From Flavobacteriaceae bacterium (lineage in GTDB: Bacteria > Bacteroidota > Bacteroidia > Flavobacteriales > Flavobacteriaceae), in NCBI GenBank assembly GCA_025800395.1, contig JAOXRU010000012.1, positions 1 to 64,000 on the forward strand: 64,000 bases of DNA. Reading direction: 5' to 3'. Below the pieces are notes generated by a model, which had not been told where the DNA came from, searched no databases, and worked only from the letters and a program-made list of their open reading frames with translations. Below, piece after piece: positions 1-64,000 of the stretch (positions are counted from its first letter, which is position 1; each line of letters begins with the position of its first letter). The position numbers and the translations under genes were made by a program.

Positions 1-88
1 AGATACTTTTTCCTATATTGAAATATGGAAAACTCTAGGCGATTGCTTAACTAATAAAAGAGTTTTATTGTCCTAACGATGGGGGGAA

Positions 89-217
89 TTATACTTCTAT
101 ATCATAGTTGGCTTTTTCTTCTTTAGACATAGTGTTATAGCCTGCGATGAGGTTGTACATTTTTCCAAAGTGTATTAAAGCACCAATAAAAATTAGAATG
201 ACTGCTGCTAGTATCAT
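89..217 (-). CDS. Short DUF3784-like membrane protein, possibly truncated
   Basis: A 42-residue frame starting at the ATG complementary to 215-217 encodes one hydrophobic helix (about residues 1-16) followed by NLIAGYNTMSKEEKANYDIE, which is very like the conserved core of DUF3784 small membrane proteins. Family members are usually about 100 residues with a second and third helix after this motif; here a TAA follows at once. Either this is a genuine short form or the 3' half was lost by mutation. No function is known for the family. Transcription would run out of the left edge, away from the acetyltransferase gene. Confidence 0.45.
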   Translation of the reverse strand: MILAAVILIFIGALIHFGKMYNLIAGYNTMSKEEKANYDIEV

Positions 218-337
218 ATCTAAAAGAGTTTGTAGTAAAAATACAAATTTAAAAAGCAATCTAAATTTAAGAGTTAAACAAATCGCATATTGTAGTTTTC
301 ATGGCTTTTTCTTATATTAGATAGCTTAAATAGGGAT

Positions 338-853
338 ATGATTCAGATACAACGCGCTACCAAAAAAGATGCTAGGGCTATTGCCCTATTAGGGAGAATA
401 ACTTTTAACGAAACTTTCGGACACTTGTTTCGAAATAAGCAAGACTTGCGCGATTATTGTGAGCGTACTTTCTCGGTAAATAAAATTGCAAAGGGAATTA
501 CCAAGGAAGAAAACCTTTTTTGGCTAGCCACTGTAGATGCTTTGCCAGTAGGGTATGCCAAACTTAAATTAGATATGCCTTCCGAATTTCTTGCCGAAGA
601 CAAAGTTTGTCAGTTGCAAAAGATATATGTGCTACAAGATTTCCTCTCTCGTAAAATTGGCTGGAAGTTGCAATTCGCTCTTGTGCAGCAAGCCAAGCAA
701 TTAGGGTTTGCCCATATTTGGTTATCGGTACTGCATTCCAATACCCGTGCCATTGGTTTTTATAAACAAAATGGTTTTAAAGCCATAGGCAAACATAACT
801 ATAGTATTGGGCAAGAAGGTTTTGAGTTTGTAGCCATGGCAAAAAGACTATAA
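338..853 (+). CDS. GNAT family N-acetyltransferase
   Basis: A 171-residue cytoplasmic protein with the GNAT fold. The acetyl-CoA binding motif A is seen as QKIYVLQDFLSRKIGWK (about residues 94-110), where the RKIGWK loop would hold the CoA pyrophosphate. Motif B is NTRAIGFYKQNGF (135-147), typical of the RimI/PaiA-like branch. It is expected to move an acetyl group from acetyl-CoA to an amine, but the substrate cannot be told from sequence. The start is supported by the immediate IQIQRATKKDA beta strand that opens most GNAT proteins. The gene stands alone; a weak TATATTAG box lies just upstream. The family call is secure, the substrate unknown. Confidence 0.85.
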   Translation: MIQIQRATKKDARAIALLGRITFNETFGHLFRNKQDLRDYCERTFSVNKIAKGITKEENLFWLATVDALPVGYAKLKLDMPSEFLAEDKVCQLQKIYVLQDFLSRKIGWKLQFALVQQAKQLGFAHIWLSVLHSNTRAIGFYKQNGFKAIGKHNYSIGQEGFEFVAMAKRL

Positions 854-890
854 AGGTCTCGAACTTTGTCTTTTTACTTTTAAAATCTGG

Positions 891-948
891 TTCCCGCACG
901 AATCCTTTCGTGTGGTGGGGTTCCCCCACGAATCCTTTCGTGTGCTGG
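891..948. repeat. Tandem pair of 28-bp hairpin units
   Basis: Two near-identical units (891-918 and 921-948) follow the acetyltransferase stop. Each contains CACGAA-tcct-TTCGTG, a 6-bp perfect stem with a 4-base loop. The units differ at only two positions and sit on a 30-bp period. They could act as a transcription end or RNA-stabilising structure for the acetyltransferase gene. Confidence 0.6.
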
Positions 949-993
949 TATTTTATATTCATTTAGCTATAAAGAAAAACAGCATCTATTTCT

Positions 994-1024
994 TTTAAGG
1001 GCATTTCAAAATAGAAATGGTATA
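994..1024. repeat. Dispersed 'aaatggtat' element, single arm
   Basis: This 31-bp stretch reads from tttaagggcat to aaatggtata and matches the complement of the left arm of the palindromic element at 56462-56539 at 29 of 31 positions. A weaker copy lies at 21061-21085. Copies sit only between genes, as expected for a small dispersed repeat. Confidence 0.5.
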
Positions 1025-1226
1025 AAACCCCAACTAGCAGAACGATTTTTTTTAGATAAGATATCATGGTATAGAAGTAGGAGTTTTTACTCATAAAAAA
1101 TAGTTGAGAGCCCAAAATTATGATCTCCAAAAATGGCAATTGTTTCTTAAAAATCTTTAGTTTTAGTAATTGATGTTTGTGCAGAGAGAAGGGCAATTCG
1201 CTCACCTCTCCTGGCACACGACTACA

Positions 1227-2042
1227 TCACACCGCCACATCATATTCTCTTAGGGCATCATTTAGGGAAGTCTTTTTATTGGTGCTTTCTTTTCGTTGTC
1301 CGATAATAAGTGCACAAGGAACATTGTAGTTTCCAGCTGCAAACTCCTTGGTGTAACTACCTGGTATCACTACCGAACGGGCAGGAACCCTACCTTTGTA
1401 TTCCACTGGTTCTGCACCTGTAACATCTATAATCTTGGTACTGGCCGTAAGTACCACATTGGCACCCAATACCGCTTCGCGCTCTACACGCACGCCCTCT
1501 ACCACTATACAGCGCGATCCTATAAAAGCATTATCTTCTATAATCACCGGTGCGGCTTGTAGGGGCTCTAAAACTCCACCTATACCCACACCACCACTAA
1601 GGTGAACATGCTTGCCAATCTGCGCACAGCTACCTACCGTTGCCCAGGTGTCTACCATAGTGCCTTCATCTACATAAGCACCTATGTTTACGTAAGAAGG
1701 CATTAGAATCGTACCAGCAGAGATATACGCACCATGACGCGCTACGGCATTGGGCACTACACGTATACCTGCTGCCTCATATCCTCGCTTCAGCGGAATT
1801 TTATCGTGATATTCAAAAATACCTGCCTCCAAGGTTTCCATTTTCTGTATAGGGAAATACAAAACCACGGCTTTCTTTACCCATTCGTTTACTTGCCAGC
1901 CGTTTTCTGTTGGTTCGGCTACACGTAGTTCTCCTTTATCTAAGGCTGTTACTACAGAGCGTATCGCATCTTGAATCTTAGCTTCCTTCAGTAGTTCTCT
2001 GTTCTCCCAGGCTTGCTCGATCGTTGTTTGCACGGTATTCAT
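1227..2042 (-). CDS. dapD: 2,3,4,5-tetrahydropyridine-2,6-dicarboxylate N-succinyltransferase
   Basis: DapD transfers a succinyl group from succinyl-CoA to tetrahydrodipicolinate in the succinylase branch of lysine and diaminopimelate synthesis. The 271-residue protein has the expected helical N-terminal part (about 1-95) and then a left-handed beta-helix made of imperfect hexapeptides, including NIGAYVDEGTMVDTWATVG and SGGVGIGGVLEP, which are diagnostic for DapD. Length equals the family norm when the ATG at 2042 is used; an ATG 15 bases upstream is also in frame but would add a non-conserved pentapeptide. It is transcribed divergently from the ruvX-def operon. Cytoplasmic, active as a trimer in characterised homologues. 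Confidence 0.95.
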   Translation of the reverse strand: MNTVQTTIEQAWENRELLKEAKIQDAIRSVVTALDKGELRVAEPTENGWQVNEWVKKAVVLYFPIQKMETLEAGIFEYHDKIPLKRGYEAAGIRVVPNAVARHGAYISAGTILMPSYVNIGAYVDEGTMVDTWATVGSCAQIGKHVHLSGGVGIGGVLEPLQAAPVIIEDNAFIGSRCIVVEGVRVEREAVLGANVVLTASTKIIDVTGAEPVEYKGRVPARSVVIPGSYTKEFAAGNYNVPCALIIGQRKESTNKKTSLNDALREYDVAV

Positions 2043-2423
2043 ATGATTTGTTGTCATTAGGGTGCTTCTCTTCGGTTTCTTGAAGCATTATTTATAACTG
2101 TAAAAAAACTACAAAAGTTTTAGATACACAAGTTTTTTGTTCGTCCAATATATATTATATCGTTGGTATACAGAGCAATATATGGTCGTGCTTACTCAAA
2201 TATCACAAAATTCATTCATTTTGATGCTTATGTATTTGGTACCTATGGTTTGTGTCTATTATTTGTATCGATTTCTATTTTATTTAGTTTCAATTGTTGG
2301 CTTATTATGAAGACGTTCAGATGTTGTCCTCGAATGGAGTCTTTTGGGCAAAGCGGATTATTTTGCCTATTCCAAATTGCTTTCTCCTTTCTTTTCGGTA
2401 TTTTTGCCAAAAAACGAGTAGGA
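2043..2423. other. Divergent intergenic region dapD / ruvX
   Basis: The frame of ruvX stays open upstream to 2163, but that stretch encodes low-quality Phe/Ile/Cys-rich sequence absent from RuvX proteins, and the promoter at 2377-2406 lies inside it. It is therefore read as untranslated upstream DNA holding the promoters of both divergent units. Confidence 0.6.
2377..2406 (+). promoter_or_regulatory. Bacteroidota-type promoter of ruvX-def
   Basis: TTG at 2377-2379, a 19-bp spacer, then TATTTTTG at 2399-2406. This is a full match to the TTG-N19-TAnnTTTG pattern of the Bacteroidota primary sigma factor. Transcription would begin near 2412, just before the ATG at 2424, and rules out starts further upstream. 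Confidence 0.75.
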
Positions 2424-2834
2424 ATGCAGAAGATCATTGCCTTGGATTTTGGATTGAAGCGCACGGGAATTGCCATTACTGATGCCATGCAAATCATTGC
2501 CTCAGGATTGACCACGGTGGAAACTTCGGATTTGTTGTCGTATTTACAGCAATTGTTTAGTCAAGAGCAAATCGAACTTGTGGTAGTGGGCTTACCCAAG
2601 CAGATGGACAACAGTTTTTCGGAAAGTGAAACGCATATTCAAGCCTTTTTAAAGAAATTTGCCAAACAATTTCCAACAATTTCGATCACTCGTATAGACG
2701 AACGTTTTACTAGTAAAATGGCTAGTGCAGCTATGGTAGCTAGCGGCATGAAAAAGAAAAAACGACAAGAAAAAGGAATGGTAGACCAAATAAGTGCTAC
2801 CATTATATTGCAAACATATTTAGACGCAAAATAG
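2424..2834 (+). CDS. ruvX: Putative pre-16S rRNA nuclease / Holliday junction resolvase-like RuvX (YqgF)
   Basis: The 136-residue protein has the RNase H-like fold of YqgF/RuvX. Conserved acidic sites are visible: IALDFGLKRTGIA at the N-terminus (Asp8), GLPKQMDNS around 56-64, IDERFTS (91-97) and VDQISATIIL near the C-terminus (Asp121). The family processes the 5' end of pre-16S rRNA in E. coli; the older name is Holliday junction resolvase. The start at 2424 gives the family length (about 138 residues) and lies 18 bases after the -7 box. It is followed after 6 bp by def, so the two are co-transcribed. Confidence 0.92.
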   Translation: MQKIIALDFGLKRTGIAITDAMQIIASGLTTVETSDLLSYLQQLFSQEQIELVVVGLPKQMDNSFSESETHIQAFLKKFAKQFPTISITRIDERFTSKMASAAMVASGMKKKKRQEKGMVDQISATIILQTYLDAK

Positions 2835-2840
2835 CAACAA

Positions 2841-3431
2841 ATGATATTACCAATAATAGCATACGGAGATCCGGTACTAAGAAAAGAAGGGGAAGATATA
2901 GATGCGCAATATCCAAATTTGGAAGCCTTACTTGCCAATATGTGGGAGACCATGTACAACGCCTATGGGGTGGGCCTAGCAGCACCACAAATAGGAAAAG
3001 CTATTAGAATATTTTTGGTGGATACCACGCCTTTTGCAGACGATCCAGATTTGAGCCCAGAAGAACAAGAACAGCTAAAAGGCTTTAAAAAGGTGTTTAT
3101 CAATGCCGAAATAATAGCAGAAGAAGGGCAGGAATGGGCCTTTAACGAAGGTTGCCTGAGTATACCAGATGTGCGCGAGGATGTAAAACGCCATCCGCAA
3201 ATTACCATTCGCTACCAAGATGAAAACTTTGAGGAATACACAGAAACCTATGACGGACTTATAGCACGCGTAATTCAGCACGAATACGACCATATAGAAG
3301 GGGTGTTATTTACCGATTATTTGTCACCCTTGAAAAAACGGCTAATAAAAGGTAGATTAAAGAAAATATCAGATGGAAAAATAAATGTAGATTATAAAAT
3401 GCGCTTTCCGAATCTAAAGAAAAAACGATAG
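2841..3431 (+). CDS. def: Peptide deformylase
   Basis: Removes the formyl group from the initiator methionine of new proteins, using a bound metal (usually Fe2+). All three signature motifs are present in the 196-residue protein: GVGLAAPQ (43-50), EGCLS (103-107, Cys is a metal ligand) and HEYDH (147-151, two His ligands and the catalytic Glu). Length and the MILPIIAYGDPVLR start are typical of Bacteroidota type I/III enzymes. It is the second gene of the ruvX-def-DUF5606 operon, an arrangement common in flavobacteria. Confidence 0.97.
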   Translation: MILPIIAYGDPVLRKEGEDIDAQYPNLEALLANMWETMYNAYGVGLAAPQIGKAIRIFLVDTTPFADDPDLSPEEQEQLKGFKKVFINAEIIAEEGQEWAFNEGCLSIPDVREDVKRHPQITIRYQDENFEEYTETYDGLIARVIQHEYDHIEGVLFTDYLSPLKKRLIKGRLKKISDGKINVDYKMRFPNLKKKR

Positions 3432-3477
3432 GTTTTTTAAACGAAAAGAATATATTTGCCAGCAGAAAAATACAGCT

Positions 3478-3936
3478 ATGGACATTGACAAGATATTAGC
3501 AATAGGAGGAAAACCTGGACTGTACGAGCTAAAAGCCCAAACCAGAGGTGGTTTTGTAGCACAGTCCTTAAAAGACGGAAAAAAGATAAGTGTAAGCATT
3601 CGCCATCAGGTAAGTTTATTATCCGAGATAGCGGTGTATACCCTCACCCAAGAATTGCCACTACGCGAAGTGTTTCAGAAAATAAAAGAGAAAGAAAACG
3701 GCCAAAAAACGGCTATTAGCCATAAGGCGCCAAAGATAGAATTGGAAGAATTTTTCTTTGAAGTATTACCAGATTACGATGAGGACAGGGTGTATGCCTC
3801 AGACATCAAGAAAATAGTACAGTGGTATAACTTGCTTATAGACTACGGACTAACCAATTTTGTAGCAGAAGAAGAAACTACTGAAGGCCAAGAGGCACCA
3901 GAGGTCCAAGATACTACCCAAGAAGAGGAAGCCTAA
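3478..3936 (+). CDS. DUF5606 domain protein
   Basis: A 152-residue protein conserved in Bacteroidota and of unknown role. The N-terminal half (MDIDKILAIGGKPGLYELKA, then a beta-rich stretch up to about residue 60) is the diagnostic DUF5606 core. The middle contains a helical piece ending in FVAEEE, and the last 25 residues are acidic and low-complexity. It lies 46 bp downstream of def and ends the operon; a strong hairpin follows at 3961-4003. The steady pairing with def suggests a role linked to translation or protein maturation, but this is inference only. Confidence 0.8.
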   Translation: MDIDKILAIGGKPGLYELKAQTRGGFVAQSLKDGKKISVSIRHQVSLLSEIAVYTLTQELPLREVFQKIKEKENGQKTAISHKAPKIELEEFFFEVLPDYDEDRVYASDIKKIVQWYNLLIDYGLTNFVAEEETTEGQEAPEVQDTTQEEEA

Positions 3937-3960
3937 AAAAAATATACACTATTATGGCGT

Positions 3961-4003
3961 GTACTAGATTAGCGGCGCAAGGCTTTGCACCACTAATCTA
4001 GCA
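3961..4003 (+). terminator. Long imperfect hairpin after the def operon
   Basis: CTAGATTAG at 3964-3972 pairs with CTAATCTAG at 3993-4001, and the pairing continues inward with G-U or mismatched positions to give a stem of about 20 bp. There is no T-run, so it could be a repeat structure or RNA stabiliser rather than a classical terminator. Confidence 0.45.
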
Positions 4004-4020
4004 CCAGGCTATTCGCTTGT

Positions 4021-4146
4021 AGTTTTGCCCTAGCCAAAAAGTACGCTAGCTGTACGTGGGCTTCCTGCCGGTCGCCTCCGCCAGCAAGCATCCCTAATTT
4101 GGCTATCGCAAAAGCTATCACTACTATCCTTCACGCACTTTTGAAC
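4021..4146. repeat. Dispersed hairpin-ended repeat, copy 1
   Basis: The core at 4051-4080 (tgtacgtgggct through ggtcgcctccg) is nearly identical to 54784-54813, and similarity extends about 50 bases on each side. The ends form arms: TTTTGC...AGCC (4023-4035) and GGCT...GCAAAA (4101-4113). It lies between genes. No protein is encoded; a 60-residue frame across it is considered spurious. Confidence 0.6.
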
Positions 4147-4270
4147 AAGCTTTATTATATAGCATATTTTAACTGATTTCATATAACACAACCAACTTTT
4201 TATTGTTCCCAAGAGCTTTTTTTTTCGTAAATTGTGGACTTTCTAGAAGCAAGCGTCTATAGATAACACT

Positions 4271-4798
4271 ATGGCACAAAGAAGACTTATGATATTTGAA
4301 ACTACAACCCAACAGTTAAGAAGTTTACATACAGTAATAGACCAAATACCTCCAGCGGATTTATGCAAGCCGCTACCGGTGTTAAGTGGTTCTAGCGTGG
4401 GTATGCACGTTCGCCATATACTAGAATTTTACATATGTCTCACCGAAGGTTTTGAAACAGGAATGGTAGATTATGATAAAAGAGCCCGTAAAATGGAGTT
4501 AGAAACCAAGCCAGAAATCATTAAAGAATGTATAATCAACCTAACAGCCTTTGTAGCCAATAAACCAGCCAATAAACCCCTAGAACTGCACGCAGACTAT
4601 GGCTCTGTGCAGGAACCAAGACCTGTAAAAACTCCAACTAGCCTACATAGAGAGTTGTTGTACAATATAGAACATGGTGTGCACCATATGGCATTAATTA
4701 AAATTGGCTTGCAGCATTTAGACTGTAAAGTAAAAACAGAATCTGGATTTGGGGTAGCTTCCTCTACCATCAGAAATCAGAAGATATGTGCACAGTAA
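4271..4798 (+). CDS. DinB-like four-helix metal-binding protein
   Basis: A 175-residue protein of the DinB/YfiT superfamily, whose members are four-helix bundles that bind a divalent metal through three histidines and often act as thiol-dependent transferases. The expected ligands are visible: MHVRHILEF (His46/His49) on helix 2 and EHGVHHMALI (His135, His138, His139) on helix 4. Substrate unknown. An internal ATG at residue 7 is an alternative start. Its 3' end overlaps the following NRDE gene by 13 bases, so the two are translationally coupled and probably share a task. Confidence 0.75.
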   Translation: MAQRRLMIFETTTQQLRSLHTVIDQIPPADLCKPLPVLSGSSVGMHVRHILEFYICLTEGFETGMVDYDKRARKMELETKPEIIKECIINLTAFVANKPANKPLELHADYGSVQEPRPVKTPTSLHRELLYNIEHGVHHMALIKIGLQHLDCKVKTESGFGVASSTIRNQKICAQ

Positions 4799-5436
4799 GT
4801 TTTGTTCCTTTAGAAAATGGAGGATATGTATTTACTTCCAATAGAGATGAAAGTCCGCTTAGAAAAACCTTAGCACCAAAGCAATTAATGACTGCAAGGC
4901 AAACCTCAATTTGGGCGCCAGTAGATGCTAGTGCTGGCGGCTCTTGGATTGCTACAGACAAATACAATAGAATAGTCTGCTTGCTAAATGGCGGCTTTGA
5001 GAAACATATGCGTGTTTTGCCATACCGCAAAAGTAGAGGCAAGGTGGTTATAGAGGCTTTTGATGCACCGGACTTTAGTGCCTACATACAAGAACTAGAT
5101 TTGGAGGGTATAGAACCTTTTACCCTTATTTTGGTAGATACCCATTTACAAGAATTGGTTTGGGATGGTGTCAAAAAATATATAAGGGTATTATCTATGC
5201 ATGTTCCTCATTTATGGTCATCTGCTACTTTGTATACCAGAGAAGAACACAAAATAAAGAAAAACTATTTTTTGCAACAATTAGAACAAGGGCAAAGCAT
5301 CGATAATGTGTTTTCTATACACGGTGGGCTAACAGAAACGCCATTTATTTTAGAAAAAACTGTGGTTCGCACGGTAAGTATCACACAGTTAGTGCGCAAA
5401 AACAAGCAGATCTCACTGCAGTATGTGACTCGCTAA
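4786..5436 (+). CDS. NRDE family (TANGO2-like) protein
   Basis: This 216-residue protein begins MCTVSF and carries SNRDES at 18-23, the two hallmarks of the NRDE/TANGO2 family. These are predicted N-terminal nucleophile (Ntn) hydrolase-fold proteins, with Cys2 exposed after methionine removal. GGSWIA (about 51-56) is another conserved block. The biochemical activity is unsettled; eukaryotic TANGO2 is linked to acyl-CoA or heme handling. It overlaps the DinB-like gene, which suggests a joint function. At 216 residues it is a little shorter than many members, but all N-terminal motifs are intact. Confidence 0.8.
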   Translation: MCTVSFVPLENGGYVFTSNRDESPLRKTLAPKQLMTARQTSIWAPVDASAGGSWIATDKYNRIVCLLNGGFEKHMRVLPYRKSRGKVVIEAFDAPDFSAYIQELDLEGIEPFTLILVDTHLQELVWDGVKKYIRVLSMHVPHLWSSATLYTREEHKIKKNYFLQQLEQGQSIDNVFSIHGGLTETPFILEKTVVRTVSITQLVRKNKQISLQYVTR

Positions 5437-5481
5437 ATAAACCCATGCCAAAGTGTAAATTGGGCACTTCCTAAACCTAGT

Positions 5482-5716
5482 ATGATGAAAACTGTCTACC
5501 AGACCTATGCTAAAGGCATAGCGGCCTTTGTGGTTGCGCTTATTTTGTTAAAATACCTTTTTATTTAGGGTAGAAAGAATAGGAGGGTTAATTGCTTCTT
5601 ATGTAGTGGTTTTGGGTATAGCAGTACAAAACAATGACGGAAGCATGTTCGCTTTAGCGGTAATTACACTTTTATGTAGTATTTTCGTAATGTTTAAAGC
5701 TGCAAAGAAAAGCTAA
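5482..5716 (+). pseudogene. Small two-helix membrane protein split by a frameshift
   Basis: The first part (ATG at 5482 or 5485, stop TAG at 5566-5568) encodes a single helix ending ALILLKYLFI. Directly after it, in another frame open from 5552 to the TAA at 5714-5716, comes VERIGGLIASYVVLGIAVQ and a further hydrophobic helix ending MFKAAKKS. Joined, they make a coherent protein of about 75 residues with two to three helices, so a one-base change near the T-rich run at 5556-5566 has probably broken the gene. Two overlapping tiny genes or a programmed frameshift are alternatives. The 3' part abuts the next gene's GTG start directly. Confidence 0.5.
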
Positions 5717-6760
5717 GTGAGTATACAGCAATCGTCTTGGTATATTAAAAGTGCAAGTTGGGAGTATTGGCCTTCTTGGGTATTGTATATTCCTGTGTAT
5801 ATTCAGCATCTTTGGTTAAGTATAAAAGCAGGTAATTTGTTTTTCTTTTTACGAACAAACCCAGGTATAGATGGTTTTATATTGAGCGATAGCAAATTTG
5901 AAACACTCAAAATGGTTCCTACTCACTTTTTACCCAAAACCAAATATATTGCACCTAAAGAGAATCCCCTAGCTGCAATAAATTATCTAGAGCAAGAGCA
6001 AATCACCTATCCCGTGATTTTGAAACCAGATATAGGTTTTCGTGGACTTTTGGTGCAAAAAATAGAAAATAAATCCGCTTTGGTTATTGCCATACAAAAA
6101 CTCAAAGTACCGCATTTATTACAGGAATATGTCCCTTATTCCGAAGAATTGGGTGTGTTTTATTATCGCTATCCCGGACAGAAAGAAGGGGTGGTTTCCA
6201 GCCTAACCCTCAAAGAGTTTTTGAGTGTGAAAGGAAATGGAATGCATACCTTAAAAGAATTGGTTAGCCGCAATCCTCGGGCGATTTTACAAACGGAATC
6301 CATACAAAAACGCTTTCCCGATCATTGGAATCATGTGTTGGTAAAAGATCAGGTGTTGGAACTCGAAAGTATTGGTAACCACAATAGGGGAACAAAATTT
6401 ATAAATGGGAATCATTTGATCTCTGAAGCTCTAAGATTGCGATTTGACCATTTGACCGCTCAAATGGATGGTTTTTATTTTGGTCGTTTTGATATACGCA
6501 CTCGTTCTTTAGATTCTTTAGAAAAAGGGATTGATTTTAAGATTCTAGAAATTAATGGTGTTGGGGGAGAGCCTACCCATATATACGATCCGGATTATTC
6601 TTTATTAAAGGCGTGGGCTACGATACTAAAATATTGGCGGATAACCGCTGTCATAGCAAAAAAAAATATGCAGCAAGGTAGCAGTAAACCGAGCTTTAAA
6701 GAGGCCTATAAAAAATGGGCAGATTTTAGAGCCTACAAAAAGATGGCTTTCGAAAAATAA
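5717..6760 (+). CDS. ATP-grasp domain protein (D-Ala-D-Ala ligase-like)
   Basis: A 347-residue protein with an ATP-grasp core. PVILKPDIGFRG (99-110) supplies the ATP-binding lysine (Lys103) and its loop; LQEYVPYSEELGVFYYRYPG follows as the hinge and second beta strand; KILEINGVGGEPTHIYDP (near residue 275) holds the Glu/Asn metal ligands. The family joins a carboxylate to an amine, thiol or similar group by way of an acyl phosphate. Such flavobacterial genes are often labelled D-alanine-D-alanine ligase, but the N-terminal region (SWEYWP...) differs from true Ddl, so the substrate is unknown. The start is GTG at 5717, directly after the preceding stop. Confidence 0.75.
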   Translation: MSIQQSSWYIKSASWEYWPSWVLYIPVYIQHLWLSIKAGNLFFFLRTNPGIDGFILSDSKFETLKMVPTHFLPKTKYIAPKENPLAAINYLEQEQITYPVILKPDIGFRGLLVQKIENKSALVIAIQKLKVPHLLQEYVPYSEELGVFYYRYPGQKEGVVSSLTLKEFLSVKGNGMHTLKELVSRNPRAILQTESIQKRFPDHWNHVLVKDQVLELESIGNHNRGTKFINGNHLISEALRLRFDHLTAQMDGFYFGRFDIRTRSLDSLEKGIDFKILEINGVGGEPTHIYDPDYSLLKAWATILKYWRITAVIAKKNMQQGSSKPSFKEAYKKWADFRAYKKMAFEK

Positions 6761-7209
6761 CTTCAAAAAAAACCAAAAAAAAATCTCGCAGCCTTTTCCT
6801 ATTAATTAACACTTAAATTACTCACTATACCCAAGGATTTTTAAAGATGGTTTTGTCTTTCCTTATACGGCGTTGCGACTTTGCTAACTAAGAATTGCCA
6901 TTCGAAGCCACGCCTAGACCAATAAAATCAAAAATCACTCTGTGTTTAAGGTATATGGAACTCGCGTTAGTTAAATAACTGATGTTATAGAGAGTAAAGA
7001 TAGGTGTTAATTGTAATCTATATTGTTTTTTTATAAAATTGATTTACATGGGGTTAAGTAAATCAAGTTTTTTTATCGGGGGTTTATTTTTGCCTAAAAA
7101 TAGAAGACATAACCTCTATAATAAGGCTTTGTCACTTAGTGTTTCAAAAAAAACGGATGATACTGTGTAATTAAAGATGGCCTAGCAGTATTGTAGAATC
7201 TGTTAGATA
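6761..7209. repeat. Intergenic stretch with a partial MITE-like repeat
   Basis: Positions about 6840-6980 resemble the right half of the element at 31653-31910, sharing the 'ttttgtctttccttat' block, the 'ttcgaagccac-cct-ag' block and a degenerate end (gtatatggaactcgcgtta). The rest is AT-rich without a supported gene. A TTG-containing AT-rich patch near 7025-7090 may hold a promoter, but nothing on the plus strand follows. Confidence 0.55.
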
Positions 7210-7851
7210 CTATAGAAAAGTTCGAATCACAGTGTCCCATAGGTCATATCCCTTCTTGTTTAGATGCAATCCATCAGAGAGAAAAATGTCTTTTTTTAAT
7301 TTTCTTTTGTGCAGCATTACATCCCAAATATTGGCATATTGTAACTGCTGTTGTTTTTTGCTGTATCGTTTGAAAAAACGATTGAGTCTTTTGTATTTTC
7401 TACGAAGATGCCACCGGCTTATGCTGGGTTTGGCCGAGATGAGCACCACTTTGCTATTGGGTAAGGCCAATTGTATTTTGCGCAAAACTCTTTTGGTCGT
7501 TTTTTTGATGGTTTTGATTTTTATTTTACCGCTGATATCATTGTCGCCTTCGTAGATGAAGATCAATTTTGGGCGATATTGCAAAACGAGATCTTTCAAA
7601 AACACTTCCAAATCATACATGGTAGATCCTCCAAAGCCTGTGTTGATGATAGGATTGTTGGGATATCTGCTTTGTAGATCTTTCCACATTCTTATACTCG
7701 AACTACCTGTAAACAATATCGGATTTTCATGCTTATTGAGATGTTGGTATTGTTGGTTTAGTTTTTGCACTTCTTTATAAAAAAAATGATTTTGTTGGCT
7801 GTATAGTTGTATTGCTATAAGCATCATGATGGTGACAAATATTGCTTTCAT
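7210..7851 (-). CDS. Exported SGNH/GDSL-type hydrolase
   Basis: A 213-residue protein starting with a signal peptide (about residues 1-19). The SGNH blocks are in order: FTGSSSIR (47-54, nucleophile Ser), NTGFGGST (70-77, oxyanion Gly), YEGDNDIS (100-107, oxyanion Asn) and SDGLHLN (192-198, catalytic Asp and His). It should cleave an ester or acetyl group from a lipid or glycan in the periplasm; the exact substrate is unknown. The middle part is very basic (KRVLRK, RRKYKRLNRFFKRY). The gene lies 10 bp downstream of the serine/threonine dehydratase gene, so they may be co-transcribed although no shared pathway is obvious. Confidence 0.8.
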   Translation of the reverse strand: MKAIFVTIMMLIAIQLYSQQNHFFYKEVQKLNQQYQHLNKHENPILFTGSSSIRMWKDLQSRYPNNPIINTGFGGSTMYDLEVFLKDLVLQYRPKLIFIYEGDNDISGKIKIKTIKKTTKRVLRKIQLALPNSKVVLISAKPSISRWHLRRKYKRLNRFFKRYSKKQQQLQYANIWDVMLHKRKLKKDIFLSDGLHLNKKGYDLWDTVIRTFL

Positions 7852-7861
7852 AAATATTAAA

Positions 7862-8800
7862 TTAAAAGGGTAAAGCGCTTAGATCCACATTACCGCCTGA
7901 GATAATAATTCCTACTTTTTTGTTTTTAAAATGTTCTTGGTGTTGCAATACGGCAGCAACTGCTACTGCGCTAGAAGGTTCTATTACGATTTTCATTCGT
8001 TCCCAAACCAGTTGCATGGCAGATAATATATCTTTTTCTTCTACTCGTAAAATAAGAGAAACATACTCTTGAATTATTGGGAAATTTACATCTCCCAAGT
8101 GGGTTCGAAGCCCGTCTGCTATAGTTGCAGTGTTGTTGTTTTTTTGTATACTACCTAGTTGAAGAGAACGATAGGCATCGTCTACATTTTTGGGCTCAGC
8201 ACCCATAATTTTTATGGAGGTTTTACCAAAAAAATGACCCGCCAAAGCAGTTCCTGCTATAAGACCTCCTCCGCCAACAGGTGTGATAAGTATATCTAAA
8301 TCCGGAATTTCTTCCAGTAATTCTATAGCAGCTGTTGCATTGCCCAAAATTACATGGATATCGTTGGATGGATGAATAAAACTATAGCCAAATTGCCGTA
8401 AGAGCTCTTCGGATTTTTGTTCTCTAGCATTAGCTGAGCTTTGGGAGAAATAAATGTTTCCGTCATAGGAACTTACTGCTTCTTTTTTTACCTGAGGTGC
8501 ATTGTCGGGCATTACAATATGGGCTCGGACACCTAAGTTTTTAGCTGCTAAACTGAGAGCCTGAGCAAAATTTCCAGAAGAATGGGTAAGCACTCCTTTT
8601 TGTTTTTGCTCTTTGTTCAATTTTTGGATGGCGTGTAGGGCTCCTCTCATTTTGAAAGCTCCCATTTTTTGAAAATTCTCACATTTGAAAAACAATGCCG
8701 CTTTTGCTTTATCATTTAGCAAACGAGATTGCAGTACCGGAGTGCGATGAACTTGGTCTTTAATTTCGTTATAGGCTTGTTGTAATGTTTCTCTTGTCAT
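7862..8800 (-). CDS. PLP-dependent serine/threonine dehydratase or serine racemase
   Basis: A fold-type II PLP enzyme of 312 residues. The Schiff-base lysine lies in FKMRGA (Lys50), the substrate loop is SSGNFAQA (about 74-81), and the phosphate-binding glycine loop is VGGGGL (about 174-179). It lacks the C-terminal ACT domain of biosynthetic IlvA, so a catabolic threonine/serine dehydratase (TdcB-like) or a serine/threonine racemase is more likely. A C-terminal SGGNVD motif is also typical. The reaction yields 2-oxobutanoate or pyruvate plus ammonia. It precedes the SGNH hydrolase gene by 10 bp on the same strand. Confidence 0.85.
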   Translation of the reverse strand: MTRETLQQAYNEIKDQVHRTPVLQSRLLNDKAKAALFFKCENFQKMGAFKMRGALHAIQKLNKEQKQKGVLTHSSGNFAQALSLAAKNLGVRAHIVMPDNAPQVKKEAVSSYDGNIYFSQSSANAREQKSEELLRQFGYSFIHPSNDIHVILGNATAAIELLEEIPDLDILITPVGGGGLIAGTALAGHFFGKTSIKIMGAEPKNVDDAYRSLQLGSIQKNNNTATIADGLRTHLGDVNFPIIQEYVSLILRVEEKDILSAMQLVWERMKIVIEPSSAVAVAAVLQHQEHFKNKKVGIIISGGNVDLSALPF

Positions 8801-8872
8801 TATTCAAAAATAACATTTCTAGTAAAGAAACAAAATTATCATTGAAATAACTATAAGGGAAAAAACATTGGC

Positions 8873-9628
8873 TTATTTAAAACGAAAATATTGGTTTCCA
8901 TCATGAGCAAGCTCTCGGCTTTGTATGTAGGAGTCGCATCGGGCTTCACCATCTGCTGCATTGCTGTAAGGTGAAAAACCCCTACCTGCACCCACCGAGC
9001 AAAATCGGTGAGGGGAGCTAGCGTGTTTGGTTATTTTGGTTATCACTTCCATATGCTCTTTATTGAAACATACAATATCACCTATTTCAACCAAATCGAT
9101 TTCTTTTAAGGAGGATAAAGGCCCATGCTCGGAGAGGATCTCTTTTGCTTCGATATAATGCCCTTTGGTATTTGTGAAATTTTTTCCATTTTGTTTGTAA
9201 ATAGTATCTCCTATAAAAGCAGCAGATAAATAGGAACCAGGGCTGTTGGGTACGTCCCAAAATATGGCGTACAAATTGTATGGCCATAGATTGACATACA
9301 CAAAATAAAGATCTTCAAAAAATGTATCTTCTAGATTTTCTTTTTTGGCTAAATTAGAAGATAGGCTCGCTAGATCCAATAAAATGGTGCGTTGGTACAT
9401 ATTTAAAAGTTTCCAATGTTCTCTCTTTTCAAAAAATTTTGGACGATTTGTAGCGCCAACAAGAGTTGGATTTATGCTAAAAAACCAAGTCTGCTTTTTT
9501 TGAAAGTATTTCCAGTATGAATCTAAAATTACACCATTTTTGCCCAGTTCTAACGCATTAGTAGCTAATAAACTGCTCATAAATTTAAAATGCTTAGTAG
9601 TTATTTTTGAGTTTATGGAAAAATACAT
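8873..9628 (-). CDS. Diverged DUF2272-like (CHAP/NlpC-type) protein
   Basis: A 251-residue protein with no close family recognised. Its pattern recalls DUF2272 and related papain-like cell-wall enzymes: an N-terminal helix NALELGKNGVILDSYWKYF, then SYLSAAFIGDTI, GHYIEAKE, GDIVCFNKEHMEVITKI (the GD...H strand) and FCSVGAGRG. The usual tryptophan before SAAFI is not evident and no clear signal peptide is present, so activity is doubtful. A second in-frame ATG lies 48 bases downstream (9580). It stands alone, 72 bp before the dehydratase gene. Function is inferred from motif order only; treat it as hypothetical. Confidence 0.5.
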   Translation of the reverse strand: MYFSINSKITTKHFKFMSSLLATNALELGKNGVILDSYWKYFQKKQTWFFSINPTLVGATNRPKFFEKREHWKLLNMYQRTILLDLASLSSNLAKKENLEDTFFEDLYFVYVNLWPYNLYAIFWDVPNSPGSYLSAAFIGDTIYKQNGKNFTNTKGHYIEAKEILSEHGPLSSLKEIDLVEIGDIVCFNKEHMEVITKITKHASSPHRFCSVGAGRGFSPYSNAADGEARCDSYIQSRELAHDGNQYFRFK

Positions 9629-9780
9629 TTTAAATGATCTATAACGTATTTTTTTACTTTGAATAAGAGAAAAGTGTAGTTGAGTAACGGAAAAGTATAG
9701 ATGAGTTGTTTTTGCTGTTGGAGCTTATTGGAATCTGTTTTGGTGGGATTCCTTTTTGTATTTTTACCCAAAATTAGAAT

Positions 9781-10554
9781 ATGAATACAAGAGAAGTACA
9801 ACTAAAGGCATTTGATCGTTTGCTCAATATAATGGATGACTTGCGTGCACAATGCCCTTGGGATAAAAAACAAACCATAGACAGTCTACGCCATCTTACT
9901 ATTGAAGAAACCTATGAATTGGGAGACGCTATTTTGGATAAAGATATGGATGAGATTCGCAAAGAACTTGGCGATTTACTCCTGCATATCGTGTTTTATG
10001 CTAAAATTGGTAGCGAAACCAAAGACTTTGATATAGCCGATGTAGCCAATGGTATCTGTGAAAAATTAATTCATAGGCACCCGCATATATACGGCGATGT
10101 AAAGGTGGCAAATGAAGAAGAAGTGAAGCAAAATTGGGAAGCCTTAAAATTAAAAGAAGGAAAAAAAAGTGTACTAGAAGGTGTGCCCAAAAGTTTGCCA
10201 GCTATGGTAAAATCAAATCGTATTCAGGATAAAGTGGCAGCTGTAGGTTTTGATTGGGAACAGCCAGATCAGGTTTGGGAAAAATTGCAAGAAGAATTAC
10301 AAGAATTGCAAGATGAGGTAGAAGATAGCAATCAAGATCAGGTGGAAGCGGAGTTTGGAGATGTGCTATTTTCGATGATAAATTACGCCCGATTCTTGAA
10401 TGTTAATCCAGAAAATGCCTTGGAAAGAACCAATAAAAAGTTCATTAAGAGATTTCAGTATTTGGAAGCGCAATCCGAAAGGCTTGGTAAAAACCTAAAG
10501 GAAATGACACTGGAAGAAATGGAAGTGTATTGGCAAGAGGCAAAAACACTGTAG
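9781..10554 (+). CDS. mazG: Nucleoside triphosphate pyrophosphohydrolase MazG
   Basis: MazG hydrolyses nucleoside triphosphates to monophosphates and pyrophosphate and is thought to clean up aberrant nucleotides. The 257-residue protein holds two MazG domains: the first includes CPWDKKQT, then TIEETYELGDAI and ELGDLLLHIVFYA with the Mg-binding Glu/Asp pattern, and the second shows a similar LQEELQELQDEVE followed by EFGDVLFSMINYA. Length matches E. coli MazG. It is monocistronic, with no toxin-antitoxin neighbours. Confidence 0.93.
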   Translation: MNTREVQLKAFDRLLNIMDDLRAQCPWDKKQTIDSLRHLTIEETYELGDAILDKDMDEIRKELGDLLLHIVFYAKIGSETKDFDIADVANGICEKLIHRHPHIYGDVKVANEEEVKQNWEALKLKEGKKSVLEGVPKSLPAMVKSNRIQDKVAAVGFDWEQPDQVWEKLQEELQELQDEVEDSNQDQVEAEFGDVLFSMINYARFLNVNPENALERTNKKFIKRFQYLEAQSERLGKNLKEMTLEEMEVYWQEAKTL

Positions 10555-10643
10555 TATTTTCTTTGTATTAATTCTCATGGAATTTCAAATTTCCTCCCTA
10601 GGTTCTTATTTATTCCAACTATATTTGTGCATTATTTTTTAGA

Positions 10644-12032
10644 ATGCATCTAAGCGATTATACCAAGGAATTTAAAACCAACCTAAAATTGGCTTGGCCA
10701 GTTATTTTGGGCATGTTGGGACATACTTTTGTCGCCTTTGCCGATAATGTGATGGTAGGACAATTGGGTACGGCCGAACTGGCAGCAGTCTCTCTAGGAA
10801 ACAGCTTTGTATTTATTGGAATGTCTTTGGGTATAGGATTCTCTACTGCTATTACTCCTTTGGTGGCCGAAGCAGATGGTGCAAAAAACAAAGAACGCGC
10901 CAAGAGTGTATTAAAGCATGGCTTGGTTTTGTGTTTGGGTTTGGGAATTGCATTGTTTTTATTAATGCTAGCTTCTAAACCACTAATGCGTGCTATGAAG
11001 CAACCCCATGAGGTAGTTACTTTAGCCATGCCGTATTTAGATATTATTGCATTTTCATTGATACCTATGGTGCTGTTTCAGGCCTTTAAACAATTCTCAG
11101 ATGGCTTGTCGCATACCAAATATGCCATGTATGCTACTTTGGGTGCCAATGTGATTAATATTAGCCTGAATTATTTGTTGATATTCGGTAATTTTGGTTT
11201 TCCAAAACTAGGCGTAATCGGTGCTGCTTTAGGAACCCTTATTGCTAGAATCATTATGGTTTGGTTTATTTGGTATATGCTAAAGAAGAAAGAGAAATTC
11301 ACTTATTTTGTAACCAATTTTAATTTTAAAACCATTACCAATAGCTTTATTAAAAAAATTGTGAGTTTAGGTTTCCCTTCTGCACTACAAATGTTTTTTG
11401 AAGTTGCCATTTTCACTGCCGCTATTTGGCTTAGTGGGGTGCTTGGTAAAAATCCTCAGGCGGCCAACCAAATCGCGCTCAACCTTTCCAGTATGACCTT
11501 TATGGTAGGAATGGGGCTTGGGGTTGCCGCCACCGTGCGGGTTGGAAATCAAAAAGGATTACACGACTATATCTCGCTAAGAAGAATAGCGTATTCTGTG
11601 TTTTTTCTAACCTTGCTGATAGAAATTGTTTTCGCTGCTGCATTTTTATTGTTGCGAAATTGGTTCCCTACCATTTATTTAGATGAAAACGATCTATTGC
11701 ATCAAGTGGATAATTTAGAAGTAATTGCACTTGCAGCCAAATTATTAATGATTGCCGCTTTCTTCCAAATATCAGACGGGATACAAGTAGTGGTTTTAGG
11801 TGCATTGCGAGGTTTGCAAGATGTAAAAATACCTACCTATATTACCTTTATTGCCTATTGGATAGTAGGTTTTCCTATCTCTTTCTATCTCGGATTATAT
11901 ACCAAATGGGAAAGTCAGGGAATATGGATAGGCCTTTTAGCTGGACTAACGACTTCATCTATTTTGTTATTCCTGCGTTTCCGTTATCTTAGTAAAAAAT
12001 TAATCGTACAACAAACCAATGGACTTACCTGA
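10644..12032 (+). CDS. MATE family multidrug/Na+ antiporter
   Basis: A 462-residue inner-membrane protein with about twelve hydrophobic helices in two similar halves (each with a PVILGMLGHTFVAFADNVMVG-type opening; the second near FPSALQMFFEVAIF). The N-terminal ADNVMVGQLGT motif is characteristic of NorM-like MATE exporters, which expel drugs or metabolites in exchange for Na+ or H+. A TATATTTG -7 box lies at 10620-10627, 16 bases before the ATG, but without a clear TTG box. The gene overlaps the next small gene by 14 bases and heads a three-gene unit. Confidence 0.9.
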   Translation: MHLSDYTKEFKTNLKLAWPVILGMLGHTFVAFADNVMVGQLGTAELAAVSLGNSFVFIGMSLGIGFSTAITPLVAEADGAKNKERAKSVLKHGLVLCLGLGIALFLLMLASKPLMRAMKQPHEVVTLAMPYLDIIAFSLIPMVLFQAFKQFSDGLSHTKYAMYATLGANVINISLNYLLIFGNFGFPKLGVIGAALGTLIARIIMVWFIWYMLKKKEKFTYFVTNFNFKTITNSFIKKIVSLGFPSALQMFFEVAIFTAAIWLSGVLGKNPQAANQIALNLSSMTFMVGMGLGVAATVRVGNQKGLHDYISLRRIAYSVFFLTLLIEIVFAAAFLLLRNWFPTIYLDENDLLHQVDNLEVIALAAKLLMIAAFFQISDGIQVVVLGALRGLQDVKIPTYITFIAYWIVGFPISFYLGLYTKWESQGIWIGLLAGLTTSSILLFLRFRYLSKKLIVQQTNGLT

Positions 12033-12246
12033 ATTTATATTAGGAGATAATACCGATTTTCCACAAGCTATTTTTGTGATCCACACACGTTTTCCAAGAT
12101 TTATTATCAATCTGGAGAATGACCAAATAGAGTGGTTAGAAGATTTTGACAAAGAAGATGAAAAGGAATTATTGGTAGAAACCCAAAACATGATTGAGCA
12201 GGCAAGCAATTTTTACGATAGGGAAGTATCTAGATACCAAGAATAA
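12019..12246 (+). CDS. Conserved flavobacterial small protein, unknown function
   Basis: A 75-residue cytoplasmic protein, acidic, beginning MDLPEFILGDNTDFPQAIFV and containing HTRFPRFIINLENDQIEWLED, followed by a helical acidic tail. No known domain is recognised. It overlaps the MATE gene by 14 bases and the PAP2 gene by one base (ATG shares the A of TAATG), so it is translationally coupled to both. A real gene is supported by this tight packing and by codon use like its neighbours. Confidence 0.7.
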   Translation: MDLPEFILGDNTDFPQAIFVIHTRFPRFIINLENDQIEWLEDFDKEDEKELLVETQNMIEQASNFYDREVSRYQE

Positions 12247-12830
12247 TGTTAGACAAACTCATTGCTTACGACCAAGAGCTTTTTTTGTGGCTCAACAATA
12301 TGGGAACTCCAACTTGGGATGCTTTTTGGCTTTTTATGACCGATAAATGGAGCGCTATCCCAATTTATGTGCTAATGCTGTTTTTTAGCTATAAATACTA
12401 TAGTTGGAAAGGCCTGGGAATTATTGTACTTAGCGTAGCCTTGCTAATTACTTGTACAGATCAGCTGGCCAATGCTTTTAAATACGGTTTCGAACGTTTG
12501 CGACCCTGTCACGATCAAGAGTTGTCTTCTTTGGTACGTTTGGTAAAATCGCATTGCGGAGGGAAGTTTAGCTATTTTTCTGCCCATGCGGCTAATGCTT
12601 TTGGAGTGCTCACATTTTTTAGTTTGTTGTTTCACAAAAAAATAAAATGGTTTCCGCCATTATTGTTGCTATGGGGTCTATTGGTTGGCTATAGTCGCAT
12701 CTACCTAGGTGTACACTTTCCATTGGATGTCATTACAGGAATGAGTTTTGGAATGATTCTAGGCTGGATGATTTTGAGCTTTCGAAATTTGGTGTGGTAT
12801 CGCTGGATGAAACAAGATCGAAGCTCTTAG
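12246..12830 (+). CDS. PAP2 family membrane phosphatase
   Basis: A 194-residue protein with about five to six membrane helices and the three phosphatase motifs of the PAP2 superfamily: KYGFERLRP (C1, about 77-85), SAHAANAFG (C2; the usual PSGH reads SAHA here, keeping Ser and His), and SRIYLGVHFPLDVITG (C3, with Arg, His and Asp). Such enzymes dephosphorylate undecaprenyl pyrophosphate or lipid phosphates at the outer face of the inner membrane; homologues include PgpB and BcrC. It is the last gene of the MATE operon. Confidence 0.88.
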   Translation: MLDKLIAYDQELFLWLNNMGTPTWDAFWLFMTDKWSAIPIYVLMLFFSYKYYSWKGLGIIVLSVALLITCTDQLANAFKYGFERLRPCHDQELSSLVRLVKSHCGGKFSYFSAHAANAFGVLTFFSLLFHKKIKWFPPLLLLWGLLVGYSRIYLGVHFPLDVITGMSFGMILGWMILSFRNLVWYRWMKQDRSS

Positions 12831-12883
12831 ACTGCTTTTTCCTTGTATAGGATCTATATAAACTTCGTTTTGACTTTTGGGTG

Positions 12884-13056
12884 TATTTTTGCATGTCTAG
12901 AAAACACAATATCCAAAAGGTATAGATAACTCACTTTAGCTATCTTATTTGGTTTGTGATTTTCTCAAAATCAAGCGTTTCTTTTCCATTTTAAAGCTGT
13001 AATGGAGATTCTAAAAATGAGGGAATAAAAAAAAACCGTTCATTGGAACGGTTTTT
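12884..13056 (+). ncRNA. Candidate small RNA between PAP2 and cold-shock genes
   Basis: TATTTTTG at 12884-12891 matches the Bacteroidota -7 box, although no TTG box is found at the usual distance. About 150 bases later the strong hairpin at 13031-13056 with T-run would end a transcript. In between, TGATTTT-ctc-AAAATCA (12957-12973) can form another stem. No protein frame is present. This is a guess from promoter-like and terminator-like signals only. Confidence 0.2.
13031..13056 (-). terminator. Bidirectional intrinsic terminator of the cold-shock gene
   Basis: An 11-bp perfect stem (13031-13041 with 13046-13056) holds ACCGTTC / GAACGGT and A/T-runs on both sides, so it can end transcripts in either direction. 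It lies 30 bases after the stop of the cold-shock gene. Confidence 0.85.
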
Positions 13057-13085
13057 ACGCTTAAAAAAATTAAAGTGTAAATATC

Positions 13086-13277
13086 TTAGACGAGTCTTAC
13101 ATTCACTGCGTTTAATCCTTTTTTACCTTCTCTGAGTTCAAAAGTAACGGCGTCGTTAGTTTTTATCTCATCAATTAGACCTGAAACGTGAACGAAATGT
13201 TCATCTTTGGTACCATCCTCCACAATGAAACCATAGCCTTTGGTTTCGTTGAAGAACTTAACAATTCCTTGTTGCAT
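13086..13277 (-). CDS. Cold-shock domain protein (CspA family)
   Basis: A single OB-fold protein of 63 residues that binds single-stranded RNA/DNA and melts mRNA structure at low temperature. Both RNA-binding motifs are present: KGYGFI (RNP1, about 13-18) and HFVHVS (RNP2, about 27-32). MQQGIVKFFNETKGYGF is the usual start. Monocistronic, with an AT-rich leader and its own terminator (13031-13056). Confidence 0.93.
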   Translation of the reverse strand: MQQGIVKFFNETKGYGFIVEDGTKDEHFVHVSGLIDEIKTNDAVTFELREGKKGLNAVNVRLV

Positions 13278-13394
13278 TAAAAAATAATAATTAAAATTAG
13301 ACCTTAAAGGTACATAAAAAAAACAAAAATTTAAAAGTCTGGAAGTTTTCGTTGGATATTTTTCTGTTTCCCTAAAAAACTGTTTTAGAAATTA

Positions 13395-14456
13395 TTACTG
13401 TTTTTTCCATATTTCTGCTTGCATGGCTAGCAAGGTTTCTGCAGCAGTAAATGGGGAGGTTTGGTTTTCTTCTACCGCACGCAGCTGAATTTGCAAGGCT
13501 TCATTTATGGTTGGATCCTTGTAGAAATTATCTTTGAGACGGTCTTCGATAGTGTTGAGAAACCAATTTTTAGTTTGTTTTTTTCTATTGTTTTCAAACC
13601 AAGAAGATTTTTTTGCTTGTTGAATATAGCTGTCTATCATCTTCCAAATGGATTCGATTCCTTTTTGTTCGATGGCCGAACAGGTAAGTACCTTTGGACT
13701 CCAGCCGTTTTCTTTTGGAGGGTAAAGATGTAATGCCCTTTGAAATTCTATTTTTGCTTTTTGTGCACTTTTTATATTGTCGCCATCTGCCTTGTTGATA
13801 GCTATAGCGTCGGCCATTTCCATGATTCCTCTTTTTATCCCCTGTAATTCGTCCCCAGCTCCACTTAGTTTTAGAAGTAAAAAGAAATCTACCATACTAT
13901 GTACTGCAGTTTCACTTTGGCCAACACCCACTGTTTCTATAAGGATAATATTATATCCTGCAGCTTCGCATAATATGACACTTTCTCTGGTTTTTTTAGC
14001 AACACCGCCTAGGGTTTCCCCCGATGCAGAAGGTCGAATATAAGCATTTGGATCTTTTACCAAATCTTCCATTCTGGTTTTGTCACCCAATATGCTTCCT
14101 TTGTTGATGCTGCTACTAGGATCTATGGCTAGAACGGCTATTTTGTGACCCATTTTTGTAAGCATAATACCAAAAGATTCGATAAAAGAACTTTTTCCAA
14201 CGCCCGGCACCCCAGTAATCCCAATTCGAACACTTTTTTTGCCCAGTGGTAGACAATGATTTATAATTTCTTGAGCCTCAGATTTGTGACTGCGGAGATT
14301 GCTTTCGACCATAGTGATGGCTCTACTCAATGCGGTTCTGTTTCCGTCCTTTATGCCTTGTATGAGCATTTCTGTACTTGGGCGTTTCTTGCGTTTCGCT
14401 TGAAAACGTGCGATACTATTTTGATGTGTTTCTTTGTTTTTTGCCAAAATATTCAT
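13395..14456 (-). CDS. meaB: Methylmalonyl-CoA mutase-associated GTPase MeaB
   Basis: MeaB is a G3E-family GTPase that loads and protects adenosylcobalamin on methylmalonyl-CoA mutase. In this 353-residue protein Walker A is GVPGVGKSS (82-90), the metal-binding region includes LAIDPSSS, ETVGVGQSE is the switch region, and NKADGDN is the guanine-specifying motif. No mutase gene lies in the window, so the partner must be elsewhere. The cobalamin adenosyltransferase gene at 30778-31350 would supply the cofactor. The gene is monocistronic and divergent from the first sigma operon. Confidence 0.92.
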   Translation of the reverse strand: MNILAKNKETHQNSIARFQAKRKKRPSTEMLIQGIKDGNRTALSRAITMVESNLRSHKSEAQEIINHCLPLGKKSVRIGITGVPGVGKSSFIESFGIMLTKMGHKIAVLAIDPSSSINKGSILGDKTRMEDLVKDPNAYIRPSASGETLGGVAKKTRESVILCEAAGYNIILIETVGVGQSETAVHSMVDFFLLLKLSGAGDELQGIKRGIMEMADAIAINKADGDNIKSAQKAKIEFQRALHLYPPKENGWSPKVLTCSAIEQKGIESIWKMIDSYIQQAKKSSWFENNRKKQTKNWFLNTIEDRLKDNFYKDPTINEALQIQLRAVEENQTSPFTAAETLLAMQAEIWKKQ

Positions 14457-14701
14457 GGATTTAAGGTAAATTTAGAACATAAAAATAGATTTCGATAAAG
14501 GAAGGTCAAAAAAAATGGCATCCAATCTCTCATATCGATTAAAACGTTTTATTGTATTAGAAAATAATTGTATTCAGTTGTTTTTTATGAGCAAAATCAT
14601 CTTTGGCTGTTAAAAAAAACAAAAAATGAAACAAAACTGCAACGGGACGTTTTTTAATACGTCTTTTAAGCGAAGAATAATTGTAACAAGAAACAGCCGG
14701 C

Positions 14702-15247
14702 ATGTTTCAAACCAACCTAATAGAAGCTTGTAAACAAAACAACCGTATGGCGCAAATGCAGCTGTACAACAAGTATTGTGATGCCATGTACACCATAGCT
14801 ATGCGCTATGTAAAATATGAAGAGGATGCTGCTGATATCGTGCAGGAAGCTTTTATAAGCGCTTTTTTAAAACTCGATCAGTATAAAGAAACGGTGAGTT
14901 TTGGTGCTTGGTTGAAAAAAATAGTGATCAATAGAAGTTTGGACTTTTTAAGAAAAAATAAAGAAAAATTTGAACGCTTGGAAGAAGAAATTCCATATGT
15001 GGTAGAAAATGAAGAGGATTGGAATATAGATGTAGGGATAACAATAACACAGGTAAAAGAAGCCATCTCTGGTCTAAAGGGAAATTATCAATACATTTTG
15101 ATGTTATATCTCATAGAAGGTTACGACCATGCCGAAATATCGGAAATACTCGGAATTTCAGAGGTGAATTCTAGAACGCGATTATTGAGAGGTAAACAAA
15201 AACTGATAGAAGCATTAAAAATATACGAGCATGAAACAAGATCTTAG
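14702..15247 (+). CDS. ECF sigma factor (module 1)
   Basis: A 181-residue RNA polymerase sigma factor of the extracytoplasmic-function type. Region 2 includes EEDAADIVQEAFISAFLKL (about 40-58) and region 4 has GYDHAEISEILGISEVNSRT, the helix-turn-helix that reads the -35 element. It lacks the other domains of primary sigma factors. It overlaps the next gene, a membrane protein, by 17 bases, the usual layout for a sigma factor with its membrane-bound antagonist, and heads an operon with an exported DUF4097-like protein. Confidence 0.92.
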   Translation: MFQTNLIEACKQNNRMAQMQLYNKYCDAMYTIAMRYVKYEEDAADIVQEAFISAFLKLDQYKETVSFGAWLKKIVINRSLDFLRKNKEKFERLEEEIPYVVENEEDWNIDVGITITQVKEAISGLKGNYQYILMLYLIEGYDHAEISEILGISEVNSRTRLLRGKQKLIEALKIYEHETRS

Positions 15248-15833
15248 AGCATTGATGCGGCAGGAAAAGCCACAGAAGTTGCAAATGCCTGAAGGACATG
15301 ACAAGAAATTTGTGAAAAAACTCGAAACTGCTTTCTCAAATGAAACTGTCCAAAAGAAAAGAAACTGGCTGCAATGGTCTATAGCTGCCAATATTGCCCT
15401 GTTGATAGGATTGGGGATCTTATATCTTTTTGATTCCAACCCGAAAATTACTCCTACAATATCAGAGGATACAAAACAGCAAGTAGTGGAAGCGCATGAG
15501 GATAACGATAGAATATCATTGGGTGATTTGTCTCCAGAATTAGCAAAAATAGAAGACTATTATACCCAACAGATTCAAATGGAATTGGTGAGTTTGGAAT
15601 CTACCGATGCCTATAGAGACTTGGTTAAAAACAGTATGGATCGACTTGCAGAATTGGATAAGGAGTATGACTTGTTGATAGATGAACTCAATCAATATGG
15701 GCCAAATCAGAAACTAATAAATGCTTTGATTCAAAATTCTCAATGGAAATTGGATCTGGTTCGCAAGCTCAGCGATAAATTAATGCAGTTAAGTACATCT
15801 TCAAAAAACGAACAGCTGACACATCAGCTCTAA
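15231..15833 (+). CDS. Membrane protein, probable anti-sigma factor
   Basis: A 200-residue protein with a short cytoplasmic N-terminal part (about 1-43), one membrane helix (WSIAANIALLIGLGILYLF, about 44-62) and a periplasmic alpha-helical domain rich in Glu/Lys/Gln (about 100-190, possible coiled coil). No zinc-binding HxxxCxxC motif of ZAS-type anti-sigma factors is present. The assignment rests on topology and on the 17-base overlap with the sigma gene. A partner or sensor role is likely; the mechanism is unknown. Confidence 0.65.
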   Translation: MKQDLRALMRQEKPQKLQMPEGHDKKFVKKLETAFSNETVQKKRNWLQWSIAANIALLIGLGILYLFDSNPKITPTISEDTKQQVVEAHEDNDRISLGDLSPELAKIEDYYTQQIQMELVSLESTDAYRDLVKNSMDRLAELDKEYDLLIDELNQYGPNQKLINALIQNSQWKLDLVRKLSDKLMQLSTSSKNEQLTHQL

Positions 15834-15876
15834 TATGTTACAATTATTCGAATAGAAAAGTCGAATATTTTAAATT

Positions 15877-17322
15877 ATGAAAAACATGAAAAATGTTTAC
15901 CAATTATTAGTTGTTATGGCTGCTTTAGTTTGGGCACCCATGCAAGCACAAGAAACCAAAACCTATAGGGAGAACTTCTTGGTGAAGCCCAATACGGTAA
16001 TTTCGTTGAATACCAGTTACACAGATGTCGTGTTCGAAACCTGGGACAAAAAAGAGGTAGAGGTAGAAGCTTCCATCACGGTAGATGAGGTAAGTGCCGA
16101 AAAAGCACAACGAATTTTTGATGCCTGGGGCTTTGAGGCCATGGGGAATAGCTCTAAAATTAATATTCGAACAGGACGTTCCAACCAACACTACAGCAAA
16201 ACAGAATTTTTAAATAAAAATTTTGAATTGGAAGAATTTGAGATCAATATACCAGATTTGAGTGTAGTGGCAGAAATTGCGCCATTTGTTGGAAAAATTG
16301 TTCCGGAGGTCTTAGGAGCAGTTCGAATTCCTCCAATTCCTCCCATACGTTTTGATAGTTATGATTTTGATTATGATCGTTATAAGGAAGAAGGAGATGC
16401 TTATTTAAAAAGATGGAAGAAAAAATACAAAAAAGACTCCGACAAAGAGTTTGAGCGCCAAGTGAGAGAATGGAAACAGTCCATGGAGCGGTACGAAAAG
16501 GAAATGGAGCAAATGGGAGAACGTATCGGACGCCAGGCGGATGCCGCAGCAGCAAGATTGGAAAGAAGAATAGAAGGTAAGACCAAGGTGGTTGAAGAAA
16601 AGATAGAGAAAGCAGCCAAAAAAGCGAATAAGAAAAAGGGCAATCGACTCATCATTGCACCAAAAAACGATAGGAATGTATGGATCCTATCGGATGAGGA
16701 CCATTGGGATAAGGATAATGTAAAAAGGAAAATCATCATACGTATGCCCAAAGGAAGTAAATTGGACATAGATGTTCGACATGGAGAAATAAAAATGGCT
16801 TCGGTGATCAAAAATATCAAAGCAACCTTGAATCATTCGAGGTTGCTTGCATCGAAAATAGATGGGGAAGAAACAGAAATCAAAACGGCTTATACCCCAG
16901 TAGAGGTCGATATGTGGAACCATGGTATGTTGGAGGTGGCGTATACCAAAGATGTAGTGTTGAAAAAAGTTGGAAGACTCAATTTGAATGCAAAAACCGC
17001 AGATATCACCATAGGTGAACTCAAATATAAGGCACTAATCAATGGGAACTTTGGAAACCTAAATATTCAAAATACGGCGAGTAGTTTCAAAAGTATAGAT
17101 GTGTTTGTAGATAATACAGATGCTAGAATTCGATTGCCAAAATCTGTTGCTTATCAGGTTTATTTAAACGGAATGGACTCCGAAATAGCGTACCCCGAAC
17201 ATCTAAAAGTGGAAACAACTAATAGTTTTCAAAATACCTTAGTTAAAGGATATAACAAAAGTTCCCAAACCGATAAAACAGTCAATATTACTGCTCGTTA
17301 TAGCCAAGTGGTTGTGCGATAA
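15877..17322 (+). CDS. Exported DUF4097-like protein
   Basis: A 481-residue protein with a signal peptide (MKNMKNVYQLLVVMAALVWAPMQAQ). The ends are beta-rich: SYTDVVFETWDKKEVEVEAS near the N-terminus, and after residue 275 repeated strands (KLDIDVRHGEIKMASV, ADITIGELKY, DNTDARIRLP) typical of DUF4097 beta-helix proteins. Between about 165 and 260 lies a highly charged Lys/Glu/Arg-rich helical insert, an unusual feature likely to form a coiled coil. The gene follows the sigma/membrane-protein pair by 43 bp and should be part of its output. It is convergent with msrA, the stops being one base apart. Confidence 0.7.
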   Translation: MKNMKNVYQLLVVMAALVWAPMQAQETKTYRENFLVKPNTVISLNTSYTDVVFETWDKKEVEVEASITVDEVSAEKAQRIFDAWGFEAMGNSSKINIRTGRSNQHYSKTEFLNKNFELEEFEINIPDLSVVAEIAPFVGKIVPEVLGAVRIPPIPPIRFDSYDFDYDRYKEEGDAYLKRWKKKYKKDSDKEFERQVREWKQSMERYEKEMEQMGERIGRQADAAAARLERRIEGKTKVVEEKIEKAAKKANKKKGNRLIIAPKNDRNVWILSDEDHWDKDNVKRKIIIRMPKGSKLDIDVRHGEIKMASVIKNIKATLNHSRLLASKIDGEETEIKTAYTPVEVDMWNHGMLEVAYTKDVVLKKVGRLNLNAKTADITIGELKYKALINGNFGNLNIQNTASSFKSIDVFVDNTDARIRLPKSVAYQVYLNGMDSEIAYPEHLKVETTNSFQNTLVKGYNKSSQTDKTVNITARYSQVVVR

Positions 17323-17323
17323 C

Positions 17324-18007
17324 CTAATTCTTCTTTAATAATTCTGGGAATCTCTTTTTAAATCTATTCAATCTTGGAATAGATACCTGCTTTACATAAG
17401 GATTATTCGGATTTCTCTTTTCATAGTTTTGATGATAAGCCTCGGCCTTGTAAAAGTTTTCAAAAGGAATTACTTCGGTTGTAATTCTAACAAAAATTTT
17501 TGCATCTAATAAAGCCTCAATCTGGCTCTCTATAATAGCCTTTTCAGTTGGGTTGCTGTAAAAGGCAATAGATCTATATTGCGCACCTCTATCTGGTCCT
17601 TGGCGATTTTTGGTCGTAGGATCGTGACTTCCAAAAAAAACACTTACCAAAGTGGCAAAATCTACCTCTTTCGGGTTATAGTAGACTGCTACAGCCTCGG
17701 CATGTTTGGTTAATCCTCTACCGACTTCTCTATACGTCGGATTTGGTTTTTCTCCTCCTGCATAGCCAGAAACGGCATCTCTTACGCCTTTGACATGTTC
17801 AAATATAGCCTCAACACACCAAAAACAACCTGCTGCGAAATAAGCTACAGCTTCGTCTGATTTTTGTTGTTTGGAATTTGGTTTTTCCTCCGCAAGAAAA
17901 GAAGATTCGATGTGTTTGGATTTGTTTTCTGTGGTGTTTTTACCCGTACACGTTATACTCAATAAACTTAAGAATAATAGGGGAAATACATATTGTTTTT
18001 TCTTCAT
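17324..18007 (-). CDS. msrA: Peptide-methionine (S)-S-oxide reductase, lipoprotein form
   Basis: MsrA repairs oxidised methionine (S form) in proteins. The catalytic motif GCFWC (Cys near residue 61) sits in YFAAGCFWCVEAIFEHV, followed by the conserved GYAGG, and later DPTTKNRQGPDRGAQYRS. The N-terminus is a lipoprotein-like signal (KKKQYVFPLLFLSLLSITC), so the enzyme is probably anchored in the envelope. An ATG 9 bases upstream (18016) is also possible. Two Cys at the C-terminus used for recycling in E. coli MsrA are not seen. Monocistronic, convergent with the DUF4097-like gene. Confidence 0.92.
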   Translation of the reverse strand: MKKKQYVFPLLFLSLLSITCTGKNTTENKSKHIESSFLAEEKPNSKQQKSDEAVAYFAAGCFWCVEAIFEHVKGVRDAVSGYAGGEKPNPTYREVGRGLTKHAEAVAVYYNPKEVDFATLVSVFFGSHDPTTKNRQGPDRGAQYRSIAFYSNPTEKAIIESQIEALLDAKIFVRITTEVIPFENFYKAEAYHQNYEKRNPNNPYVKQVSIPRLNRFKKRFPELLKKN

Positions 18008-18136
18008 TTTTAGCAAATTTTGACCTTATTTAAGTAGGAAATAAGGGGATTAGCTTACAATAAAGATAGAGATTTCTATTTAAAAAATTCTTTTCTAGTG
18101 CTGGGAGAGCATATTATTTGGCGTTGTATAATACAC

Positions 18137-18173
18137 AAAAAGCCACTTAGAACCGAGGTTTTAAGTGGCTTTC
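18137..18173 (-). terminator. Intrinsic terminator after the tandem small membrane genes
   Basis: AAAGCCACTTA at 18139-18149 pairs with TAAGTGGCTTT at 18162-18172; on the minus strand the stem is followed by TTTTT. It lies 22 bases past the stop of the gene ending at 18195 and is also positioned to act against msrA-direction read-through. Confidence 0.8.
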
Positions 18174-18194
18174 CAGACTGTTCGTTTTTTTTGA

Positions 18195-18539
18195 TTAACT
18201 GGTCATTTTTTTTGTTAAGAAAAATCCACCCAATAAGCCTGCACCAGCCATGAGAAAAATACAACTTGGAATAACTGCTCTGTTGGCAAAATCTAACTGA
18301 TCGAGTAGTCCGCCAAATAGCGTTCCTAGGCCAATTCCAATGCTAAGGCAGCCAAGGTTTATACTAAGGATTTTCCAAAGTGGCGTGATGCGTTTTTTCT
18401 TCTTGCTAAAAAATATAGAGGCATCTGCACCTTTGTTAATTAGTGCCATCCGTTCGCTGTGTCTAGCACTAATAAATAAATACCAAATCCCAAAAATTCC
18501 ACCAAAAATTGCTGGCACAATAATTACTTCTGCTCCCAT
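18195..18539 (-). CDS. Small membrane protein, DUF6249-like (paralogue B)
   Basis: A 114-residue protein with three hydrophobic helices (about 5-23, 56-78 and 88-107) and a basic cytoplasmic loop SARHSERMALINKGADASIFFS between the first two. It is closely similar to the gene just upstream (18545-18892): MG-EVII, ERMALI/ERLALI, DASIFF/DASMFF, ITP-WK, NL and SIGIGLG are shared. The general layout resembles DUF6249 proteins, whose function is unknown. The five-base spacing shows one operon, divergent from the second sigma gene. Confidence 0.65.
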   Translation of the reverse strand: MGAEVIIVPAIFGGIFGIWYLFISARHSERMALINKGADASIFFSKKKKRITPLWKILSINLGCLSIGIGLGTLFGGLLDQLDFANRAVIPSCIFLMAGAGLLGGFFLTKKMTS

Positions 18540-18544
18540 AACTT

Positions 18545-18892
18545 TTATTGTTTTGTTTGGTTATTGGTAATAAAAAAACCTGTAAGCAATCCTAATCCTG
18601 CAAAAATAAAGATGCAAGCAGGATAGATATAGGCATCTACATTGGTGCTTTGGTCCAATACCGAGGCTACCATTACTCCCAGACCTATTCCCATAGATAG
18701 TGTTGCTAAATTAATTACTAGAACTTTCCACATTGGTGTAATACTTCTTTGTTTTGCATTGAAAAACATAGAAGCATCGCCGTCTTTTTCGATTAAAGCT
18801 AATCGTTCTTTGTTTCTTGTTTTGATGTACAAATAATACATACCAATTATAGTTCCGAATATAATTGGTAAAATAATAACTTCTGATCCCAT
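18545..18892 (-). CDS. Small membrane protein, DUF6249-like (paralogue A)
   Basis: A 115-residue tandem duplicate of the gene at 18195-18539, with the same three-helix plan and the loop KTRNKERLALIEKDGDASMFF. The pair probably arose by local gene duplication. It starts 230 bp from the divergently transcribed ECF sigma gene at 19123; in flavobacteria such small membrane genes commonly sit beside ECF sigma factors, which suggests regulation by that sigma or a role in its signalling (inference). No catalytic residues are apparent. Confidence 0.65.
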   Translation of the reverse strand: MGSEVIILPIIFGTIIGMYYLYIKTRNKERLALIEKDGDASMFFNAKQRSITPMWKVLVINLATLSMGIGLGVMVASVLDQSTNVDAYIYPACIFIFAGLGLLTGFFITNNQTKQ

Positions 18893-19122
18893 ACTGTTCG
18901 TTTTTTTCGAATATTAAACTTAAATTCTGCCCTTTTGACGACTATGCCCAAAGACTGGTTACACTTTTTTGTCAAAAAATAAATAGAAACGGTTGGATAG
19001 GCGATATGGTGCGCTTTTATATACTAATTTGAGGATATGAAAACCAGATTTTGTTTTTTTATGTAAAATGATGCTTATTTTGTAACCAAGGATTTCTTTG
19101 TGTCGTCTTATGGATAACCATC

Positions 19123-19674
19123 ATGAAAGAAAACGAAACTTTTTTAATTCAACAAGTTCAAAAAGGACAGTCACACGCCTTTGAGCCTTTGGTACAGAAG
19201 TATAGGGCTATGGTGTTTGGTGTAGCGTTGAAAGTGATGGAGAGTAAAGATGAAGCGGAAGATGTTGCTCAAGAGGTGTTTATAAAGGTATATCGTGTAA
19301 TAGGTCAATTTAAAGGAGAATCAAAGTTTTCGACTTGGTTGTATAAGGTGGCTTATTTTCACGCATTGGATAGTAAAAAAAAGAAATATAGAAGATATAG
19401 AAGAGAACAAGAGAGTGATTTAAGGCTAGAAGAATCCTATGAAGAGTCACATGAAATGGACGGTAACTATCGAAATGAATTACTCAAAGATGCGATAAGT
19501 AAACTTAGCACGGAGGAACAAATTTTGATAGATTTGTATTATTATGAAGAAAGTCCGATAAAAGAAATTGCGGAAATTCTTCAATGGTCGGAATCGAATG
19601 TAAAAGTTAGATTGCATCGTATTCGAAAACGACTATTTACTTTATTAGAAAATAAAAAATCTCAAATGTACTAG
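19123..19674 (+). CDS. ECF sigma factor (module 2)
   Basis: A 183-residue ECF-type sigma factor. Region 2 contains SKDEAEDVAQEVFIKVYRVIGQFKGESKFSTW, with the classical DExED/VFxKxxR pattern; region 4 is EESPIKEIAEILQWSESNVKVRLHRIRKRL. It is clearly distinct from the sigma factor of module 1. The downstream membrane protein starts two bases after its stop and is the likely antagonist. Confidence 0.93.
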   Translation: MKENETFLIQQVQKGQSHAFEPLVQKYRAMVFGVALKVMESKDEAEDVAQEVFIKVYRVIGQFKGESKFSTWLYKVAYFHALDSKKKKYRRYRREQESDLRLEESYEESHEMDGNYRNELLKDAISKLSTEEQILIDLYYYEESPIKEIAEILQWSESNVKVRLHRIRKRLFTLLENKKSQMY

Positions 19675-19676
19675 AG

Positions 19677-20045
19677 ATGACACATAAAGAACAACAAGAT
19701 AAGGAATTGCGAAATTGGATACAAGGTATGGATAGAGAGATGCCCAATGCCTATTTTGTAGAAAATGTAATGGCGCAAATTGCTCAAGAAGAGGCTCTAG
19801 TGGATAGAGATTCCTTTCGAAGCAGGACATTTCTATTGGTTTTGGTTTTTGCCTGTTTACTTTTTGGAGTAGGCTTGATATTTTTCGATTTGCCGGCACC
19901 TTCTATAGAATGGAATTTGCCGAGCTGGAAGATGGATGCTGCAGTTTTGGATACCATCGGATTGGTGGTAGTGGGTGTCTTTGTCATATTCTTTTTACAG
20001 ATATACTTTATCAAAAAATGGTATAACAAACAGTTTCAATTTTAG
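19677..20045 (+). CDS. Two-helix membrane protein, probable anti-sigma factor of module 2
   Basis: A 122-residue protein: a cytoplasmic N-terminal part of about 42 residues (acidic/helical, with NAYFVENVMAQI), then two membrane helices (about 44-64 and 86-108) and a short basic tail. There is no known domain. The two-base gap from the ECF sigma gene and the topology fit an anti-sigma factor that holds the sigma at the membrane, but that is inference. Confidence 0.65.
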   Translation: MTHKEQQDKELRNWIQGMDREMPNAYFVENVMAQIAQEEALVDRDSFRSRTFLLVLVFACLLFGVGLIFFDLPAPSIEWNLPSWKMDAAVLDTIGLVVVGVFVIFFLQIYFIKKWYNKQFQF

Positions 20046-20226
20046 AGTAAAATCGGGCAAATAATTTTTTTTGTATTTTTAAAACAGTCGCATTTTTCGA
20101 CGAAATACCGCTTCCAACGGTTAACGAAACCCAATAGAGGTGCACTTTATCGATGCTTTTAAACCATTGACCCTCAAGAAGGTGTTTGAGCTAATAATTC
20201 TTTCATTTTGGCGATAAATAAAGGGC

Positions 20227-20252
20227 TTGATCTTGGTGTAGACGTAACTTTG
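20227..20252 (+). promoter_or_regulatory. Promoter of first small secreted gene
   Basis: TTG at 20227-20229, a 15-bp spacer and TAACTTTG at 20245-20252. The same arrangement with the same 15-bp spacer, and a nearly identical leader (ACAAAAACGCCC), precedes the paralogue at 21222. The spacer is shorter than the 19 bp common in this phylum. Confidence 0.6.
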
Positions 20253-20274
20253 TAATAACAAAAACGCCCAAATC

Positions 20275-20493
20275 ATGAAGACTTTTCTAAGCATTATCAC
20301 CTTTTTTATTTTTTGTTTTGCTCTACAAGCGCAAACCCCAAAAAAACATACTACTACTGCTAAAGTGGTTAAGAAGGAAGTCGTTAAAACAGAGAAAAAA
20401 GAACTAAAAATTGTTCGAGTGCACAAAAACAAAGATTATAAAGTAATCAAAGCATTGCAATTTACCGCTAAAAAGAAAAGTGTTTTAGCTTAA
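20275..20493 (+). CDS. Tiny secreted protein, paralogue 1
   Basis: A 72-residue protein with a clear signal peptide (MKTFLSIITFFIFCFALQAQ), then a Lys/Thr/Val-rich segment, and ending with HKNKDYKVIKALQF and a basic tail. The mature peptide would be about 52 residues and strongly basic. The C-terminal block matches the gene at 21222-21425 (LNKDYKVIKALNF). No family is recognised and the function is unknown. Shared promoter and leader sequences show the two are co-regulated. Confidence 0.65.
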   Translation: MKTFLSIITFFIFCFALQAQTPKKHTTTAKVVKKEVVKTEKKELKIVRVHKNKDYKVIKALQFTAKKKSVLA

Positions 20494-20563
20494 CCTAGCT
20501 GCAGTTCCCTTCAGTTTATCTTCATTGTTTGGCGTACAAGTATCCTTAAAACTGATTGATTTT

Positions 20564-20962
20564 ATGACCTCAACTATTATGGCATCCAAAAACAAAACTT
20601 TGCATTTTAGAGATAATGGCTTCCGATTGGAACATGTGTTTATAAATGGCTTCACCAAAGAGTTTGTATGGGTGAAAGGTGATTTACATGTTGTATTTAT
20701 TGAAGAAAACGACAGCCTTAGTTGTCATGTAGAATTGAGTGGGAAATCCGAAATTTTCGAATTATTAGATTTGCTTTCCAAAATAGATAGCTTTAAGAAC
20801 TATCCGATAATGGAGAGTTTAGTTGCAGATCAAGTCTGGGGGAATATTACCAAATTCGAATATGAGGAAATTTTAATTCAACATGAACACCAGATCGTGG
20901 AATTTTTGAATAAATCACAAAAACGTGGTCTCGGCAATCTATTGCGATTTTGGGCATCATAA
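20564..20962 (+). CDS. Hypothetical protein between the paired secreted genes
   Basis: A 132-residue cytoplasmic protein (ATG at 20564; ATG at 20579 is equally possible, and an upstream TTG at 20525 is less likely). It has alternating beta strands (LHFRDNGFRLEHVFINGF, FVWVKGDLHVVFIEE) followed by helices (ELLDLLSKIDSFKN and EEILIQHEHQIVEFLNK). There is no recognised domain. It lies 70 bp after the first secreted gene and could be read through from its promoter. Confidence 0.5.
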   Translation: MTSTIMASKNKTLHFRDNGFRLEHVFINGFTKEFVWVKGDLHVVFIEENDSLSCHVELSGKSEIFELLDLLSKIDSFKNYPIMESLVADQVWGNITKFEYEEILIQHEHQIVEFLNKSQKRGLGNLLRFWAS

Positions 20963-21060
20963 CTACGCCTAATTCCTATATGTAGCACTTATATAAACCT
21001 TTAGGATATGATTTAATCGATATCCAAAAAAGAAGTAATATCATTTCTAATGCGTAATTC

Positions 21061-21085
21061 GGGATTTTGAAATAGAAATGGTATA
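21061..21085. repeat. Diverged single arm of the 'aaatggtat' element
   Basis: The stretch gggattttgaaatagaaatggtata is about 85 percent identical to the arm at 994-1024 and lies in the gap upstream of the second secreted gene. AT-richness makes this copy less certain than the other two. Confidence 0.35.
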
Positions 21086-21110
21086 CCATTCATTTATCCG
21101 ATTTATATAA

Positions 21111-21200
21111 CCGTTGATCCGAAAAGGGGTCCGTTGACCTTATAATTTTTGCGATTAACCGAAAATTGTCGGTTTTGACGATTTCATGAGATTAAATTTG
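21111..21200 (+). promoter_or_regulatory. Regulatory region of second small secreted gene
   Basis: Two direct repeats CCGTTGATCC (21111) and CCGTTGACCT (21131) are 20 bp apart, which resembles sites bound by LytTR-type regulators. An inverted repeat AACCGA-aaattg-TCGGTT (21157-21174) overlaps the TTG box (21175-21177), and TAAATTTG follows at 21193-21200 after a 15-bp spacer. This would put two types of operator upstream of and across one promoter. Confidence 0.5.
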
Positions 21201-21221
21201 TGACAACAAAACGCCCCGATT

Positions 21222-21425
21222 ATGAAAATACTATTCACTTTGATCGCTCTTTTTACTTTTGGTTTATCTATACAGGCCAAGGACAATAAGTTTGTGAAAT
21301 TACCTGTATGGAACATAGAAAAAACAGTAGAGAGAACCGAAGTTACTCGTGTGTATTTGAATAAAGATTACAAAGTAATCAAGGCTTTGAATTTTAAAAT
21401 CAAGAAACAGATTAGCATTGCATAG
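21222..21425 (+). CDS. Tiny secreted protein, paralogue 2
   Basis: A 67-residue protein with signal peptide MKILFTLIALFTFGLSIQAK and a mature part of about 48 residues ending TRVYLNKDYKVIKALNFKIKK. The block NKDYKVIKAL is identical to paralogue 1 at 20275-20493; the N-terminal mature part differs. Function unknown. It ends at a strong terminator (21478-21508), and the conserved C-terminal block suggests that this is the working part. Confidence 0.65.
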   Translation: MKILFTLIALFTFGLSIQAKDNKFVKLPVWNIEKTVERTEVTRVYLNKDYKVIKALNFKIKKQISIA

Positions 21426-21477
21426 GAGCAGAATGGACAAGCGTTTTGTTTAGGTAGATATTTTAAGAGTTTAAAAA

Positions 21478-21508
21478 AAGAAACCGTCCATTTCTGACGG
21501 TTTCTTTT
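21478..21508. terminator. Bidirectional terminator
   Basis: AAAGAAACCGTC (21478-21488) pairs with GACGGTTTCTTT (21496-21507) across a 7-base loop, with T-runs in both directions. It ends both the secreted-peptide gene (plus) and the amidohydrolase operon (minus). Confidence 0.85.
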
Positions 21509-21510
21509 AT

Positions 21511-23073
21511 TTATTCAATTCCTGGTTGTTTTAATTGGAAATTTTCTTTTTTCTTGGCTTCATCAACCATTTGTTTGACTTCATCTAGGAGTTTTTTTGC
21601 ATCGTAAACAATACCATCTTTAATGGTGTATTTTACGCCACCATGACGAATAACTTTATTGTCTTTAGTGAGTTTAATTGCGCCAGTTCCATAAAGAACC
21701 TTTAGGTTTTTTAGTGGATTTGCTTCTACGATTACTAGATCGGCAAGTTTTCCAATTTTCACACTACCTATTTTATCATCGGCTCCTAATAATTCTGCGC
21801 CGTTTAAGGTAGCAGCACGGATGACTTCTAAAGGATGAAAGCCTGCTTCGCGCAGTAATTCTAACTCTCGAACATAGGCAAAGCCATATAATTGGAAAAT
21901 AAAACCACTATCAGATCCCGCGGTTACTCTTCCTCCTCTGTTTTTGTATTCATTTACAAAAGTCATCCAAAGATTGTAGTTTTTCTTCCATACAACCTCT
22001 TGCTCTGTACCCCAATCGTGCCAGTAGGATCCATGAGAAATCATACTTGGCTGGTAAAAGCGCCAGAGCGAAGGAAGGGTATAGGTCTCATGCCATTCCG
22101 CTCTTCTAGCTCTTTGTAGATCTCTACTTGCTTCATAAATATTGAAAGTAGGAGAGAGGGTAAAATCTAAGGAAAGCAATTCATTCATTACATTGTTCCA
22201 ATGTTCGCTGTGTGGTTTTGCTGCTTGTTTCCATAATTTTCCAGCTTCCTCAAAACGATGTTGCTCATTTTGGTAGTTGTAATCTAGGGGATAGTCTTGT
22301 ACTGTTCTATCGGTAAATAGGGCTTCGGGTAAGCCATACCAGTGTTCCATAGAAGTGAGTCCTGCTCTTGCAGAATGCAAAACATTCCAACGCGCCACAC
22401 TCATTTGACCGTGATGGGTGCAAGATCGCAATCCTAGTTTTTTGTTCTCGTTTAAAGCAGCCGCCATAATTTCGGGCTCTGCTCCAAAAAATTTAATGCC
22501 ATCGGCACCGTTTTTAGCATTTTGTCTAACCCATTCTCTTGCCATTTCTGGAGTGGAAATTGGTTTTTTACTACCTTGCCCAAATCCAGTATAGGCAAAA
22601 ATACGTGGTGCAACGATACTGTTTTTAGCACTTTTATTTTTTAAATCAACCGCCCATTTCACACCTCTTCCAGCTGGTTCTCTTATCGTTGTAATGCCAT
22701 GAGCCATCCATAGACGAAAAACATAATCGTAGTCTGCTCCTTGGTTTGTGCCACCGATATGCGCATGGCTATCAATAAAACCAGGAAGCGCATACATGCC
22801 GGTACAATCTAGTTCTTTACCGCCAGGTTTTAGTTTCGGACGGGAACTTTCTTTAATTGCTACACCAGGATAACCAACCAATTGAATATTAGTAATTTTG
22901 TTGTGTTCTATCACTATGTCTATAGGGCCTCTTGGAGGTGCGCCATTGCCATTGATTAAAGTAATCCCGCGAATAATTAGCTGGGAATAGGGTCCGTCTC
23001 CTTTGTGCTGACTGTGCATGAGCTGCACAACCAAACATATGGCAAGTAATACACTTAATTTGCTAGTTTTCAT
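21511..23073 (-). CDS. Exported amidohydrolase family protein
   Basis: A 520-residue metal-dependent hydrolase with a signal peptide (MKTSKLSVLLAICLVVQLMHSQ). The amidohydrolase signature is present: GFIDSHAHIGG (the HxH metal ligands, after a beta-sandwich strand), later HHGQMS and SMEHW, and TAGSDSGF with the metal-binding Asp. The last part (KIGSVKIGKLADLVIVEANPL) closes the beta-sandwich, as in imidazolonepropionase/prolidase-like members. Substrate unknown. An ATG 36 bases further upstream lies inside the preceding gene and is not used. It is the last gene of a unit with the M14 peptidase (7-bp gap), which suggests both act on peptides or amino acid derivatives outside the cytoplasm. Confidence 0.85.
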   Translation of the reverse strand: MKTSKLSVLLAICLVVQLMHSQHKGDGPYSQLIIRGITLINGNGAPPRGPIDIVIEHNKITNIQLVGYPGVAIKESSRPKLKPGGKELDCTGMYALPGFIDSHAHIGGTNQGADYDYVFRLWMAHGITTIREPAGRGVKWAVDLKNKSAKNSIVAPRIFAYTGFGQGSKKPISTPEMAREWVRQNAKNGADGIKFFGAEPEIMAAALNENKKLGLRSCTHHGQMSVARWNVLHSARAGLTSMEHWYGLPEALFTDRTVQDYPLDYNYQNEQHRFEEAGKLWKQAAKPHSEHWNNVMNELLSLDFTLSPTFNIYEASRDLQRARRAEWHETYTLPSLWRFYQPSMISHGSYWHDWGTEQEVVWKKNYNLWMTFVNEYKNRGGRVTAGSDSGFIFQLYGFAYVRELELLREAGFHPLEVIRAATLNGAELLGADDKIGSVKIGKLADLVIVEANPLKNLKVLYGTGAIKLTKDNKVIRHGGVKYTIKDGIVYDAKKLLDEVKQMVDEAKKKENFQLKQPGIE

Positions 23074-23080
23074 ATGATGG

Positions 23081-25591
23081 TTAGTTAGGTACCCGGATAT
23101 GGTTTCCAAGGAATAAGGCGTTTAGGAACAAACGATTTGTTCCAAACCAAGAACCTCGGAAATTAGGATTATTGCCAAATAAAATAACCGTACCTCCTTT
23201 AGATCTGCTTACAATTAAAGGAGCAGATTTCTTTAAATAATTGTTGAGGTTGTTGTTGGTTATAAAGCCATCTACATGCGGGTTTTCTGTATATTTTAAA
23301 ACTGTAGAAAATCTGCTTTTACTTGGTGCTAACCAGATTTTATTGTTTTTATATACAGGAATACTCTTGTCTTTATAGCCAAATCCTAGCGGGTGGGTGT
23401 TATCTATATATGCGCTAAAAATAGCGCCACCAACGCTTTCTTTACCCAGATGCTCCCCAGCATCTACATAGGGAAGCCTCGTTTTATTGGCTGTAGTGTC
23501 TTTTTTAGAAGGAATTAGTTTTTCCTTAACCAATTTTTGGCCTATAGCCCAACTACTTGCAGAACCTAAAGTGATAAGAGTATTTCCTTTAGATAACCAA
23601 GACTGGAGCTTTTCTTTTTGTGGTTTAGAAAAATTATACCTTCCACTTACCATTACAAGCGTATTGTATTTATCTAAGTTTACCCAAGAGAAATTGCGTA
23701 TTGGAATTTTTGTTATAGGCATCTGTACTTTGGTGTCTAATAAATGCCAAACCTCTCCAGCATCGTAAGAACGTACGCCAGTACCAATCAATAGTGCGGC
23801 CTTGGGTATACGTACTGGTCGTACATTTCTACTCCCCAAATCGATCCCTTGCTTGCTGTAGCCCGTGCCTACGCCGTTTATTTGAATCTGAAATTTGTCT
23901 TGTACTTTTTTTAGAATACCAAATAATTCAGAGGATTTTATTTTTTGTGTTTGTACGGGTATAACCACACTTCCGTAATCAAAGTTTTTATTGTCTACAC
24001 GGAAAGGTTTGAAAGCGGTAGATATGTTCACTTTCTTTTTAAGAAGATAGTGCATCATAGCAGGTATATTATAATCGGTACCATCAATCACATAAGCATA
24101 GTTGGACTGTTGTATGTTTTTTAGAGGAAATAGATCCTTTAAATCGTTTACTTCCTCACCCAATTGTGCTTTTTTAACTGCCCTGTATTTCATATTGTAA
24201 AAATGCACCATAGACCAAGCAGAAGCATCATAATACACACTGTCTTTATATTCCTTGTAGGATTCAAACATGGTTTGTACCATGCGATATTGGGGTTGTG
24301 CAGTTGGTACTACAAAACCATTTTTATTTTTATTTCGGTATACTTTTATTTTGTGAATTAATAGTTTATCTATAAAAGCTTTTACACGGTTGTTATCGTA
24401 CGCATCGTTGAATTCATAAGCTTGTACACTACTTTTTTTAGCATTTTGAATGGCTGTTTGGAAAAAACGTCTCTGATAATTTCTTAAATAATCTTTGTGT
24501 TTGACTGCCGATGCTACGGTACTCAAACTGGTAATAAAATGATTTCTAATGGTGAAAGGAAAGGTGATTTTTCCATGTGGCGTTTCCTGAACATGTCCTC
24601 TAGAACTGGCCTGCTCAAATAAAATGGCTAATGCACCTTGTAAATCAGGATAAGAAGAACCATAACCGGGGTAGGTGCCATCGAAAACTTCTTTGGTAAA
24701 ATATAAGGAACCAATGCTGTCTAAACTTTTGGCATAATCTGCTCCAAAAACATCGTTTAAATATCCGTAATTATCTTTTGGCATAATAGGGTCTTTGGAG
24801 GCAATTGGCTTCATGGGTTCAAAGAAATAGGTGCTGTTGGTACCCATTTCATGAAAATCGGTTACTACATTAGGGTACCAGTTGTGAAACCATTTCAATT
24901 TTCCTCTACTTTCTGGATGTACCCCTAAAAGCCAATCTCTATTGAGGTCAAACCAATAGTGGTTGGTTCTACCCCCAGGCCAGTATTCGTTGTGCTCTGC
25001 ATCTTGCGGATCGGAAACTAAAGGTTGGCCTTTGTACATATTGGCCCAATAAGTGTGTCTGTCTCTTCCATCCGGATTGATAGTTGGATCTAGAAAAACT
25101 ACGGCTTGCTCTCTGTATTTTTTAATCTCTGGATGCTCTGATGCCACCAGAGTATAGGCAGTTAATAAGGCAGCTTCCGAACTAGATGGCTCATTTCCAT
25201 GTACACTATAGGCCAAATTCACAAATATAGGGAGGTCTTTATTTACAGCTGCAGCATGGTTTAGGTTGATATTCTCTAAGTGTTTGGTTTTTAGGTTTTC
25301 GAGATTAGCAATATTGGCTTCTGTACCAATAGCTAGAATAACCAAAGCTCTGCCTTCATAAGTTCTGCCGTACTCTATGAGTTTGGCTCTTTTAGACTGA
25401 GAGGCTAAGGTTTCTAAATATCCCACAATCTGGTCGTGCCTACTGTGTTGTTCTCCAACTTCAAATCCTAAATAGTTGGTTGTAGTTTCTATATTTTTTT
25501 GAAACGGATGGTATTTTTTTAAATAATAGTCTTGGGCTTGCAAGGCAAATCCCAAGCAGAGTCCTAAGAGGACAAGCACATTTTTTTTCAT
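23081..25591 (-). CDS. Exported M14 family zinc carboxypeptidase
   Basis: An 836-residue periplasmic or secreted protein: signal peptide MKKNVLVLLGLCLGFALQAQ, then an M14 peptidase domain (about 45-370). Zinc ligands are seen in SVHGNEPSS (HxxE) and, further on, DFHEMGTNS; conserved LNPDG-like DPTINPDGRDR and FDLNRDW follow. LFEQASSRG holds the likely catalytic Glu. The long C-terminal half (about 400-836) includes a segment like a glutamine amidotransferase-type fold (KYNTLVMVSGRYN, LSKGNTLITLGSAS), seen in other large flavobacterial M14 enzymes. It lies in one operon with the upstream sterol desaturase-like gene (29-bp gap) and the downstream amidohydrolase. Confidence 0.88.
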   Translation of the reverse strand: MKKNVLVLLGLCLGFALQAQDYYLKKYHPFQKNIETTTNYLGFEVGEQHSRHDQIVGYLETLASQSKRAKLIEYGRTYEGRALVILAIGTEANIANLENLKTKHLENINLNHAAAVNKDLPIFVNLAYSVHGNEPSSSEAALLTAYTLVASEHPEIKKYREQAVVFLDPTINPDGRDRHTYWANMYKGQPLVSDPQDAEHNEYWPGGRTNHYWFDLNRDWLLGVHPESRGKLKWFHNWYPNVVTDFHEMGTNSTYFFEPMKPIASKDPIMPKDNYGYLNDVFGADYAKSLDSIGSLYFTKEVFDGTYPGYGSSYPDLQGALAILFEQASSRGHVQETPHGKITFPFTIRNHFITSLSTVASAVKHKDYLRNYQRRFFQTAIQNAKKSSVQAYEFNDAYDNNRVKAFIDKLLIHKIKVYRNKNKNGFVVPTAQPQYRMVQTMFESYKEYKDSVYYDASAWSMVHFYNMKYRAVKKAQLGEEVNDLKDLFPLKNIQQSNYAYVIDGTDYNIPAMMHYLLKKKVNISTAFKPFRVDNKNFDYGSVVIPVQTQKIKSSELFGILKKVQDKFQIQINGVGTGYSKQGIDLGSRNVRPVRIPKAALLIGTGVRSYDAGEVWHLLDTKVQMPITKIPIRNFSWVNLDKYNTLVMVSGRYNFSKPQKEKLQSWLSKGNTLITLGSASSWAIGQKLVKEKLIPSKKDTTANKTRLPYVDAGEHLGKESVGGAIFSAYIDNTHPLGFGYKDKSIPVYKNNKIWLAPSKSRFSTVLKYTENPHVDGFITNNNLNNYLKKSAPLIVSRSKGGTVILFGNNPNFRGSWFGTNRLFLNALFLGNHIRVPN

Positions 25592-25620
25592 GATCAGTTA
25601 GTTAGTATTCTTTGTTAGCG

Positions 25621-26889
25621 TTATTTTGTTTGTAAAGTTAATTCGTGTTGTTTTTCTATATAGGTGAAATAAAAACTAAGTATAACCGAAATGCATAAAT
25701 AGCATAGTACCCAATATTGTCCATATACTAGGGCGTTCTCTAGTTGAAAAAAGCTTTTGGTAGTAAACACTAAGTATAAAACGCCAAGCCCTCTTGTCAA
25801 TTCTATATATGGGGCTGCCTTCCATCTGTCTACCAAACTGGTATAAGCAAATACGCCTAATGCTACAATTCCTGCCATTAACAACAAATCTGTTCTAGTA
25901 AGGTTACTCCAGTTAGCAAACATATATAGCATAAGCAAGGTGCTTATGATTAGTTGTATACCAGTGTACCAAGTAAGTGCTGTACTTGCATGGGTATCGT
26001 ATTTTTTCATGGCATATACATCTTCCACTATGGTTATAGGGTATTTGTCTATTACATCTGCAGGTCGCCAACCTGTGGGCATAAACCAAATGCGCAGTTT
26101 GTCCCAATAGCTTTTGGTGCGCCAAGCATCTTTGGTGAGTACCCATAGATGCTGGAAATTTATAATTAGCGGATTCCATGTTTTTGGTTGTTTTAGAACG
26201 CCATATACTGGAGGAACATCATCCAATTCTTCTTGAAAGGTTCCAAACCATCTGTCCCATACGCAAAAAATGGCGGCGAAGTTCTTATCTATATATTCCG
26301 CATTGATGGCATGGTGTACCCTATGTTGTGAAGGAGTTACCAAAAACCATTCTAGAAAACCCAATTTGCCAATGTGTTTGGTGTGGTACCAAAACTGCAT
26401 AAAAAGGTGCAAGGGAGCAATCAGATTGATTATCTCTGGCGGTACACCTATTATGGCTGCTGGCAATAGCAAGATGGCTGTGTAACCAAAAATATTGGAG
26501 ATGGTTTGTCGAAGGGCACAGGCCAAATTATATTCCTCACTGCTATGGTGAATCACATGGATGTTCCAAAACAAATTGATCTTATGACAAAGACGGTGGT
26601 TCCAATAGCTTGCAAAATCGATGGCAATAAATCCAATAACATAAACTTGCCAAGTAGATTCTAACTGTAATAGGGCGAGATGCTTCAACAAAAAAGGATA
26701 AGATATGAGTACGATAATTAACCCAAGGGAATCCTTGATGATATTGGTTATACCAGAGCTGAGGCTCGAAATGGTGTCAATGGCTCTGTGGGTTTGATTT
26801 TTTTTAATAGCTCCATAAAGGATTTCGATTATCACTAAGATTACAAAACCGGGGATGGCATAGAGCAAAGCGTTGGCATAGGCCTCCAT
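25621..26889 (-). CDS. Sterol desaturase / fatty acid hydroxylase family membrane protein
   Basis: A 422-residue integral membrane protein. The diiron histidine clusters of the family are present: HRLCHK (about 117-122), HVIHHSSEEYN (about 130-140) and QHRVHHAINAEY (about 188-199). The first half has about four helices around these motifs; the C-terminal part adds three to four more helices, an extension frequent in flavobacterial members. The family uses O2 to hydroxylate or desaturate lipids; alkylglycerol monooxygenase-like enzymes share this histidine layout. Substrate unknown. First gene of the operon with the M14 and amidohydrolase genes. Confidence 0.87.
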   Translation of the reverse strand: MEAYANALLYAIPGFVILVIIEILYGAIKKNQTHRAIDTISSLSSGITNIIKDSLGLIIVLISYPFLLKHLALLQLESTWQVYVIGFIAIDFASYWNHRLCHKINLFWNIHVIHHSSEEYNLACALRQTISNIFGYTAILLLPAAIIGVPPEIINLIAPLHLFMQFWYHTKHIGKLGFLEWFLVTPSQHRVHHAINAEYIDKNFAAIFCVWDRWFGTFQEELDDVPPVYGVLKQPKTWNPLIINFQHLWVLTKDAWRTKSYWDKLRIWFMPTGWRPADVIDKYPITIVEDVYAMKKYDTHASTALTWYTGIQLIISTLLMLYMFANWSNLTRTDLLLMAGIVALGVFAYTSLVDRWKAAPYIELTRGLGVLYLVFTTKSFFQLENALVYGQYWVLCYLCISVILSFYFTYIEKQHELTLQTK

Positions 26890-26942
26890 AAAATAAATTT
26901 TGAAGTTAAGATTGGCTTCAAGATAAGGAAAATGGGAAGAAT

Positions 26943-26976
26943 AAAAAAAGGCAACCGTATTGGCTGCCTTTTTTTG
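26943..26976. terminator. Bidirectional terminator between secA and sterol desaturase gene
   Basis: AAAAAAAGGCA pairs with TGCCTTTTTTT across an 11-base loop (ACCGTATTGGC, which can form CC/GG pairs itself). Poly-T follows on both strands. It lies 16 bases past the secA stop. Confidence 0.82.
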
Positions 26977-26991
26977 AAATGTATCATCTCC

Positions 26992-29900
26992 TTAGTTGTC
27001 TTCCACGAGAACCCATTCTCCTTTGTTGATGAGAGGTTCGGCTACTTTGTATTTCACCGTTTTGTTTTCGCCGCTCATAATGTTCTTGATGGTAACTCTT
27101 TCGTTTCTTCCGATTTTCGGTTTTTCGCGAACTACCGTTTCTATCACTTGTTTCTGTGGTTGGCTTGCTCCAGCTCCAGCTTGGCGATGTTGTTCGGCTA
27201 TTTCGTCACTATTGAGAACTTCTTCTTTCGATTCTTGGAGTTTTTGCTTGGGTTTGCGAATGGCCCGCGCTTCTTGGATTTGATTTTCTTGTTGTGGCAA
27301 CTCACCTTTGAATAAGAAAGAAATCACATCTTTGTTGATTTGATCGATCATTACTTTAAACAATTCGAAGGCTTCGAACTTGTAGATCAAAAGTGGGTCT
27401 TTTTGCTCATGAACTGCCAGCTGAACCGATTGTTTGAGCTCATCCATTTTGCGTAGGTGGGTTTTCCAAGCATCGTCAATAATGGCTAGTGAAATATTCT
27501 TTTCAAAGTCATTGATGAGACTAGTGCCTTGGCTTTCGTATGCTTTTTCTAAATCCGTAACTACATTTAATGATTTGATACCATCGGAAAATGGTACTAC
27601 AATACGCTCATAGTCGTTGGAATGATCTTCCCATACGTCTTTGATGACAGGGAAGGCAATTTCCGCACTGCGTTTCATTTTGTGGATATAGTGGTCGTAA
27701 GCTGCCTCGTATACCGTGTGGATGGTGTCGTTTTCTGGTTTTTTTGCAAAATCACTCTCCGTTACTGGTGAAGTTAGAGAGAAGTATTTGATGAGTTCAA
27801 ATTCAAAATTTTTGAAATCATTGGCGCCTTTGTTGGTTTGTACGATGACCTCGGCGGTATCATAAATCATATTGGCGATATCGACTTTTAATCGTTCTCC
27901 TTCCAGAGCATGGCGTCTTCTTTTGTAGACTACCTCTCTTTGTGCATTCATTACATCATCGTATTCCAAAAGTCGCTTACGTACACCAAAGTTGTTTTCT
28001 TCTACTTTCTTTTGCGCGCGCTCTATAGATTTGGTCATCATAGAATGTTGTATCACTTCTCCTTCTTCCAAGCCCATGCGATCCATCATTTTTGCCACAC
28101 GATCCGATCCAAACAAACGCATCAGATTGTCTTCTAAAGAAACGTAGAACTGAGAACTACCCGGATCTCCCTGTCGTCCGGCTCTACCTCTAAGCTGGCG
28201 GTCTACACGACGCGAATCGTGACGTTCGGTACCGATAATTGCCAAACCACCGTTGTTTTTTACTTCATCGGTGAGTTTGATATCCGTTCCACGACCTGCC
28301 ATATTGGTTGCAATGGTTACGATACCTGGTTGTCCGGCTTCTCTTACGATGTCCGCCTCTTTTTTGTGTAGCTTGGCATTCAGTACGTTATGGGGTACTT
28401 TTCTAATGGTAAGCATACGGCTTAGCAATTCGGATATTTCTACTGAAGTGGTACCTATCAAAACTGGGCGACCTTGATTGGAGAGTTGGGTAACTTCCTC
28501 AATCACCGCATTGTATTTTTCGCGCTTGGTCTTGTAAATAAGATCGTTTCTGTCATCTCTAGCAATCGGTCGATTGGTTGGAATTTCCATAACGTCCAAT
28601 TTGTAGATTTCCAAAAATTCTCCCGCTTCCGTAATCGCTGTACCCGTCATACCCGAAAGCTTGTTGTACATACGGAAATAGTTTTGCAAGGTGATCGTTG
28701 CAAAAGTTTGGGTGGCTGCCTCTATTTTTACATTTTCTTTTGCTTCTATAGCCTGATGCAGACCGTCGGAGTATCTTCTTCCGTCCATGATACGACCCGA
28801 TTGTTCGTCTACAATCATTACCTTGTCGTCTATCACCACATATTCCACATCTTTTTCAAAAAGGGTGTAGGCTTTGAGCAATTGGTTTAAACTATGGATG
28901 CGCTCACTTTTTACACCAAATTCCTGAAAGAGTTGTTCTTTTAAAGAAGCTTCTTCTTCTATTGGAAGCTCTTGTTTTTCAATTTTGGCAATCTCCATAC
29001 CGATATCTGGCATGATGAAGAAATCTTTGTTTTCTGCACCAGAAAGTTGCTCAATACCTTTATCCGTGAGTTCGATTTGGTTGTTTTTTTCATCGATTAC
29101 AAAAAGCAAGTCTTCATCTACCTTTGGCATTTCTCGGTTGTTGTCTTGCATATAAAAGCCCTCGGTCTTTTGCAGCAATTGTTTAACACCTTCTTCGCTC
29201 AAGTATTTGATGAGTGCTTTGTTCTTGGGAAGCCCTCTAAATACTCTCAACAACAAAAAACCTCCTTCTTTGGTATCTCCCGAAGAGATCAGTTTTTTGG
29301 CATCAGAGAGCAGTCCAGTGAGGTGTTTTCTTTGAGAAGTCACCAGCTCCGAAACTTTTGGTTTGAGTTCGTTAAACTCATGGCGATCTCCTTCTGGGAT
29401 TGGACCAGAAATAATCAATGGTGTTCTGGCATCATCTACAAGTACCGAATCCACCTCATCTACTATGGCGTAGTTGTGTGGTCGTTGCACCAAATCTTTG
29501 GGAGCGTGCGCCATATTATCTCTAAGGTAATCGAATCCAAATTCGTTGTTGGTACCGTAAGTGATATCTGCGTTATAGGCTTTTTTTCTTTCTTCCGAAT
29601 TGGGTTGGTGTTTGTCAATACAGTCCACAGTAAGTCCGTGAAATTGAAATAAGGGAGCCATCCAAGCACTATCCCTTTTTGCTAGATAATCGTTTACCGT
29701 TACGAGATGTACACCATTGCCAGTAAGGGCATTGAGATACATGGGTAAAGTCGCTACCAAAGTTTTTCCTTCACCAGTGTGCATTTCTGCTATTTTCCCT
29801 CTGTGCATGGCAATACCTCCAATAAGCTGCACATCGTAATGGATCATATCCCAGGTCACTTCTTTCCCCGCAGCATCCCAAGAGTTGCTCCAAACAACGT

Positions 29901-30357
29901 GATCTCCATCGAGTTGGATGTGTTCGTGTATGCCAGAAAGCTCTCTGTCGTAGGCAGTAGCCTTTACACGGAGGCTTTCGTTTTGAGCAAATCGTTTTGC
30001 AGTTTCTTTTACGACTGCAAAGGCTTTTGGAAGAATATCGTTTAATAGAGATTCGGTGAGGGTATAAGCTTCTTCTTCCAATTTGTCAATTTGGGTGTAG
30101 AGCTCCTCGTTTTTATCCATATCCTTCGATTGGGATATTTCTTCTTTGATCTTAGCAATTTCTTGATCGATAGTAGTCCGATTCGCTTTGATTTGGTTTT
30201 TAAATTCGAGGGTCTTTGCTCGTAGGTCGTCGTGCGATAAATTGGAGAGTTGGTTTTCCTCTGTTTTTATGGCATCCAAAATAGGTTGTAGTTCCTGTAC
30301 ATCCTTTTTCGACTTCTCACCTACAAATATTTTTAGTACACTGTTTATAAAACTCAT
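26992..30357 (-). CDS. secA: Preprotein translocase ATPase SecA
   Basis: SecA drives proteins through the SecYEG channel using ATP. The 1121-residue protein has the DEAD motor: MHTGEGKTLVATLP (Walker A), VDEVDSVLVDDARTPLI (Walker B), and later TNMAGRGTDIKL plus GTERHDSRRVDRQLRGRAGRQGD of motor 2. Between them lies an insertion typical of Bacteroidota SecA, which explains the length (E. coli SecA is 901). The C-terminus has no CxCx8CH zinc site for SecB. The start MSFINSVLKIF at 30357 is the conserved one; an in-frame ATG at 30390 is not used. It lies downstream of the DUF2795 gene, separated by a terminator-like hairpin. Confidence 0.97.
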   Translation of the reverse strand: MSFINSVLKIFVGEKSKKDVQELQPILDAIKTEENQLSNLSHDDLRAKTLEFKNQIKANRTTIDQEIAKIKEEISQSKDMDKNEELYTQIDKLEEEAYTLTESLLNDILPKAFAVVKETAKRFAQNESLRVKATAYDRELSGIHEHIQLDGDHVVWSNSWDAAGKEVTWDMIHYDVQLIGGIAMHRGKIAEMHTGEGKTLVATLPMYLNALTGNGVHLVTVNDYLAKRDSAWMAPLFQFHGLTVDCIDKHQPNSEERKKAYNADITYGTNNEFGFDYLRDNMAHAPKDLVQRPHNYAIVDEVDSVLVDDARTPLIISGPIPEGDRHEFNELKPKVSELVTSQRKHLTGLLSDAKKLISSGDTKEGGFLLLRVFRGLPKNKALIKYLSEEGVKQLLQKTEGFYMQDNNREMPKVDEDLLFVIDEKNNQIELTDKGIEQLSGAENKDFFIMPDIGMEIAKIEKQELPIEEEASLKEQLFQEFGVKSERIHSLNQLLKAYTLFEKDVEYVVIDDKVMIVDEQSGRIMDGRRYSDGLHQAIEAKENVKIEAATQTFATITLQNYFRMYNKLSGMTGTAITEAGEFLEIYKLDVMEIPTNRPIARDDRNDLIYKTKREKYNAVIEEVTQLSNQGRPVLIGTTSVEISELLSRMLTIRKVPHNVLNAKLHKKEADIVREAGQPGIVTIATNMAGRGTDIKLTDEVKNNGGLAIIGTERHDSRRVDRQLRGRAGRQGDPGSSQFYVSLEDNLMRLFGSDRVAKMMDRMGLEEGEVIQHSMMTKSIERAQKKVEENNFGVRKRLLEYDDVMNAQREVVYKRRRHALEGERLKVDIANMIYDTAEVIVQTNKGANDFKNFEFELIKYFSLTSPVTESDFAKKPENDTIHTVYEAAYDHYIHKMKRSAEIAFPVIKDVWEDHSNDYERIVVPFSDGIKSLNVVTDLEKAYESQGTSLINDFEKNISLAIIDDAWKTHLRKMDELKQSVQLAVHEQKDPLLIYKFEAFELFKVMIDQINKDVISFLFKGELPQQENQIQEARAIRKPKQKLQESKEEVLNSDEIAEQHRQAGAGASQPQKQVIETVVREKPKIGRNERVTIKNIMSGENKTVKYKVAEPLINKGEWVLVEDN

Positions 30358-30387
30358 TGGTGGTTTTTTGTTTGTATCAAAATTAAG

Positions 30388-30417
30388 CAAAAAAAAAGCC
30401 TCCTCAGAGACTTTTTT
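30388..30417 (-). terminator. Probable terminator of the DUF2795 gene
   Basis: On the minus strand AAAAAAG-t-CTC pairs with GAG-g-CTTTTTT around TGAG, with one wobble pair in the stem and a long T-run after it. It lies about 23 bases after the DUF2795 stop and upstream of secA. Confidence 0.6.
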
Positions 30418-30439
30418 GTATGAAAGCTAATAAAGTTTG

Positions 30440-30664
30440 TTAATATTCATCTTCATTCCAAAGGTAATCTTCTTCCGTTGGATAATCTGGCCAGATTTCA
30501 TCTATGGATTCATAGATTTCTCCTCCTTCTTCTTCTAACGATTGCAAATTCTCTACTACTTCTAAAGGTGCACCTGTACGTATAGAGTAATCGATTAATT
30601 CGTCCTTTGTCGCTGGCCATGGTGCATCACTCAAATACGATGCTAGTTCTAATGTCCAATACAT
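30440..30664 (-). CDS. DUF2795 domain protein
   Basis: A 74-residue acidic protein starting MYWTLELASYLSDAPWPATKDELIDYSIRTGAPLEVVENL, the conserved core of DUF2795, a small helical domain found widely in Bacteroidota with no proven function. The C-terminus (WPDYPTEEDYLWNEDEY) is very acidic. It sits between the cobalamin adenosyltransferase gene and secA, a frequent neighbour order in flavobacteria. Confidence 0.85.
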   Translation of the reverse strand: MYWTLELASYLSDAPWPATKDELIDYSIRTGAPLEVVENLQSLEEEGGEIYESIDEIWPDYPTEEDYLWNEDEY

Positions 30665-30777
30665 AATCTAAAGGTTTATTTATATTTTCTGCAAAAATAA
30701 ATTTTAAAATGAAAAAAACAAGTTTTTTCTAATTTATTTAATTGTAATATTTTAAAGATCGTTTAAGCATTTTAAAA

Positions 30778-31350
30778 TCAATACTTTTCTGGTATCCATT
30801 TTATCTCTGTTGCTTGGAGATCTTGTGACAATTTTCGTGCCAGTACAAATAGATAATCGGAAAGTCGGTTTAAATATTGTAGAATGTGGGGATTAAATGC
30901 TTCAATTTCATATAATTCAGTGCATTTTCGTTCTGCTCTTCGGCATACCGTTCTTGCAATATGACAAAATGACACAGCAATATGCCCTCCTGGAAGTACA
31001 AAATGAGTCATTTGCGGTAAGTTGGCATCCATTTGATCAATTTCTTGTTCGAGTATCCTTAAGTGTTCTTCACCGATACGAAGTATTTGCAATCGATCTT
31101 TGCCATTTTTTAGTTTTTCCTTTTCTGGCGGTGTGGCCAATTCGGCTCCTAGGGTAAACAAATGGTGTTGGATGGCAATGAGAATCTTATTGGTATCTGC
31201 ATGTTGCTGTTGGTCTCGTATCATGCCGATATAAGAGTTGAGCTCATCTACAGTGCCATAAGAAGCGATGCGAAGGTTACTTTTTGAAACCCTTTGCCCG
31301 CCAAACAGTGAAGTTTTTCCGCTATCTCCGGTTTTGGTGTATATTTTCAT
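30778..31350 (-). CDS. PduO-type cob(I)alamin adenosyltransferase
   Basis: A 190-residue enzyme that moves the adenosyl group of ATP to cob(I)alamin, forming adenosylcobalamin. The N-terminal motif TKTGDSGKTSLFGGQRV (about 4-20) is the ATP-binding signature; GTVDELNSYIGM (about 33-44) and the later RRAERKC complete the family pattern. It forms trimers of five-helix bundles in homologues. Together with meaB (13395-14456) it indicates that the organism uses methylmalonyl-CoA mutase, whose genes are not in the window. Its ATG directly follows the stop of the small gene upstream. Confidence 0.92.
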   Translation of the reverse strand: MKIYTKTGDSGKTSLFGGQRVSKSNLRIASYGTVDELNSYIGMIRDQQQHADTNKILIAIQHHLFTLGAELATPPEKEKLKNGKDRLQILRIGEEHLRILEQEIDQMDANLPQMTHFVLPGGHIAVSFCHIARTVCRRAERKCTELYEIEAFNPHILQYLNRLSDYLFVLARKLSQDLQATEIKWIPEKY

Positions 31351-31494
31351 CTATCGTTGTTTCTTTTTATTCTCGTAATGGCCTTTAAAATCTCTTCGTT
31401 TTCGATCTCTCAATTTGCCAACATTGCGCTTGTTATTAAAAAATACGATTAAAAATAAGACCGCAAGGCCTACAATATATAATACTGTTTCCAT
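31351..31494 (-). CDS. 47-residue single-helix membrane protein
   Basis: The ATG complementary to 31492-31494 opens a 47-codon frame: one hydrophobic helix (METVLYIVGLAVLFLIVFF) and a strongly basic tail (NNKRNVGKLRDRKRRDFKGH...). Its TAG is immediately followed by the ATG of the adenosyltransferase gene, so the two are translationally coupled. The shape and tight coupling support a real gene. No family is recognised; the basic tail would face the cytoplasm. Confidence 0.6.
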   Translation of the reverse strand: METVLYIVGLAVLFLIVFFNNKRNVGKLRDRKRRDFKGHYENKKKQR

Positions 31495-32062
31495 AGTTTT
31501 GAATAGATAATGGCGTTTTTTTAGGCTTTTGAACCCTCATGGGTTCTACCCCAAACCATCTCAATTTATGGTTTAAAAATACATTAATAATCCTACAATA
31601 TTAAATCTTCTTAAAACTTTGGGTACGCTGCCTGAAAAGTAGAGATGCTATTTAACGTGAGTTCGATATAAATTATCTTCACAGAAGCCTTATAAATAGT
31701 GAGATTTGGATTAAAAAGGCGCAGCTTAAACCCTTAATTCAAGGCTTTTTGGGACAAAGATTGCTGTTTATAAGGCTTTCTGTAGATTCATTTTGTCTTT
31801 CCTTATGCGTCGTTGTGATCATTCCGAGCTATAAATAGCCCTTCGAAGCCACCCCTAGCCTAAGAAAATCAAAATAAACTGTGTGCGTAAGTTATATCGA
31901 ACTCACGTTATTTAAAGTTAGTTAGCCTTGTTGCTTGCTTAGTAATTGTTATAACTAACGCATGCTCCCAGATGAAAAGCGTTTTATATAGGGCGTATAT
32001 AAATTGTAAAAACAAAATATTTGTTGCGATTGATGGGTAGTGAGCACTATATTTTGTACAAG
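31495..32062. other. Intergenic stretch containing a complete MITE-like element
   Basis: This 568-bp gap holds small hairpins (GAACC-ctcat-GGTTC at about 31530; AAACCAT...ATGGTTT at about 31553-31575) and the 258-bp repeat at 31653-31910. No protein frame of note is seen. The promoter of the small-gene/adenosyltransferase operon should lie near 31500-31560. Confidence 0.55.
31653..31910. mobile_element. MITE-like element with 19-bp terminal inverted repeats
   Basis: The left end TAACGTGAGTTCGATATAA (31653-31671) and the right end TTATATCGAACTCACGTTA (31892-31910) are perfect 19-bp inverted repeats. A second inverted pair lies inside (gaagccttataaa / tttataaggcttt). No transposase frame is present in 258 bp. 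A diverged relative of its right half is at about 6840-6980. No clear target duplication is seen. This fits a non-autonomous transposable element. Confidence 0.65.
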
Positions 32063-33922
32063 TTACTGTTCCTGCTTTGCAGAAAGCTCAAACCAACGCT
32101 CGGTTTTCTGATCGATAAGATCGATAAGTTCTTGTAATTCTAAAGAAAGTGCTTTAATTTCTTCTGTACAGAGGTCTGGGTTTTCAAATTTCTTTTCAAA
32201 TGCAAGCTTGTCGTACTCGAGGCTCTTGATTTGGCTTTCGAGTTTTTTTAATTCTTTTTGCTCGTTAAAACTCAATCTGGAGTTGTCATCTTTCTTCCAG
32301 TTTTTTTTGTCTCCAGTAGATTTTTCCTTGCTTGCTGGTGGGATGCTGTTTTCATACACCCGATAATCGGTGTAATTGCCGGGAAAATCGTCTATGATGC
32401 CATTTCCTTTGAATACGAACAAGTGATCGACTATCTTATCCATAAAATACCTATCGTGGGAAACGATAAGTACACAGCCAGGAAAATCCATCAGAAATTG
32501 TTCGAGTACTCCCAAGGTGAGCAAATCGAGATCGTTGGTGGGTTCATCAAGAATCAGGAAGTTTGGATTGGTGATAAGTATGGTGCACAGATAGAGCCTT
32601 TTCTTTTCGCCCCCGCTGAGTTTTTCTACAAAATCGTATTGTTTTTTTCTATCGAACAAAAAACGCTCTAGCAGTTGAGCGGCAGATAGCTGTCTTCCCT
32701 TGGCTAAGGGGATATAGTCGCCAAATTCTCGGATCACATCGATGACCTTTTGTTCGGGTTTTATCTGCAATCCTTTTTGGGTGTAATAGCCAAATTTGAT
32801 GGTCTCTCCATGTACCACTTTACCGGTGTCGGATTCCATGTTTTTGGTCAGCAATTGAAGGAAGGTGGACTTGCCCGTTCCGTTTTTGCCAATAATTCCG
32901 ATTCTTTCTCCTTTTTTAAAGGTATAATCGAAATTTTGAAACAGGTTTTTGTCTCCAAAACGTTTTCCGATATTGTGCAATTCAACTATCTTACTTCCAA
33001 GGCGCTCCATATTGATCTCGAGCTGTACCTGGTGTTCTTTGCGGCGTTTGTGGGCGGCTGCTTTGATTTCGTAGAAATCATCTATACGCGATTTGCTTTT
33101 TGTCGTCCTAGCTTTTGGTTGCCTACGCATCCAATCTAGTTCTTTGGTATACAGGTTTTTTGCCTTTTCTACACTGGCTTTCTCCGCAGCTATACGGGCA
33201 TCTTTTTTCTCTAAATAATAAGAATAATTGCCTTTGTAGGTGTATAGGATGCCTTGGTCTAATTCTATAATTTCATTACAAACTCTTTCCAAAAAATACC
33301 TGTCGTGCGTTACCATAAACAAGGTGATATTGGTCTTTGCAAAATAGTCTTCCAACCATTCTATCATCTCTAAATCTAGGTGGTTTGTAGGTTCGTCTAG
33401 AATGAGTAAATCTGGTTTAGAAATAAGAATATTGGCAAGGGCCAAACGTTTGCGTTGTCCTCCAGATAGACTCGCTACTTTGTCTTGAAGCCGATCTAGT
33501 TTTAGTTTGGATAATAGTTGTTTGTACAAGGTTTCAAAATCCCAAGCTTGGTGTTGGTCCATAGCATCAAATGCAAGCTGGTAGGCATCTGTATCTTCTG
33601 GGTTTTCTAGTGCTTGTTCGTAATTTTTTACAATCTGTAGCAGTGGATTGTTTCCAGCAAAAATGGTTTCTTCAATGGTTAAATTTTCGTCTAACTCTGG
33701 TTCTTGTGCTAAAAAAGCAATGGCAATACCATTGCGCGAGACTACCTGCCCATCATCTGGTTGGTCTTCACCAATTATAATGTTGAGCATGGAGGTCTTT
33801 CCACTGCCATTTTTTGCAACAAAGGCTATTTTTTGCCCTTGATTGATTCCAAAAGATATATCAGAAAACAAAACGCGTTCTCCGTAAGCTTTTGCAATGT
33901 TTTCTACAGAAAGTAAATTCAT
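32063..33922 (-). CDS. ABC-F family ATP-binding protein
   Basis: A soluble 619-residue protein with two ABC domains and no membrane part. Domain 1 has Walker A KNGSGKTS (about 36-43), signature LSGGQRKR and Walker B LLILDEPTNHLD; domain 2 has GKNGTGKST, LSGGEKKR and FLILDEPTNDLD. A C-terminal coiled coil (about 540-619, EQKELKKLESQIKSLEYDK) is present, as in Uup-like members. ABC-F proteins act on the ribosome or, for Uup, on DNA and ribosome assembly; the C-terminal domain favours the Uup type. Transcribed alone, 28 bp downstream of the DUF4105 gene. Confidence 0.92.
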   Translation of the reverse strand: MNLLSVENIAKAYGERVLFSDISFGINQGQKIAFVAKNGSGKTSMLNIIIGEDQPDDGQVVSRNGIAIAFLAQEPELDENLTIEETIFAGNNPLLQIVKNYEQALENPEDTDAYQLAFDAMDQHQAWDFETLYKQLLSKLKLDRLQDKVASLSGGQRKRLALANILISKPDLLILDEPTNHLDLEMIEWLEDYFAKTNITLFMVTHDRYFLERVCNEIIELDQGILYTYKGNYSYYLEKKDARIAAEKASVEKAKNLYTKELDWMRRQPKARTTKSKSRIDDFYEIKAAAHKRRKEHQVQLEINMERLGSKIVELHNIGKRFGDKNLFQNFDYTFKKGERIGIIGKNGTGKSTFLQLLTKNMESDTGKVVHGETIKFGYYTQKGLQIKPEQKVIDVIREFGDYIPLAKGRQLSAAQLLERFLFDRKKQYDFVEKLSGGEKKRLYLCTILITNPNFLILDEPTNDLDLLTLGVLEQFLMDFPGCVLIVSHDRYFMDKIVDHLFVFKGNGIIDDFPGNYTDYRVYENSIPPASKEKSTGDKKNWKKDDNSRLSFNEQKELKKLESQIKSLEYDKLAFEKKFENPDLCTEEIKALSLELQELIDLIDQKTERWFELSAKQEQ

Positions 33923-33950
33923 GTTGTTGTCCTAAAGCGGTACAAAAGTA

Positions 33951-35129
33951 CTAAGAATGCTTTTGTTTGAAAGATTTAATGTTATAAATATATCGAATGG
34001 CCAATGCGAATAACAAGGGAATTAGGCCTATGGCAAATATTTGCACTTCTGTAAACCAATGTACCGATAATAAAACCAGTAATAGTAGTAAAATTTTGTA
34101 ATAATAAGCTACCCATTTTTTGGTTTTTTTTCCAATGGCAAAAACCAATAGAATATTTAAGGGAAATGCCCATAAAATGTCATAATTCCACTGGGTGTTG
34201 GTATGGTCGGTAGCAAGCCAGAGCCATAATAGGATAATACCAGCAAGTCCAGTGATCAAAGCCAAAGTTTTGTCTAGCCAAAAGCTATGTCGGTTTTGTT
34301 TGAAATCTCGATAGGTGATAAACAGTATGATTATTCCCAGCAGACCCATTACAAAAAGAGGGCTTCCCAAAAAGGAGCTCTCTGGTGCTTTTCTGGTGCT
34401 GGTGAGAACTTGTTGGGTGGATTGGATGATGCTGGCACCATTGGGTAATTTGCTATTGGTGTAAAAATCAAATACGTATTCTGGCAGATACATATGTTCT
34501 TTGATTTTGGCTTTTCTGTCCATCACCGACCCTAATGCGATATCGATCCCAAAGCAGCCCCAGGTGTTTCTGGGGATATAGTCGTGCATGAGTTTTCTAA
34601 ACGACTTTTGTTGAAATCCTTCTGGAGTACGGTATTTGATATTGAGGTCTCCGATAATCCAATGGGCTACTTCGGGCAATTTGGTAGCGCAGTTGTTGAA
34701 AAATGGATCGTATGCGTAGGCTGCATTTTCGGGCTGGACATTGAAAAGCAGGTAATCATAAAATCCTAGTTTTTGTTTTTGGGTGAGACGGAGTTCTTGT
34801 TCTTTTACCCAGCGGTTTTCTTTTCTGTAGCTTTCCAGAAACTGGGGATAGTTTGCCATACCAAGTTTGTAATGCATACGACCTTTGGCAAAATTGAGGT
34901 AGAAGTTTTTTTGATTGAAGTCGAACAGTCCATAGTTAAACGCCCAATCGATATCCTTCTCGGGGTCGTAAATACGTATGGCGCTATGTCCAAAAGAATC
35001 ATAGAGATTGCTTCCTGGTCCAATAGTGATGAAACTAATTTTTGCTTGGTTGGATAGATCTTCGTCATCTTGGGTATATCCGAAAAAGCAAAATAGTAAA
35101 AGAATCAGGTAGAGGAAGTTTTTTATCAT
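33951..35129 (-). CDS. DUF4105 (Lnb-like N-terminal) membrane protein
   Basis: A 392-residue protein with a signal sequence (LYLILLLFCFFGYTQ), a periplasmic DUF4105/Lnb N-terminal domain (about 27-250) with the conserved SFGHSAIRIYD, FNYGLFDF and NCATKLPE blocks, and four to five C-terminal membrane helices. The His and the Asn-Cys pair are conserved as in NlpC/P60-like enzymes, so a thiol hydrolase role at the periplasmic face has been proposed for the family; unproven. The downstream ABC-F gene is 28 bp away and may be co-transcribed. Confidence 0.85.
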   Translation of the reverse strand: MIKNFLYLILLLFCFFGYTQDDEDLSNQAKISFITIGPGSNLYDSFGHSAIRIYDPEKDIDWAFNYGLFDFNQKNFYLNFAKGRMHYKLGMANYPQFLESYRKENRWVKEQELRLTQKQKLGFYDYLLFNVQPENAAYAYDPFFNNCATKLPEVAHWIIGDLNIKYRTPEGFQQKSFRKLMHDYIPRNTWGCFGIDIALGSVMDRKAKIKEHMYLPEYVFDFYTNSKLPNGASIIQSTQQVLTSTRKAPESSFLGSPLFVMGLLGIIILFITYRDFKQNRHSFWLDKTLALITGLAGIILLWLWLATDHTNTQWNYDILWAFPLNILLVFAIGKKTKKWVAYYYKILLLLLVLLSVHWFTEVQIFAIGLIPLLFALAIRYIYNIKSFKQKHS

Positions 35130-35372
35130 GTTGTTGGTGTTCCTATTTGGTGTTGCTAAGATAGAATTTTTGTGGAAAGTAGAGCAATTAGCTGGTAGAA
35201 ATACGAGGGGTGTTGCGCTAAGGATGGAGGGATTTGTTGAAGCTCTTTGTCCACTGTAACCTAAGTGGAAGTGGGGAAAAGCGACTCCCGAGAGCCTGGT
35301 GCCGCCTTTGGTGCGTAGTTGGGAGCTTTATTTGTAGTGGCGGCAAGCGCCCAAAAAGAAATAAGGAAACTT

Positions 35373-35403
35373 TTGGTGGTACCATTGGATACCGCTATTT
35401 TTG
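35373..35403 (+). promoter_or_regulatory. Promoter of pssA
   Basis: TTG at 35373-35375, a 20-bp spacer and TATTTTTG at 35396-35403 match the Bacteroidota primary promoter. The -7 box covers the TTG codon at 35401 that would otherwise be taken as the start of pssA; transcription would begin near 35410, so the GTG at 35422 is favoured. Confidence 0.7.
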
Positions 35404-35421
35404 AACGCTAAAAGTATACTT

Positions 35422-36138
35422 GTGAGAAGACAAATTCCCAATTTTATAACCTTATTAAATCTTTTGTCGGGTTGTGTGGCGGTATTGTATGCTGTAGTAA
35501 ATCAATTAGAAATGGCTGCCTTGTTTGTGGCATTGGGAATATTTTTTGATTTTTTTGATGGCTTGGCTGCGCGAATGTTGCATGTAGAAAGTCCGTTGGG
35601 TGTGCAATTAGATTCTTTGGCCGATATGGTTACATCTGGCTTGGTGCCAGGTTTGGTAATGTATCAATTGATTGTGCAGGCGGCAGACTGGGAGAGTTTT
35701 GGTTGTGTGGGATTTCAAATTTACCCTTTGGCGTTAATTGGATTTGCAATTACATTGGGGTCTGCATACCGTTTGGCGAAATTTAATATAGATGAGAGCC
35801 AGAAAGACGGCTTTATTGGTTTGCCAACGCCGGCTAATACCGCTTGGATATTGTCTTTACCGCTCATTTTGGCCACTACAGGCATGATGTGGCTACAAAA
35901 TTTATTAACAAACCAATGGTTTTTGATAGGATGCAGTTTGCTAAGTGCTTATATTATGAACGCCAATATTCCTTTGTTTGCTTTGAAATTTAAGGAATGG
36001 GGTTGGGGCAAAAACAAGGCAAGGTATCTTTTTGTCATTGGAGCATTGGTGATGATTGCTGTTTTGCAATTTGTTGCAATTCCAATAATAATTTTCGGTT
36101 ATGTGCTTCTTTCTGTATTAGCGAAAGAAAAATTTTAA
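35422..36138 (+). CDS. pssA: CDP-diacylglycerol-serine O-phosphatidyltransferase
   Basis: A membrane enzyme making phosphatidylserine, the precursor of phosphatidylethanolamine. The CDP-alcohol phosphatidyltransferase signature is intact: [19 protein letters not shown], then SLAD (DGxxAR-x8-G-x3-D-x3-D). The protein has 238 residues with about seven helices when the GTG at 35422 is used; [18 protein letters not shown] is the usual start. The 3' end overlaps lptB (opposite strand) by 4 bases. Confidence 0.92.
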
Positions 36139-36875
36139 AAATCTAATTTCTTTTTACGCAACTCGAAGTTTTGCCCGAGGTATACTTTCCTCACCATTTC
36201 GTCTGCTGCTAGTTCTTCTGGGATCCCAGATTTTAAAATGCCGCCTTCAAACATAAGATAAGACCGTTCGGTAATGGCGAGTGTTTCTTGCACATTGTGA
36301 TCGGTAATTAGTATTCCGATATTTTTGTCTTTGAGTTGGGCGACAATTCTTTGGATGTCTTCTACTGCTACTGGGTCTACTCCTGCGAAGGGTTCGTCTA
36401 ACAAGATGAATTTGGGGTCTGTAGCGAGTGCTCTAGCTATTTCGGTTCTTCTTCTTTCTCCCCCAGATAGAAGATCTCCTCTGTTTTTTCGAATGTGTCC
36501 CAGACTAAACTCTTCTATTAGGGAATCCCTTTTCATTAGTTGCTCTTTTTTGGAGAGTTTGGTAAGCTGTAATACGGAGAGGATATTATCTTCTATGCTT
36601 AGTTTTCTAAATACAGATGCCTCTTGTGCCAAGTAGCCGATACCATGCTGTGCCCTTTTGTACATTGGGAATTTGGTGATTTCGGTTTGGTCGAGATATA
36701 TGGCTCCTCCATTTGGTTTGATAAGGCCCACGATCATGTAGAAGGAGGTGGTTTTTCCTGCGCCATTTGGCCCTAGAAGTCCCACGATTTCTCCTTGGTT
36801 TACCTCCAAAGAGATACCTTTTACAACTTGCCTACCGCTGTAGGTTTTCATAATGTTCTCGGCCCTTAGCTTCAT
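36135..36875 (-). CDS. lptB: LPS export ABC transporter ATP-binding protein
   Basis: LptB powers the Lpt bridge that moves lipopolysaccharide from the inner to the outer membrane. The 246-residue ATPase has Walker [10 protein letters not shown] (about 34-42), the ABC signature LSGGERRR (about 138-145), Walker [14 protein letters not shown] and the switch LITDHNV. GVDP and [10 protein letters not shown] are typical of LptB. The gene lies in a block with tatC and kdsD; kdsD makes a KDO precursor, so envelope synthesis links the neighbours. Confidence 0.93.
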
Positions 36876-36941
36876 CTGTTTAAATTTCGATGTTTCAAAA
36901 ATAGAAAATTCCTTATAAGATTTGGTTTTTTTAGACTTATT

Positions 36942-37289
36942 TTAGGAGTTTTCTTCCACTGCTTCCCAATATTCGTAGGCTCTCCTCAAATGCGGTATTA
37001 CTATGCTACCGCCTACTAGTGTGCCAATGCTCATGGTTTCTAAAAATTCTTCTTTGGTGACCCCATTTTTGTATGCACCTTCAATATGGTATTTGATACA
37101 ATCGTCACAACGTAGCACAGTGGAGGCTACTAGGCCAAGTAGTTCTTTCGTTTTCATATCCAGCGCGCCTTCTGCATAGGCGTTGGTGTCTAGATTGAAA
37201 AAACGTTTGATGAGTTTGTTGTTTTCGCTCAAAAGCTTTTCATTTATTTTGGCGCGATATTCGTTGAATTCTTGAACTGAATTATCCAT
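36942..37289 (-). CDS. AhpD-like / carboxymuconolactone decarboxylase family protein
   Basis: A 115-residue all-helical protein of the CMD/AhpD family. The redox motif CDDC followed by IKYHIEGAYKNGVT (about residues 68-85) has the CxxC and downstream His of AhpD alkyl hydroperoxidase-like proteins, so a thiol-based peroxidase or reductase role is plausible; the exact substrate is not known. Its start overlaps the end of tatC by 8 bases, indicating coupled translation. Confidence 0.85.
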   Translation of the reverse strand: MDNSVQEFNEYRAKINEKLLSENNKLIKRFFNLDTNAYAEGALDMKTKELLGLVASTVLRCDDCIKYHIEGAYKNGVTKEEFLETMSIGTLVGGSIVIPHLRRAYEYWEAVEENS

Positions 37290-38118
37290 GTTGTTTTTTC
37301 ATTTTTTTAGCTTCTTTTTTGAGGACTGCGCTAGAAATGTGAATGCTAATTTCGTACAGTACCAATATGGGTATAGCCACTACAATTTGACTGACTACAT
37401 CTGGCGGGGTAATGATTGCAGCTAGTATAAGAACAACGACTAAAGATATTTTTCGATATTTCCTCAAGGTTTCGGGAGTTACCAAGCCTATTTTTGTAAG
37501 GAAATAAATGATAATTGGTAATTCGAAGATAAGTCCGCAAGCTATGACAGATGCTCTAAGGGTGGCAATATAGGAACTGATGTCTATTTCGTTTGTAATT
37601 TGACTACTGACATTGTAGGTTCCCAAAAAGTGTATGGATAAGGGTGCAATTACATAATAACCAAAAGTCACTCCAATAAAAAACAATAGGGATGCTATGA
37701 AGATAAATCCTCTGGAGTGTTTTCTTTCTTTGGAGTGCAAGCCTGGGCTAATAAACTTCCAAAGTTCCCATAAGACATAAGGAAATGCAAGGATGAATCC
37801 TGCCCAGATAGAGGTCCATATGTGTGCAGAGAACAGACCTGCCATGGTTCGGTTTTGAATCGTAAAAGGAAGGCTATCTGCACAAAAATCGGAGTCTATT
37901 CCAAAGGTTTTCGCAATATTGCAAAAGAAAGTATAGGTTGGAAAATTCATGTTTTTAGGTCCAAAAATGATGGTGTCAAAAATGAATGATTTCGCAAAGA
38001 ACGCACCAGTGGCTATTATCAGTACCCCTAGAGTAGCACGAATGAGGTGCCAACGCAGTTCTTCCAAATGATCTAGGAAGGACATTTCCTGTGGATTTTT
38101 TTTATTTTTTTTACTCAT
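37282..38118 (-). CDS. tatC: Sec-independent (twin-arginine) translocase subunit TatC
   Basis: TatC is the six-helix receptor for twin-arginine signal peptides. In this 278-residue protein the N-terminal MSFLDHLEELRWHL motif and the conserved Glu in the first periplasmic/cytoplasmic loops are present, and six hydrophobic segments can be counted. A loop between helices 1 and 2 is longer than in E. coli (258 residues), common in Bacteroidota. Its start abuts the stop of kdsD directly and its end overlaps the AhpD-like gene. Confidence 0.94.
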   Translation of the reverse strand: MSKKNKKNPQEMSFLDHLEELRWHLIRATLGVLIIATGAFFAKSFIFDTIIFGPKNMNFPTYTFFCNIAKTFGIDSDFCADSLPFTIQNRTMAGLFSAHIWTSIWAGFILAFPYVLWELWKFISPGLHSKERKHSRGFIFIASLLFFIGVTFGYYVIAPLSIHFLGTYNVSSQITNEIDISSYIATLRASVIACGLIFELPIIIYFLTKIGLVTPETLRKYRKISLVVVLILAAIITPPDVVSQIVVAIPILVLYEISIHISSAVLKKEAKKMKKQHG

Positions 38119-39084
38119 TTATAGGATTCCTTCTTTGATGAGGTTGTGTAAATGCACGACTCCTTTATAGGTGCCATTTTCTGTGACTAGGAGGGAGGTG
38201 ATACTATTGTTTTCCATTTGTTCTAAGGCGTCTACAGCCATGGCATGGATGTCTATAGTTTTTGGCTTGTGGCTCATTACATCCGCTGCGGTTAGCGCAG
38301 CTATATTGTCGTGTTGGTTGAGCATTCTACGGATATCTCCATCTGTAATCACTCCGACCAATTGGTTTTTTTCCAATACTGCGGTGACCCCAAGTAGTTT
38401 TTCTGAGATCTCTATTATGGTTTCTTTTACACTGCTATTGGTTTGCACCTCTGGCTTTTGGTTGGTAGCCACAATATCGGATACTCTGAGGAAGAGTTTT
38501 TTACCTAGGGCGCCTCCTGGGTGGTATTTTGCAAAATCGTTGCTGCTAAACCCTTTTAGTTGCAATAAACAAACTGCTAAAGCATCTCCAATTACTAGCT
38601 GTGCTGTAGTACTGGTAGTAGGGGCTAGATTGTTTGGGCAAGCTTCTTTTTCTACATAGCTGTTTAGTACATAGTCTGCCTGGGTGCCCAGAAAAGAATC
38701 TTTGTTGCCGGTGATGGCAATGAGTTTGTTGCCGCCATTTTTGAGTAATGGTACCAGCACTTTTATTTCGGGTGTATTGCCGCTTTTGGAAATACAGACT
38801 ACGATATCATCTTGTTGTATGGTACCCAAATCCCCATGAATAGCATCTGCCGCATGCATAAAAATAGCAGGAGTGCCTGTGGAGTTCATGGTGGCTACAA
38901 TTTTGGTGGCGATAATGGCGCTTTTGCCAATTCCGGATATTACCACCCGGCCTTTTGAATTTAGTATTTCTTGCACTGCATCGGCAAATTCGTCATTTAA
39001 TAGAGAAACAAGGTTCTGAATTGCTGTACTTTCCGATTCTATTGTTAGTTTTGCAGCGTTTAAAATAGCATCCTTTGTGCTCAA
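38119..39084 (-). CDS. kdsD: D-arabinose 5-phosphate isomerase (KpsF/GutQ family)
   Basis: Converts ribulose 5-phosphate to arabinose 5-phosphate, the first step of KDO synthesis. The 321-residue protein has an N-terminal SIS domain (GIGKSAIIATKIVATMNSTG and HAADAIHGDLG, about 48-90) and two C-terminal CBS repeats (about 200-320). This domain order is diagnostic. The gene starts the kdsD-tatC-AhpD-like-lptB unit and is divergent from recQ. Confidence 0.92.
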   Translation of the reverse strand: MSTKDAILNAAKLTIESESTAIQNLVSLLNDEFADAVQEILNSKGRVVISGIGKSAIIATKIVATMNSTGTPAIFMHAADAIHGDLGTIQQDDIVVCISKSGNTPEIKVLVPLLKNGGNKLIAITGNKDSFLGTQADYVLNSYVEKEACPNNLAPTTSTTAQLVIGDALAVCLLQLKGFSSNDFAKYHPGGALGKKLFLRVSDIVATNQKPEVQTNSSVKETIIEISEKLLGVTAVLEKNQLVGVITDGDIRRMLNQHDNIAALTAADVMSHKPKTIDIHAMAVDALEQMENNSITSLLVTENGTYKGVVHLHNLIKEGIL

Positions 39085-39172
39085 AATAAAAATAGTTTAG
39101 ATTTGTCAAGTTTAAAGATTGTGTTATCTTTAATAATTGGTACAAATGTATGTAAAATTGTAAAACGATTTG

Positions 39173-41374
39173 ATGAGTATACCAGAAATTGATGTACATG
39201 CATATCTGAAGCAATATTTTGGATTTACAAAATTTAAAGGACTTCAGGAGAAGGTAGTCAAGAATATATTGCAAAAAACGAACACTTTTGTGATTATGCC
39301 AACCGGCGGCGGGAAGTCATTGTGCTATCAGCTGCCAGCATTGATGCAGGAAGGCACTGCAATCGTGGTTTCCCCGCTAATTGCCCTAATGAAAAACCAG
39401 GTAGATGCGATACGTGGTATTTCTTCGGAACAAGGTGTGGCGCATGTTTTGAATTCGTCGCTTACCAAGATGGAAATAAAACAAGTGAAGAGCGATATAG
39501 AAAGTGGCGTTACCAAATTGTTGTATGTAGCACCAGAGTCTTTGACTAAAGAAGAGAACATTGCTTTTTTTCAAACCATAAAAATATCTTTTGTGGCGAT
39601 AGATGAGGCGCATTGTATTTCCGAATGGGGACATGACTTTCGTCCTGAGTACAGAAATTTGCGAAGCATTATCGGAAAGCTTGGGGATAATATTCCAATT
39701 ATAGGGCTTACTGCAACAGCAACTCCCAAGGTACAAGAAGATATACTAAAAAATTTGGGCATGAGCGATGCCACAGTCTTTAAGGCATCCTTTAATAGGC
39801 CCAATTTGTATTATGAAGTTCGTCCCAAGACCAAGAATGTAGAAGTCGATATTATCAAATTTGTAAAGAGCAATTCGGGTAAATCTGGTATTATTTACTG
39901 TTTGAGTCGAAAAAGGGTGGAAGAATTGGCGCAAGTTTTACAGGTAAATGGAATAAATGCAGTACCATATCATGCAGGATTGGATGCAAAGACACGTGCA
40001 AAACATCAGGATATGTTTTTGATGGAAGATGCCGATGTAGTGGTGGCAACTATTGCTTTTGGTATGGGGATAGATAAACCAGATGTGCGATTTGTGATCC
40101 ATCATGATATTCCCAAGAGTATCGAGAGCTATTATCAGGAAACGGGCAGGGCAGGAAGAGATGGCGGAGAAGGGCATTGCTTGGCCTTTTATGCGTATAA
40201 GGATATTGAGAAATTGGAAAAATTCATGTCTGGTAAGCCAGTAGCTGAGCAGGAAATTGGGAATGCGCTATTGCAGGAGATGGTTGCCTATGCGGAGACG
40301 AGTATCTCTAGGCGCAAGTTTATACTGCATTATTTTGGAGAGGCTTTTGATAGCGAAACTGGTGAAGGTGCGGATATGGATGATAATGTCCGCAATCCCA
40401 AGAAAAGACATGAGGCTAAAGACGAATTGGTAAAGCTGATCCAAGTGGTACAAAAAACTAATGAAAAGTTTAAATCCAAGAATGTGGTGAATACCTTGGT
40501 GGGAAGGGAGAATGCGGTAATTGTTTCTCACAAGACCAACGAGCTTTCGGTTTTTGGTATAGGAAAAGAGAAAGCAGAATCTTATTGGATGGCCTTGATT
40601 CGTCAGGTATTGGTTGCAGGCTTGTTGCGAAAGGAGATAGAGCAATATGGCGTGTTACAAATAACCGATGCAGGAAGGAGCTTTTTGGAAGAGCCGCATT
40701 CGTTTATGATGACCGAAGATCATGTGTATACCGATGGGGGAGATGCAAATATTATCACCAATGCCAAAAGTGCTTCTCAAGCGGCAGATATCAAATTGGT
40801 AGCTATGCTAAAAGACTTGCGAAAAAAAGTAGCCAAGCGTATGGAGGTGCCAACCTATGCCGTTTTTCAGGATCCTTCTTTGGATGATATGGCCTTGAAA
40901 TATCCTATTACGATCAAAGAGTTGAGTAATGTGCATGGCGTAGGGGAAGGTAAGGCCAAGAAGTTTGGGAAACAATTTGTGGCGCTGATTTCAAAATATG
41001 TGGAAGAAAATGATGTGATACGTCCCGATGATTTGGTGGTAAAAAGTACAGGTGCTAATTCTGGTCTTAAACTATATATTATTCAAAGTGTCGATCGCAA
41101 ACTGCCTCTAGATGATATAGCTGCAGCCAAAGGCTTGGAGTTGGGGAATCTGGTGAAGGAAATGGAGCAAATCGTATACAGTGGTACCAAGCTCAATATC
41201 GATTATTGGATAGAGGATCTTTTGGATGAAGACCAACAAGAGGAATTGCATGACTACTTCATGGAAGCCGAATCGGATAGTATAAATGATGCTATGGAGG
41301 AATTTGAAGGGGACTATGAAGATGAGGAACTGCGTATGTATCGCATTAAGTTTATTAGTCAAGTAGCGAATTAA
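39173..41374 (+). CDS. recQ: ATP-dependent DNA helicase RecQ
   Basis: A 3'-5' DNA helicase of 733 residues for recombination and fork repair. Helicase motifs are clear: MPTGGGKSLCYQLPAL (Walker A), DEAHCISEWGHDFRPEYR (Walker B plus the RecQ-specific aromatic loop), and QETGRAGRDG (motif VI). After the helicase core come the RQC region and an HRDC domain (about 520-600), plus an extended acidic C-terminus. In the RQC zinc-binding region, the usual four Cys are not obvious. The start is ATG 39173; a TTG just before it is not needed. Confidence 0.94.
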   Translation: MSIPEIDVHAYLKQYFGFTKFKGLQEKVVKNILQKTNTFVIMPTGGGKSLCYQLPALMQEGTAIVVSPLIALMKNQVDAIRGISSEQGVAHVLNSSLTKMEIKQVKSDIESGVTKLLYVAPESLTKEENIAFFQTIKISFVAIDEAHCISEWGHDFRPEYRNLRSIIGKLGDNIPIIGLTATATPKVQEDILKNLGMSDATVFKASFNRPNLYYEVRPKTKNVEVDIIKFVKSNSGKSGIIYCLSRKRVEELAQVLQVNGINAVPYHAGLDAKTRAKHQDMFLMEDADVVVATIAFGMGIDKPDVRFVIHHDIPKSIESYYQETGRAGRDGGEGHCLAFYAYKDIEKLEKFMSGKPVAEQEIGNALLQEMVAYAETSISRRKFILHYFGEAFDSETGEGADMDDNVRNPKKRHEAKDELVKLIQVVQKTNEKFKSKNVVNTLVGRENAVIVSHKTNELSVFGIGKEKAESYWMALIRQVLVAGLLRKEIEQYGVLQITDAGRSFLEEPHSFMMTEDHVYTDGGDANIITNAKSASQAADIKLVAMLKDLRKKVAKRMEVPTYAVFQDPSLDDMALKYPITIKELSNVHGVGEGKAKKFGKQFVALISKYVEENDVIRPDDLVVKSTGANSGLKLYIIQSVDRKLPLDDIAAAKGLELGNLVKEMEQIVYSGTKLNIDYWIEDLLDEDQQEELHDYFMEAESDSINDAMEEFEGDYEDEELRMYRIKFISQVAN

Positions 41375-41501
41375 TAAGCGATATTACAAACAGAGATGTC
41401 CTGTTTAAATGTTGTTTTTTTTCTCCTTCTTAGAAAAGGTGGTTTTTCTATTTGCTTAGGGTATATGGTTTTGTTGGGATAATCAGTCCATTAAAAAGGG
41501 C

Positions 41502-41525
41502 GCAAAAAAAGAGGGCTAAGCCTCT
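41502..41525 (-). terminator. Intrinsic terminator
   Basis: On the minus strand AGAGG-cttagc-CCTCT is followed by TTTTTTT. It ends the small gene at 41545-41886 and lies 20 bases past its stop. Confidence 0.8.
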
Positions 41526-41544
41526 CCTATTTATGGTGTTTTTG

Positions 41545-41886
41545 CTAAAGTACCGAGCGAAAGTCGTCCAAAGCATTTTCCATACGTTGTCTTTGCATAT
41601 CGGCTAATTCTACGATAAGCCGAAAATTCTCGTTGTTTAATTTTTGATGTTCTATCATTTTTTGCGACATCATTGTAAGTGACGCTACTTCTTGGTTGCT
41701 CAATTTGTTGGCAATACGTTCTGCAAAGGAAATAAATTCCAATGGGAAACTCGCCATCGAAGCATTGTTTTTATCGATGGTTTCCATTACTTCTGCAACA
41801 TTAATGCTGGTTTCGTTGGCTAAACGAGCAATTTTTTTAGCACAACGAACCTCTTGTTCTTTCAATTTATTTTCGAAGTCACTCAT
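41545..41886 (-). CDS. Small helical conserved protein, unknown function
   Basis: A 113-residue cytoplasmic protein predicted to be almost entirely alpha-helical, with heptad-like spacing suggesting coiled-coil pairing (ADMQRQRMENALDDF). There is one Cys and no recognised domain. A clean ATG, its own terminator and isolation between recQ and the TonB receptor support a real gene; no function is proposed. Confidence 0.6.
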   Translation of the reverse strand: MSDFENKLKEQEVRCAKKIARLANETSINVAEVMETIDKNNASMASFPLEFISFAERIANKLSNQEVASLTMMSQKMIEHQKLNNENFRLIVELADMQRQRMENALDDFRSVL

Positions 41887-42034
41887 AAGTCCTTTATAAA
41901 ATTTTGGGTATCTATATAAAACTCGAATTTGCTGGTTTTATTACAAATCATCCTAAAAAATGTACGATTGGGTATTTAAATATTTCTAGGACAAACCTTG
42001 GTTTGAATATTTGTATGGTAATTTAAATTTATCT

Positions 42035-44203
42035 ATGATGAAAATGCAGTCGTATATTTTGATGTTTTTTTTCTTGGTGATAGGTGGTGCAACTACTTGG
42101 TCCCAGCAAACTGTTTCGGGAAAGGTAACCGACAAAAAAGGGAATCTTTTGTTGGGTGTAAATGTATACTTGGAGGGCACCTATGATGGGGGTACTACGA
42201 ATGAAAACGGGAATTTTAGTTTTGAAACCCAGGAGGGGGGTGTACAGGTGTTACATATTTCGTTTTTGGGATTTGAGACCCAGAGGATAGAAAAAGAGGT
42301 GTTGGAGATGCGTCAAATGACCATTCGTTTAAGAGAAAGTGTTAATTCGCTGAAGGGAGTCACTGTTACGGCTGGAACATTTGAAGCTGGCGACAATGCC
42401 AAAGTCTCTGTTTTGAAGCCATTGGATGTGGTGACTACGGCTAGTGCAATGGGAGATTTTGTAGGTGCTTTACAGACTTTACCGGGTACTTCTACGGTAA
42501 GTGAAGATGGGCGTTTGTTTGTGCGAGGAGGAACAGCAGATGAGACCCAGATATTTATTGATGGTATTCGGGTTTTCACCCCATATTCGCCTACCACCAA
42601 CAATATTCCGGCTAGGGGAAGGTTTTCTCCTTTTTTGTTTAAAGGAATTACTTTTTCTACTGGTGGATATAGTGCGGAATACGGAGAGGCACTGTCGAGC
42701 GTATTGTTGTTGAATTCGGTAGATGAGCCCGATCAGGAGATTACGAATATAGGACTTATGTCTGTTGGTGGTGCCTTGGGTAAGACCGAAATATGGGGAA
42801 AGCACAGTTTGAGTGTGAATGCTTCCTATATCAATTTGGCTCCTTATTTAGAAATATTTAAAGATCGCAACGATTGGCAAAAACCTGTGGAATCTTTTGG
42901 AGGAGAGGCAGTGTATCGCTATAAAACCGAGAACCAAATTTTGAAGTGGTATTCGGCTTATAGTGGTACTGGTTTTGAATTGGTGCAAGAAGATATCAAT
43001 CTGCCTGAGGGGGTGTCCTTTGGTTTGCGAAATGGCAATGTGTATTCCAACCTTAGTTATAAGGCTTTTTTGGAAGATGGCTGGTCTTTGCGAACAGGAT
43101 TGAGTTATAGTCGGGATATCCAAGCAGTGGATCTTCTTTCTTCGGATATCGATCGGGTAGAACAGGGAGTTCACGCCAAGATTGCGCTCAAGAAACAGTT
43201 CTCGGATCGTTGGAAGTTTCGTTTTGGAGCGGAACATTTTTATACCGATTTTGTAGAAGATTATGTGGGGGATGGTGCAGAAAAGGTGGTGTCGGATGCG
43301 CTACAGCACCATAGTGCTGTATACGGAGAGACGGATTTGATTTTTAGCAACAAATTTGCGGCTAAGCTTGGACTAAGGACTACCTATACCAAAAGTAGCG
43401 GAGATTTTGGGATAGAGCCACGTTTTTCCATGGCTTATAAATTGGGAGAATACGGACAAGCTTCGTTGGCTTATGGGCAATTCAATCAAAACCCGAGAAA
43501 CGAATACTTGCGATTTGGTCATGATTTGAAGGCAGAGAGAGCTGATCATTTTATTTTGAATTATCAATATGTTAATAATGGTCGAATTTTTAGGGCAGAG
43601 GCATATTATAAAGATTACAAAAGCTTGTTGCGTTATGATCAACCAGAGCTTGGTCTGTTTAGTTCGGTATCGAATGATGGTGTGGGTTATGCGTCGGGAT
43701 TAGATTTGTTTTGGAGAGACAACAAGAGTTTTAAATATCTCGATTATTGGTTGAGTTATTCCTATTTGGATACCGAGCGGTTGTACAGAGATTTTCCTAC
43801 GAGAGCACGCCCTTCTTTTGCCAATAAGCACAATTTTTCTGTGGTAGGCAAGTATTGGATAGACGATTGGAAGAGTCAGGTTGGTATTAGTTATGGTTTT
43901 GCTAGTGGGAGAACCTTTACCAATAAAAATAAGCTCGGTTTTTTGAACGATCAAACGAAAAGTTATCACAATATTAGTCTGAATTGGTCTTATCTAATCA
44001 GTCAGCAAAAGATATTATATGTAGCGGTGAGCAATGTAAGTGGTTATAAAAATGTAAATGGCTATCAATATGCCGATACACCCAATATGGATGGTGTGTT
44101 TGATAGGCGAGCATTGCGTCCTGCTGCGGATCAATTTTTCTTTGTTGGCTTCTTCTGGACTATAAGTGATGATAAGAAATCAAACCAGTTGGATAACTTA
44201 TAA
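42035..44203 (+). CDS. TonB-dependent outer-membrane receptor with N-terminal carboxypeptidase-like domain
   Basis: An outer-membrane beta-barrel importer of 722 residues (ATG 42035; an upstream TTG at 42011 is less likely). A signal peptide precedes a CarboxypepD_reg-like domain (about 25-105, VSGKVTDKKGNLLLGVNVYL), then a plug with LFVRGGTADETQIFIDGIRV (about 155-175) and a 22-strand barrel. The ligand is not known: no SusD partner is next to it, so it is more like siderophore, metal or vitamin receptors than glycan SusC. The gene is convergent with the universal stress gene, two bases apart. Confidence 0.9.
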   Translation: MMKMQSYILMFFFLVIGGATTWSQQTVSGKVTDKKGNLLLGVNVYLEGTYDGGTTNENGNFSFETQEGGVQVLHISFLGFETQRIEKEVLEMRQMTIRLRESVNSLKGVTVTAGTFEAGDNAKVSVLKPLDVVTTASAMGDFVGALQTLPGTSTVSEDGRLFVRGGTADETQIFIDGIRVFTPYSPTTNNIPARGRFSPFLFKGITFSTGGYSAEYGEALSSVLLLNSVDEPDQEITNIGLMSVGGALGKTEIWGKHSLSVNASYINLAPYLEIFKDRNDWQKPVESFGGEAVYRYKTENQILKWYSAYSGTGFELVQEDINLPEGVSFGLRNGNVYSNLSYKAFLEDGWSLRTGLSYSRDIQAVDLLSSDIDRVEQGVHAKIALKKQFSDRWKFRFGAEHFYTDFVEDYVGDGAEKVVSDALQHHSAVYGETDLIFSNKFAAKLGLRTTYTKSSGDFGIEPRFSMAYKLGEYGQASLAYGQFNQNPRNEYLRFGHDLKAERADHFILNYQYVNNGRIFRAEAYYKDYKSLLRYDQPELGLFSSVSNDGVGYASGLDLFWRDNKSFKYLDYWLSYSYLDTERLYRDFPTRARPSFANKHNFSVVGKYWIDDWKSQVGISYGFASGRTFTNKNKLGFLNDQTKSYHNISLNWSYLISQQKILYVAVSNVSGYKNVNGYQYADTPNMDGVFDRRALRPAADQFFFVGFFWTISDDKKSNQLDNL

Positions 44204-44205
44204 CA

Positions 44206-45075
44206 TTATTGGTTTTCCACGATATCGGTTTTGCTGTGTTCGGGCAAAACCAAGAAGGGAATGGTTGTTTCGAAAGCGATGTTTTTTATGACATGTTCCC
44301 TAGTGAGTTTTTCGATGAAACTGTGTTGGTAGTGAATCATACTTAGAAGGGAAATATCTTTTTCTTTTAGAAACCGTTGTATGCGATAGGAGATAGAGTT
44401 TTTTTCTGGCACAATATGAATCTGATATGGGGTGCCATCTAGGTATTTTAGAAGGAGGTTGAGGTTGAATTGTTGGATTTCGCTCAGCTCCGATTCGGTT
44501 TGTATATGTAATACCCTTATGCTTGCATTGGAATGTTTGGCAAGTTCTAGCATTGGAAGTAGCTCGCTTTGCACAAATCCTTTTTGCAAATCTGTTGCAA
44601 AGGCAATTTGAAAATCTGGGTTGACCAATCGATGTGGTATGGCCATCACTGGGCATTCGGTGATAGATTTGATGACTCTAACGGTATTGCTACCCATAAA
44701 GATTTTGTCTAAGCCGCTATTGCCTTTGGTGCCCATAACCACCATATCGATTTGGTGATTGAGGATAATTTCTTTGATTGCTTCTACCAACAAGCTGAAA
44801 GAGCTAAAGGTGTGATAGTCGTGTTTTGGATTGGGGTATTTTTCTTTGAGAATACGTACCATATTCGCCAATTCGTCTTCCGAATTGGTTTTGCCGTAGT
44901 CTTCTATACCGGCATCATAAGTAAGCGTGGCCAAATACCTACTGTTTATAATGGAAGGAGTGTAGGTGTTTAGTATATGAAAGTTACAAAACTGGTCTGC
45001 AAAAAAATCAATGGCATACTCGATAGCGTGCCATGAATTTTTGGAGAAATCTGTAGGTAATAAAATGTTTTTCAT
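44206..45075 (-). CDS. Universal stress protein with two UspA domains
   Basis: A 289-residue protein with two tandem Usp domains (about 1-145 and 150-280). The first has MKNILLPTDFSKNSWHAIEYA and the ATP-binding glycine loop GTKGNSGLDKIFMGSNT (G-2x-G-9x-G-S/T); the second lacks a clear loop. Two-domain Usp proteins are common beside cbb3 oxidase genes and may protect during low-oxygen growth. A Crp/Fnr-type palindrome with a matched -7 box lies upstream (45113-45156), so it is likely activated by the neighbouring regulator. Confidence 0.87.
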   Translation of the reverse strand: MKNILLPTDFSKNSWHAIEYAIDFFADQFCNFHILNTYTPSIINSRYLATLTYDAGIEDYGKTNSEDELANMVRILKEKYPNPKHDYHTFSSFSLLVEAIKEIILNHQIDMVVMGTKGNSGLDKIFMGSNTVRVIKSITECPVMAIPHRLVNPDFQIAFATDLQKGFVQSELLPMLELAKHSNASIRVLHIQTESELSEIQQFNLNLLLKYLDGTPYQIHIVPEKNSISYRIQRFLKEKDISLLSMIHYQHSFIEKLTREHVIKNIAFETTIPFLVLPEHSKTDIVENQ

Positions 45076-45112
45076 AAACTAACAAAGAATTTAACAAAGA
45101 ATGATCCAAAGT

Positions 45113-45156
45113 CAAAATTAGTTAGTTTGTTTTGTAGAAACTATGACTGATGTCAT
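45113..45156 (-). promoter_or_regulatory. Crp/Fnr-type activated promoter of the universal stress gene
   Basis: The perfect palindrome ATGAC-tgat-GTCAT (45143-45156) is centred 29.5 bases before TAATTTTG (minus strand, 45120-45113). The operator overlaps the stop codon of the regulator gene. Spacing and sequence are shared with the ccoI and ccoS promoters. Confidence 0.7.
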
Positions 45157-45845
45157 AAACTTAGGCCTTTTGCTAATTGGGTAAGCCCTTTGGTGTCTGT
45201 GATTTTTATTTTTTTACCAGCAGTTTGTATTAGTTTTTGTTTTTTAAAGTCCGAAATAATACGAATACAAGATTCGGTGGCGGTACCAATGATGTTGGCA
45301 ATATCTTCTCTAGACAAGACGAGTCTAAGGAAGCCGTCTGCATCGTCCCCAAAGTTGTTCTTTAGGTAAAGCAAAGCTTCAGCTGTACGCTGTTTCACTG
45401 TTTTTTGGCTCATGTTTACGATCACGTTATCGGCTTCTTTTAATTCGTGCGCCATATGTCGTAAGATTTCCTTTGCGAATTGTGGGTTTTTGTCTAGGGA
45501 GGAGATGATGTGGTCGTTTGGTATGAAGCATACTTCCATGTCTTCTAGTGCTATAGCGCTAAGGTTGGTGGTTTCTTTCACGATTACAGAGCGCTGCCCC
45601 AAAACCTCGCCTTTGGCTGCCAATCGAACGACCTGATCTTTTCCATTGGGGCTGAGTTTGGAGAGTTTTGAAACACCATTTCTAACGCAATATACGCCAT
45701 TGAGTTTTTCTCCTTCTTCAAACAAAATATCTCCTTTGCTGAAATTGCGCATTTCTTTGCTTTCTGAAATCGCTTGAAGCTCCTCTTTGCTCATGGCTCT
45801 CAAGGCATTAAACTGTCGAATGATACAATTTTCACATTTGCTCAT
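45153..45845 (-). CDS. Crp/Fnr family transcriptional regulator
   Basis: A 230-residue regulator with an N-terminal cyclic-nucleotide-binding-like beta-roll (about 25-130), dimer helix and winged helix-turn-helix (LSREDIANIIGTATESCIRI, about 175-195). The recognition helix keeps Glu and Arg in TESCIR, which in Crp/Fnr proteins read a TGA half-site, consistent with the RTGAY sites found here. Cys4 and Cys7 (CENC), Cys53 and Cys106 could bind an Fe-S cluster for oxygen sensing, but the pattern differs from E. coli FNR, so this is not certain. ATG at 45845; an upstream ATG (45872) lies in the promoter region. It is divergent from ccoI and likely controls the whole cbb3 locus. Confidence 0.88.
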   Translation of the reverse strand: MSKCENCIIRQFNALRAMSKEELQAISESKEMRNFSKGDILFEEGEKLNGVYCVRNGVSKLSKLSPNGKDQVVRLAAKGEVLGQRSVIVKETTNLSAIALEDMEVCFIPNDHIISSLDKNPQFAKEILRHMAHELKEADNVIVNMSQKTVKQRTAEALLYLKNNFGDDADGFLRLVLSREDIANIIGTATESCIRIISDFKKQKLIQTAGKKIKITDTKGLTQLAKGLSL

Positions 45846-45877
45846 AATGTAAAGGTACAATATTCTGAGCAAATTTA

Positions 45878-45921
45878 GTGATAAATGTCATACTTTAATA
45901 GAAATAGGTCAACTAACTTTG
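45878..45921 (+). promoter_or_regulatory. Crp/Fnr-type activated promoter of ccoI
   Basis: GTGAT-aaat-GTCAT (45878-45891) has its centre 29.5 bases before TAACTTTG (45914-45921). Transcription would start about 45928, 17 bases before the ccoI ATG at 45945. An upstream in-frame ATG at 45885 lies inside the operator and is therefore not the start. The site is also near the divergent regulator gene. Confidence 0.75.
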
Positions 45922-45944
45922 TATTTGGTATAAAGCGTGAAATT

Positions 45945-48311
45945 ATGAAAACCTGCTATCATTGTGGAGATGATTGCGATAATAAACCAATTAAATTTGA
46001 TGAAAAAGATTTTTGTTGTAATGGCTGTAAAACAGTTTACGAGATTTTTTCTTCAAACAATCTAACCTCCTATTACGAAATTGAAAACGCCCCAGGTGCT
46101 ACACCAAACGAAGTACAGGGGAAGTATGATTTTTTAGAAAATGAAAACATCGTGGAGCGGCTTCTCGAGTTTGAAGACGAGCGTACACATGTGGTGAATT
46201 TATACATTCCTCATATCCATTGTAGTTCTTGTATTTGGATTTTGGAAAATCTCAATAAGCTGCGACCAGATATAGTTGGGTCACAGGTAAATTTCCCTAA
46301 GAAAACGGTGCGAGTGACCTATCATACCGAAAATTTTGGACTGAAGGAGCTGGTATTGTTGTTGACGAGTATCGGATATGAGCCTTATATCAGTTTGGAC
46401 GATTATCAGGAAGGAGAGAAAAAGGCAGATCGCTCATTAATTTACAAACTGGGTTGGTCTGGTTTTGCTTTTGGGAATGTGATGTTTTTGTCTTTTCCAG
46501 AATATTTTGAGGTAAACGAATTTTGGTTGGAGCAATACAAACATTTGTTTCGATGGCTGATGTTTGCATTTTCTGTTCCGGTGGTGTTTTATGCTGCACA
46601 GTCTTATTTTGTGTCGGCTTATAAGGGTTTGCGATCTGGTTTGCTCAATATAGATGTGCCTATAGCCCTTGGGATATTGGTATTGTTTATTCGCTCTACT
46701 ATAGAGATCCTATTTGATTGGGGGTCTGGTTTTTTCGACAGTCTTACTGGCTTGGTGTTTTTCTTGTTGGTAGGAAAGTTTTTTCAACAAAAAACCTATA
46801 CTTATTTGTCTTTTGAGCGGGACTATAAATCCTATTTCCCAATAGCGGTGACCAAGGTTGTAGCAGGCGAAAAAGAGGAGAATGTGCCTATATACGAAGT
46901 AGATAGAGGAGATCGTTTGCTCATACGCAATGAGGAATTGATACCTGTAGATGGTATCTTGTTGAGCGATACATGTTTTGTAGACTACAGTTTTGTGACT
47001 GGTGAAGCTGATCCGGTGGAGAAGAAGTCTGGAGATAAAATTTACGCCGGAGGAAAACAAATAGGTGGTGTGATGAGTATGGAGGTGTTGAAATCGGTAG
47101 AGCAGAGTTATCTCACCCAATTGTGGGGTAATAAGGCCTTTGAGAAAGATAAAGAAAATCAGTATCAAAATCTAACGGATGCTATTAGTAAGCGATTTAC
47201 CGTAGCTATATTGCTTATCGCTTTGGTAGCTACCACCTATTGGATTTTTACCGATTCTAGTTTGGCTTTGAATGTGTTTACTGCTGTGCTGATTATTGCC
47301 TGTCCTTGTGCAATAGCACTGTCTGCGCCCTTTACCCTAGGGAATCTCTTGCATATATTTGGAAAAAAGAAGTTCTACTTAAAAAACGCTTCTGTAATAG
47401 AAAGGTTGGCGGACATAGATACGATTATTTTCGATAAAACAGGAACAATCACCACCAATACCAAAAGCATCATTTCTTATGAAGGGGAACCCTTGTCGGG
47501 GTCAGAACAAAAGTATCTGAAAAGTACCTTGCGAGCCTCCAATCATCCGCTGAGTCGTGCGCTCTATAATATACTGCAAGAACATGACATACAGACCCCA
47601 GATGCGTATCAGGAATATGTGGGGAAGGGGATAGCTGCAGTCTATGATCATACAGAGATAAAAGTAGGTTCAGCCAGTTTTGTTGGAAAAAAAGTAGTAT
47701 CTTCAAGCACGAAAACCTCGGTGCATGTTAGCGCAAATAATCGGTACAGGGGAGAGTATGTGTTCAAAAACAGTTATCGAGATGGTTTGAAGTCGTTAAT
47801 TGATAGCTTACAAAGCAATTATAGTTTGGCCTTGTTGTCTGGAGATAATGATGGAGAGAGAGAGTATTTGGAGCTGATATTGCCGACGGATGTAAAGATG
47901 CGATTTAATCAAAAACCGGAAGATAAGTTGCAATACATCAAAAAACTGCAAGAAGCAGGATGTAATGTACTCATGGTGGGCGACGGTTTAAACGATGCTG
48001 GGGCTTTGGCGCAGAGCGATGTTGGAATTGCGATTTCGGAGAATGTAAATGTGTTTTCTCCTGCCTGTGATGCGATTATGGACGCCAATCGTTTTGACAG
48101 TTTGGGCAAATTTTTAAAAGTTTCTTCCCTAGGGAAGCGAATCATAAAATGGAGTTTTGTTTTGTCTTTTATATATAATTTAGTTGGTCTTTCTTTTGCG
48201 GTAACTGGGCGTTTGTCCCCTGTGGTTGCAGCTATATTGATGCCACTCAGTTCTATAAGCATCGTGGTTTTTACCACGGTGATGACCAATTGGGTGAGTC
48301 GAAGGCTTTAG
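45945..48311 (+). CDS. ccoI: Copper-exporting P-type ATPase for cbb3 oxidase assembly
   Basis: CcoI (FixI) moves copper across the inner membrane to supply the cbb3 oxidase. The 788-residue protein has the CcoI-type N-terminal Cys-rich domain (CYHCGDDC...FCCNGCKTVYEIF), a heavy-metal domain with HIHCSSCIWILENLNKL, about eight membrane helices with IIACPCAIALSAP (CPC metal site), DKTGTITTNTK (phosphorylated Asp), and a GDGLNDAGAL nucleotide-domain motif. The phosphatase motif is TGEADPVEK. It lies between the divergent regulator and ccoS. Confidence 0.95.
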   Translation: MKTCYHCGDDCDNKPIKFDEKDFCCNGCKTVYEIFSSNNLTSYYEIENAPGATPNEVQGKYDFLENENIVERLLEFEDERTHVVNLYIPHIHCSSCIWILENLNKLRPDIVGSQVNFPKKTVRVTYHTENFGLKELVLLLTSIGYEPYISLDDYQEGEKKADRSLIYKLGWSGFAFGNVMFLSFPEYFEVNEFWLEQYKHLFRWLMFAFSVPVVFYAAQSYFVSAYKGLRSGLLNIDVPIALGILVLFIRSTIEILFDWGSGFFDSLTGLVFFLLVGKFFQQKTYTYLSFERDYKSYFPIAVTKVVAGEKEENVPIYEVDRGDRLLIRNEELIPVDGILLSDTCFVDYSFVTGEADPVEKKSGDKIYAGGKQIGGVMSMEVLKSVEQSYLTQLWGNKAFEKDKENQYQNLTDAISKRFTVAILLIALVATTYWIFTDSSLALNVFTAVLIIACPCAIALSAPFTLGNLLHIFGKKKFYLKNASVIERLADIDTIIFDKTGTITTNTKSIISYEGEPLSGSEQKYLKSTLRASNHPLSRALYNILQEHDIQTPDAYQEYVGKGIAAVYDHTEIKVGSASFVGKKVVSSSTKTSVHVSANNRYRGEYVFKNSYRDGLKSLIDSLQSNYSLALLSGDNDGEREYLELILPTDVKMRFNQKPEDKLQYIKKLQEAGCNVLMVGDGLNDAGALAQSDVGIAISENVNVFSPACDAIMDANRFDSLGKFLKVSSLGKRIIKWSFVLSFIYNLVGLSFAVTGRLSPVVAAILMPLSSISIVVFTTVMTNWVSRRL

Positions 48312-48333
48312 AATGTGTAAAAAAGAAAATAAG

Positions 48334-48377
48334 ATGATATTTGTCATGTATTAAATAAAACACTAGGTTTAATTTTG
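48334..48377 (+). promoter_or_regulatory. Crp/Fnr-type activated promoter of ccoS-ccoNOQP
   Basis: ATGAT-attt-GTCAT (48334-48347) has its centre 29.5 bases before TAATTTTG (48370-48377). Transcription would begin near 48384, just before the ccoS ATG at 48396. The spacing fits an activator centred near -43, a class II position. Confidence 0.75.
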
Positions 48378-48395
48378 AACTATTAAAATAAAGGT

Positions 48396-48602
48396 ATGAG
48401 TGTCATTTATCTAACATTATCGATTAGCGTACTGGTAGCGCTAGTCTTTTTCGCAGTTTATATTCATTCTGTGAAACGTGGGCAATACGATGATATGTAT
48501 ACCCCATCGGTTCGCATGTTGTTTGATGACGAGCTGGTGAAAGAAGACGAGAATAAATCACAAACAGAAATAACTACAATCAACACAGAAAATCTTAATT
48601 AA
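48396..48602 (+). CDS. ccoS: cbb3 oxidase maturation protein CcoS
   Basis: A 68-residue single-helix protein (MSVIYLTLSISVLVALVFFAVYIHSVKRGQYDDM) typical of CcoS, needed to insert heme and copper into the cbb3 oxidase. The charged C-terminal tail faces the cytoplasm. It is two bases upstream of ccoNO, so the two are coupled. Confidence 0.9.
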   Translation: MSVIYLTLSISVLVALVFFAVYIHSVKRGQYDDMYTPSVRMLFDDELVKEDENKSQTEITTINTENLN

Positions 48603-48604
48603 TT

Positions 48605-50794
48605 ATGGAGGTACAACAATTTTATTACGATAATAAAATCGTAAAGAAGTTTCTTTATGCTACCATACTGTGGGGAGTGGTTGGAATGTTAGTTGGGCTT
48701 ATTTTAGCTTTTATGTTCCTATTTCCAAACCTTACAGATGGTATCTCTTGGCTTAGTTTCGGGCGTCTTCGTCCATTACATACCAACGCGGTGATTTTTG
48801 CCTTTGTTGGAAATGCCATTTTTGCGGGAGTTTACTACTCTACGCAACGATTGCTCAAAGCGCGTATGTTTAGCGATGCATTGAGTAAAATTAATTTTTG
48901 GGGTTGGCAGCTCATCATCGTAGGAGCGGCCATTACCTTTCCTTTAGGGTACTCTACATCTAAAGAATATGCCGAATTGGAATGGCCATTTGACTTAGCT
49001 ATTGCTGCAATTTGGGTAGTTTTTGGATGGAACCTTATAGGTACAATGCTCAAGCGAAGACAACGTCACTTCTATGTGGCCATTTGGTTTTACGTTGCTA
49101 CGTTTGTTACCGTTGCTATATTGCACATCTTTAATAGTTTAGAATTGCCAGTTAGTGCTTTCTCTTTCAAGAGTTACTCTGTTTACGCAGGGGTACAGGA
49201 TGCATTAGTACAATGGTGGTACGGGCACAATGCGGTGGCATTCTTCCTTACTACTCCTTTCTTGGGGCTTATGTACTACTTTGTGCCAAAAGCAGCAAAT
49301 CGTCCGGTATACTCATATAAGTTATCTATTGTTCACTTCTGGTCTTTAATATTTATCTATATCTGGGCAGGTCCTCACCACTTGCTGTACTCTGCACTTC
49401 CAGATTGGGCACAAAACCTTGGGGTAGTGTTCTCTGTGATGCTTATCGCACCGTCTTGGGGTGGTATGATAAACGGATTGCTTACACTTCGTGGTGCTTG
49501 GGATAAAGTACGTGTAGATCCAGTGCTTAAGTTTATGGTAGTTGCAATTACTGGTTACGGTATGGCAACTTTCGAAGGGCCTATGTTATCTCTTAAGAAC
49601 GTAAACGCTATTGCGCACTTTACCGATTGGATTATTGCACACGTACACGTTGGAGCACTTGCTTGGAACGGATTCCTTGCCTTTGGTATGATCTACTGGT
49701 TGGTGCCACGTATGTTTAAAACAAAATTGTATTCGGTGCCTATGGCCAACTTCCACTTCTGGATAGGAACTCTCGGTATTATTTTGTACGCCTTACCATT
49801 GTATGTGGCTGGGTTTACTCAGGCACTGATGTGGAAAGATTTTAACCCAGATGGAACCTTAGTATATGGTAACTTCCTAGAAACTGTAACCGAAATTATG
49901 CCAATGTACCTTATGCGTGCTATTGGTGGTTCTCTATATCTTATTGGTATGGTGACATTGGTAGTGAATGTAGTTCAAACAGTTAGATCGGGTTCTGCAG
50001 TAGAAGACGAATTAGCTGAAGCACCTGCACTGACCAAAGTTACTGGTAAACGTACCAAAGGAGAAGCCTACCATACTTGGTTGGAAAGAAAACCGGTTCG
50101 TTTTACCATCTATTCTTTAATAGCGATCCTTATAGGTGGTATGGTGCAGATTATACCTACCATTATGGTAAAATCTAATATACCTACCATTACAAGTGTA
50201 AAACCACTTACGCCATTAGAATTGGAAGGTAGAGATTTATATATCCGTGAAGGTTGTGTCGGATGTCACTCGCAAATGATTCGTCCTTTCCGTTCGGAGG
50301 TAGAACGTTATGGAGAGTACGCCAAGGCAGGAGAGTATGTATACGATCACCCATTCCTTTGGGGTAGTAAACGTACTGGGCCAGATTTGTTGCGCTTAGG
50401 TGGAAAATACTCCGACAACTGGCACTTCAACCATATGTGGGATCCACAGTCTACTTCGGATGGTTCTATTATGCCAGGCTACAAATGGCTTATTACCAAC
50501 AAGCAAGATAAAAGCCAAACAGAAGCAAAAATGCGTACCTTGGTAACTCTAGGTGTAGAGTATACCGAAGAAGATATCGCCAAGGCACAAACGGCTATGA
50601 AAGAGCAAGGAACGCAAATCGAGAAGAACTTGTATAGCGATCCAGACTTTGTAAAAGCATACGAAGAAGAAAAAGCGTATGCAGAAGCAAATGGAGAAGA
50701 ATTCGTAGAGATGAAAGATCGTGAAATTGTTGCCTTAATTGCCTATTTGCAACGTTTGGGAACAGATATTAAAGTAAAAGAAAGCGGAGAATAA
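48605..50794 (+). CDS. ccoNO: Fused CcoN-CcoO subunit of cbb3 cytochrome c oxidase
   Basis: A 729-residue fusion of the catalytic subunit (CcoN, about 1-480) and the mono-heme cytochrome c subunit (CcoO, about 490-729). CcoN has about twelve helices and the expected heme and copper ligands: RPLHTN, WWYGHNAVAF, GPHHLLYSALP and HVHVGALAWNG. CcoO begins with a membrane anchor and has the heme c motif CVGCH (within REGCVGCHSQMIRPF) and a likely axial Met in IMPGYKWL. The fusion is characteristic of Bacteroidota; in Proteobacteria these are two genes. The enzyme reduces O2 at low tension and pumps protons. Confidence 0.96.
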   Translation: MEVQQFYYDNKIVKKFLYATILWGVVGMLVGLILAFMFLFPNLTDGISWLSFGRLRPLHTNAVIFAFVGNAIFAGVYYSTQRLLKARMFSDALSKINFWGWQLIIVGAAITFPLGYSTSKEYAELEWPFDLAIAAIWVVFGWNLIGTMLKRRQRHFYVAIWFYVATFVTVAILHIFNSLELPVSAFSFKSYSVYAGVQDALVQWWYGHNAVAFFLTTPFLGLMYYFVPKAANRPVYSYKLSIVHFWSLIFIYIWAGPHHLLYSALPDWAQNLGVVFSVMLIAPSWGGMINGLLTLRGAWDKVRVDPVLKFMVVAITGYGMATFEGPMLSLKNVNAIAHFTDWIIAHVHVGALAWNGFLAFGMIYWLVPRMFKTKLYSVPMANFHFWIGTLGIILYALPLYVAGFTQALMWKDFNPDGTLVYGNFLETVTEIMPMYLMRAIGGSLYLIGMVTLVVNVVQTVRSGSAVEDELAEAPALTKVTGKRTKGEAYHTWLERKPVRFTIYSLIAILIGGMVQIIPTIMVKSNIPTITSVKPLTPLELEGRDLYIREGCVGCHSQMIRPFRSEVERYGEYAKAGEYVYDHPFLWGSKRTGPDLLRLGGKYSDNWHFNHMWDPQSTSDGSIMPGYKWLITNKQDKSQTEAKMRTLVTLGVEYTEEDIAKAQTAMKEQGTQIEKNLYSDPDFVKAYEEEKAYAEANGEEFVEMKDREIVALIAYLQRLGTDIKVKESGE

Positions 50795-50806
50795 TAAATT
50801 AAGATT

Positions 50807-50998
50807 ATGTTGAAGTTTATCAAAGGACATATGGCGAGCATGGATGGGGTAGAGATCTACCCTATCATCTCCCTCCTTATATTTTTTACTTTTTTTGTTG
50901 GCCTTTTCTGGTGGGTATATACTGCCAAAAAAGACTATATACAAGAAGTAAGCAAGTTGCCATTCGATAACGATACAAATAATACAGAAGAACAATGA
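50807..50998 (+). CDS. ccoQ: CcoQ-like small subunit of cbb3 oxidase
   Basis: A 63-residue protein with one helix (YPIISLLIFFTFFVGLFWWVYT) and a polar tail, the position and layout of CcoQ, which stabilises the cbb3 complex. Sequence conservation in this family is low, so the call rests on position between ccoNO (12 bp) and ccoP (4-base overlap) and on the WWV-Y pattern. Confidence 0.82.
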   Translation: MLKFIKGHMASMDGVEIYPIISLLIFFTFFVGLFWWVYTAKKDYIQEVSKLPFDNDTNNTEEQ

Positions 50999-51963
50999 AA
51001 ACATTAACATCATATTTTCGAGTAATTGGAATTGTACTTATAGCATTCGGACTTTTTGAGTTTGCTATCGATTCTGGAGACCAAATGGCTATTGAAAAAT
51101 ACCCATTAATTTGGAGCATCCTCATTATAATAGCCTTGTTTGCCATTGCAATAGAGGTAAGTGTGGGTGCTATCAAAAACATTCTTTACAGATCTTTAGA
51201 TGATGCGGCAAGAAAACGTTATGATGCAGCACTTATAGAAGACGAAGAAAAACAGTTTGCTGGGGTAAAGAAACTCATCAGTAAATTGGGTGGAGGAAAA
51301 GCCATCGAAGAGGAAGAGACAATTATCTTAGACCACGATTACGATGGGATTAAAGAATTAGACAATAAACTTCCGCCATGGTGGTTGTACCTATTCTATA
51401 TTACCATAGTTTTTGCAGCTGTCTATTTAGTGCGTTACCATATATTGGACGCCGATCCACAAAAACTGGAGTTCGAGAAAGAAGTTGCTGCGGCACAAAT
51501 TGCAATAGAAGAGTATAAAGCAGCCAATCCAGATCTTATTTCTATAGATAATGTAGAGCTACTTACAGATGCTGGAGATCTGTCTGCTGGTAAATCTGTA
51601 TTTGCTACCAACTGTGTTGCTTGTCACCAAGCAGATGGTGGTGGTGGTATTGGTCCAAACCTAACCGATAATAAATGGATTCTCGGCGGTGGTATTAAAA
51701 ATGTGTTTAAAACCATATCAGAAGGTGGACGAGACGGAAAAGGAATGGTGTCTTGGAAACAAACCCTCAATCCTCGTGAGATGGCACAGGTGGCTAGTTA
51801 TGTACTTACTTTTGTAGGTACAACACCTGCAAATCCTAAAGAAGCAGAAGGAGATATAACTTGGCCAGAAGAAGAAACTCCTGGTGAGGAAGCTGCTCCT
51901 GCAGATGAAGGTGCAGAAGAAACTCCTGCAGCAGAATCTACAGTAGAAACTACAGAAGAATAA
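50995..51963 (+). CDS. ccoP: Cytochrome c subunit of cbb3 oxidase (single heme)
   Basis: A 322-residue subunit that passes electrons to CcoNO. It has an extra N-terminal pair of helices (about 10-55), the CcoP anchor (LPPWWLYLFYITIVFAAVYLV, about 128-148) and a cytochrome c domain with CVACH (about 205-209) and GKGMVSWKQTL carrying the Met ligand. Only one CxxCH is present, whereas proteobacterial CcoP has two. The tail is acidic and rich in Glu/Ala/Pro. It overlaps ccoQ by 4 bases. Confidence 0.95.
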   Translation: MKTLTSYFRVIGIVLIAFGLFEFAIDSGDQMAIEKYPLIWSILIIIALFAIAIEVSVGAIKNILYRSLDDAARKRYDAALIEDEEKQFAGVKKLISKLGGGKAIEEEETIILDHDYDGIKELDNKLPPWWLYLFYITIVFAAVYLVRYHILDADPQKLEFEKEVAAAQIAIEEYKAANPDLISIDNVELLTDAGDLSAGKSVFATNCVACHQADGGGGIGPNLTDNKWILGGGIKNVFKTISEGGRDGKGMVSWKQTLNPREMAQVASYVLTFVGTTPANPKEAEGDITWPEEETPGEEAAPADEGAEETPAAESTVETTEE

Positions 51964-51994
51964 AACCCATAGGGTTTTGTAAAATCATAACATC

Positions 51995-53416
51995 ATGAGT
52001 TCGCAGGAAAAAGAAGTATTTAGAGATTCCATAGGAACCATAAATGAAGATGGAAAAAGGCAATGGATTTATCCAAAAAAGCCTGAAGGGAAGTTTTACG
52101 ACAAAAGGAAGTGGGTTAGTTATTTTCTATTAATATTTCTTTTTGCTGCGCCATTCGTGAAAATAAACGGAAATCAGTTCCTCATGTTCAATGTGCTGGA
52201 ACGTAGATTTAATATTTTCGGATTTCCGTTTTGGCCACAAGATTTCCACCTTTTTGTAATATCCATGATTATTGGGGTAGTTTTTATTACCCTCTTTACC
52301 GTGGCATTTGGTCGTATTTTTTGTGGTTGGATTTGTCCACAAACCATTTTTCTGGAAATGGTATTCCGACGTATCGAATATTGGATAGACGGAGACCGTG
52401 GAAAACAAATGAGACTTGCAAAACAAAAATGGAATGGAGAGAAAATTAGAAAAAGACTCCTTAAATGGACTATCTTTTTCATTATTTCTTTTCTTATTTC
52501 CAATGTGTTTCTTGCCTTTATTATAGGAAGCGATCGCTTACTTGCCTATATGCAAGACGGCCCTTTGGAGCATACAGGTACCCTTATACCTTTGCTTATA
52601 TTTACCGCTGTATTCTATTTCGTCTTTGCATGGTTTAGAGAACAAGTATGTATTATCGCTTGTCCCTACGGACGATTGCAAGGCGTATTGCTCGACAACA
52701 AATCTATAGTAGTTGCATACGACTATGTAAGAGGAGAAAAAGAGGAAGGTAGAGCAAAGTTTCGCAAAAACGAAGATCGAGAGGCTTCTGGTAAAGGAGA
52801 TTGTATAGATTGTGGCCATTGTGTACATGTATGTCCTACTGGTATCGATATTAGAAATGGTACCCAGCTAGAATGTGTAAATTGTACCGCCTGTATAGAT
52901 GTTTGCGACGCTATGATGGAGAAAGTAAACCTGCCAACAGGACTTATCCGTTATGCTAGCGAATCGAATATAGCAGAAAAAGAGAAGTTTAAATTCTCGC
53001 CTCGTATGAAAGGGTATACCGCCGTACTCGGAATACTTATAGCCGTGTTGATTGGTATGTTATTCCTCCGAAACGATTTGGAAGCTAGAATACTGCGCTT
53101 ACCTGGTCAATTATACGAGCACAAAGAAGGCACCATGCTTAGCAATGTGTTTACCTATAAAATTGTAAACAAAACCAATGTAGACTATAAAAATGTTACC
53201 TTCCATGTGAAATCTCATAAAGGTACTGTAAAACTAGTAGGAGACCCTACCATTACCGTACCAGCACAAGGTATAGCAGAAGGAACCGTGTTTATAGAAA
53301 TAGACGGCGTTTTGATAAAAAGCGATAAAGAAAAAATCCTGATAGAAGTAAAACGTGGCGATCTGGTTATAGAAACCACCACCACCACTTTCAAAGGACC
53401 TAGAAAATTTAGATAA
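51995..53416 (+). CDS. ccoG: cbb3 oxidase accessory iron-sulfur protein CcoG
   Basis: CcoG (FixG/RdxA) is a membrane protein with two 4Fe-4S clusters that reduces copper during cbb3 assembly. The 473-residue protein has about five helices, the CGWICPQT motif (about 108-115), CIIACPYGR, and two ferredoxin-type clusters CIDCGHCVHVCPTGID and CVNCTACIDVC. The C-terminal Ig-like domain (about 370-473) is conserved. It lies 31 bp after ccoP. Confidence 0.95.
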   Translation: MSSQEKEVFRDSIGTINEDGKRQWIYPKKPEGKFYDKRKWVSYFLLIFLFAAPFVKINGNQFLMFNVLERRFNIFGFPFWPQDFHLFVISMIIGVVFITLFTVAFGRIFCGWICPQTIFLEMVFRRIEYWIDGDRGKQMRLAKQKWNGEKIRKRLLKWTIFFIISFLISNVFLAFIIGSDRLLAYMQDGPLEHTGTLIPLLIFTAVFYFVFAWFREQVCIIACPYGRLQGVLLDNKSIVVAYDYVRGEKEEGRAKFRKNEDREASGKGDCIDCGHCVHVCPTGIDIRNGTQLECVNCTACIDVCDAMMEKVNLPTGLIRYASESNIAEKEKFKFSPRMKGYTAVLGILIAVLIGMLFLRNDLEARILRLPGQLYEHKEGTMLSNVFTYKIVNKTNVDYKNVTFHVKSHKGTVKLVGDPTITVPAQGIAEGTVFIEIDGVLIKSDKEKILIEVKRGDLVIETTTTTFKGPRKFR

Positions 53417-53516
53417 TGCAGTTGTTGGTTGGTGGTTGTTCGTTTTTGTATACGAACAGCCAACAACCACTAATACATCGAAAAGAAAAACCTTTTTAGG
53501 TTAAAAAATATAGAAT

Positions 53517-53963
53517 ATGAAATTTAATTGGGGAACAGGTATCGTAGTAGGATTGGTCTTATTCATAGCCTTTATCATGTATTTTGTAGTGCAGATGGCA
53601 GGCTCAGACCGCGCAAATCATGAATTGGTAGTAGAAGACTATTACAAACAAGAACTAGCCTTCCAATCCGAGATAGACGCAGAAAATCGCGCCAAAGCCA
53701 TGAAGGAAAAGGTAGAAATTATTAAAAAAAACAACGGCATAGAAGTTATTTTTCCGAGCACCCTAGACGCCAATAAAATTAAAGGAAACGTGTTCCTGTA
53801 TAGACCATCTAATGAACGACTAGATTTTAACTTGTCAATAGTTTTATCTAATTCACGCTTGCTCATACCAAAAAAGCGTTTGTTAGATGGTCGTTGGAAC
53901 ATGAAAGTAAGCTGGACATACAACAATGAGGACTACCTCATACGCAAATCATACAATTTCTAA
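53517..53963 (+). CDS. ccoH: FixH/CcoH family protein
   Basis: A 148-residue protein with one N-terminal helix (WGTGIVVGLVLFIAFIMYFVVQM) and a periplasmic beta-sandwich domain, as in FixH/CcoH. The family works with the copper ATPase CcoI during oxidase assembly. Conserved YYKQELAFQ follows the helix. Upstream the gap from ccoG is 100 bp and includes a short inverted repeat of AACAACCA type (about 53424-53469), and the gene ends 6 bp before the SafE-like gene. Confidence 0.88.
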   Translation: MKFNWGTGIVVGLVLFIAFIMYFVVQMAGSDRANHELVVEDYYKQELAFQSEIDAENRAKAMKEKVEIIKKNNGIEVIFPSTLDANKIKGNVFLYRPSNERLDFNLSIVLSNSRLLIPKKRLLDGRWNMKVSWTYNNEDYLIRKSYNF

Positions 53964-53969
53964 ACGGCT

Positions 53970-54671
53970 ATGTATATATCGGCCATCATATTGGGTCTAC
54001 TGGGTAGCTTTCACTGCGTAGGCATGTGTGGGCCCATAGCCTTTATTCTCCCAGTAGATAAGCAACACCTTGGCAAAAGAAGCCTACAAATAGGCCTATA
54101 CCATACAGGACGATTGTTGGCTTATGGTATCATCGGCCTCGTGTTTGGCCTGTTGGGAAAAAGCTTCTATCTCTTTGGTATGCAACAATACCTCTCTATA
54201 GTAGTAGGAGCCATGATGATATTGTTTGTCGTAGTTCCTGCCCAAACACTCAACAAATACAACTTTTCAAAACCCTTATATCGGTTTATAGGAAAAATAA
54301 AATCTGCCCTAGGTAAAGAATTAAAAAAGAAAAGCCCAGACACCTTTCTATCCATCGGATTTCTCAATGGCTTTCTGCCCTGTGGGTTGGTATATATGGC
54401 AGTATTTGGCGCCATAGCCACAGGAGATTTACTCACCGGATCCCTCTATATGGTATTATTCGGACTAGGTACCATCCCACTGATGACCACCGCCATTTAT
54501 ATGGGTAATTTCCTCAATGGAAAAATTCGCCAACACATCCGCAAAGCAATCCCAGTATTTGTAGTGATCATCGGTATGCTCTTCATCCTTAGAGGATTGG
54601 GATTGGGGATCAAATACATCTCCCCAGCACCAGTACATCCGCAAATTACTTCCGAAATAGAATGCCACTAG
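53970..54671 (+). CDS. Sulfite exporter TauE/SafE-like (UreH domain) membrane protein
   Basis: A 233-residue inner-membrane protein with six helices. The N-terminal GLLGSFHCVGMCGPIAF (about 9-25) with CxxxC and the later GFLNGFLPCGLVYMA are typical of SafE/UreH-domain proteins found at the end of cbb3 clusters. Such Cys motifs suggest copper handling; a role in copper supply for the oxidase is likely but not proven here. Last gene of the respiratory operon. Confidence 0.87.
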   Translation: MYISAIILGLLGSFHCVGMCGPIAFILPVDKQHLGKRSLQIGLYHTGRLLAYGIIGLVFGLLGKSFYLFGMQQYLSIVVGAMMILFVVVPAQTLNKYNFSKPLYRFIGKIKSALGKELKKKSPDTFLSIGFLNGFLPCGLVYMAVFGAIATGDLLTGSLYMVLFGLGTIPLMTTAIYMGNFLNGKIRQHIRKAIPVFVVIIGMLFILRGLGLGIKYISPAPVHPQITSEIECH

Positions 54672-55179
54672 CCTCGTACTATCTTTAAAAAGACGTCTCC
54701 TTTGTTCCAATTGTATTTTGGGTATGCCCCGGTGGGTCGGGTCATCCGTTATAGTTTTTGCAGAACTACCAAGCTTTACTAGCAGTACGTGGGCTCCCTA
54801 GCGGTCGCCTCCGTCTACAAGTGCAGCTATGGCCCTCCTGCAAAAAGCTGCCACTACTACCCCTCATACAAAAGATCGCTGCAATGCAAGTAGCAGGTTT
54901 GGAGTATGTAACTAATTCACGTTAAATATGTTCAATGCAGCAACTTATCCATTTGAAAATCCCGCTAAAGACCAGACAAGTGGTGTTCATTTGAAAATGC
55001 ACCAATGTAACCATATAAACTTTTAACCTTGTACCAATGCAGCATTTTATCCATTTGAAAATTTGAAGAGCTATTCCCTAATACTTACAACTTTACACTT
55101 ATAACTTTAACAGCTAACCATATTATACAATAGAAAGGCATCGTATGACGCCTTAGGCATTATGCCTTTCACAATAATT
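54672..55179. other. Intergenic stretch with repeat copy 2 and 'atttgaaaat' units
   Basis: After the oxidase operon comes the second hairpin-ended repeat (about 54745-54850), then three spaced copies of ATTTGAAAAT (two in matching contexts gcagca-ttatcc, about 54942-54962 and 55042-55062, one at about 54989), and a tract ctattccctaatactt resembling 56850-56880. A hairpin (aaaggca...tgccttt, about 55136-55169) near the end may terminate the lipoprotein gene. No protein frame is supported. Confidence 0.5.
54745..54850. repeat. Dispersed hairpin-ended repeat, copy 2
   Basis: The core 54784-54813 (gtacgtgggctccct...ggtcgcctccg) matches 4051-4080. The ends TTTTTGCAG (54755-54763) and CTGCAAAAA (54838-54846) form perfect 9-bp arms. 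No protein is encoded. With copy 1 it defines a repeat family, possibly of the REP type. Confidence 0.6.
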
Positions 55180-55839
55180 TTACGAAACCTCTTGTCCTTG
55201 AAAAGAACCATGCGCATTTAAAATTGAAATTAATTGCTTTCTTATTTCTTGCATTGGTTTAGCGCTAGGTCTGTAATTGTTTGCAGCTATTAAATAGAGT
55301 TTGTTTTTATGTTGTATCCATATCCATTTATATGGTTTAAAATAAATGCTGCCTTCCTTAGAATCATAACTCTTAACTCCCTTATAATCATGCAAACTCT
55401 TTATACACGAAATAGGTTCTTTTTCACTATCAAAAACCCATTCAATTAAACGTATATTTTCATTTTGGTGTTTTAAGAAAGAAACAGACATTATTTTTGC
55501 TTTACTAAAATTGGAATTCTTTAAAAAACCCGAGAGTATGCCCATAAACCTGTTTTCTTCTAGATGTTTTATGCTTTGTTCTACATCTTTTGCATTAGAA
55601 TTTTCTGTGTCGTCCTCAAAAGAGGAAGATAATGCGGCATTCCATTCTAAAAATTCCTTTGACACTTTAGGTTCTAACTGACTAAATGATATAGAAAAAG
55701 TTTGAATTGGTTCTTTTTCTATAGTTTTTACACTGTCTTTAATACTTATTTTATTTGTTTCTACTGTATTTTTTTTAGGTTGCTCTTTACAAGAAATAAA
55801 ACTACCTATGCATAATACGACGACGATTATATTTTTCAT
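55180..55839 (-). CDS. Hypothetical lipoprotein
   Basis: A 219-residue protein with a lipoprotein signal (MKNIIVVVLCIGSFISC, Cys17 as lipid anchor) followed by a flexible Lys/Thr/Glu linker (about 18-50) and a mixed alpha/beta domain. No known family is recognised. It lies 83 bp downstream of a small protein that may act on the cell wall (55923-56348), so a paired role such as immunity lipoprotein and effector is imaginable but unsupported by motifs. Confidence 0.55.
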   Translation of the reverse strand: MKNIIVVVLCIGSFISCKEQPKKNTVETNKISIKDSVKTIEKEPIQTFSISFSQLEPKVSKEFLEWNAALSSSFEDDTENSNAKDVEQSIKHLEENRFMGILSGFLKNSNFSKAKIMSVSFLKHQNENIRLIEWVFDSEKEPISCIKSLHDYKGVKSYDSKEGSIYFKPYKWIWIQHKNKLYLIAANNYRPSAKPMQEIRKQLISILNAHGSFQGQEVS

Positions 55840-55922
55840 GATCTAACAATTATTAATGGATGACTAGTCGCGCTTTCCTATTGCGCTGTAAGTAATCGAT
55901 TGTTTCTTATTTGAAATTCACT

Positions 55923-56348
55923 TTATAAACCTGTAAAAGATTTTATGGTGTTATTAAACCTATCCCATTCTCCTGCACCACATATTTCTACACAGCCAAT
56001 AGATCCCATATTTGCTCCAAGAGGCTTATGGGGACCTCTATGAATGAAAAAACTGACATAAGCCGCCAAGCTTCTTCTTGCATGGTAGTAATACAATCCC
56101 AGTCCATTGTATGTTTGCTCATCTGCTAGTCCAACGATTCTAGCCTCCCTTGACCAAGTTCGATGTACTCCAAAACGTGTTGGTTCAAATTCTTTGGATA
56201 TTCTTGACCCTCTAGTATTTGTTCCCGAAACAATCCCTCTGTATAATGGTAGCTGATACACGATATATGGCCTAGGACGTTCTGGAAAACTTAAAATGTG
56301 GGCATTTCCAATGATTTCTCTAGTAACAGTAACTATTGCATTTCTCAT
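55923..56348 (-). CDS. Hypothetical protein with a YkuD-like SxGC signature
   Basis: A 141-residue protein without signal peptide. The middle has HARRSLAAYVSFFIHRGP, and near the C-terminus MGSIGCVEICGAGEWDRFN. The His followed about 14 residues later by SIGCVE recalls the catalytic His...S-x-G-C of L,D-transpeptidases, though the normal HG...SHGCxR is not complete. Other blocks (SKEFEPTRFGVHRTWS, ARIVGLADEQTYNGLG) seem family-specific. It could be a secreted toxin-like or wall-modifying domain, perhaps cut from a larger protein; the start at 56348 follows a run of nine T on that strand. Function is uncertain. Confidence 0.5.
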   Translation of the reverse strand: MRNAIVTVTREIIGNAHILSFPERPRPYIVYQLPLYRGIVSGTNTRGSRISKEFEPTRFGVHRTWSREARIVGLADEQTYNGLGLYYYHARRSLAAYVSFFIHRGPHKPLGANMGSIGCVEICGAGEWDRFNNTIKSFTGL

Positions 56349-56461
56349 AGATTTAAGACCTTGTAAAGATGAGAAAAAAAAATCACCCTACTAAAGTAGC
56401 TAATTTCTTTATCATAACAAAACTATAACTTACAATACACGGTCTTTTTTTTAACAATCTT

Positions 56462-56539
56462 ATACCATTTCTTATTTGAAATGCCCTTAAAAAGGGAAAA
56501 AGACTATTTATTGGGGTAGTTTTAAATAAGAAATGGTAT
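56462..56539. repeat. Palindromic 'aaatggtat' element with 16-bp inverted ends
   Basis: ATACCATTTCTTATTT (56462-56477) and AAATAAGAAATGGTAT (56524-56539) are perfect inverted repeats around a 46-base interior that includes CCCTT-aaa-AAGGG (56484-56496). Single arms lie at 994-1024 and, weaker, at 21061-21085. It is probably a small non-autonomous element. Confidence 0.6.
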
Positions 56540-56907
56540 TGGGTACTAAAAGATGCTGATAGACAGAAATTACAAATAAAAAGTAGCTACGAATGGGATA
56601 TTGGTTTTCTAAAAAAACAATACTTCGGATGGTCTCGTCAAACAAACACCAAGATTCTTGCAGAGTAGCGGTCTTACTTCTTGTAATAGTTTTGAGTTGT
56701 GAGATCTGGGTATTGCGTAAATTATACATGTTGCGCCTTCCTTCGTTTGAAACAATGTATCTATGTAGCAATGTTAATCTATAACCCTATACCCTTTTAA
56801 GCATACATTTAAAGTTTAAGATTTAAAATTGACTATCAAACTATTCCCTATTCGCTAATACTTCTAACTTTAAATATCACTAACTTTAAAAACTAACAAC
56901 GATCTAC

Positions 56908-57083
56908 ACCTATCGTTAGGTGGCCAATACGGCTCCTTATAGGTAGGCCTACCTATTTGAATAGGTTCAAAACCTATAATTATAGATGACGCAAGGGGGG
57001 CAGATAGGTGTACCACCTATAAAAATGCCAATAGTACCTATTGCAAGGGCTGGCATGCCTATAATAAGGGCTATAAGACCTAT
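56908..57083. repeat. Chain of ACCTAT/ATAGGT palindromes
   Basis: In 176 bases the hexamer ACCTAT or its complement occurs nine times (starts 56908, 56939, 56951, 56961, 56972, 57004, 57015, 57036, 57078). Neighbouring copies form overlapping perfect palindromes: ATAGGTAGGCCTACCTAT (56939-56956), ACCTATT-tg-AATAGGT (56951-56966), ATAGGTT-caa-AACCTAT (56961-56977) and ATAGGTG-tac-CACCTAT (57004-57020); CAATAG-tac-CTATTG (57029-57043) also occurs. Each copy can pair with either neighbour. It could be a protein-binding array, recombination site or decayed repeat. Confidence 0.75.
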
Positions 57084-57218
57084 TCGTTTAGGTATAAAAT
57101 AAATTAAAACACTGCATTTCATCGAATAATTACTTAAAACAGAGTATTAAAGTAATATTTTTCTTACATTTGATATAAATCATAAATCTCAAATCATAAT
57201 ATTTAAACCTTTATTACC

Positions 57219-57728
57219 ATGAAATCAAACAGTTTAGTGAATGTGCTTTTTGAGCAAGAGGACATCAAAAAAATCAGTAATCATATCGAGCAAATCAATA
57301 AGATTCTGAAAGGGAACGTAATTAACCTCAATGCCGAATCCCGCAAAAAATTCGGTTCTATAGGCGATGGCAATACCGTATTTGTAGACAAATGTCGTTC
57401 TTATATGAATGCCAATCCGGATACCATACCCAATAGTGTAGACAAAGAGGGCTTTGAGGTAGCTTATACTGGACGATCTTTGTTGCAACAGCCTATAAGA
57501 GAACTCAAAGGTGTGCTAGAAAAGTTGATAGACACCAAAATATTGTTGGATTATGACAATTATACCACCAGTTTGAGCTATTACCGCTATGTGCGCTTTT
57601 TGTCGGGGGAAAACCACCCTGGTATCAATACCATACATGACGATTTGAAGAAGCATTTTGCAAAATCAAAGAGCAATAACGCAGATTTGGATAATAATGA
57701 TACAGGGAGTAATCCTACATCTAGTTAA
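57219..57728 (+). CDS. Hypothetical helical protein
   Basis: A 169-residue cytoplasmic protein, mainly alpha-helical (EQEDIKKISNHIEQINKILKGN; then LLQQPIRELKGVLEKLIDTKILLD), with a disordered Asn/Asp/Ser-rich tail. No known family is recognised. It stands 136 bases after the palindrome chain and has a TACATTTG box at 57165-57172 and its own terminator (57776-57802). The sequence TTGATATAAATCAT (about 57170-57183) beside the -7 box is a degenerate dyad. Function unknown. Confidence 0.6.
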   Translation: MKSNSLVNVLFEQEDIKKISNHIEQINKILKGNVINLNAESRKKFGSIGDGNTVFVDKCRSYMNANPDTIPNSVDKEGFEVAYTGRSLLQQPIRELKGVLEKLIDTKILLDYDNYTTSLSYYRYVRFLSGENHPGINTIHDDLKKHFAKSKSNNADLDNNDTGSNPTSS

Positions 57729-57775
57729 GGATAATCTTGATTTTTTGTAAATAGACAGGCATTTTTTGCCCAAAG

Positions 57776-57802
57776 AACCAACTGTTTTCAGTTGGTTTTT
57801 TG
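57776..57802 (+). terminator. Intrinsic terminator of the gene at 57219
   Basis: AACCAACTG-tttt-CAGTTGGTT (57776-57797) followed by TTTT is a strong 9-bp stem with T-run, about 50 bases after the stop codon. Confidence 0.85.
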
Positions 57803-57857
57803 TTTTACCTATTTTTTATAGCTGCTATATCTCTTGGGAAATAAGCGGAAGTCCCAA

Positions 57858-58319
57858 CTAAAAATACTTGATGAATAATTCTTCTAGCAATTCCGATTTT
57901 TCTTTGTTGGCCTTTTCTAGGTATTGTTGTTGCTCTTGGCTGCTGGCTGCGGGCCATATATGAAAACCACCACTGGCATATTTTTCAAGTGCCGGATGCA
58001 TTTGCTGGGTTTCGGTCTTTAGTTGCGGATGGTGCCAGATTCCCCAGATGCCATTCTCATCTATATTTCCTTCGTATTGTATAAGATGGGTCTTGTAGTG
58101 TTTGATTTTGCTACTTTTCATTTTATCCAAATCATATAGACCATGCCAGCCAAAACTTCCGATATCGTCTTGGCCACTTCCAAAGATCTTTTGTTGGCCA
58201 AATTGCAGTACGGTCTGCATATGGTGTTGGGTAGGATCGCTTTGATAGCAATAAAATCCTTTCCAACTACCACTAGGCAAAAGCGGATGGGTTTCCAATG
58301 CTTCGGATGCTAGCGTCAT
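57858..58319 (-). CDS. Hypothetical protein rich in Trp/His/Gln
   Basis: A 153-residue soluble protein, with beta-strand-like segments SGSWKGFYCYQ, IGSFGWHGLYDLDKMK, THLIQYEGNIDENGIWGIWHHP and a helical tail. Repeated GxW and IxGxW patterns suggest a small beta-barrel such as a ligand-binding or lipocalin-like domain, but no family is recognised. It shares no operon with neighbours and no signal peptide is seen. Confidence 0.55.
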   Translation of the reverse strand: MTLASEALETHPLLPSGSWKGFYCYQSDPTQHHMQTVLQFGQQKIFGSGQDDIGSFGWHGLYDLDKMKSSKIKHYKTHLIQYEGNIDENGIWGIWHHPQLKTETQQMHPALEKYASGGFHIWPAASSQEQQQYLEKANKEKSELLEELFIKYF

Positions 58320-58492
58320 AGGGGATGAATTTTATATAAAAATACAATATTTATTAGACAAACTATGCTGCCCTCACTAGTGTTGGATCTTCCCCAAGCA
58401 AAAGGTCGAATACTAATGGTACGGGATGGGAAGGCTGTCCAGACTTATACAACGATACTACCTAGCCATTGTTTGCCATTAGGCAAAGCGTT

Positions 58493-58852
58493 TTATCGCA
58501 TGATTTTTTCTATTTTTCTACCTTTTGCCAATTCGTCTACGATCTTATCCAAATAGCGGGCTTGCTTGCTGAGTGGAGTTTGGATATCTTCGATACGATA
58601 GCCGCAGATCACCCCTTTTATTTGATCGGCATGGGGATGTAAATCGGCTTCCGCAAAGAAGGTTTCGAAGCTTACCTCTCTTTGTATGCATTCTTCTAGT
58701 TTGGCACTGTCAAATCCGGTGAGCCATTGGATGATTTGATGCAATTCGTCTTTGGTGCGTCCTTTTTTTTCGATTTTGCTTACATAGTGCGGATATACAG
58801 AAGAGAATTTCATTTTTGCAATTCGCACATCGTGTTCGGGTGTGGTTGCCAT
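58493..58852 (-). CDS. DUF2200 domain protein
   Basis: A 119-residue protein with the conserved DUF2200 core: RIAKMKFSSVYPHYV near the N-terminus, then KKGRTKDELHQIIQWLTGF and VICGYRIEDIQTPL. Function unknown, found in many bacteria; helical, cytoplasmic. Start ATG 58852 (MATTPEHDVRIAKM); the upstream ATG at 58879 is in frame but outside the family alignment. Monocistronic. Confidence 0.85.
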   Translation of the reverse strand: MATTPEHDVRIAKMKFSSVYPHYVSKIEKKGRTKDELHQIIQWLTGFDSAKLEECIQREVSFETFFAEADLHPHADQIKGVICGYRIEDIQTPLSKQARYLDKIVDELAKGRKIEKIMR

Positions 58853-58954
58853 GGCTTGGTATTGGTAGTTGTAGTGCAACTGGGTTTTTATCTAATATAA
58901 GGAATTTCCGATCATATAGCGCCATCGCACGGAGTGGCAGCTCAAAATACTAAC

Positions 58955-58985
58955 AAAAAAAGGCTACCTTATAAAAGACAGCCTT
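58955..58985 (-). terminator. Intrinsic terminator of acnB
   Basis: On the minus strand AAGGCT at one end pairs with AGCCTT at the other, around a roughly 15-base AT-rich loop, and a T-run of seven follows. It lies about 25 bases after the acnB stop. Confidence 0.7.
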
Positions 58986-59008
58986 ATATATTGGGATGAT
59001 ATCCTTTG

Positions 59009-61813
59009 TTAGAAATTCACCATATGCCCAGATCCTGGTTTGTTGGTCATTGGTTTCAATGGTGGTGCAAACTGGGTGAGTGCAATGCCTTCTATAGCGG
59101 TTTTGTATTCTTCTATAGTCGGTATTCTACCCAATATGGCAGACAATACTACCACTGGGGTAGAAGCCAATAGGGACTCTCCTTTTTTGCGATCGGAATC
59201 TTTTACCACACGACCCTGAAATAGGCGGGTAGAGGTAGCCATCACGGTATCTCCTTTTTCTGCTTTTTCTTGGTTCCCCATACAAAGGTTACAACCAGGA
59301 CGCTCTAGGTACAATATATTGTCGTACTCGGTGCGTGCCGTATTTTTGGGTGCGGCATCGTCAAACTCAAAGCCAGAGTATTTTTGAAGAATTTCCCAAT
59401 CGCCTTCTTCTTTCAATTCGTCGATGATATTGTAGGTAGGAGCAGTGACTACTAATGGCGCTTGGAAAGCCACCTTGTCGTGCTCCTTCTCTAGGTTGCG
59501 CAGCATTTTGGCAACGATTTTGATATCTCCTTTGTGTACCATACAAGAGCCCACAAATCCTAAGTCTACTTCTTTTTTGCCTTGGTAATACGACAATTCT
59601 CTTATCGTATCGTGGGTATAGCGCTTGGATACATCGTCGTTGTGCACGTCCGGATCTGCTATCATAGGCTCGTCTATAATATTGAGATCTACCACAAACT
59701 CTGCATAGTATTTGGCGTTTTCGTCTGGTGCCAATGGTGGCTTTTCTCCAGAGCGAATCTCCGCTATGCGCTTGTTGGCTTTGTCTATAAGACCTTGTAG
59801 GACTTGCTTCTCATTGTCCATGCCTTTTTCGATCATGATCTGGATACGGCTCTTGGCAATTTCCAAAGATTCGATAAGGGTATCTGGCTGTGAAATACAT
59901 ATAGATGCCTTGGCTTTCATCTCTGCAGTCCAATCGGTAAAGGTAAATGCCTGATCTGCCAATAGGGTGCCGATATGTACTTCTATAATGCGCCCTTGGA
60001 ATACGTTTTCACCTTTAAACTCCTTTAGCATCTGCTGTTGGGTAGCGTGTACCACATCGCGGAAGTCCATATGTTCTTTCATTTCGCCTTTGAAAGTTAC
60101 TTTTACCGACTCTGGTATGGGCATAGAGGCTTCGCCTGTGGCCAATGCCAAAGCTACCGTACCACTATCTGCTCCAAATGCTACTCCCTTAGACATACGG
60201 GTGTGCGAATCCCCTCCGATGATAATGGCCCAATCGTCTATAGTAATATCGTTGAGTACCTTGTGTATCACATCAGTCATCGCATGATAGCTATGCTTAG
60301 GGTCTCTAGCGGTAATCAGTCCAAAATCGTTCATAAATTTCATCAATCGAGGAATATTCTCTTGCGATTTTAAATCCCAAACCGATGCCGTATGACATCC
60401 CGACTGGTATCCAGCATCTACTATAGGAGAAATTACCGTGGCAGCCATCATTTCTAGCTCCTGAGAAGTCATCAGTCCCGTAGTATCCTGAGAGCCTACA
60501 ATATTGACCTCTGCGCGTACGTAGGATCCGGCATGCAATACTGCGCCAGATGTGCCTACGGCGTTTTTGTTGAATATTTTTTCTACTGCAGTTAACCCTT
60601 GTCCTTCATGAGAAATCTCTTTGGATGGTGCATATACTACAGGCATGTCTACCCCTAGGGTAGTGGCAGCAAAGGCTTGTAATTTTTTGCCAAATACAAC
60701 AGCATAAGACCCACCAGCCTTCATAAACTCCATCTTTTGGGCAGTGAAGGCCGAGGAAACATCCATTACTTCCTCTCCGTCTTTGTATAATTTCTTGGCC
60801 TTGGTGTCTATGGTAAGTACGGTACCAGTGTCTATAGAATAGGTTTGTTTTAATACCGCTTCTCCGTCTTCGTCTACGATCAAATTGCCGTCTGCATCAA
60901 ACTGTTTTACCCAGTTTTTCAAATCCAAACCTATACCACCAGTTACCCCTACTGTAGTAAGGAATATCGGAGAGATACCATTGGTGCCCGCTACTACTGG
61001 TGCAATATTGATAAAAGGTACATACGGACTAGAAGGCTTCCCGATCCATAGGGCTACATTGTTTACCCCCGACATACGAGAAGAACCAACTCCCATGGTG
61101 CCTTTCTCGGCGATAAGCATTACGCGCTTATCCGGATGTTGTTCTTTTAATGCCAATAAGGCTTGTTGTTGTTCTTTGTTGTGCTCAAACATGCATTGCC
61201 CATGCAATTCCCTGTCCGAACGAGAGTGTGCATCACTACCTGGCGATAGCAAATCGGTAGAAATATCTCCAATACCTGCAACAAAGGTTACCAATTCAAT
61301 CTTCTCTGGTAAATCTGGTAGTTTGGTAAAGAATTCTGCCTGAGCATAACTTTCCAATATGTCTTTGGCGATAGCATTGTCTGCTTTGTAAGCTTGCTCC
61401 AAACGCTCCATATCGGCTTCATACAAAAATACTTGTGTTTTGAGAACTGTAGCTGCTTGCTGTGCTATGGCAGCGTCTGCGCCCAAAGCTAAATCCAATA
61501 AAACGGCTACGGATGGACCACCTTTCATGTGTGATAGCTGCTCAAAGGCATCCGAAGGGGGGATTTCTTTTAGGCGACTTTCTCCAAGAATAATTTCCTT
61601 TAGAAAGGCCGCTTTTACCTTAGCGGCACTCGTAGTACCAGGCAAAACATTGTAAAGGAAGAATTGTAGAGAAGCAGCTCTGTGCTCGTGGTTCTCATCT
61701 TTGATCTGAGTAATGATTTCTTCCAATAGTTCCGCACCATCTATAGGCTTTGCATGTAGACCTTGGTCTTTTCTCGTATCAATTTCTTTTAAATATTCTG
61801 TGTACTTACTCAT
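59009..61813 (-). CDS. acnB: Aconitate hydratase B (bifunctional 2-methylisocitrate dehydratase)
   Basis: A 934-residue TCA-cycle enzyme converting citrate to isocitrate via a 4Fe-4S cluster. The AcnB-type N-terminal helical (HEAT-like) domain (about 1-160) is present, followed by the swivel domain and the catalytic domains. Cluster Cys residues lie in GCHTASVW (about 480) and RPGCNLCMGN (about 845); GDSHTRMSKGVAFGADSG is also typical. In other bacteria AcnB without its cluster binds mRNA. The long upstream gap (61814-62333) may carry a promoter with a palindrome at 62236-62253. No other TCA gene is adjacent. Confidence 0.96.
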   Translation of the reverse strand: MSKYTEYLKEIDTRKDQGLHAKPIDGAELLEEIITQIKDENHEHRAASLQFFLYNVLPGTTSAAKVKAAFLKEIILGESRLKEIPPSDAFEQLSHMKGGPSVAVLLDLALGADAAIAQQAATVLKTQVFLYEADMERLEQAYKADNAIAKDILESYAQAEFFTKLPDLPEKIELVTFVAGIGDISTDLLSPGSDAHSRSDRELHGQCMFEHNKEQQQALLALKEQHPDKRVMLIAEKGTMGVGSSRMSGVNNVALWIGKPSSPYVPFINIAPVVAGTNGISPIFLTTVGVTGGIGLDLKNWVKQFDADGNLIVDEDGEAVLKQTYSIDTGTVLTIDTKAKKLYKDGEEVMDVSSAFTAQKMEFMKAGGSYAVVFGKKLQAFAATTLGVDMPVVYAPSKEISHEGQGLTAVEKIFNKNAVGTSGAVLHAGSYVRAEVNIVGSQDTTGLMTSQELEMMAATVISPIVDAGYQSGCHTASVWDLKSQENIPRLMKFMNDFGLITARDPKHSYHAMTDVIHKVLNDITIDDWAIIIGGDSHTRMSKGVAFGADSGTVALALATGEASMPIPESVKVTFKGEMKEHMDFRDVVHATQQQMLKEFKGENVFQGRIIEVHIGTLLADQAFTFTDWTAEMKAKASICISQPDTLIESLEIAKSRIQIMIEKGMDNEKQVLQGLIDKANKRIAEIRSGEKPPLAPDENAKYYAEFVVDLNIIDEPMIADPDVHNDDVSKRYTHDTIRELSYYQGKKEVDLGFVGSCMVHKGDIKIVAKMLRNLEKEHDKVAFQAPLVVTAPTYNIIDELKEEGDWEILQKYSGFEFDDAAPKNTARTEYDNILYLERPGCNLCMGNQEKAEKGDTVMATSTRLFQGRVVKDSDRKKGESLLASTPVVVLSAILGRIPTIEEYKTAIEGIALTQFAPPLKPMTNKPGSGHMVNF

Positions 61814-62333
61814 AATAATTGTTCTTTTAATGTCCTGTTTTATGATGCTTTATATTCTAAGCAACTTCCTTGTGCTAAAAATAAATCGCCCCTATGCAGC
61901 CATATAACCCATGGTCGCAATAGATCTACGATGATATCTTGTGTTTTTAGTTTAGCACTTGCTGTGGAAAACAAGCTTAAAGTTCTTTTGGTTGGGTAAG
62001 AAACGCCGATTGCGATTCTCGGTTGGGTAAATAAAGTTAATAAGAATGTTATTGACATCATAAATTTACGCTTCCCTTCTACAAGCGGTTCTATTCTTGT
62101 ATGAAGGCGGGTAAAATTAGTAAAATTCTATGAATTAAATCCCCTCTAAAACCTTATACTAAGGAATATTCGCTTGTTTGGAAGCGTTATAAATAATGGT
62201 GTTCCTAGTGGGTAGGGTTGCAAATTATCAAAGTTGTAATTACAGCTGTAATTTTTGAAAAGGAGATAATTTGTAGAGATGTTTTTTGTTGAATTGATAA
62301 AAACTGAAAAGCGTTTACTGGCTCTTAAAGTTA
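61814..62333. other. Intergenic stretch between acnB and the sulfurtransferase gene
   Basis: This 520-bp gap contains no supported gene. It holds a palindrome (62236-62253) and a patch with direct repeat ttggttgggtaa (about 61989-62000 and 62021-62030). It should carry the acnB promoter and leader; a matching -7 box could not be placed with confidence. Confidence 0.45.
62236..62253. promoter_or_regulatory. Interlocked palindrome TGTAATTACA / AATTACAGCTGTAATT
   Basis: Perfect palindrome AATTACAGCTGTAATT (62238-62253) overlaps another, TGTAATTACA (62236-62245), so TGTAATT occurs twice as a direct repeat 11 bp apart. Such an arrangement suits a dimeric regulator. It sits 80 bases beyond the sulfurtransferase stop and 425 bases upstream of acnB. 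Confidence 0.35.
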
Positions 62334-63143
62334 TTATTCAGGAAATAAGGTTGCCCATTCGGTCCATGAACCGTCGTATATTTTCATGTTTTTGAAGCCT
62401 ATGCTCGCTGCGGCGGCGTATAGCACACAAGCGGTAACTCCAGAACCGCAGCTACACCAGATTTCTTTGTCTTCATAGGGTTCGAATATAGCATATAGTT
62501 GGTTTTGTGGTAGGATGCGCCCGTTTTCTCGTAGGAGACTGGAATAAGGGATGTTGAAGGAGTTAGGAATATGGCCACTGCGCAATCCTTCTCGGGGTTC
62601 GGCTACTCTGGCATGAAAACGATCGGCCGAACGGGCATCCAATATCGCAATATTGGGGTCCTCTATGGCGGCCTCTAGTTGCTTGCAATCTACCAGTGCA
62701 TCGGGAACACGGTTTACGGTATAATTGCTTCTTTCGAACTTCATAGGGATGTCTCGCAATTCCCAATCGCCCCGTTCGGATCGGAAGTAGTACAAGCCCC
62801 CATCTAGTATATAGCATTGTTCGTGGCCAAATTGTTTGAAAAGAAACCATATGCGGGCAGCACTATACAATCCTTTGTCGTCGTATATGACCACGGTTTG
62901 TTCTTTGCGTATGCCCAAGTTGCGTACCGTCTCCTCAAAGCGCTCCGCACTGGGAAATGTATTGGGAAATCGCCCCTCGGGATCAGAAAAGGCTTTGAAA
63001 TCCACCAAAGTGGCGCCTACAATTTTTCTGGCTGTAAGCATACTCTCCTCAGTGACTACCTTCGGAATACTGGCGTCTAAGATTCTTACATTTTCATGGG
63101 AGGTATGGGCATTTACCCAAGCGGCTGATACAAATACATGCAT
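62334..63143 (-). CDS. 3-mercaptopyruvate/thiosulfate sulfurtransferase (two rhodanese domains)
   Basis: A 269-residue enzyme that transfers sulfur from mercaptopyruvate or thiosulfate to a thiol acceptor. Two rhodanese domains (about 1-130 inactive, and 150-269 active) are seen. The catalytic loop CGSGVTA in EIWCSCGSGVTACVLY matches the SseA mercaptopyruvate type (thiosulfate enzymes have CRKG-type loops). DARSADRFHARVAEPREGLRSGHIP is the conserved region before it. No signal peptide is seen. Monocistronic. Confidence 0.9.
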   Translation of the reverse strand: MHVFVSAAWVNAHTSHENVRILDASIPKVVTEESMLTARKIVGATLVDFKAFSDPEGRFPNTFPSAERFEETVRNLGIRKEQTVVIYDDKGLYSAARIWFLFKQFGHEQCYILDGGLYYFRSERGDWELRDIPMKFERSNYTVNRVPDALVDCKQLEAAIEDPNIAILDARSADRFHARVAEPREGLRSGHIPNSFNIPYSSLLRENGRILPQNQLYAIFEPYEDKEIWCSCGSGVTACVLYAAAASIGFKNMKIYDGSWTEWATLFPE

Positions 63144-63254
63144 TTTTCTATTTTTTTAATTAAACAATTTCTTACCACTATTTACGATATGGGAGCTATC
63201 GTTGTTGCTTGCAACATTGCAGTTGCATTGCCAGCATTGCCATTGCATTGCCAT

Positions 63255-63274
63255 CGGAAGGATATATCCTTCCG
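63255..63274. repeat. 20-bp perfect palindrome
   Basis: CGGAAGGATATATCCTTCCG, followed by TTAGCGATG, about 310 bases before the transposase start. It is a candidate REP hairpin for the neighbouring RAYT enzyme. Confidence 0.6.
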
Positions 63275-63280
63275 TTAGCG

Positions 63281-63431
63281 ATGTTGTTTCGCTTTTCGCT
63301 TTTCGCTTTCGCTTTTCGCTTTCGCTTTTCGCTTTCGCTTTTCGCTTTCGCTTTTCGCTTTGGCTTTCGTTTTTCGCTTTTCGCTTTGGCTTTCGTTTTT
63401 CGCTTTTCGCTTTTCGCTTTGGCTTTCGTTT
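63281..63431. repeat. Minisatellite of CGCTTTT-type units
   Basis: Tandem 13-base units CGCTTTTCGCTTT (about four copies) change into 26-base units that add GGCTTTCGTTTTT (three copies, the last irregular). Such tracts grow by slippage. On the minus strand the sequence encodes Lys/Arg/Glu/Ser repeats, without evidence of translation. Confidence 0.8.
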
Positions 63432-63586
63432 AAACAAAATTAAAGAAATTTTATTAAGGAGGTTCGTCGAAATTAAACACGCGCTTACCGAAATAAAACG
63501 GTGTGTTTGTCGAATAAAAAACATAATAATGGTAGTTATCACTATGTTTATTAGGAGAAGTGCTATGATGAAAAAGAGAACAGCTT

Positions 63587-64000
63587 ATGAATCTAGGGTT
63601 GCGATTATCAAATTGGGACTATCGTTCGGCAGCCAGTTATTTTGTGAGTTTTAATACTAAGAAGCGGCGGCCTTATTTTGGTGCCATACATGATGGAAAA
63701 GTAGTATTGTCATCTGTAGGATGTATTGCAGATGTGCTTTGGCGCGTGCAGAAGCATCTACGGGATGATATTGTTCTAGGAACCTATATAGTAATGCCCG
63801 ATCATTTTCATGGCATTCTTCGAATAGAACATGATGAACTTTTGAAAGATAGTAGAGAAGAGAATCTGGGAACAAACCGATTTCAAAATCCAGGGAAACG
63901 TTCCCTATCCAGTATTATAGGTACGTATAAAGCGGCAGTAAGTCGGGAATCCCATCGCTTGGGTTTTGAAATGGCTTGGCAAATAGGCTTTCATTCCAAT
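63587..64000 (+). CDS. REP-associated tyrosine transposase (RAYT), cut by window edge
   Basis: From ATG 63587 (an in-frame stop lies at 63569) a frame of at least 138 codons runs off the window. It encodes MNLGLRLSNWDYRSAASYFV, then GTYIVMPDHFHGIL with the HxH (HUH) nuclease motif (about 82-86), and SLSSIIGTYKAAVSR, all typical of the Y1 transposase family of RAYT type. These single-strand nucleases act on REP palindromes and are usually domesticated rather than freely mobile. The C-terminus is missing. A frame in a different phase over this region (starting at the minisatellite) is false. Confidence 0.8.
   Translation, partial: MNLGLRLSNWDYRSAASYFVSFNTKKRRPYFGAIHDGKVVLSSVGCIADVLWRVQKHLRDDIVLGTYIVMPDHFHGILRIEHDELLKDSREENLGTNRFQNPGKRSLSSIIGTYKAAVSRESHRLGFEMAWQIGFHSN

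Follow-up and report, generated by a model that had tools for sequence, protein, structure and literature searches.

A 21-nt-pitch DNA array beside one uncharacterised gene family across Bacteroidota points to an undescribed gene-plus-array module

Arrays with a pitch of 21 nt lie beside one uncharacterised gene family across the phylum Bacteroidota, and this association points to an undescribed module composed of a gene and a DNA array. The example from which the comparison starts lies in a stretch of 64,000 nucleotides of a Flavobacteriaceae bacterium (contig JAOXRU010000012.1, positions 1 to 64,000), here called the window, and consists of an array at 56908-57091 and a gene at 57219-57728 whose protein belongs to a family of about 160 aa. 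The gene-plus-array module of this family is well supported. The main reading of it, to which a probability of roughly 0.55 is given, is that the module has two parts, of which the array is the DNA half and serves as a helically phased binding platform for a protein of the module. The literature searched, which comprised open-licence papers only, holds no description of such a module, although absence there is not proof.

The Array in the Window

The initial annotation drew attention to a chain of nine copies of the hexamer ACCTAT/ATAGGT within the 176 bases from 56908 to 57083 and held that chance could not easily produce it. All nine were confirmed, with ACCTAT at 56908, 56951, 56972, 57015, 57036 and 57078 and ATAGGT at 56939, 56961 and 57004. 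The whole window contains 59 copies of the two hexamers versus 31.8 (sd 5.6) in dinucleotide shuffles, from which only about 0.09 copies would be expected in the 176 bases, so the claim stands. The orientation of the copies, described as alternating, is so for the first seven, but the rest continue in a single direction (> > >). When all hexamers of the window were compared for the tightness of their clustering, ACCTAT/ATAGGT was equalled or surpassed by poly-A and by a single low-complexity repeat near 63.3 kb, and by nothing else. No hexamer cluster in the window is denser than that of a low-complexity AAAGCGAAAAGC-type repeat at 63250-63550.

The periodicity of the chain, absent from the initial annotation, is a more telling feature than the number of hexamers. 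Taken as pentamers, the half-sites (CCTAT at 56909, 56952, 56973, 57016, 57037, 57058 and 57079; ATAGG at 56939, 56961 and 57004) fit one period, best at 21.3 nt, with a phase concentration of 0.997 that was equalled by 0 of 20000 random placements, and the self-similarity of 56900-57100 ranks period 21 first of 33. Since 21 bp are two turns of B-DNA, the array at 56908-57091, which is non-coding and assigned to neither strand, can be described as a series of some eight or nine units, each spanning two helical turns, defined by the sequence and the period test. Within it, at 56939-56956, lies a perfect 18-bp palindrome, ATAGGTAGGCCTACCTAT, that matches itself on the minus strand. The array scores above 8 in the test that was also applied to the arrays of relatives, and the 3' flank of the window gene has no period-21 self-similarity. 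Neither TRF nor a repeat finder detected the array when run on the window, because its units are too diverged.

Further ACCTAT/ATAGGT clusters, for which a genome-wide search had been suggested, were not found in the 4.17-Mb genome: no second array with the letters of the window array was met, paired-site patterns did not exceed a reversed-pattern control, and a DNA search with the array returned the locus itself as the sole match at E <= 0.001. A homology search with the array in 60 relatives gave matches at chance level only. Elsewhere in the window, at 56460-56542, there is a long-hairpin repeat of about 80 nt, MITE- or REP-like in character, with 44 matches in the genome and a fold z of -6.6, and a sub-threshold Rfam match to MIR5512 is due to this repeat. 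Another hexamer cluster, at 820-955 of locus L006 in the reduced genome G051, proved to consist of a 12-nt ATAGGTTTTTCT repeat in eleven copies and was rejected as unrelated to the module.

The Gene and Its Protein Family

The gene at 57219-57728, on the plus strand, encodes a protein of 169 aa that was placed by profile searches in a family of about 160 aa that is predicted to be all-helical and belongs to Bacteroidota. Between the array and the gene, at 57165-57172 on the plus strand, lies TACATTTG, which we take to be a match to the consensus TAnnTTTG and therefore a candidate Bacteroidota -7 promoter element; if it is one, transcription of the gene would start downstream of the array. A terminator-like hairpin with a T-run is found 3' of the gene, at 57776-57802 on the same strand.

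The gene had been considered an orphan, a view that is refuted by its relatives across Bacteroidota, which are nearly always accompanied by an adjoining 21-nt array. Relatives of the protein, at 20-40% identity, occur in 10 of 397 genomes of its taxonomic family, in 31 of 395 genomes of its phylum and, with a richer profile, in 37 of 296 genomes of its class, figures that depend on the profiles used. Some of the loci are near-duplicates of one another. The family is present in roughly a tenth of the Bacteroidota genomes sampled, often in several copies per genome. The protein falls into no family of Pfam, NCBIfam, PADLOC or PHROGs, a profile search of PDB sequences gave no convincing solved relative, and a single-sequence structure model, all-helical but of low confidence (pLDDT 57), retrieved nothing below E 0.1 in Foldseek. 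With the queries tried, no relatives were found in viral contigs, phages or plasmids. Most members carry a slightly negative net charge.

In a relative of the window genome (G373), the slot behind cbb3 oxidase and exporter genes in which the window gene lies is filled by two family genes, in the opposite orientation. Genes for large secreted-type proteins often, perhaps by chance, precede family genes on the same strand (L166, L178, L181, L185, L187, L188, L197, L200, L211, L212, L219, L220, L233 and L237).

Association of Array and Gene across Loci

In the 450 nt 3' of 63 unselected family genes, the mean autocorrelation peaks at lags of 21, 42, 63, 84, 105 and 126, and the 5' flanks of the same genes are nearly flat. 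An independent set of 43 flanks, taken from newly fetched loci, gave 21 or 22 as the best of 33 periods in 37. In a census of 105 family loci, arrays with a 21- or 22-nt period were present 3' of the gene at 84 and 5' of it at four, three of these 5' only, and at 18 there was none; as a background control, 1 of 1120 window tiles passed. The window array is thus a rare 5' case, unlike the arrays of most family loci. A strict detector was also applied to 980 kb of DNA from elsewhere, made up mostly of chance matches to one 16-nt pattern, and gave one match, in Sunxiuqinia dokdonensis. This array, found blind by its DNA pattern, sits 3' of a family gene, so that the DNA side by itself also leads to the link between gene and array.

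Each locus has array letters of its own, even where a single genome contains several paralogues, and the pitch is the same throughout, at 21 or 22 nt, or 42-44 for double units. Since it is the spacing that is conserved and not the letters, the partner array was hidden from sequence similarity, and periodicity scans can reveal genetic modules of this kind that homology searches miss.

A typical array measures about 180 nt and begins about 100 nt past the stop codon of the family gene. Terminator-like hairpins lie between stop codon and array in 29 of 61 cases, versus 8 in shuffled sequence and 8 in the 5' flank, and the gap contains few promoter-like sites, although this is a weak test. The self-complementarity of the units exceeds that of phase-permuted arrays in 25 of 47 arrays (at most 3 of 60 nulls), and in a second set in 18 of 37 (at most 5 of 100). 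Rough symmetry is therefore a property of about half of the arrays, and the other half is not clearly palindromic; the idea that all arrays are palindromic was dropped after L012, L158 and some others were tested and found not to be. At L163 and L183 (genome G535), two family genes are accompanied by a strongly repetitive 42-nt array region, two copies in a row.

At 23 loci, the array is closely followed by a third gene on the same strand. Fifteen of these genes encode a helix-turn-helix (HTH) protein (L147, L151, L189-L191, L229-L233, L240, L242, L247, L250 and L251), which is Cro-like, about 100-126 aa long and weakly similar to HTH_26/HTH_3. The other eight encode an 81-aa protein (L239, L241, L243, L244, L248, L249, L252 and L253), whose family spans 81-86 aa, ends at the C-terminus in DGSGWxVKR-like residues and has no Pfam match. 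The arrays that adjoin either gene end close to its start codon.

DNA or RNA

The most serious alternative, although an unlikely one, is that the array acts as RNA: its tandem 21-nt units would be transcribed, and the transcript would bind the ~160-aa protein, after the fashion of a type III toxin-antitoxin system. The succession of gene, terminator and tandem array resembles the type III layout, and arrays near the start codons of the HTH and 81-aa genes could lie in a leader. The window array also folds somewhat better than its shuffles, with a z of -3.1 on the plus strand and -2.2 on the minus strand, but this is a moderate difference only, and the covariance models of Rfam 15 gave no match on the array. 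Among 13 aligned related arrays, the consensus fold is weak, compensatory changes are found at 2 of 22 predicted pairs, and the opposite strand has a similar energy. The RNAalifold energies are better than those of shuffles, equally so on the two strands, but they are small, and for this reason the arrays are taken as palindromic DNA sites and not as RNA. The mismatches in the palindromes comprise 31 G:T and 28 A:C, which is the expected proportion and has no strand preference, so that neither strand looks like a functional RNA. On these same figures, the suggestion in the initial annotation of an RNA that switches between alternative hairpins is unsupported. The lack of a G:T excess over A:C, the little covariation, the scarcity of promoter-like sites between gene and array and a pitch that equals two turns of DNA together favour double-stranded DNA, and leave to RNA a small share of the probability.

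Conservation and Mobility of the Cassette

In one genus (14 genomes), a block that extends from the promoter region to the end of the array is shared at 72-89% identity, and gene and array form a cassette of about 960 bp that occurs in several unrelated surroundings. At L263-L269, the flank upstream of the cassette contains several copies of repeats of about 60 nt. The presence of a discrete cassette in different surroundings, its patchy distribution (31 of 395 genomes) and its several copies per genome would suit a mobile element, in which the array would be the end or the recombination site, the gene would be cargo and a recombinase would act in trans. However, no recombinase recurs among the neighbours, the array flanks the gene on a single side, no duplication of a target was established, and the queries tried found no copy in phages, plasmids or viral contigs, all of which makes this explanation quite improbable. 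Recombination or repeat amplification may be the route by which arrays grow and move.

The conservation within the cassettes bears on whether the array has a function at all. Between L012 and L158, the arrays are identical at 221 of 240 positions (92%) without gaps, as against 28 of 45 (62%) at four-fold sites, and across 14 cassettes the conservation is 0.68 in the array, 0.60 at four-fold sites, 0.58 in the 3' spacer and about 0.43 outside. Conservation inside the array rises and falls with a period of 21 nt (r 0.19, permutation p 0.0004). The array is conserved above synonymous sites and is inherited with the gene as one cassette. A neutral, functionless expansion of tandem repeats in the 3' flank of the gene is accordingly hard to credit: it would account for the near-perfect recent duplications that form the arrays of L222 and L227, and for the great differences between the arrays of relatives, but not for conservation beyond that of four-fold sites or for a gene-array association that is phylum-wide. 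Phase would likewise be preserved in a tandem repeat that has decayed, but this would leave unexplained the 21-22 pitch common to arrays of unrelated sequence. Finally, although 21 nt are seven codons and one minus-strand frame of the window is open for 51 codons, a coded heptapeptide repeat is very unlikely, as one-base phase slips in the window (43-nt steps) and lags of 22, 43 and 44 nt elsewhere break the frame, and most frames contain stops.

A Proposed Mechanism

The pitch, the association with the gene, the constraint on the array and its inheritance in a cassette are best explained by a binding platform, and from them we infer a mode of binding, an assembly and a purpose. The array would work as double-stranded DNA. 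Half-sites on one face of the helix would be occupied by copies of a protein of the module, either the ~160-aa family protein or the HTH or 81-aa protein, lined up next to one another, and the assembly might control the promoters of the module itself or build a nucleoprotein structure at the locus. Since the letters of the half-sites are specific to each locus and the pitch is held, recognition would be cognate and quickly diverging. Where the array overlaps the promoter or leader of an HTH or 81-aa gene, a role as operator is likely. As most loci have neither gene, such a binder cannot be universal, and at those loci the family protein would be the first candidate. A binding array for a regulator had been among the options of the initial annotation and is the one that fits best, although the helical pitch and the link to a gene family were missing from it.

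Several observations speak against the platform. A DNA binder would not usually have the slight net negative charge that most family proteins carry, clear palindromes are lacking in about half of the arrays, and the window array lies 5' of its gene, unlike most. A broader picture can be offered tentatively: a phylum-wide Bacteroidota module in which the ~160-aa protein and a two-turn-pitch array, quickly rewritten and specific to each locus, combine into cognate nucleoprotein complexes, and in which the third gene, HTH or 81-aa, is interchangeable. Such a module might be a defence unit, or a chromosomal element of a selfish or segregation-like kind. If the array is indeed a binding platform, the loci would amount to a natural collection of protein-DNA pairs that match each other and share one fixed geometry, and the unnamed ~160-aa family could be approached directly through it.

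Comparison with Known Systems

The closest geometry is that of the centromere arrays of plasmids (sopC, with its 43-bp repeats, and parC sites) and of replication iterons of about 17-22 bp. These too are tandem, helically spaced and often dyad-symmetric sites beside a small gene, with specificities that diverge between copies; the pitch here is 21-22, and binding is the inferred part of the likeness. Unlike them, the module is chromosomal, its array lies 3' of the gene for an unrelated helical protein, and the letters are not shared between loci. No ParA, ParM, TubZ or Rep gene is a recurrent neighbour in the 1.5-2 kb flanks of the 105 loci, and no plasmid match was obtained.

Type III toxin-antitoxin systems (ToxIN, CptIN and TenpIN) likewise combine a small protein gene, an intrinsic terminator and tandem repeats in one locus. 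Their pitch, however, is about 36-45 nt as opposed to 21, the signals of RNA structure are weak in the present arrays, and in type III systems the array is upstream of the toxin gene with the terminator between them, whereas here 84 of 105 arrays lie 3', often beyond a terminator. The window array is 5' of its gene, yet upstream of the candidate promoter, which again differs from type III. As regards a toxin of the ToxN/AbiQ fold, the family protein matches no toxin family in the libraries searched, Pfam and PADLOC among them, and its low-confidence model is helical.

Integron cassettes with attC sites also consist of one gene and a 3' element that keeps its structure rather than its sequence, and move as a cassette, but the element here is a tandem array of 8-10 units and not one folded attC site, and no integrase was seen among the recurrent neighbours of family loci. 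REP/BIME elements with RAYT genes are similar in that short palindromic repeats are tied to a gene family; the repeats here differ in being tandem and locus-specific, and the family protein has no transposase match (Y1, RAYT). A CRISPR array was rejected, given a degenerate unit that measures 21 nt in total and the lack of recurrent cas neighbours. Where tested, the module fails a defining feature of each of the systems that it resembles, which are centromere and iteron arrays in its geometry, type III systems in its layout and integrons in its mobility.
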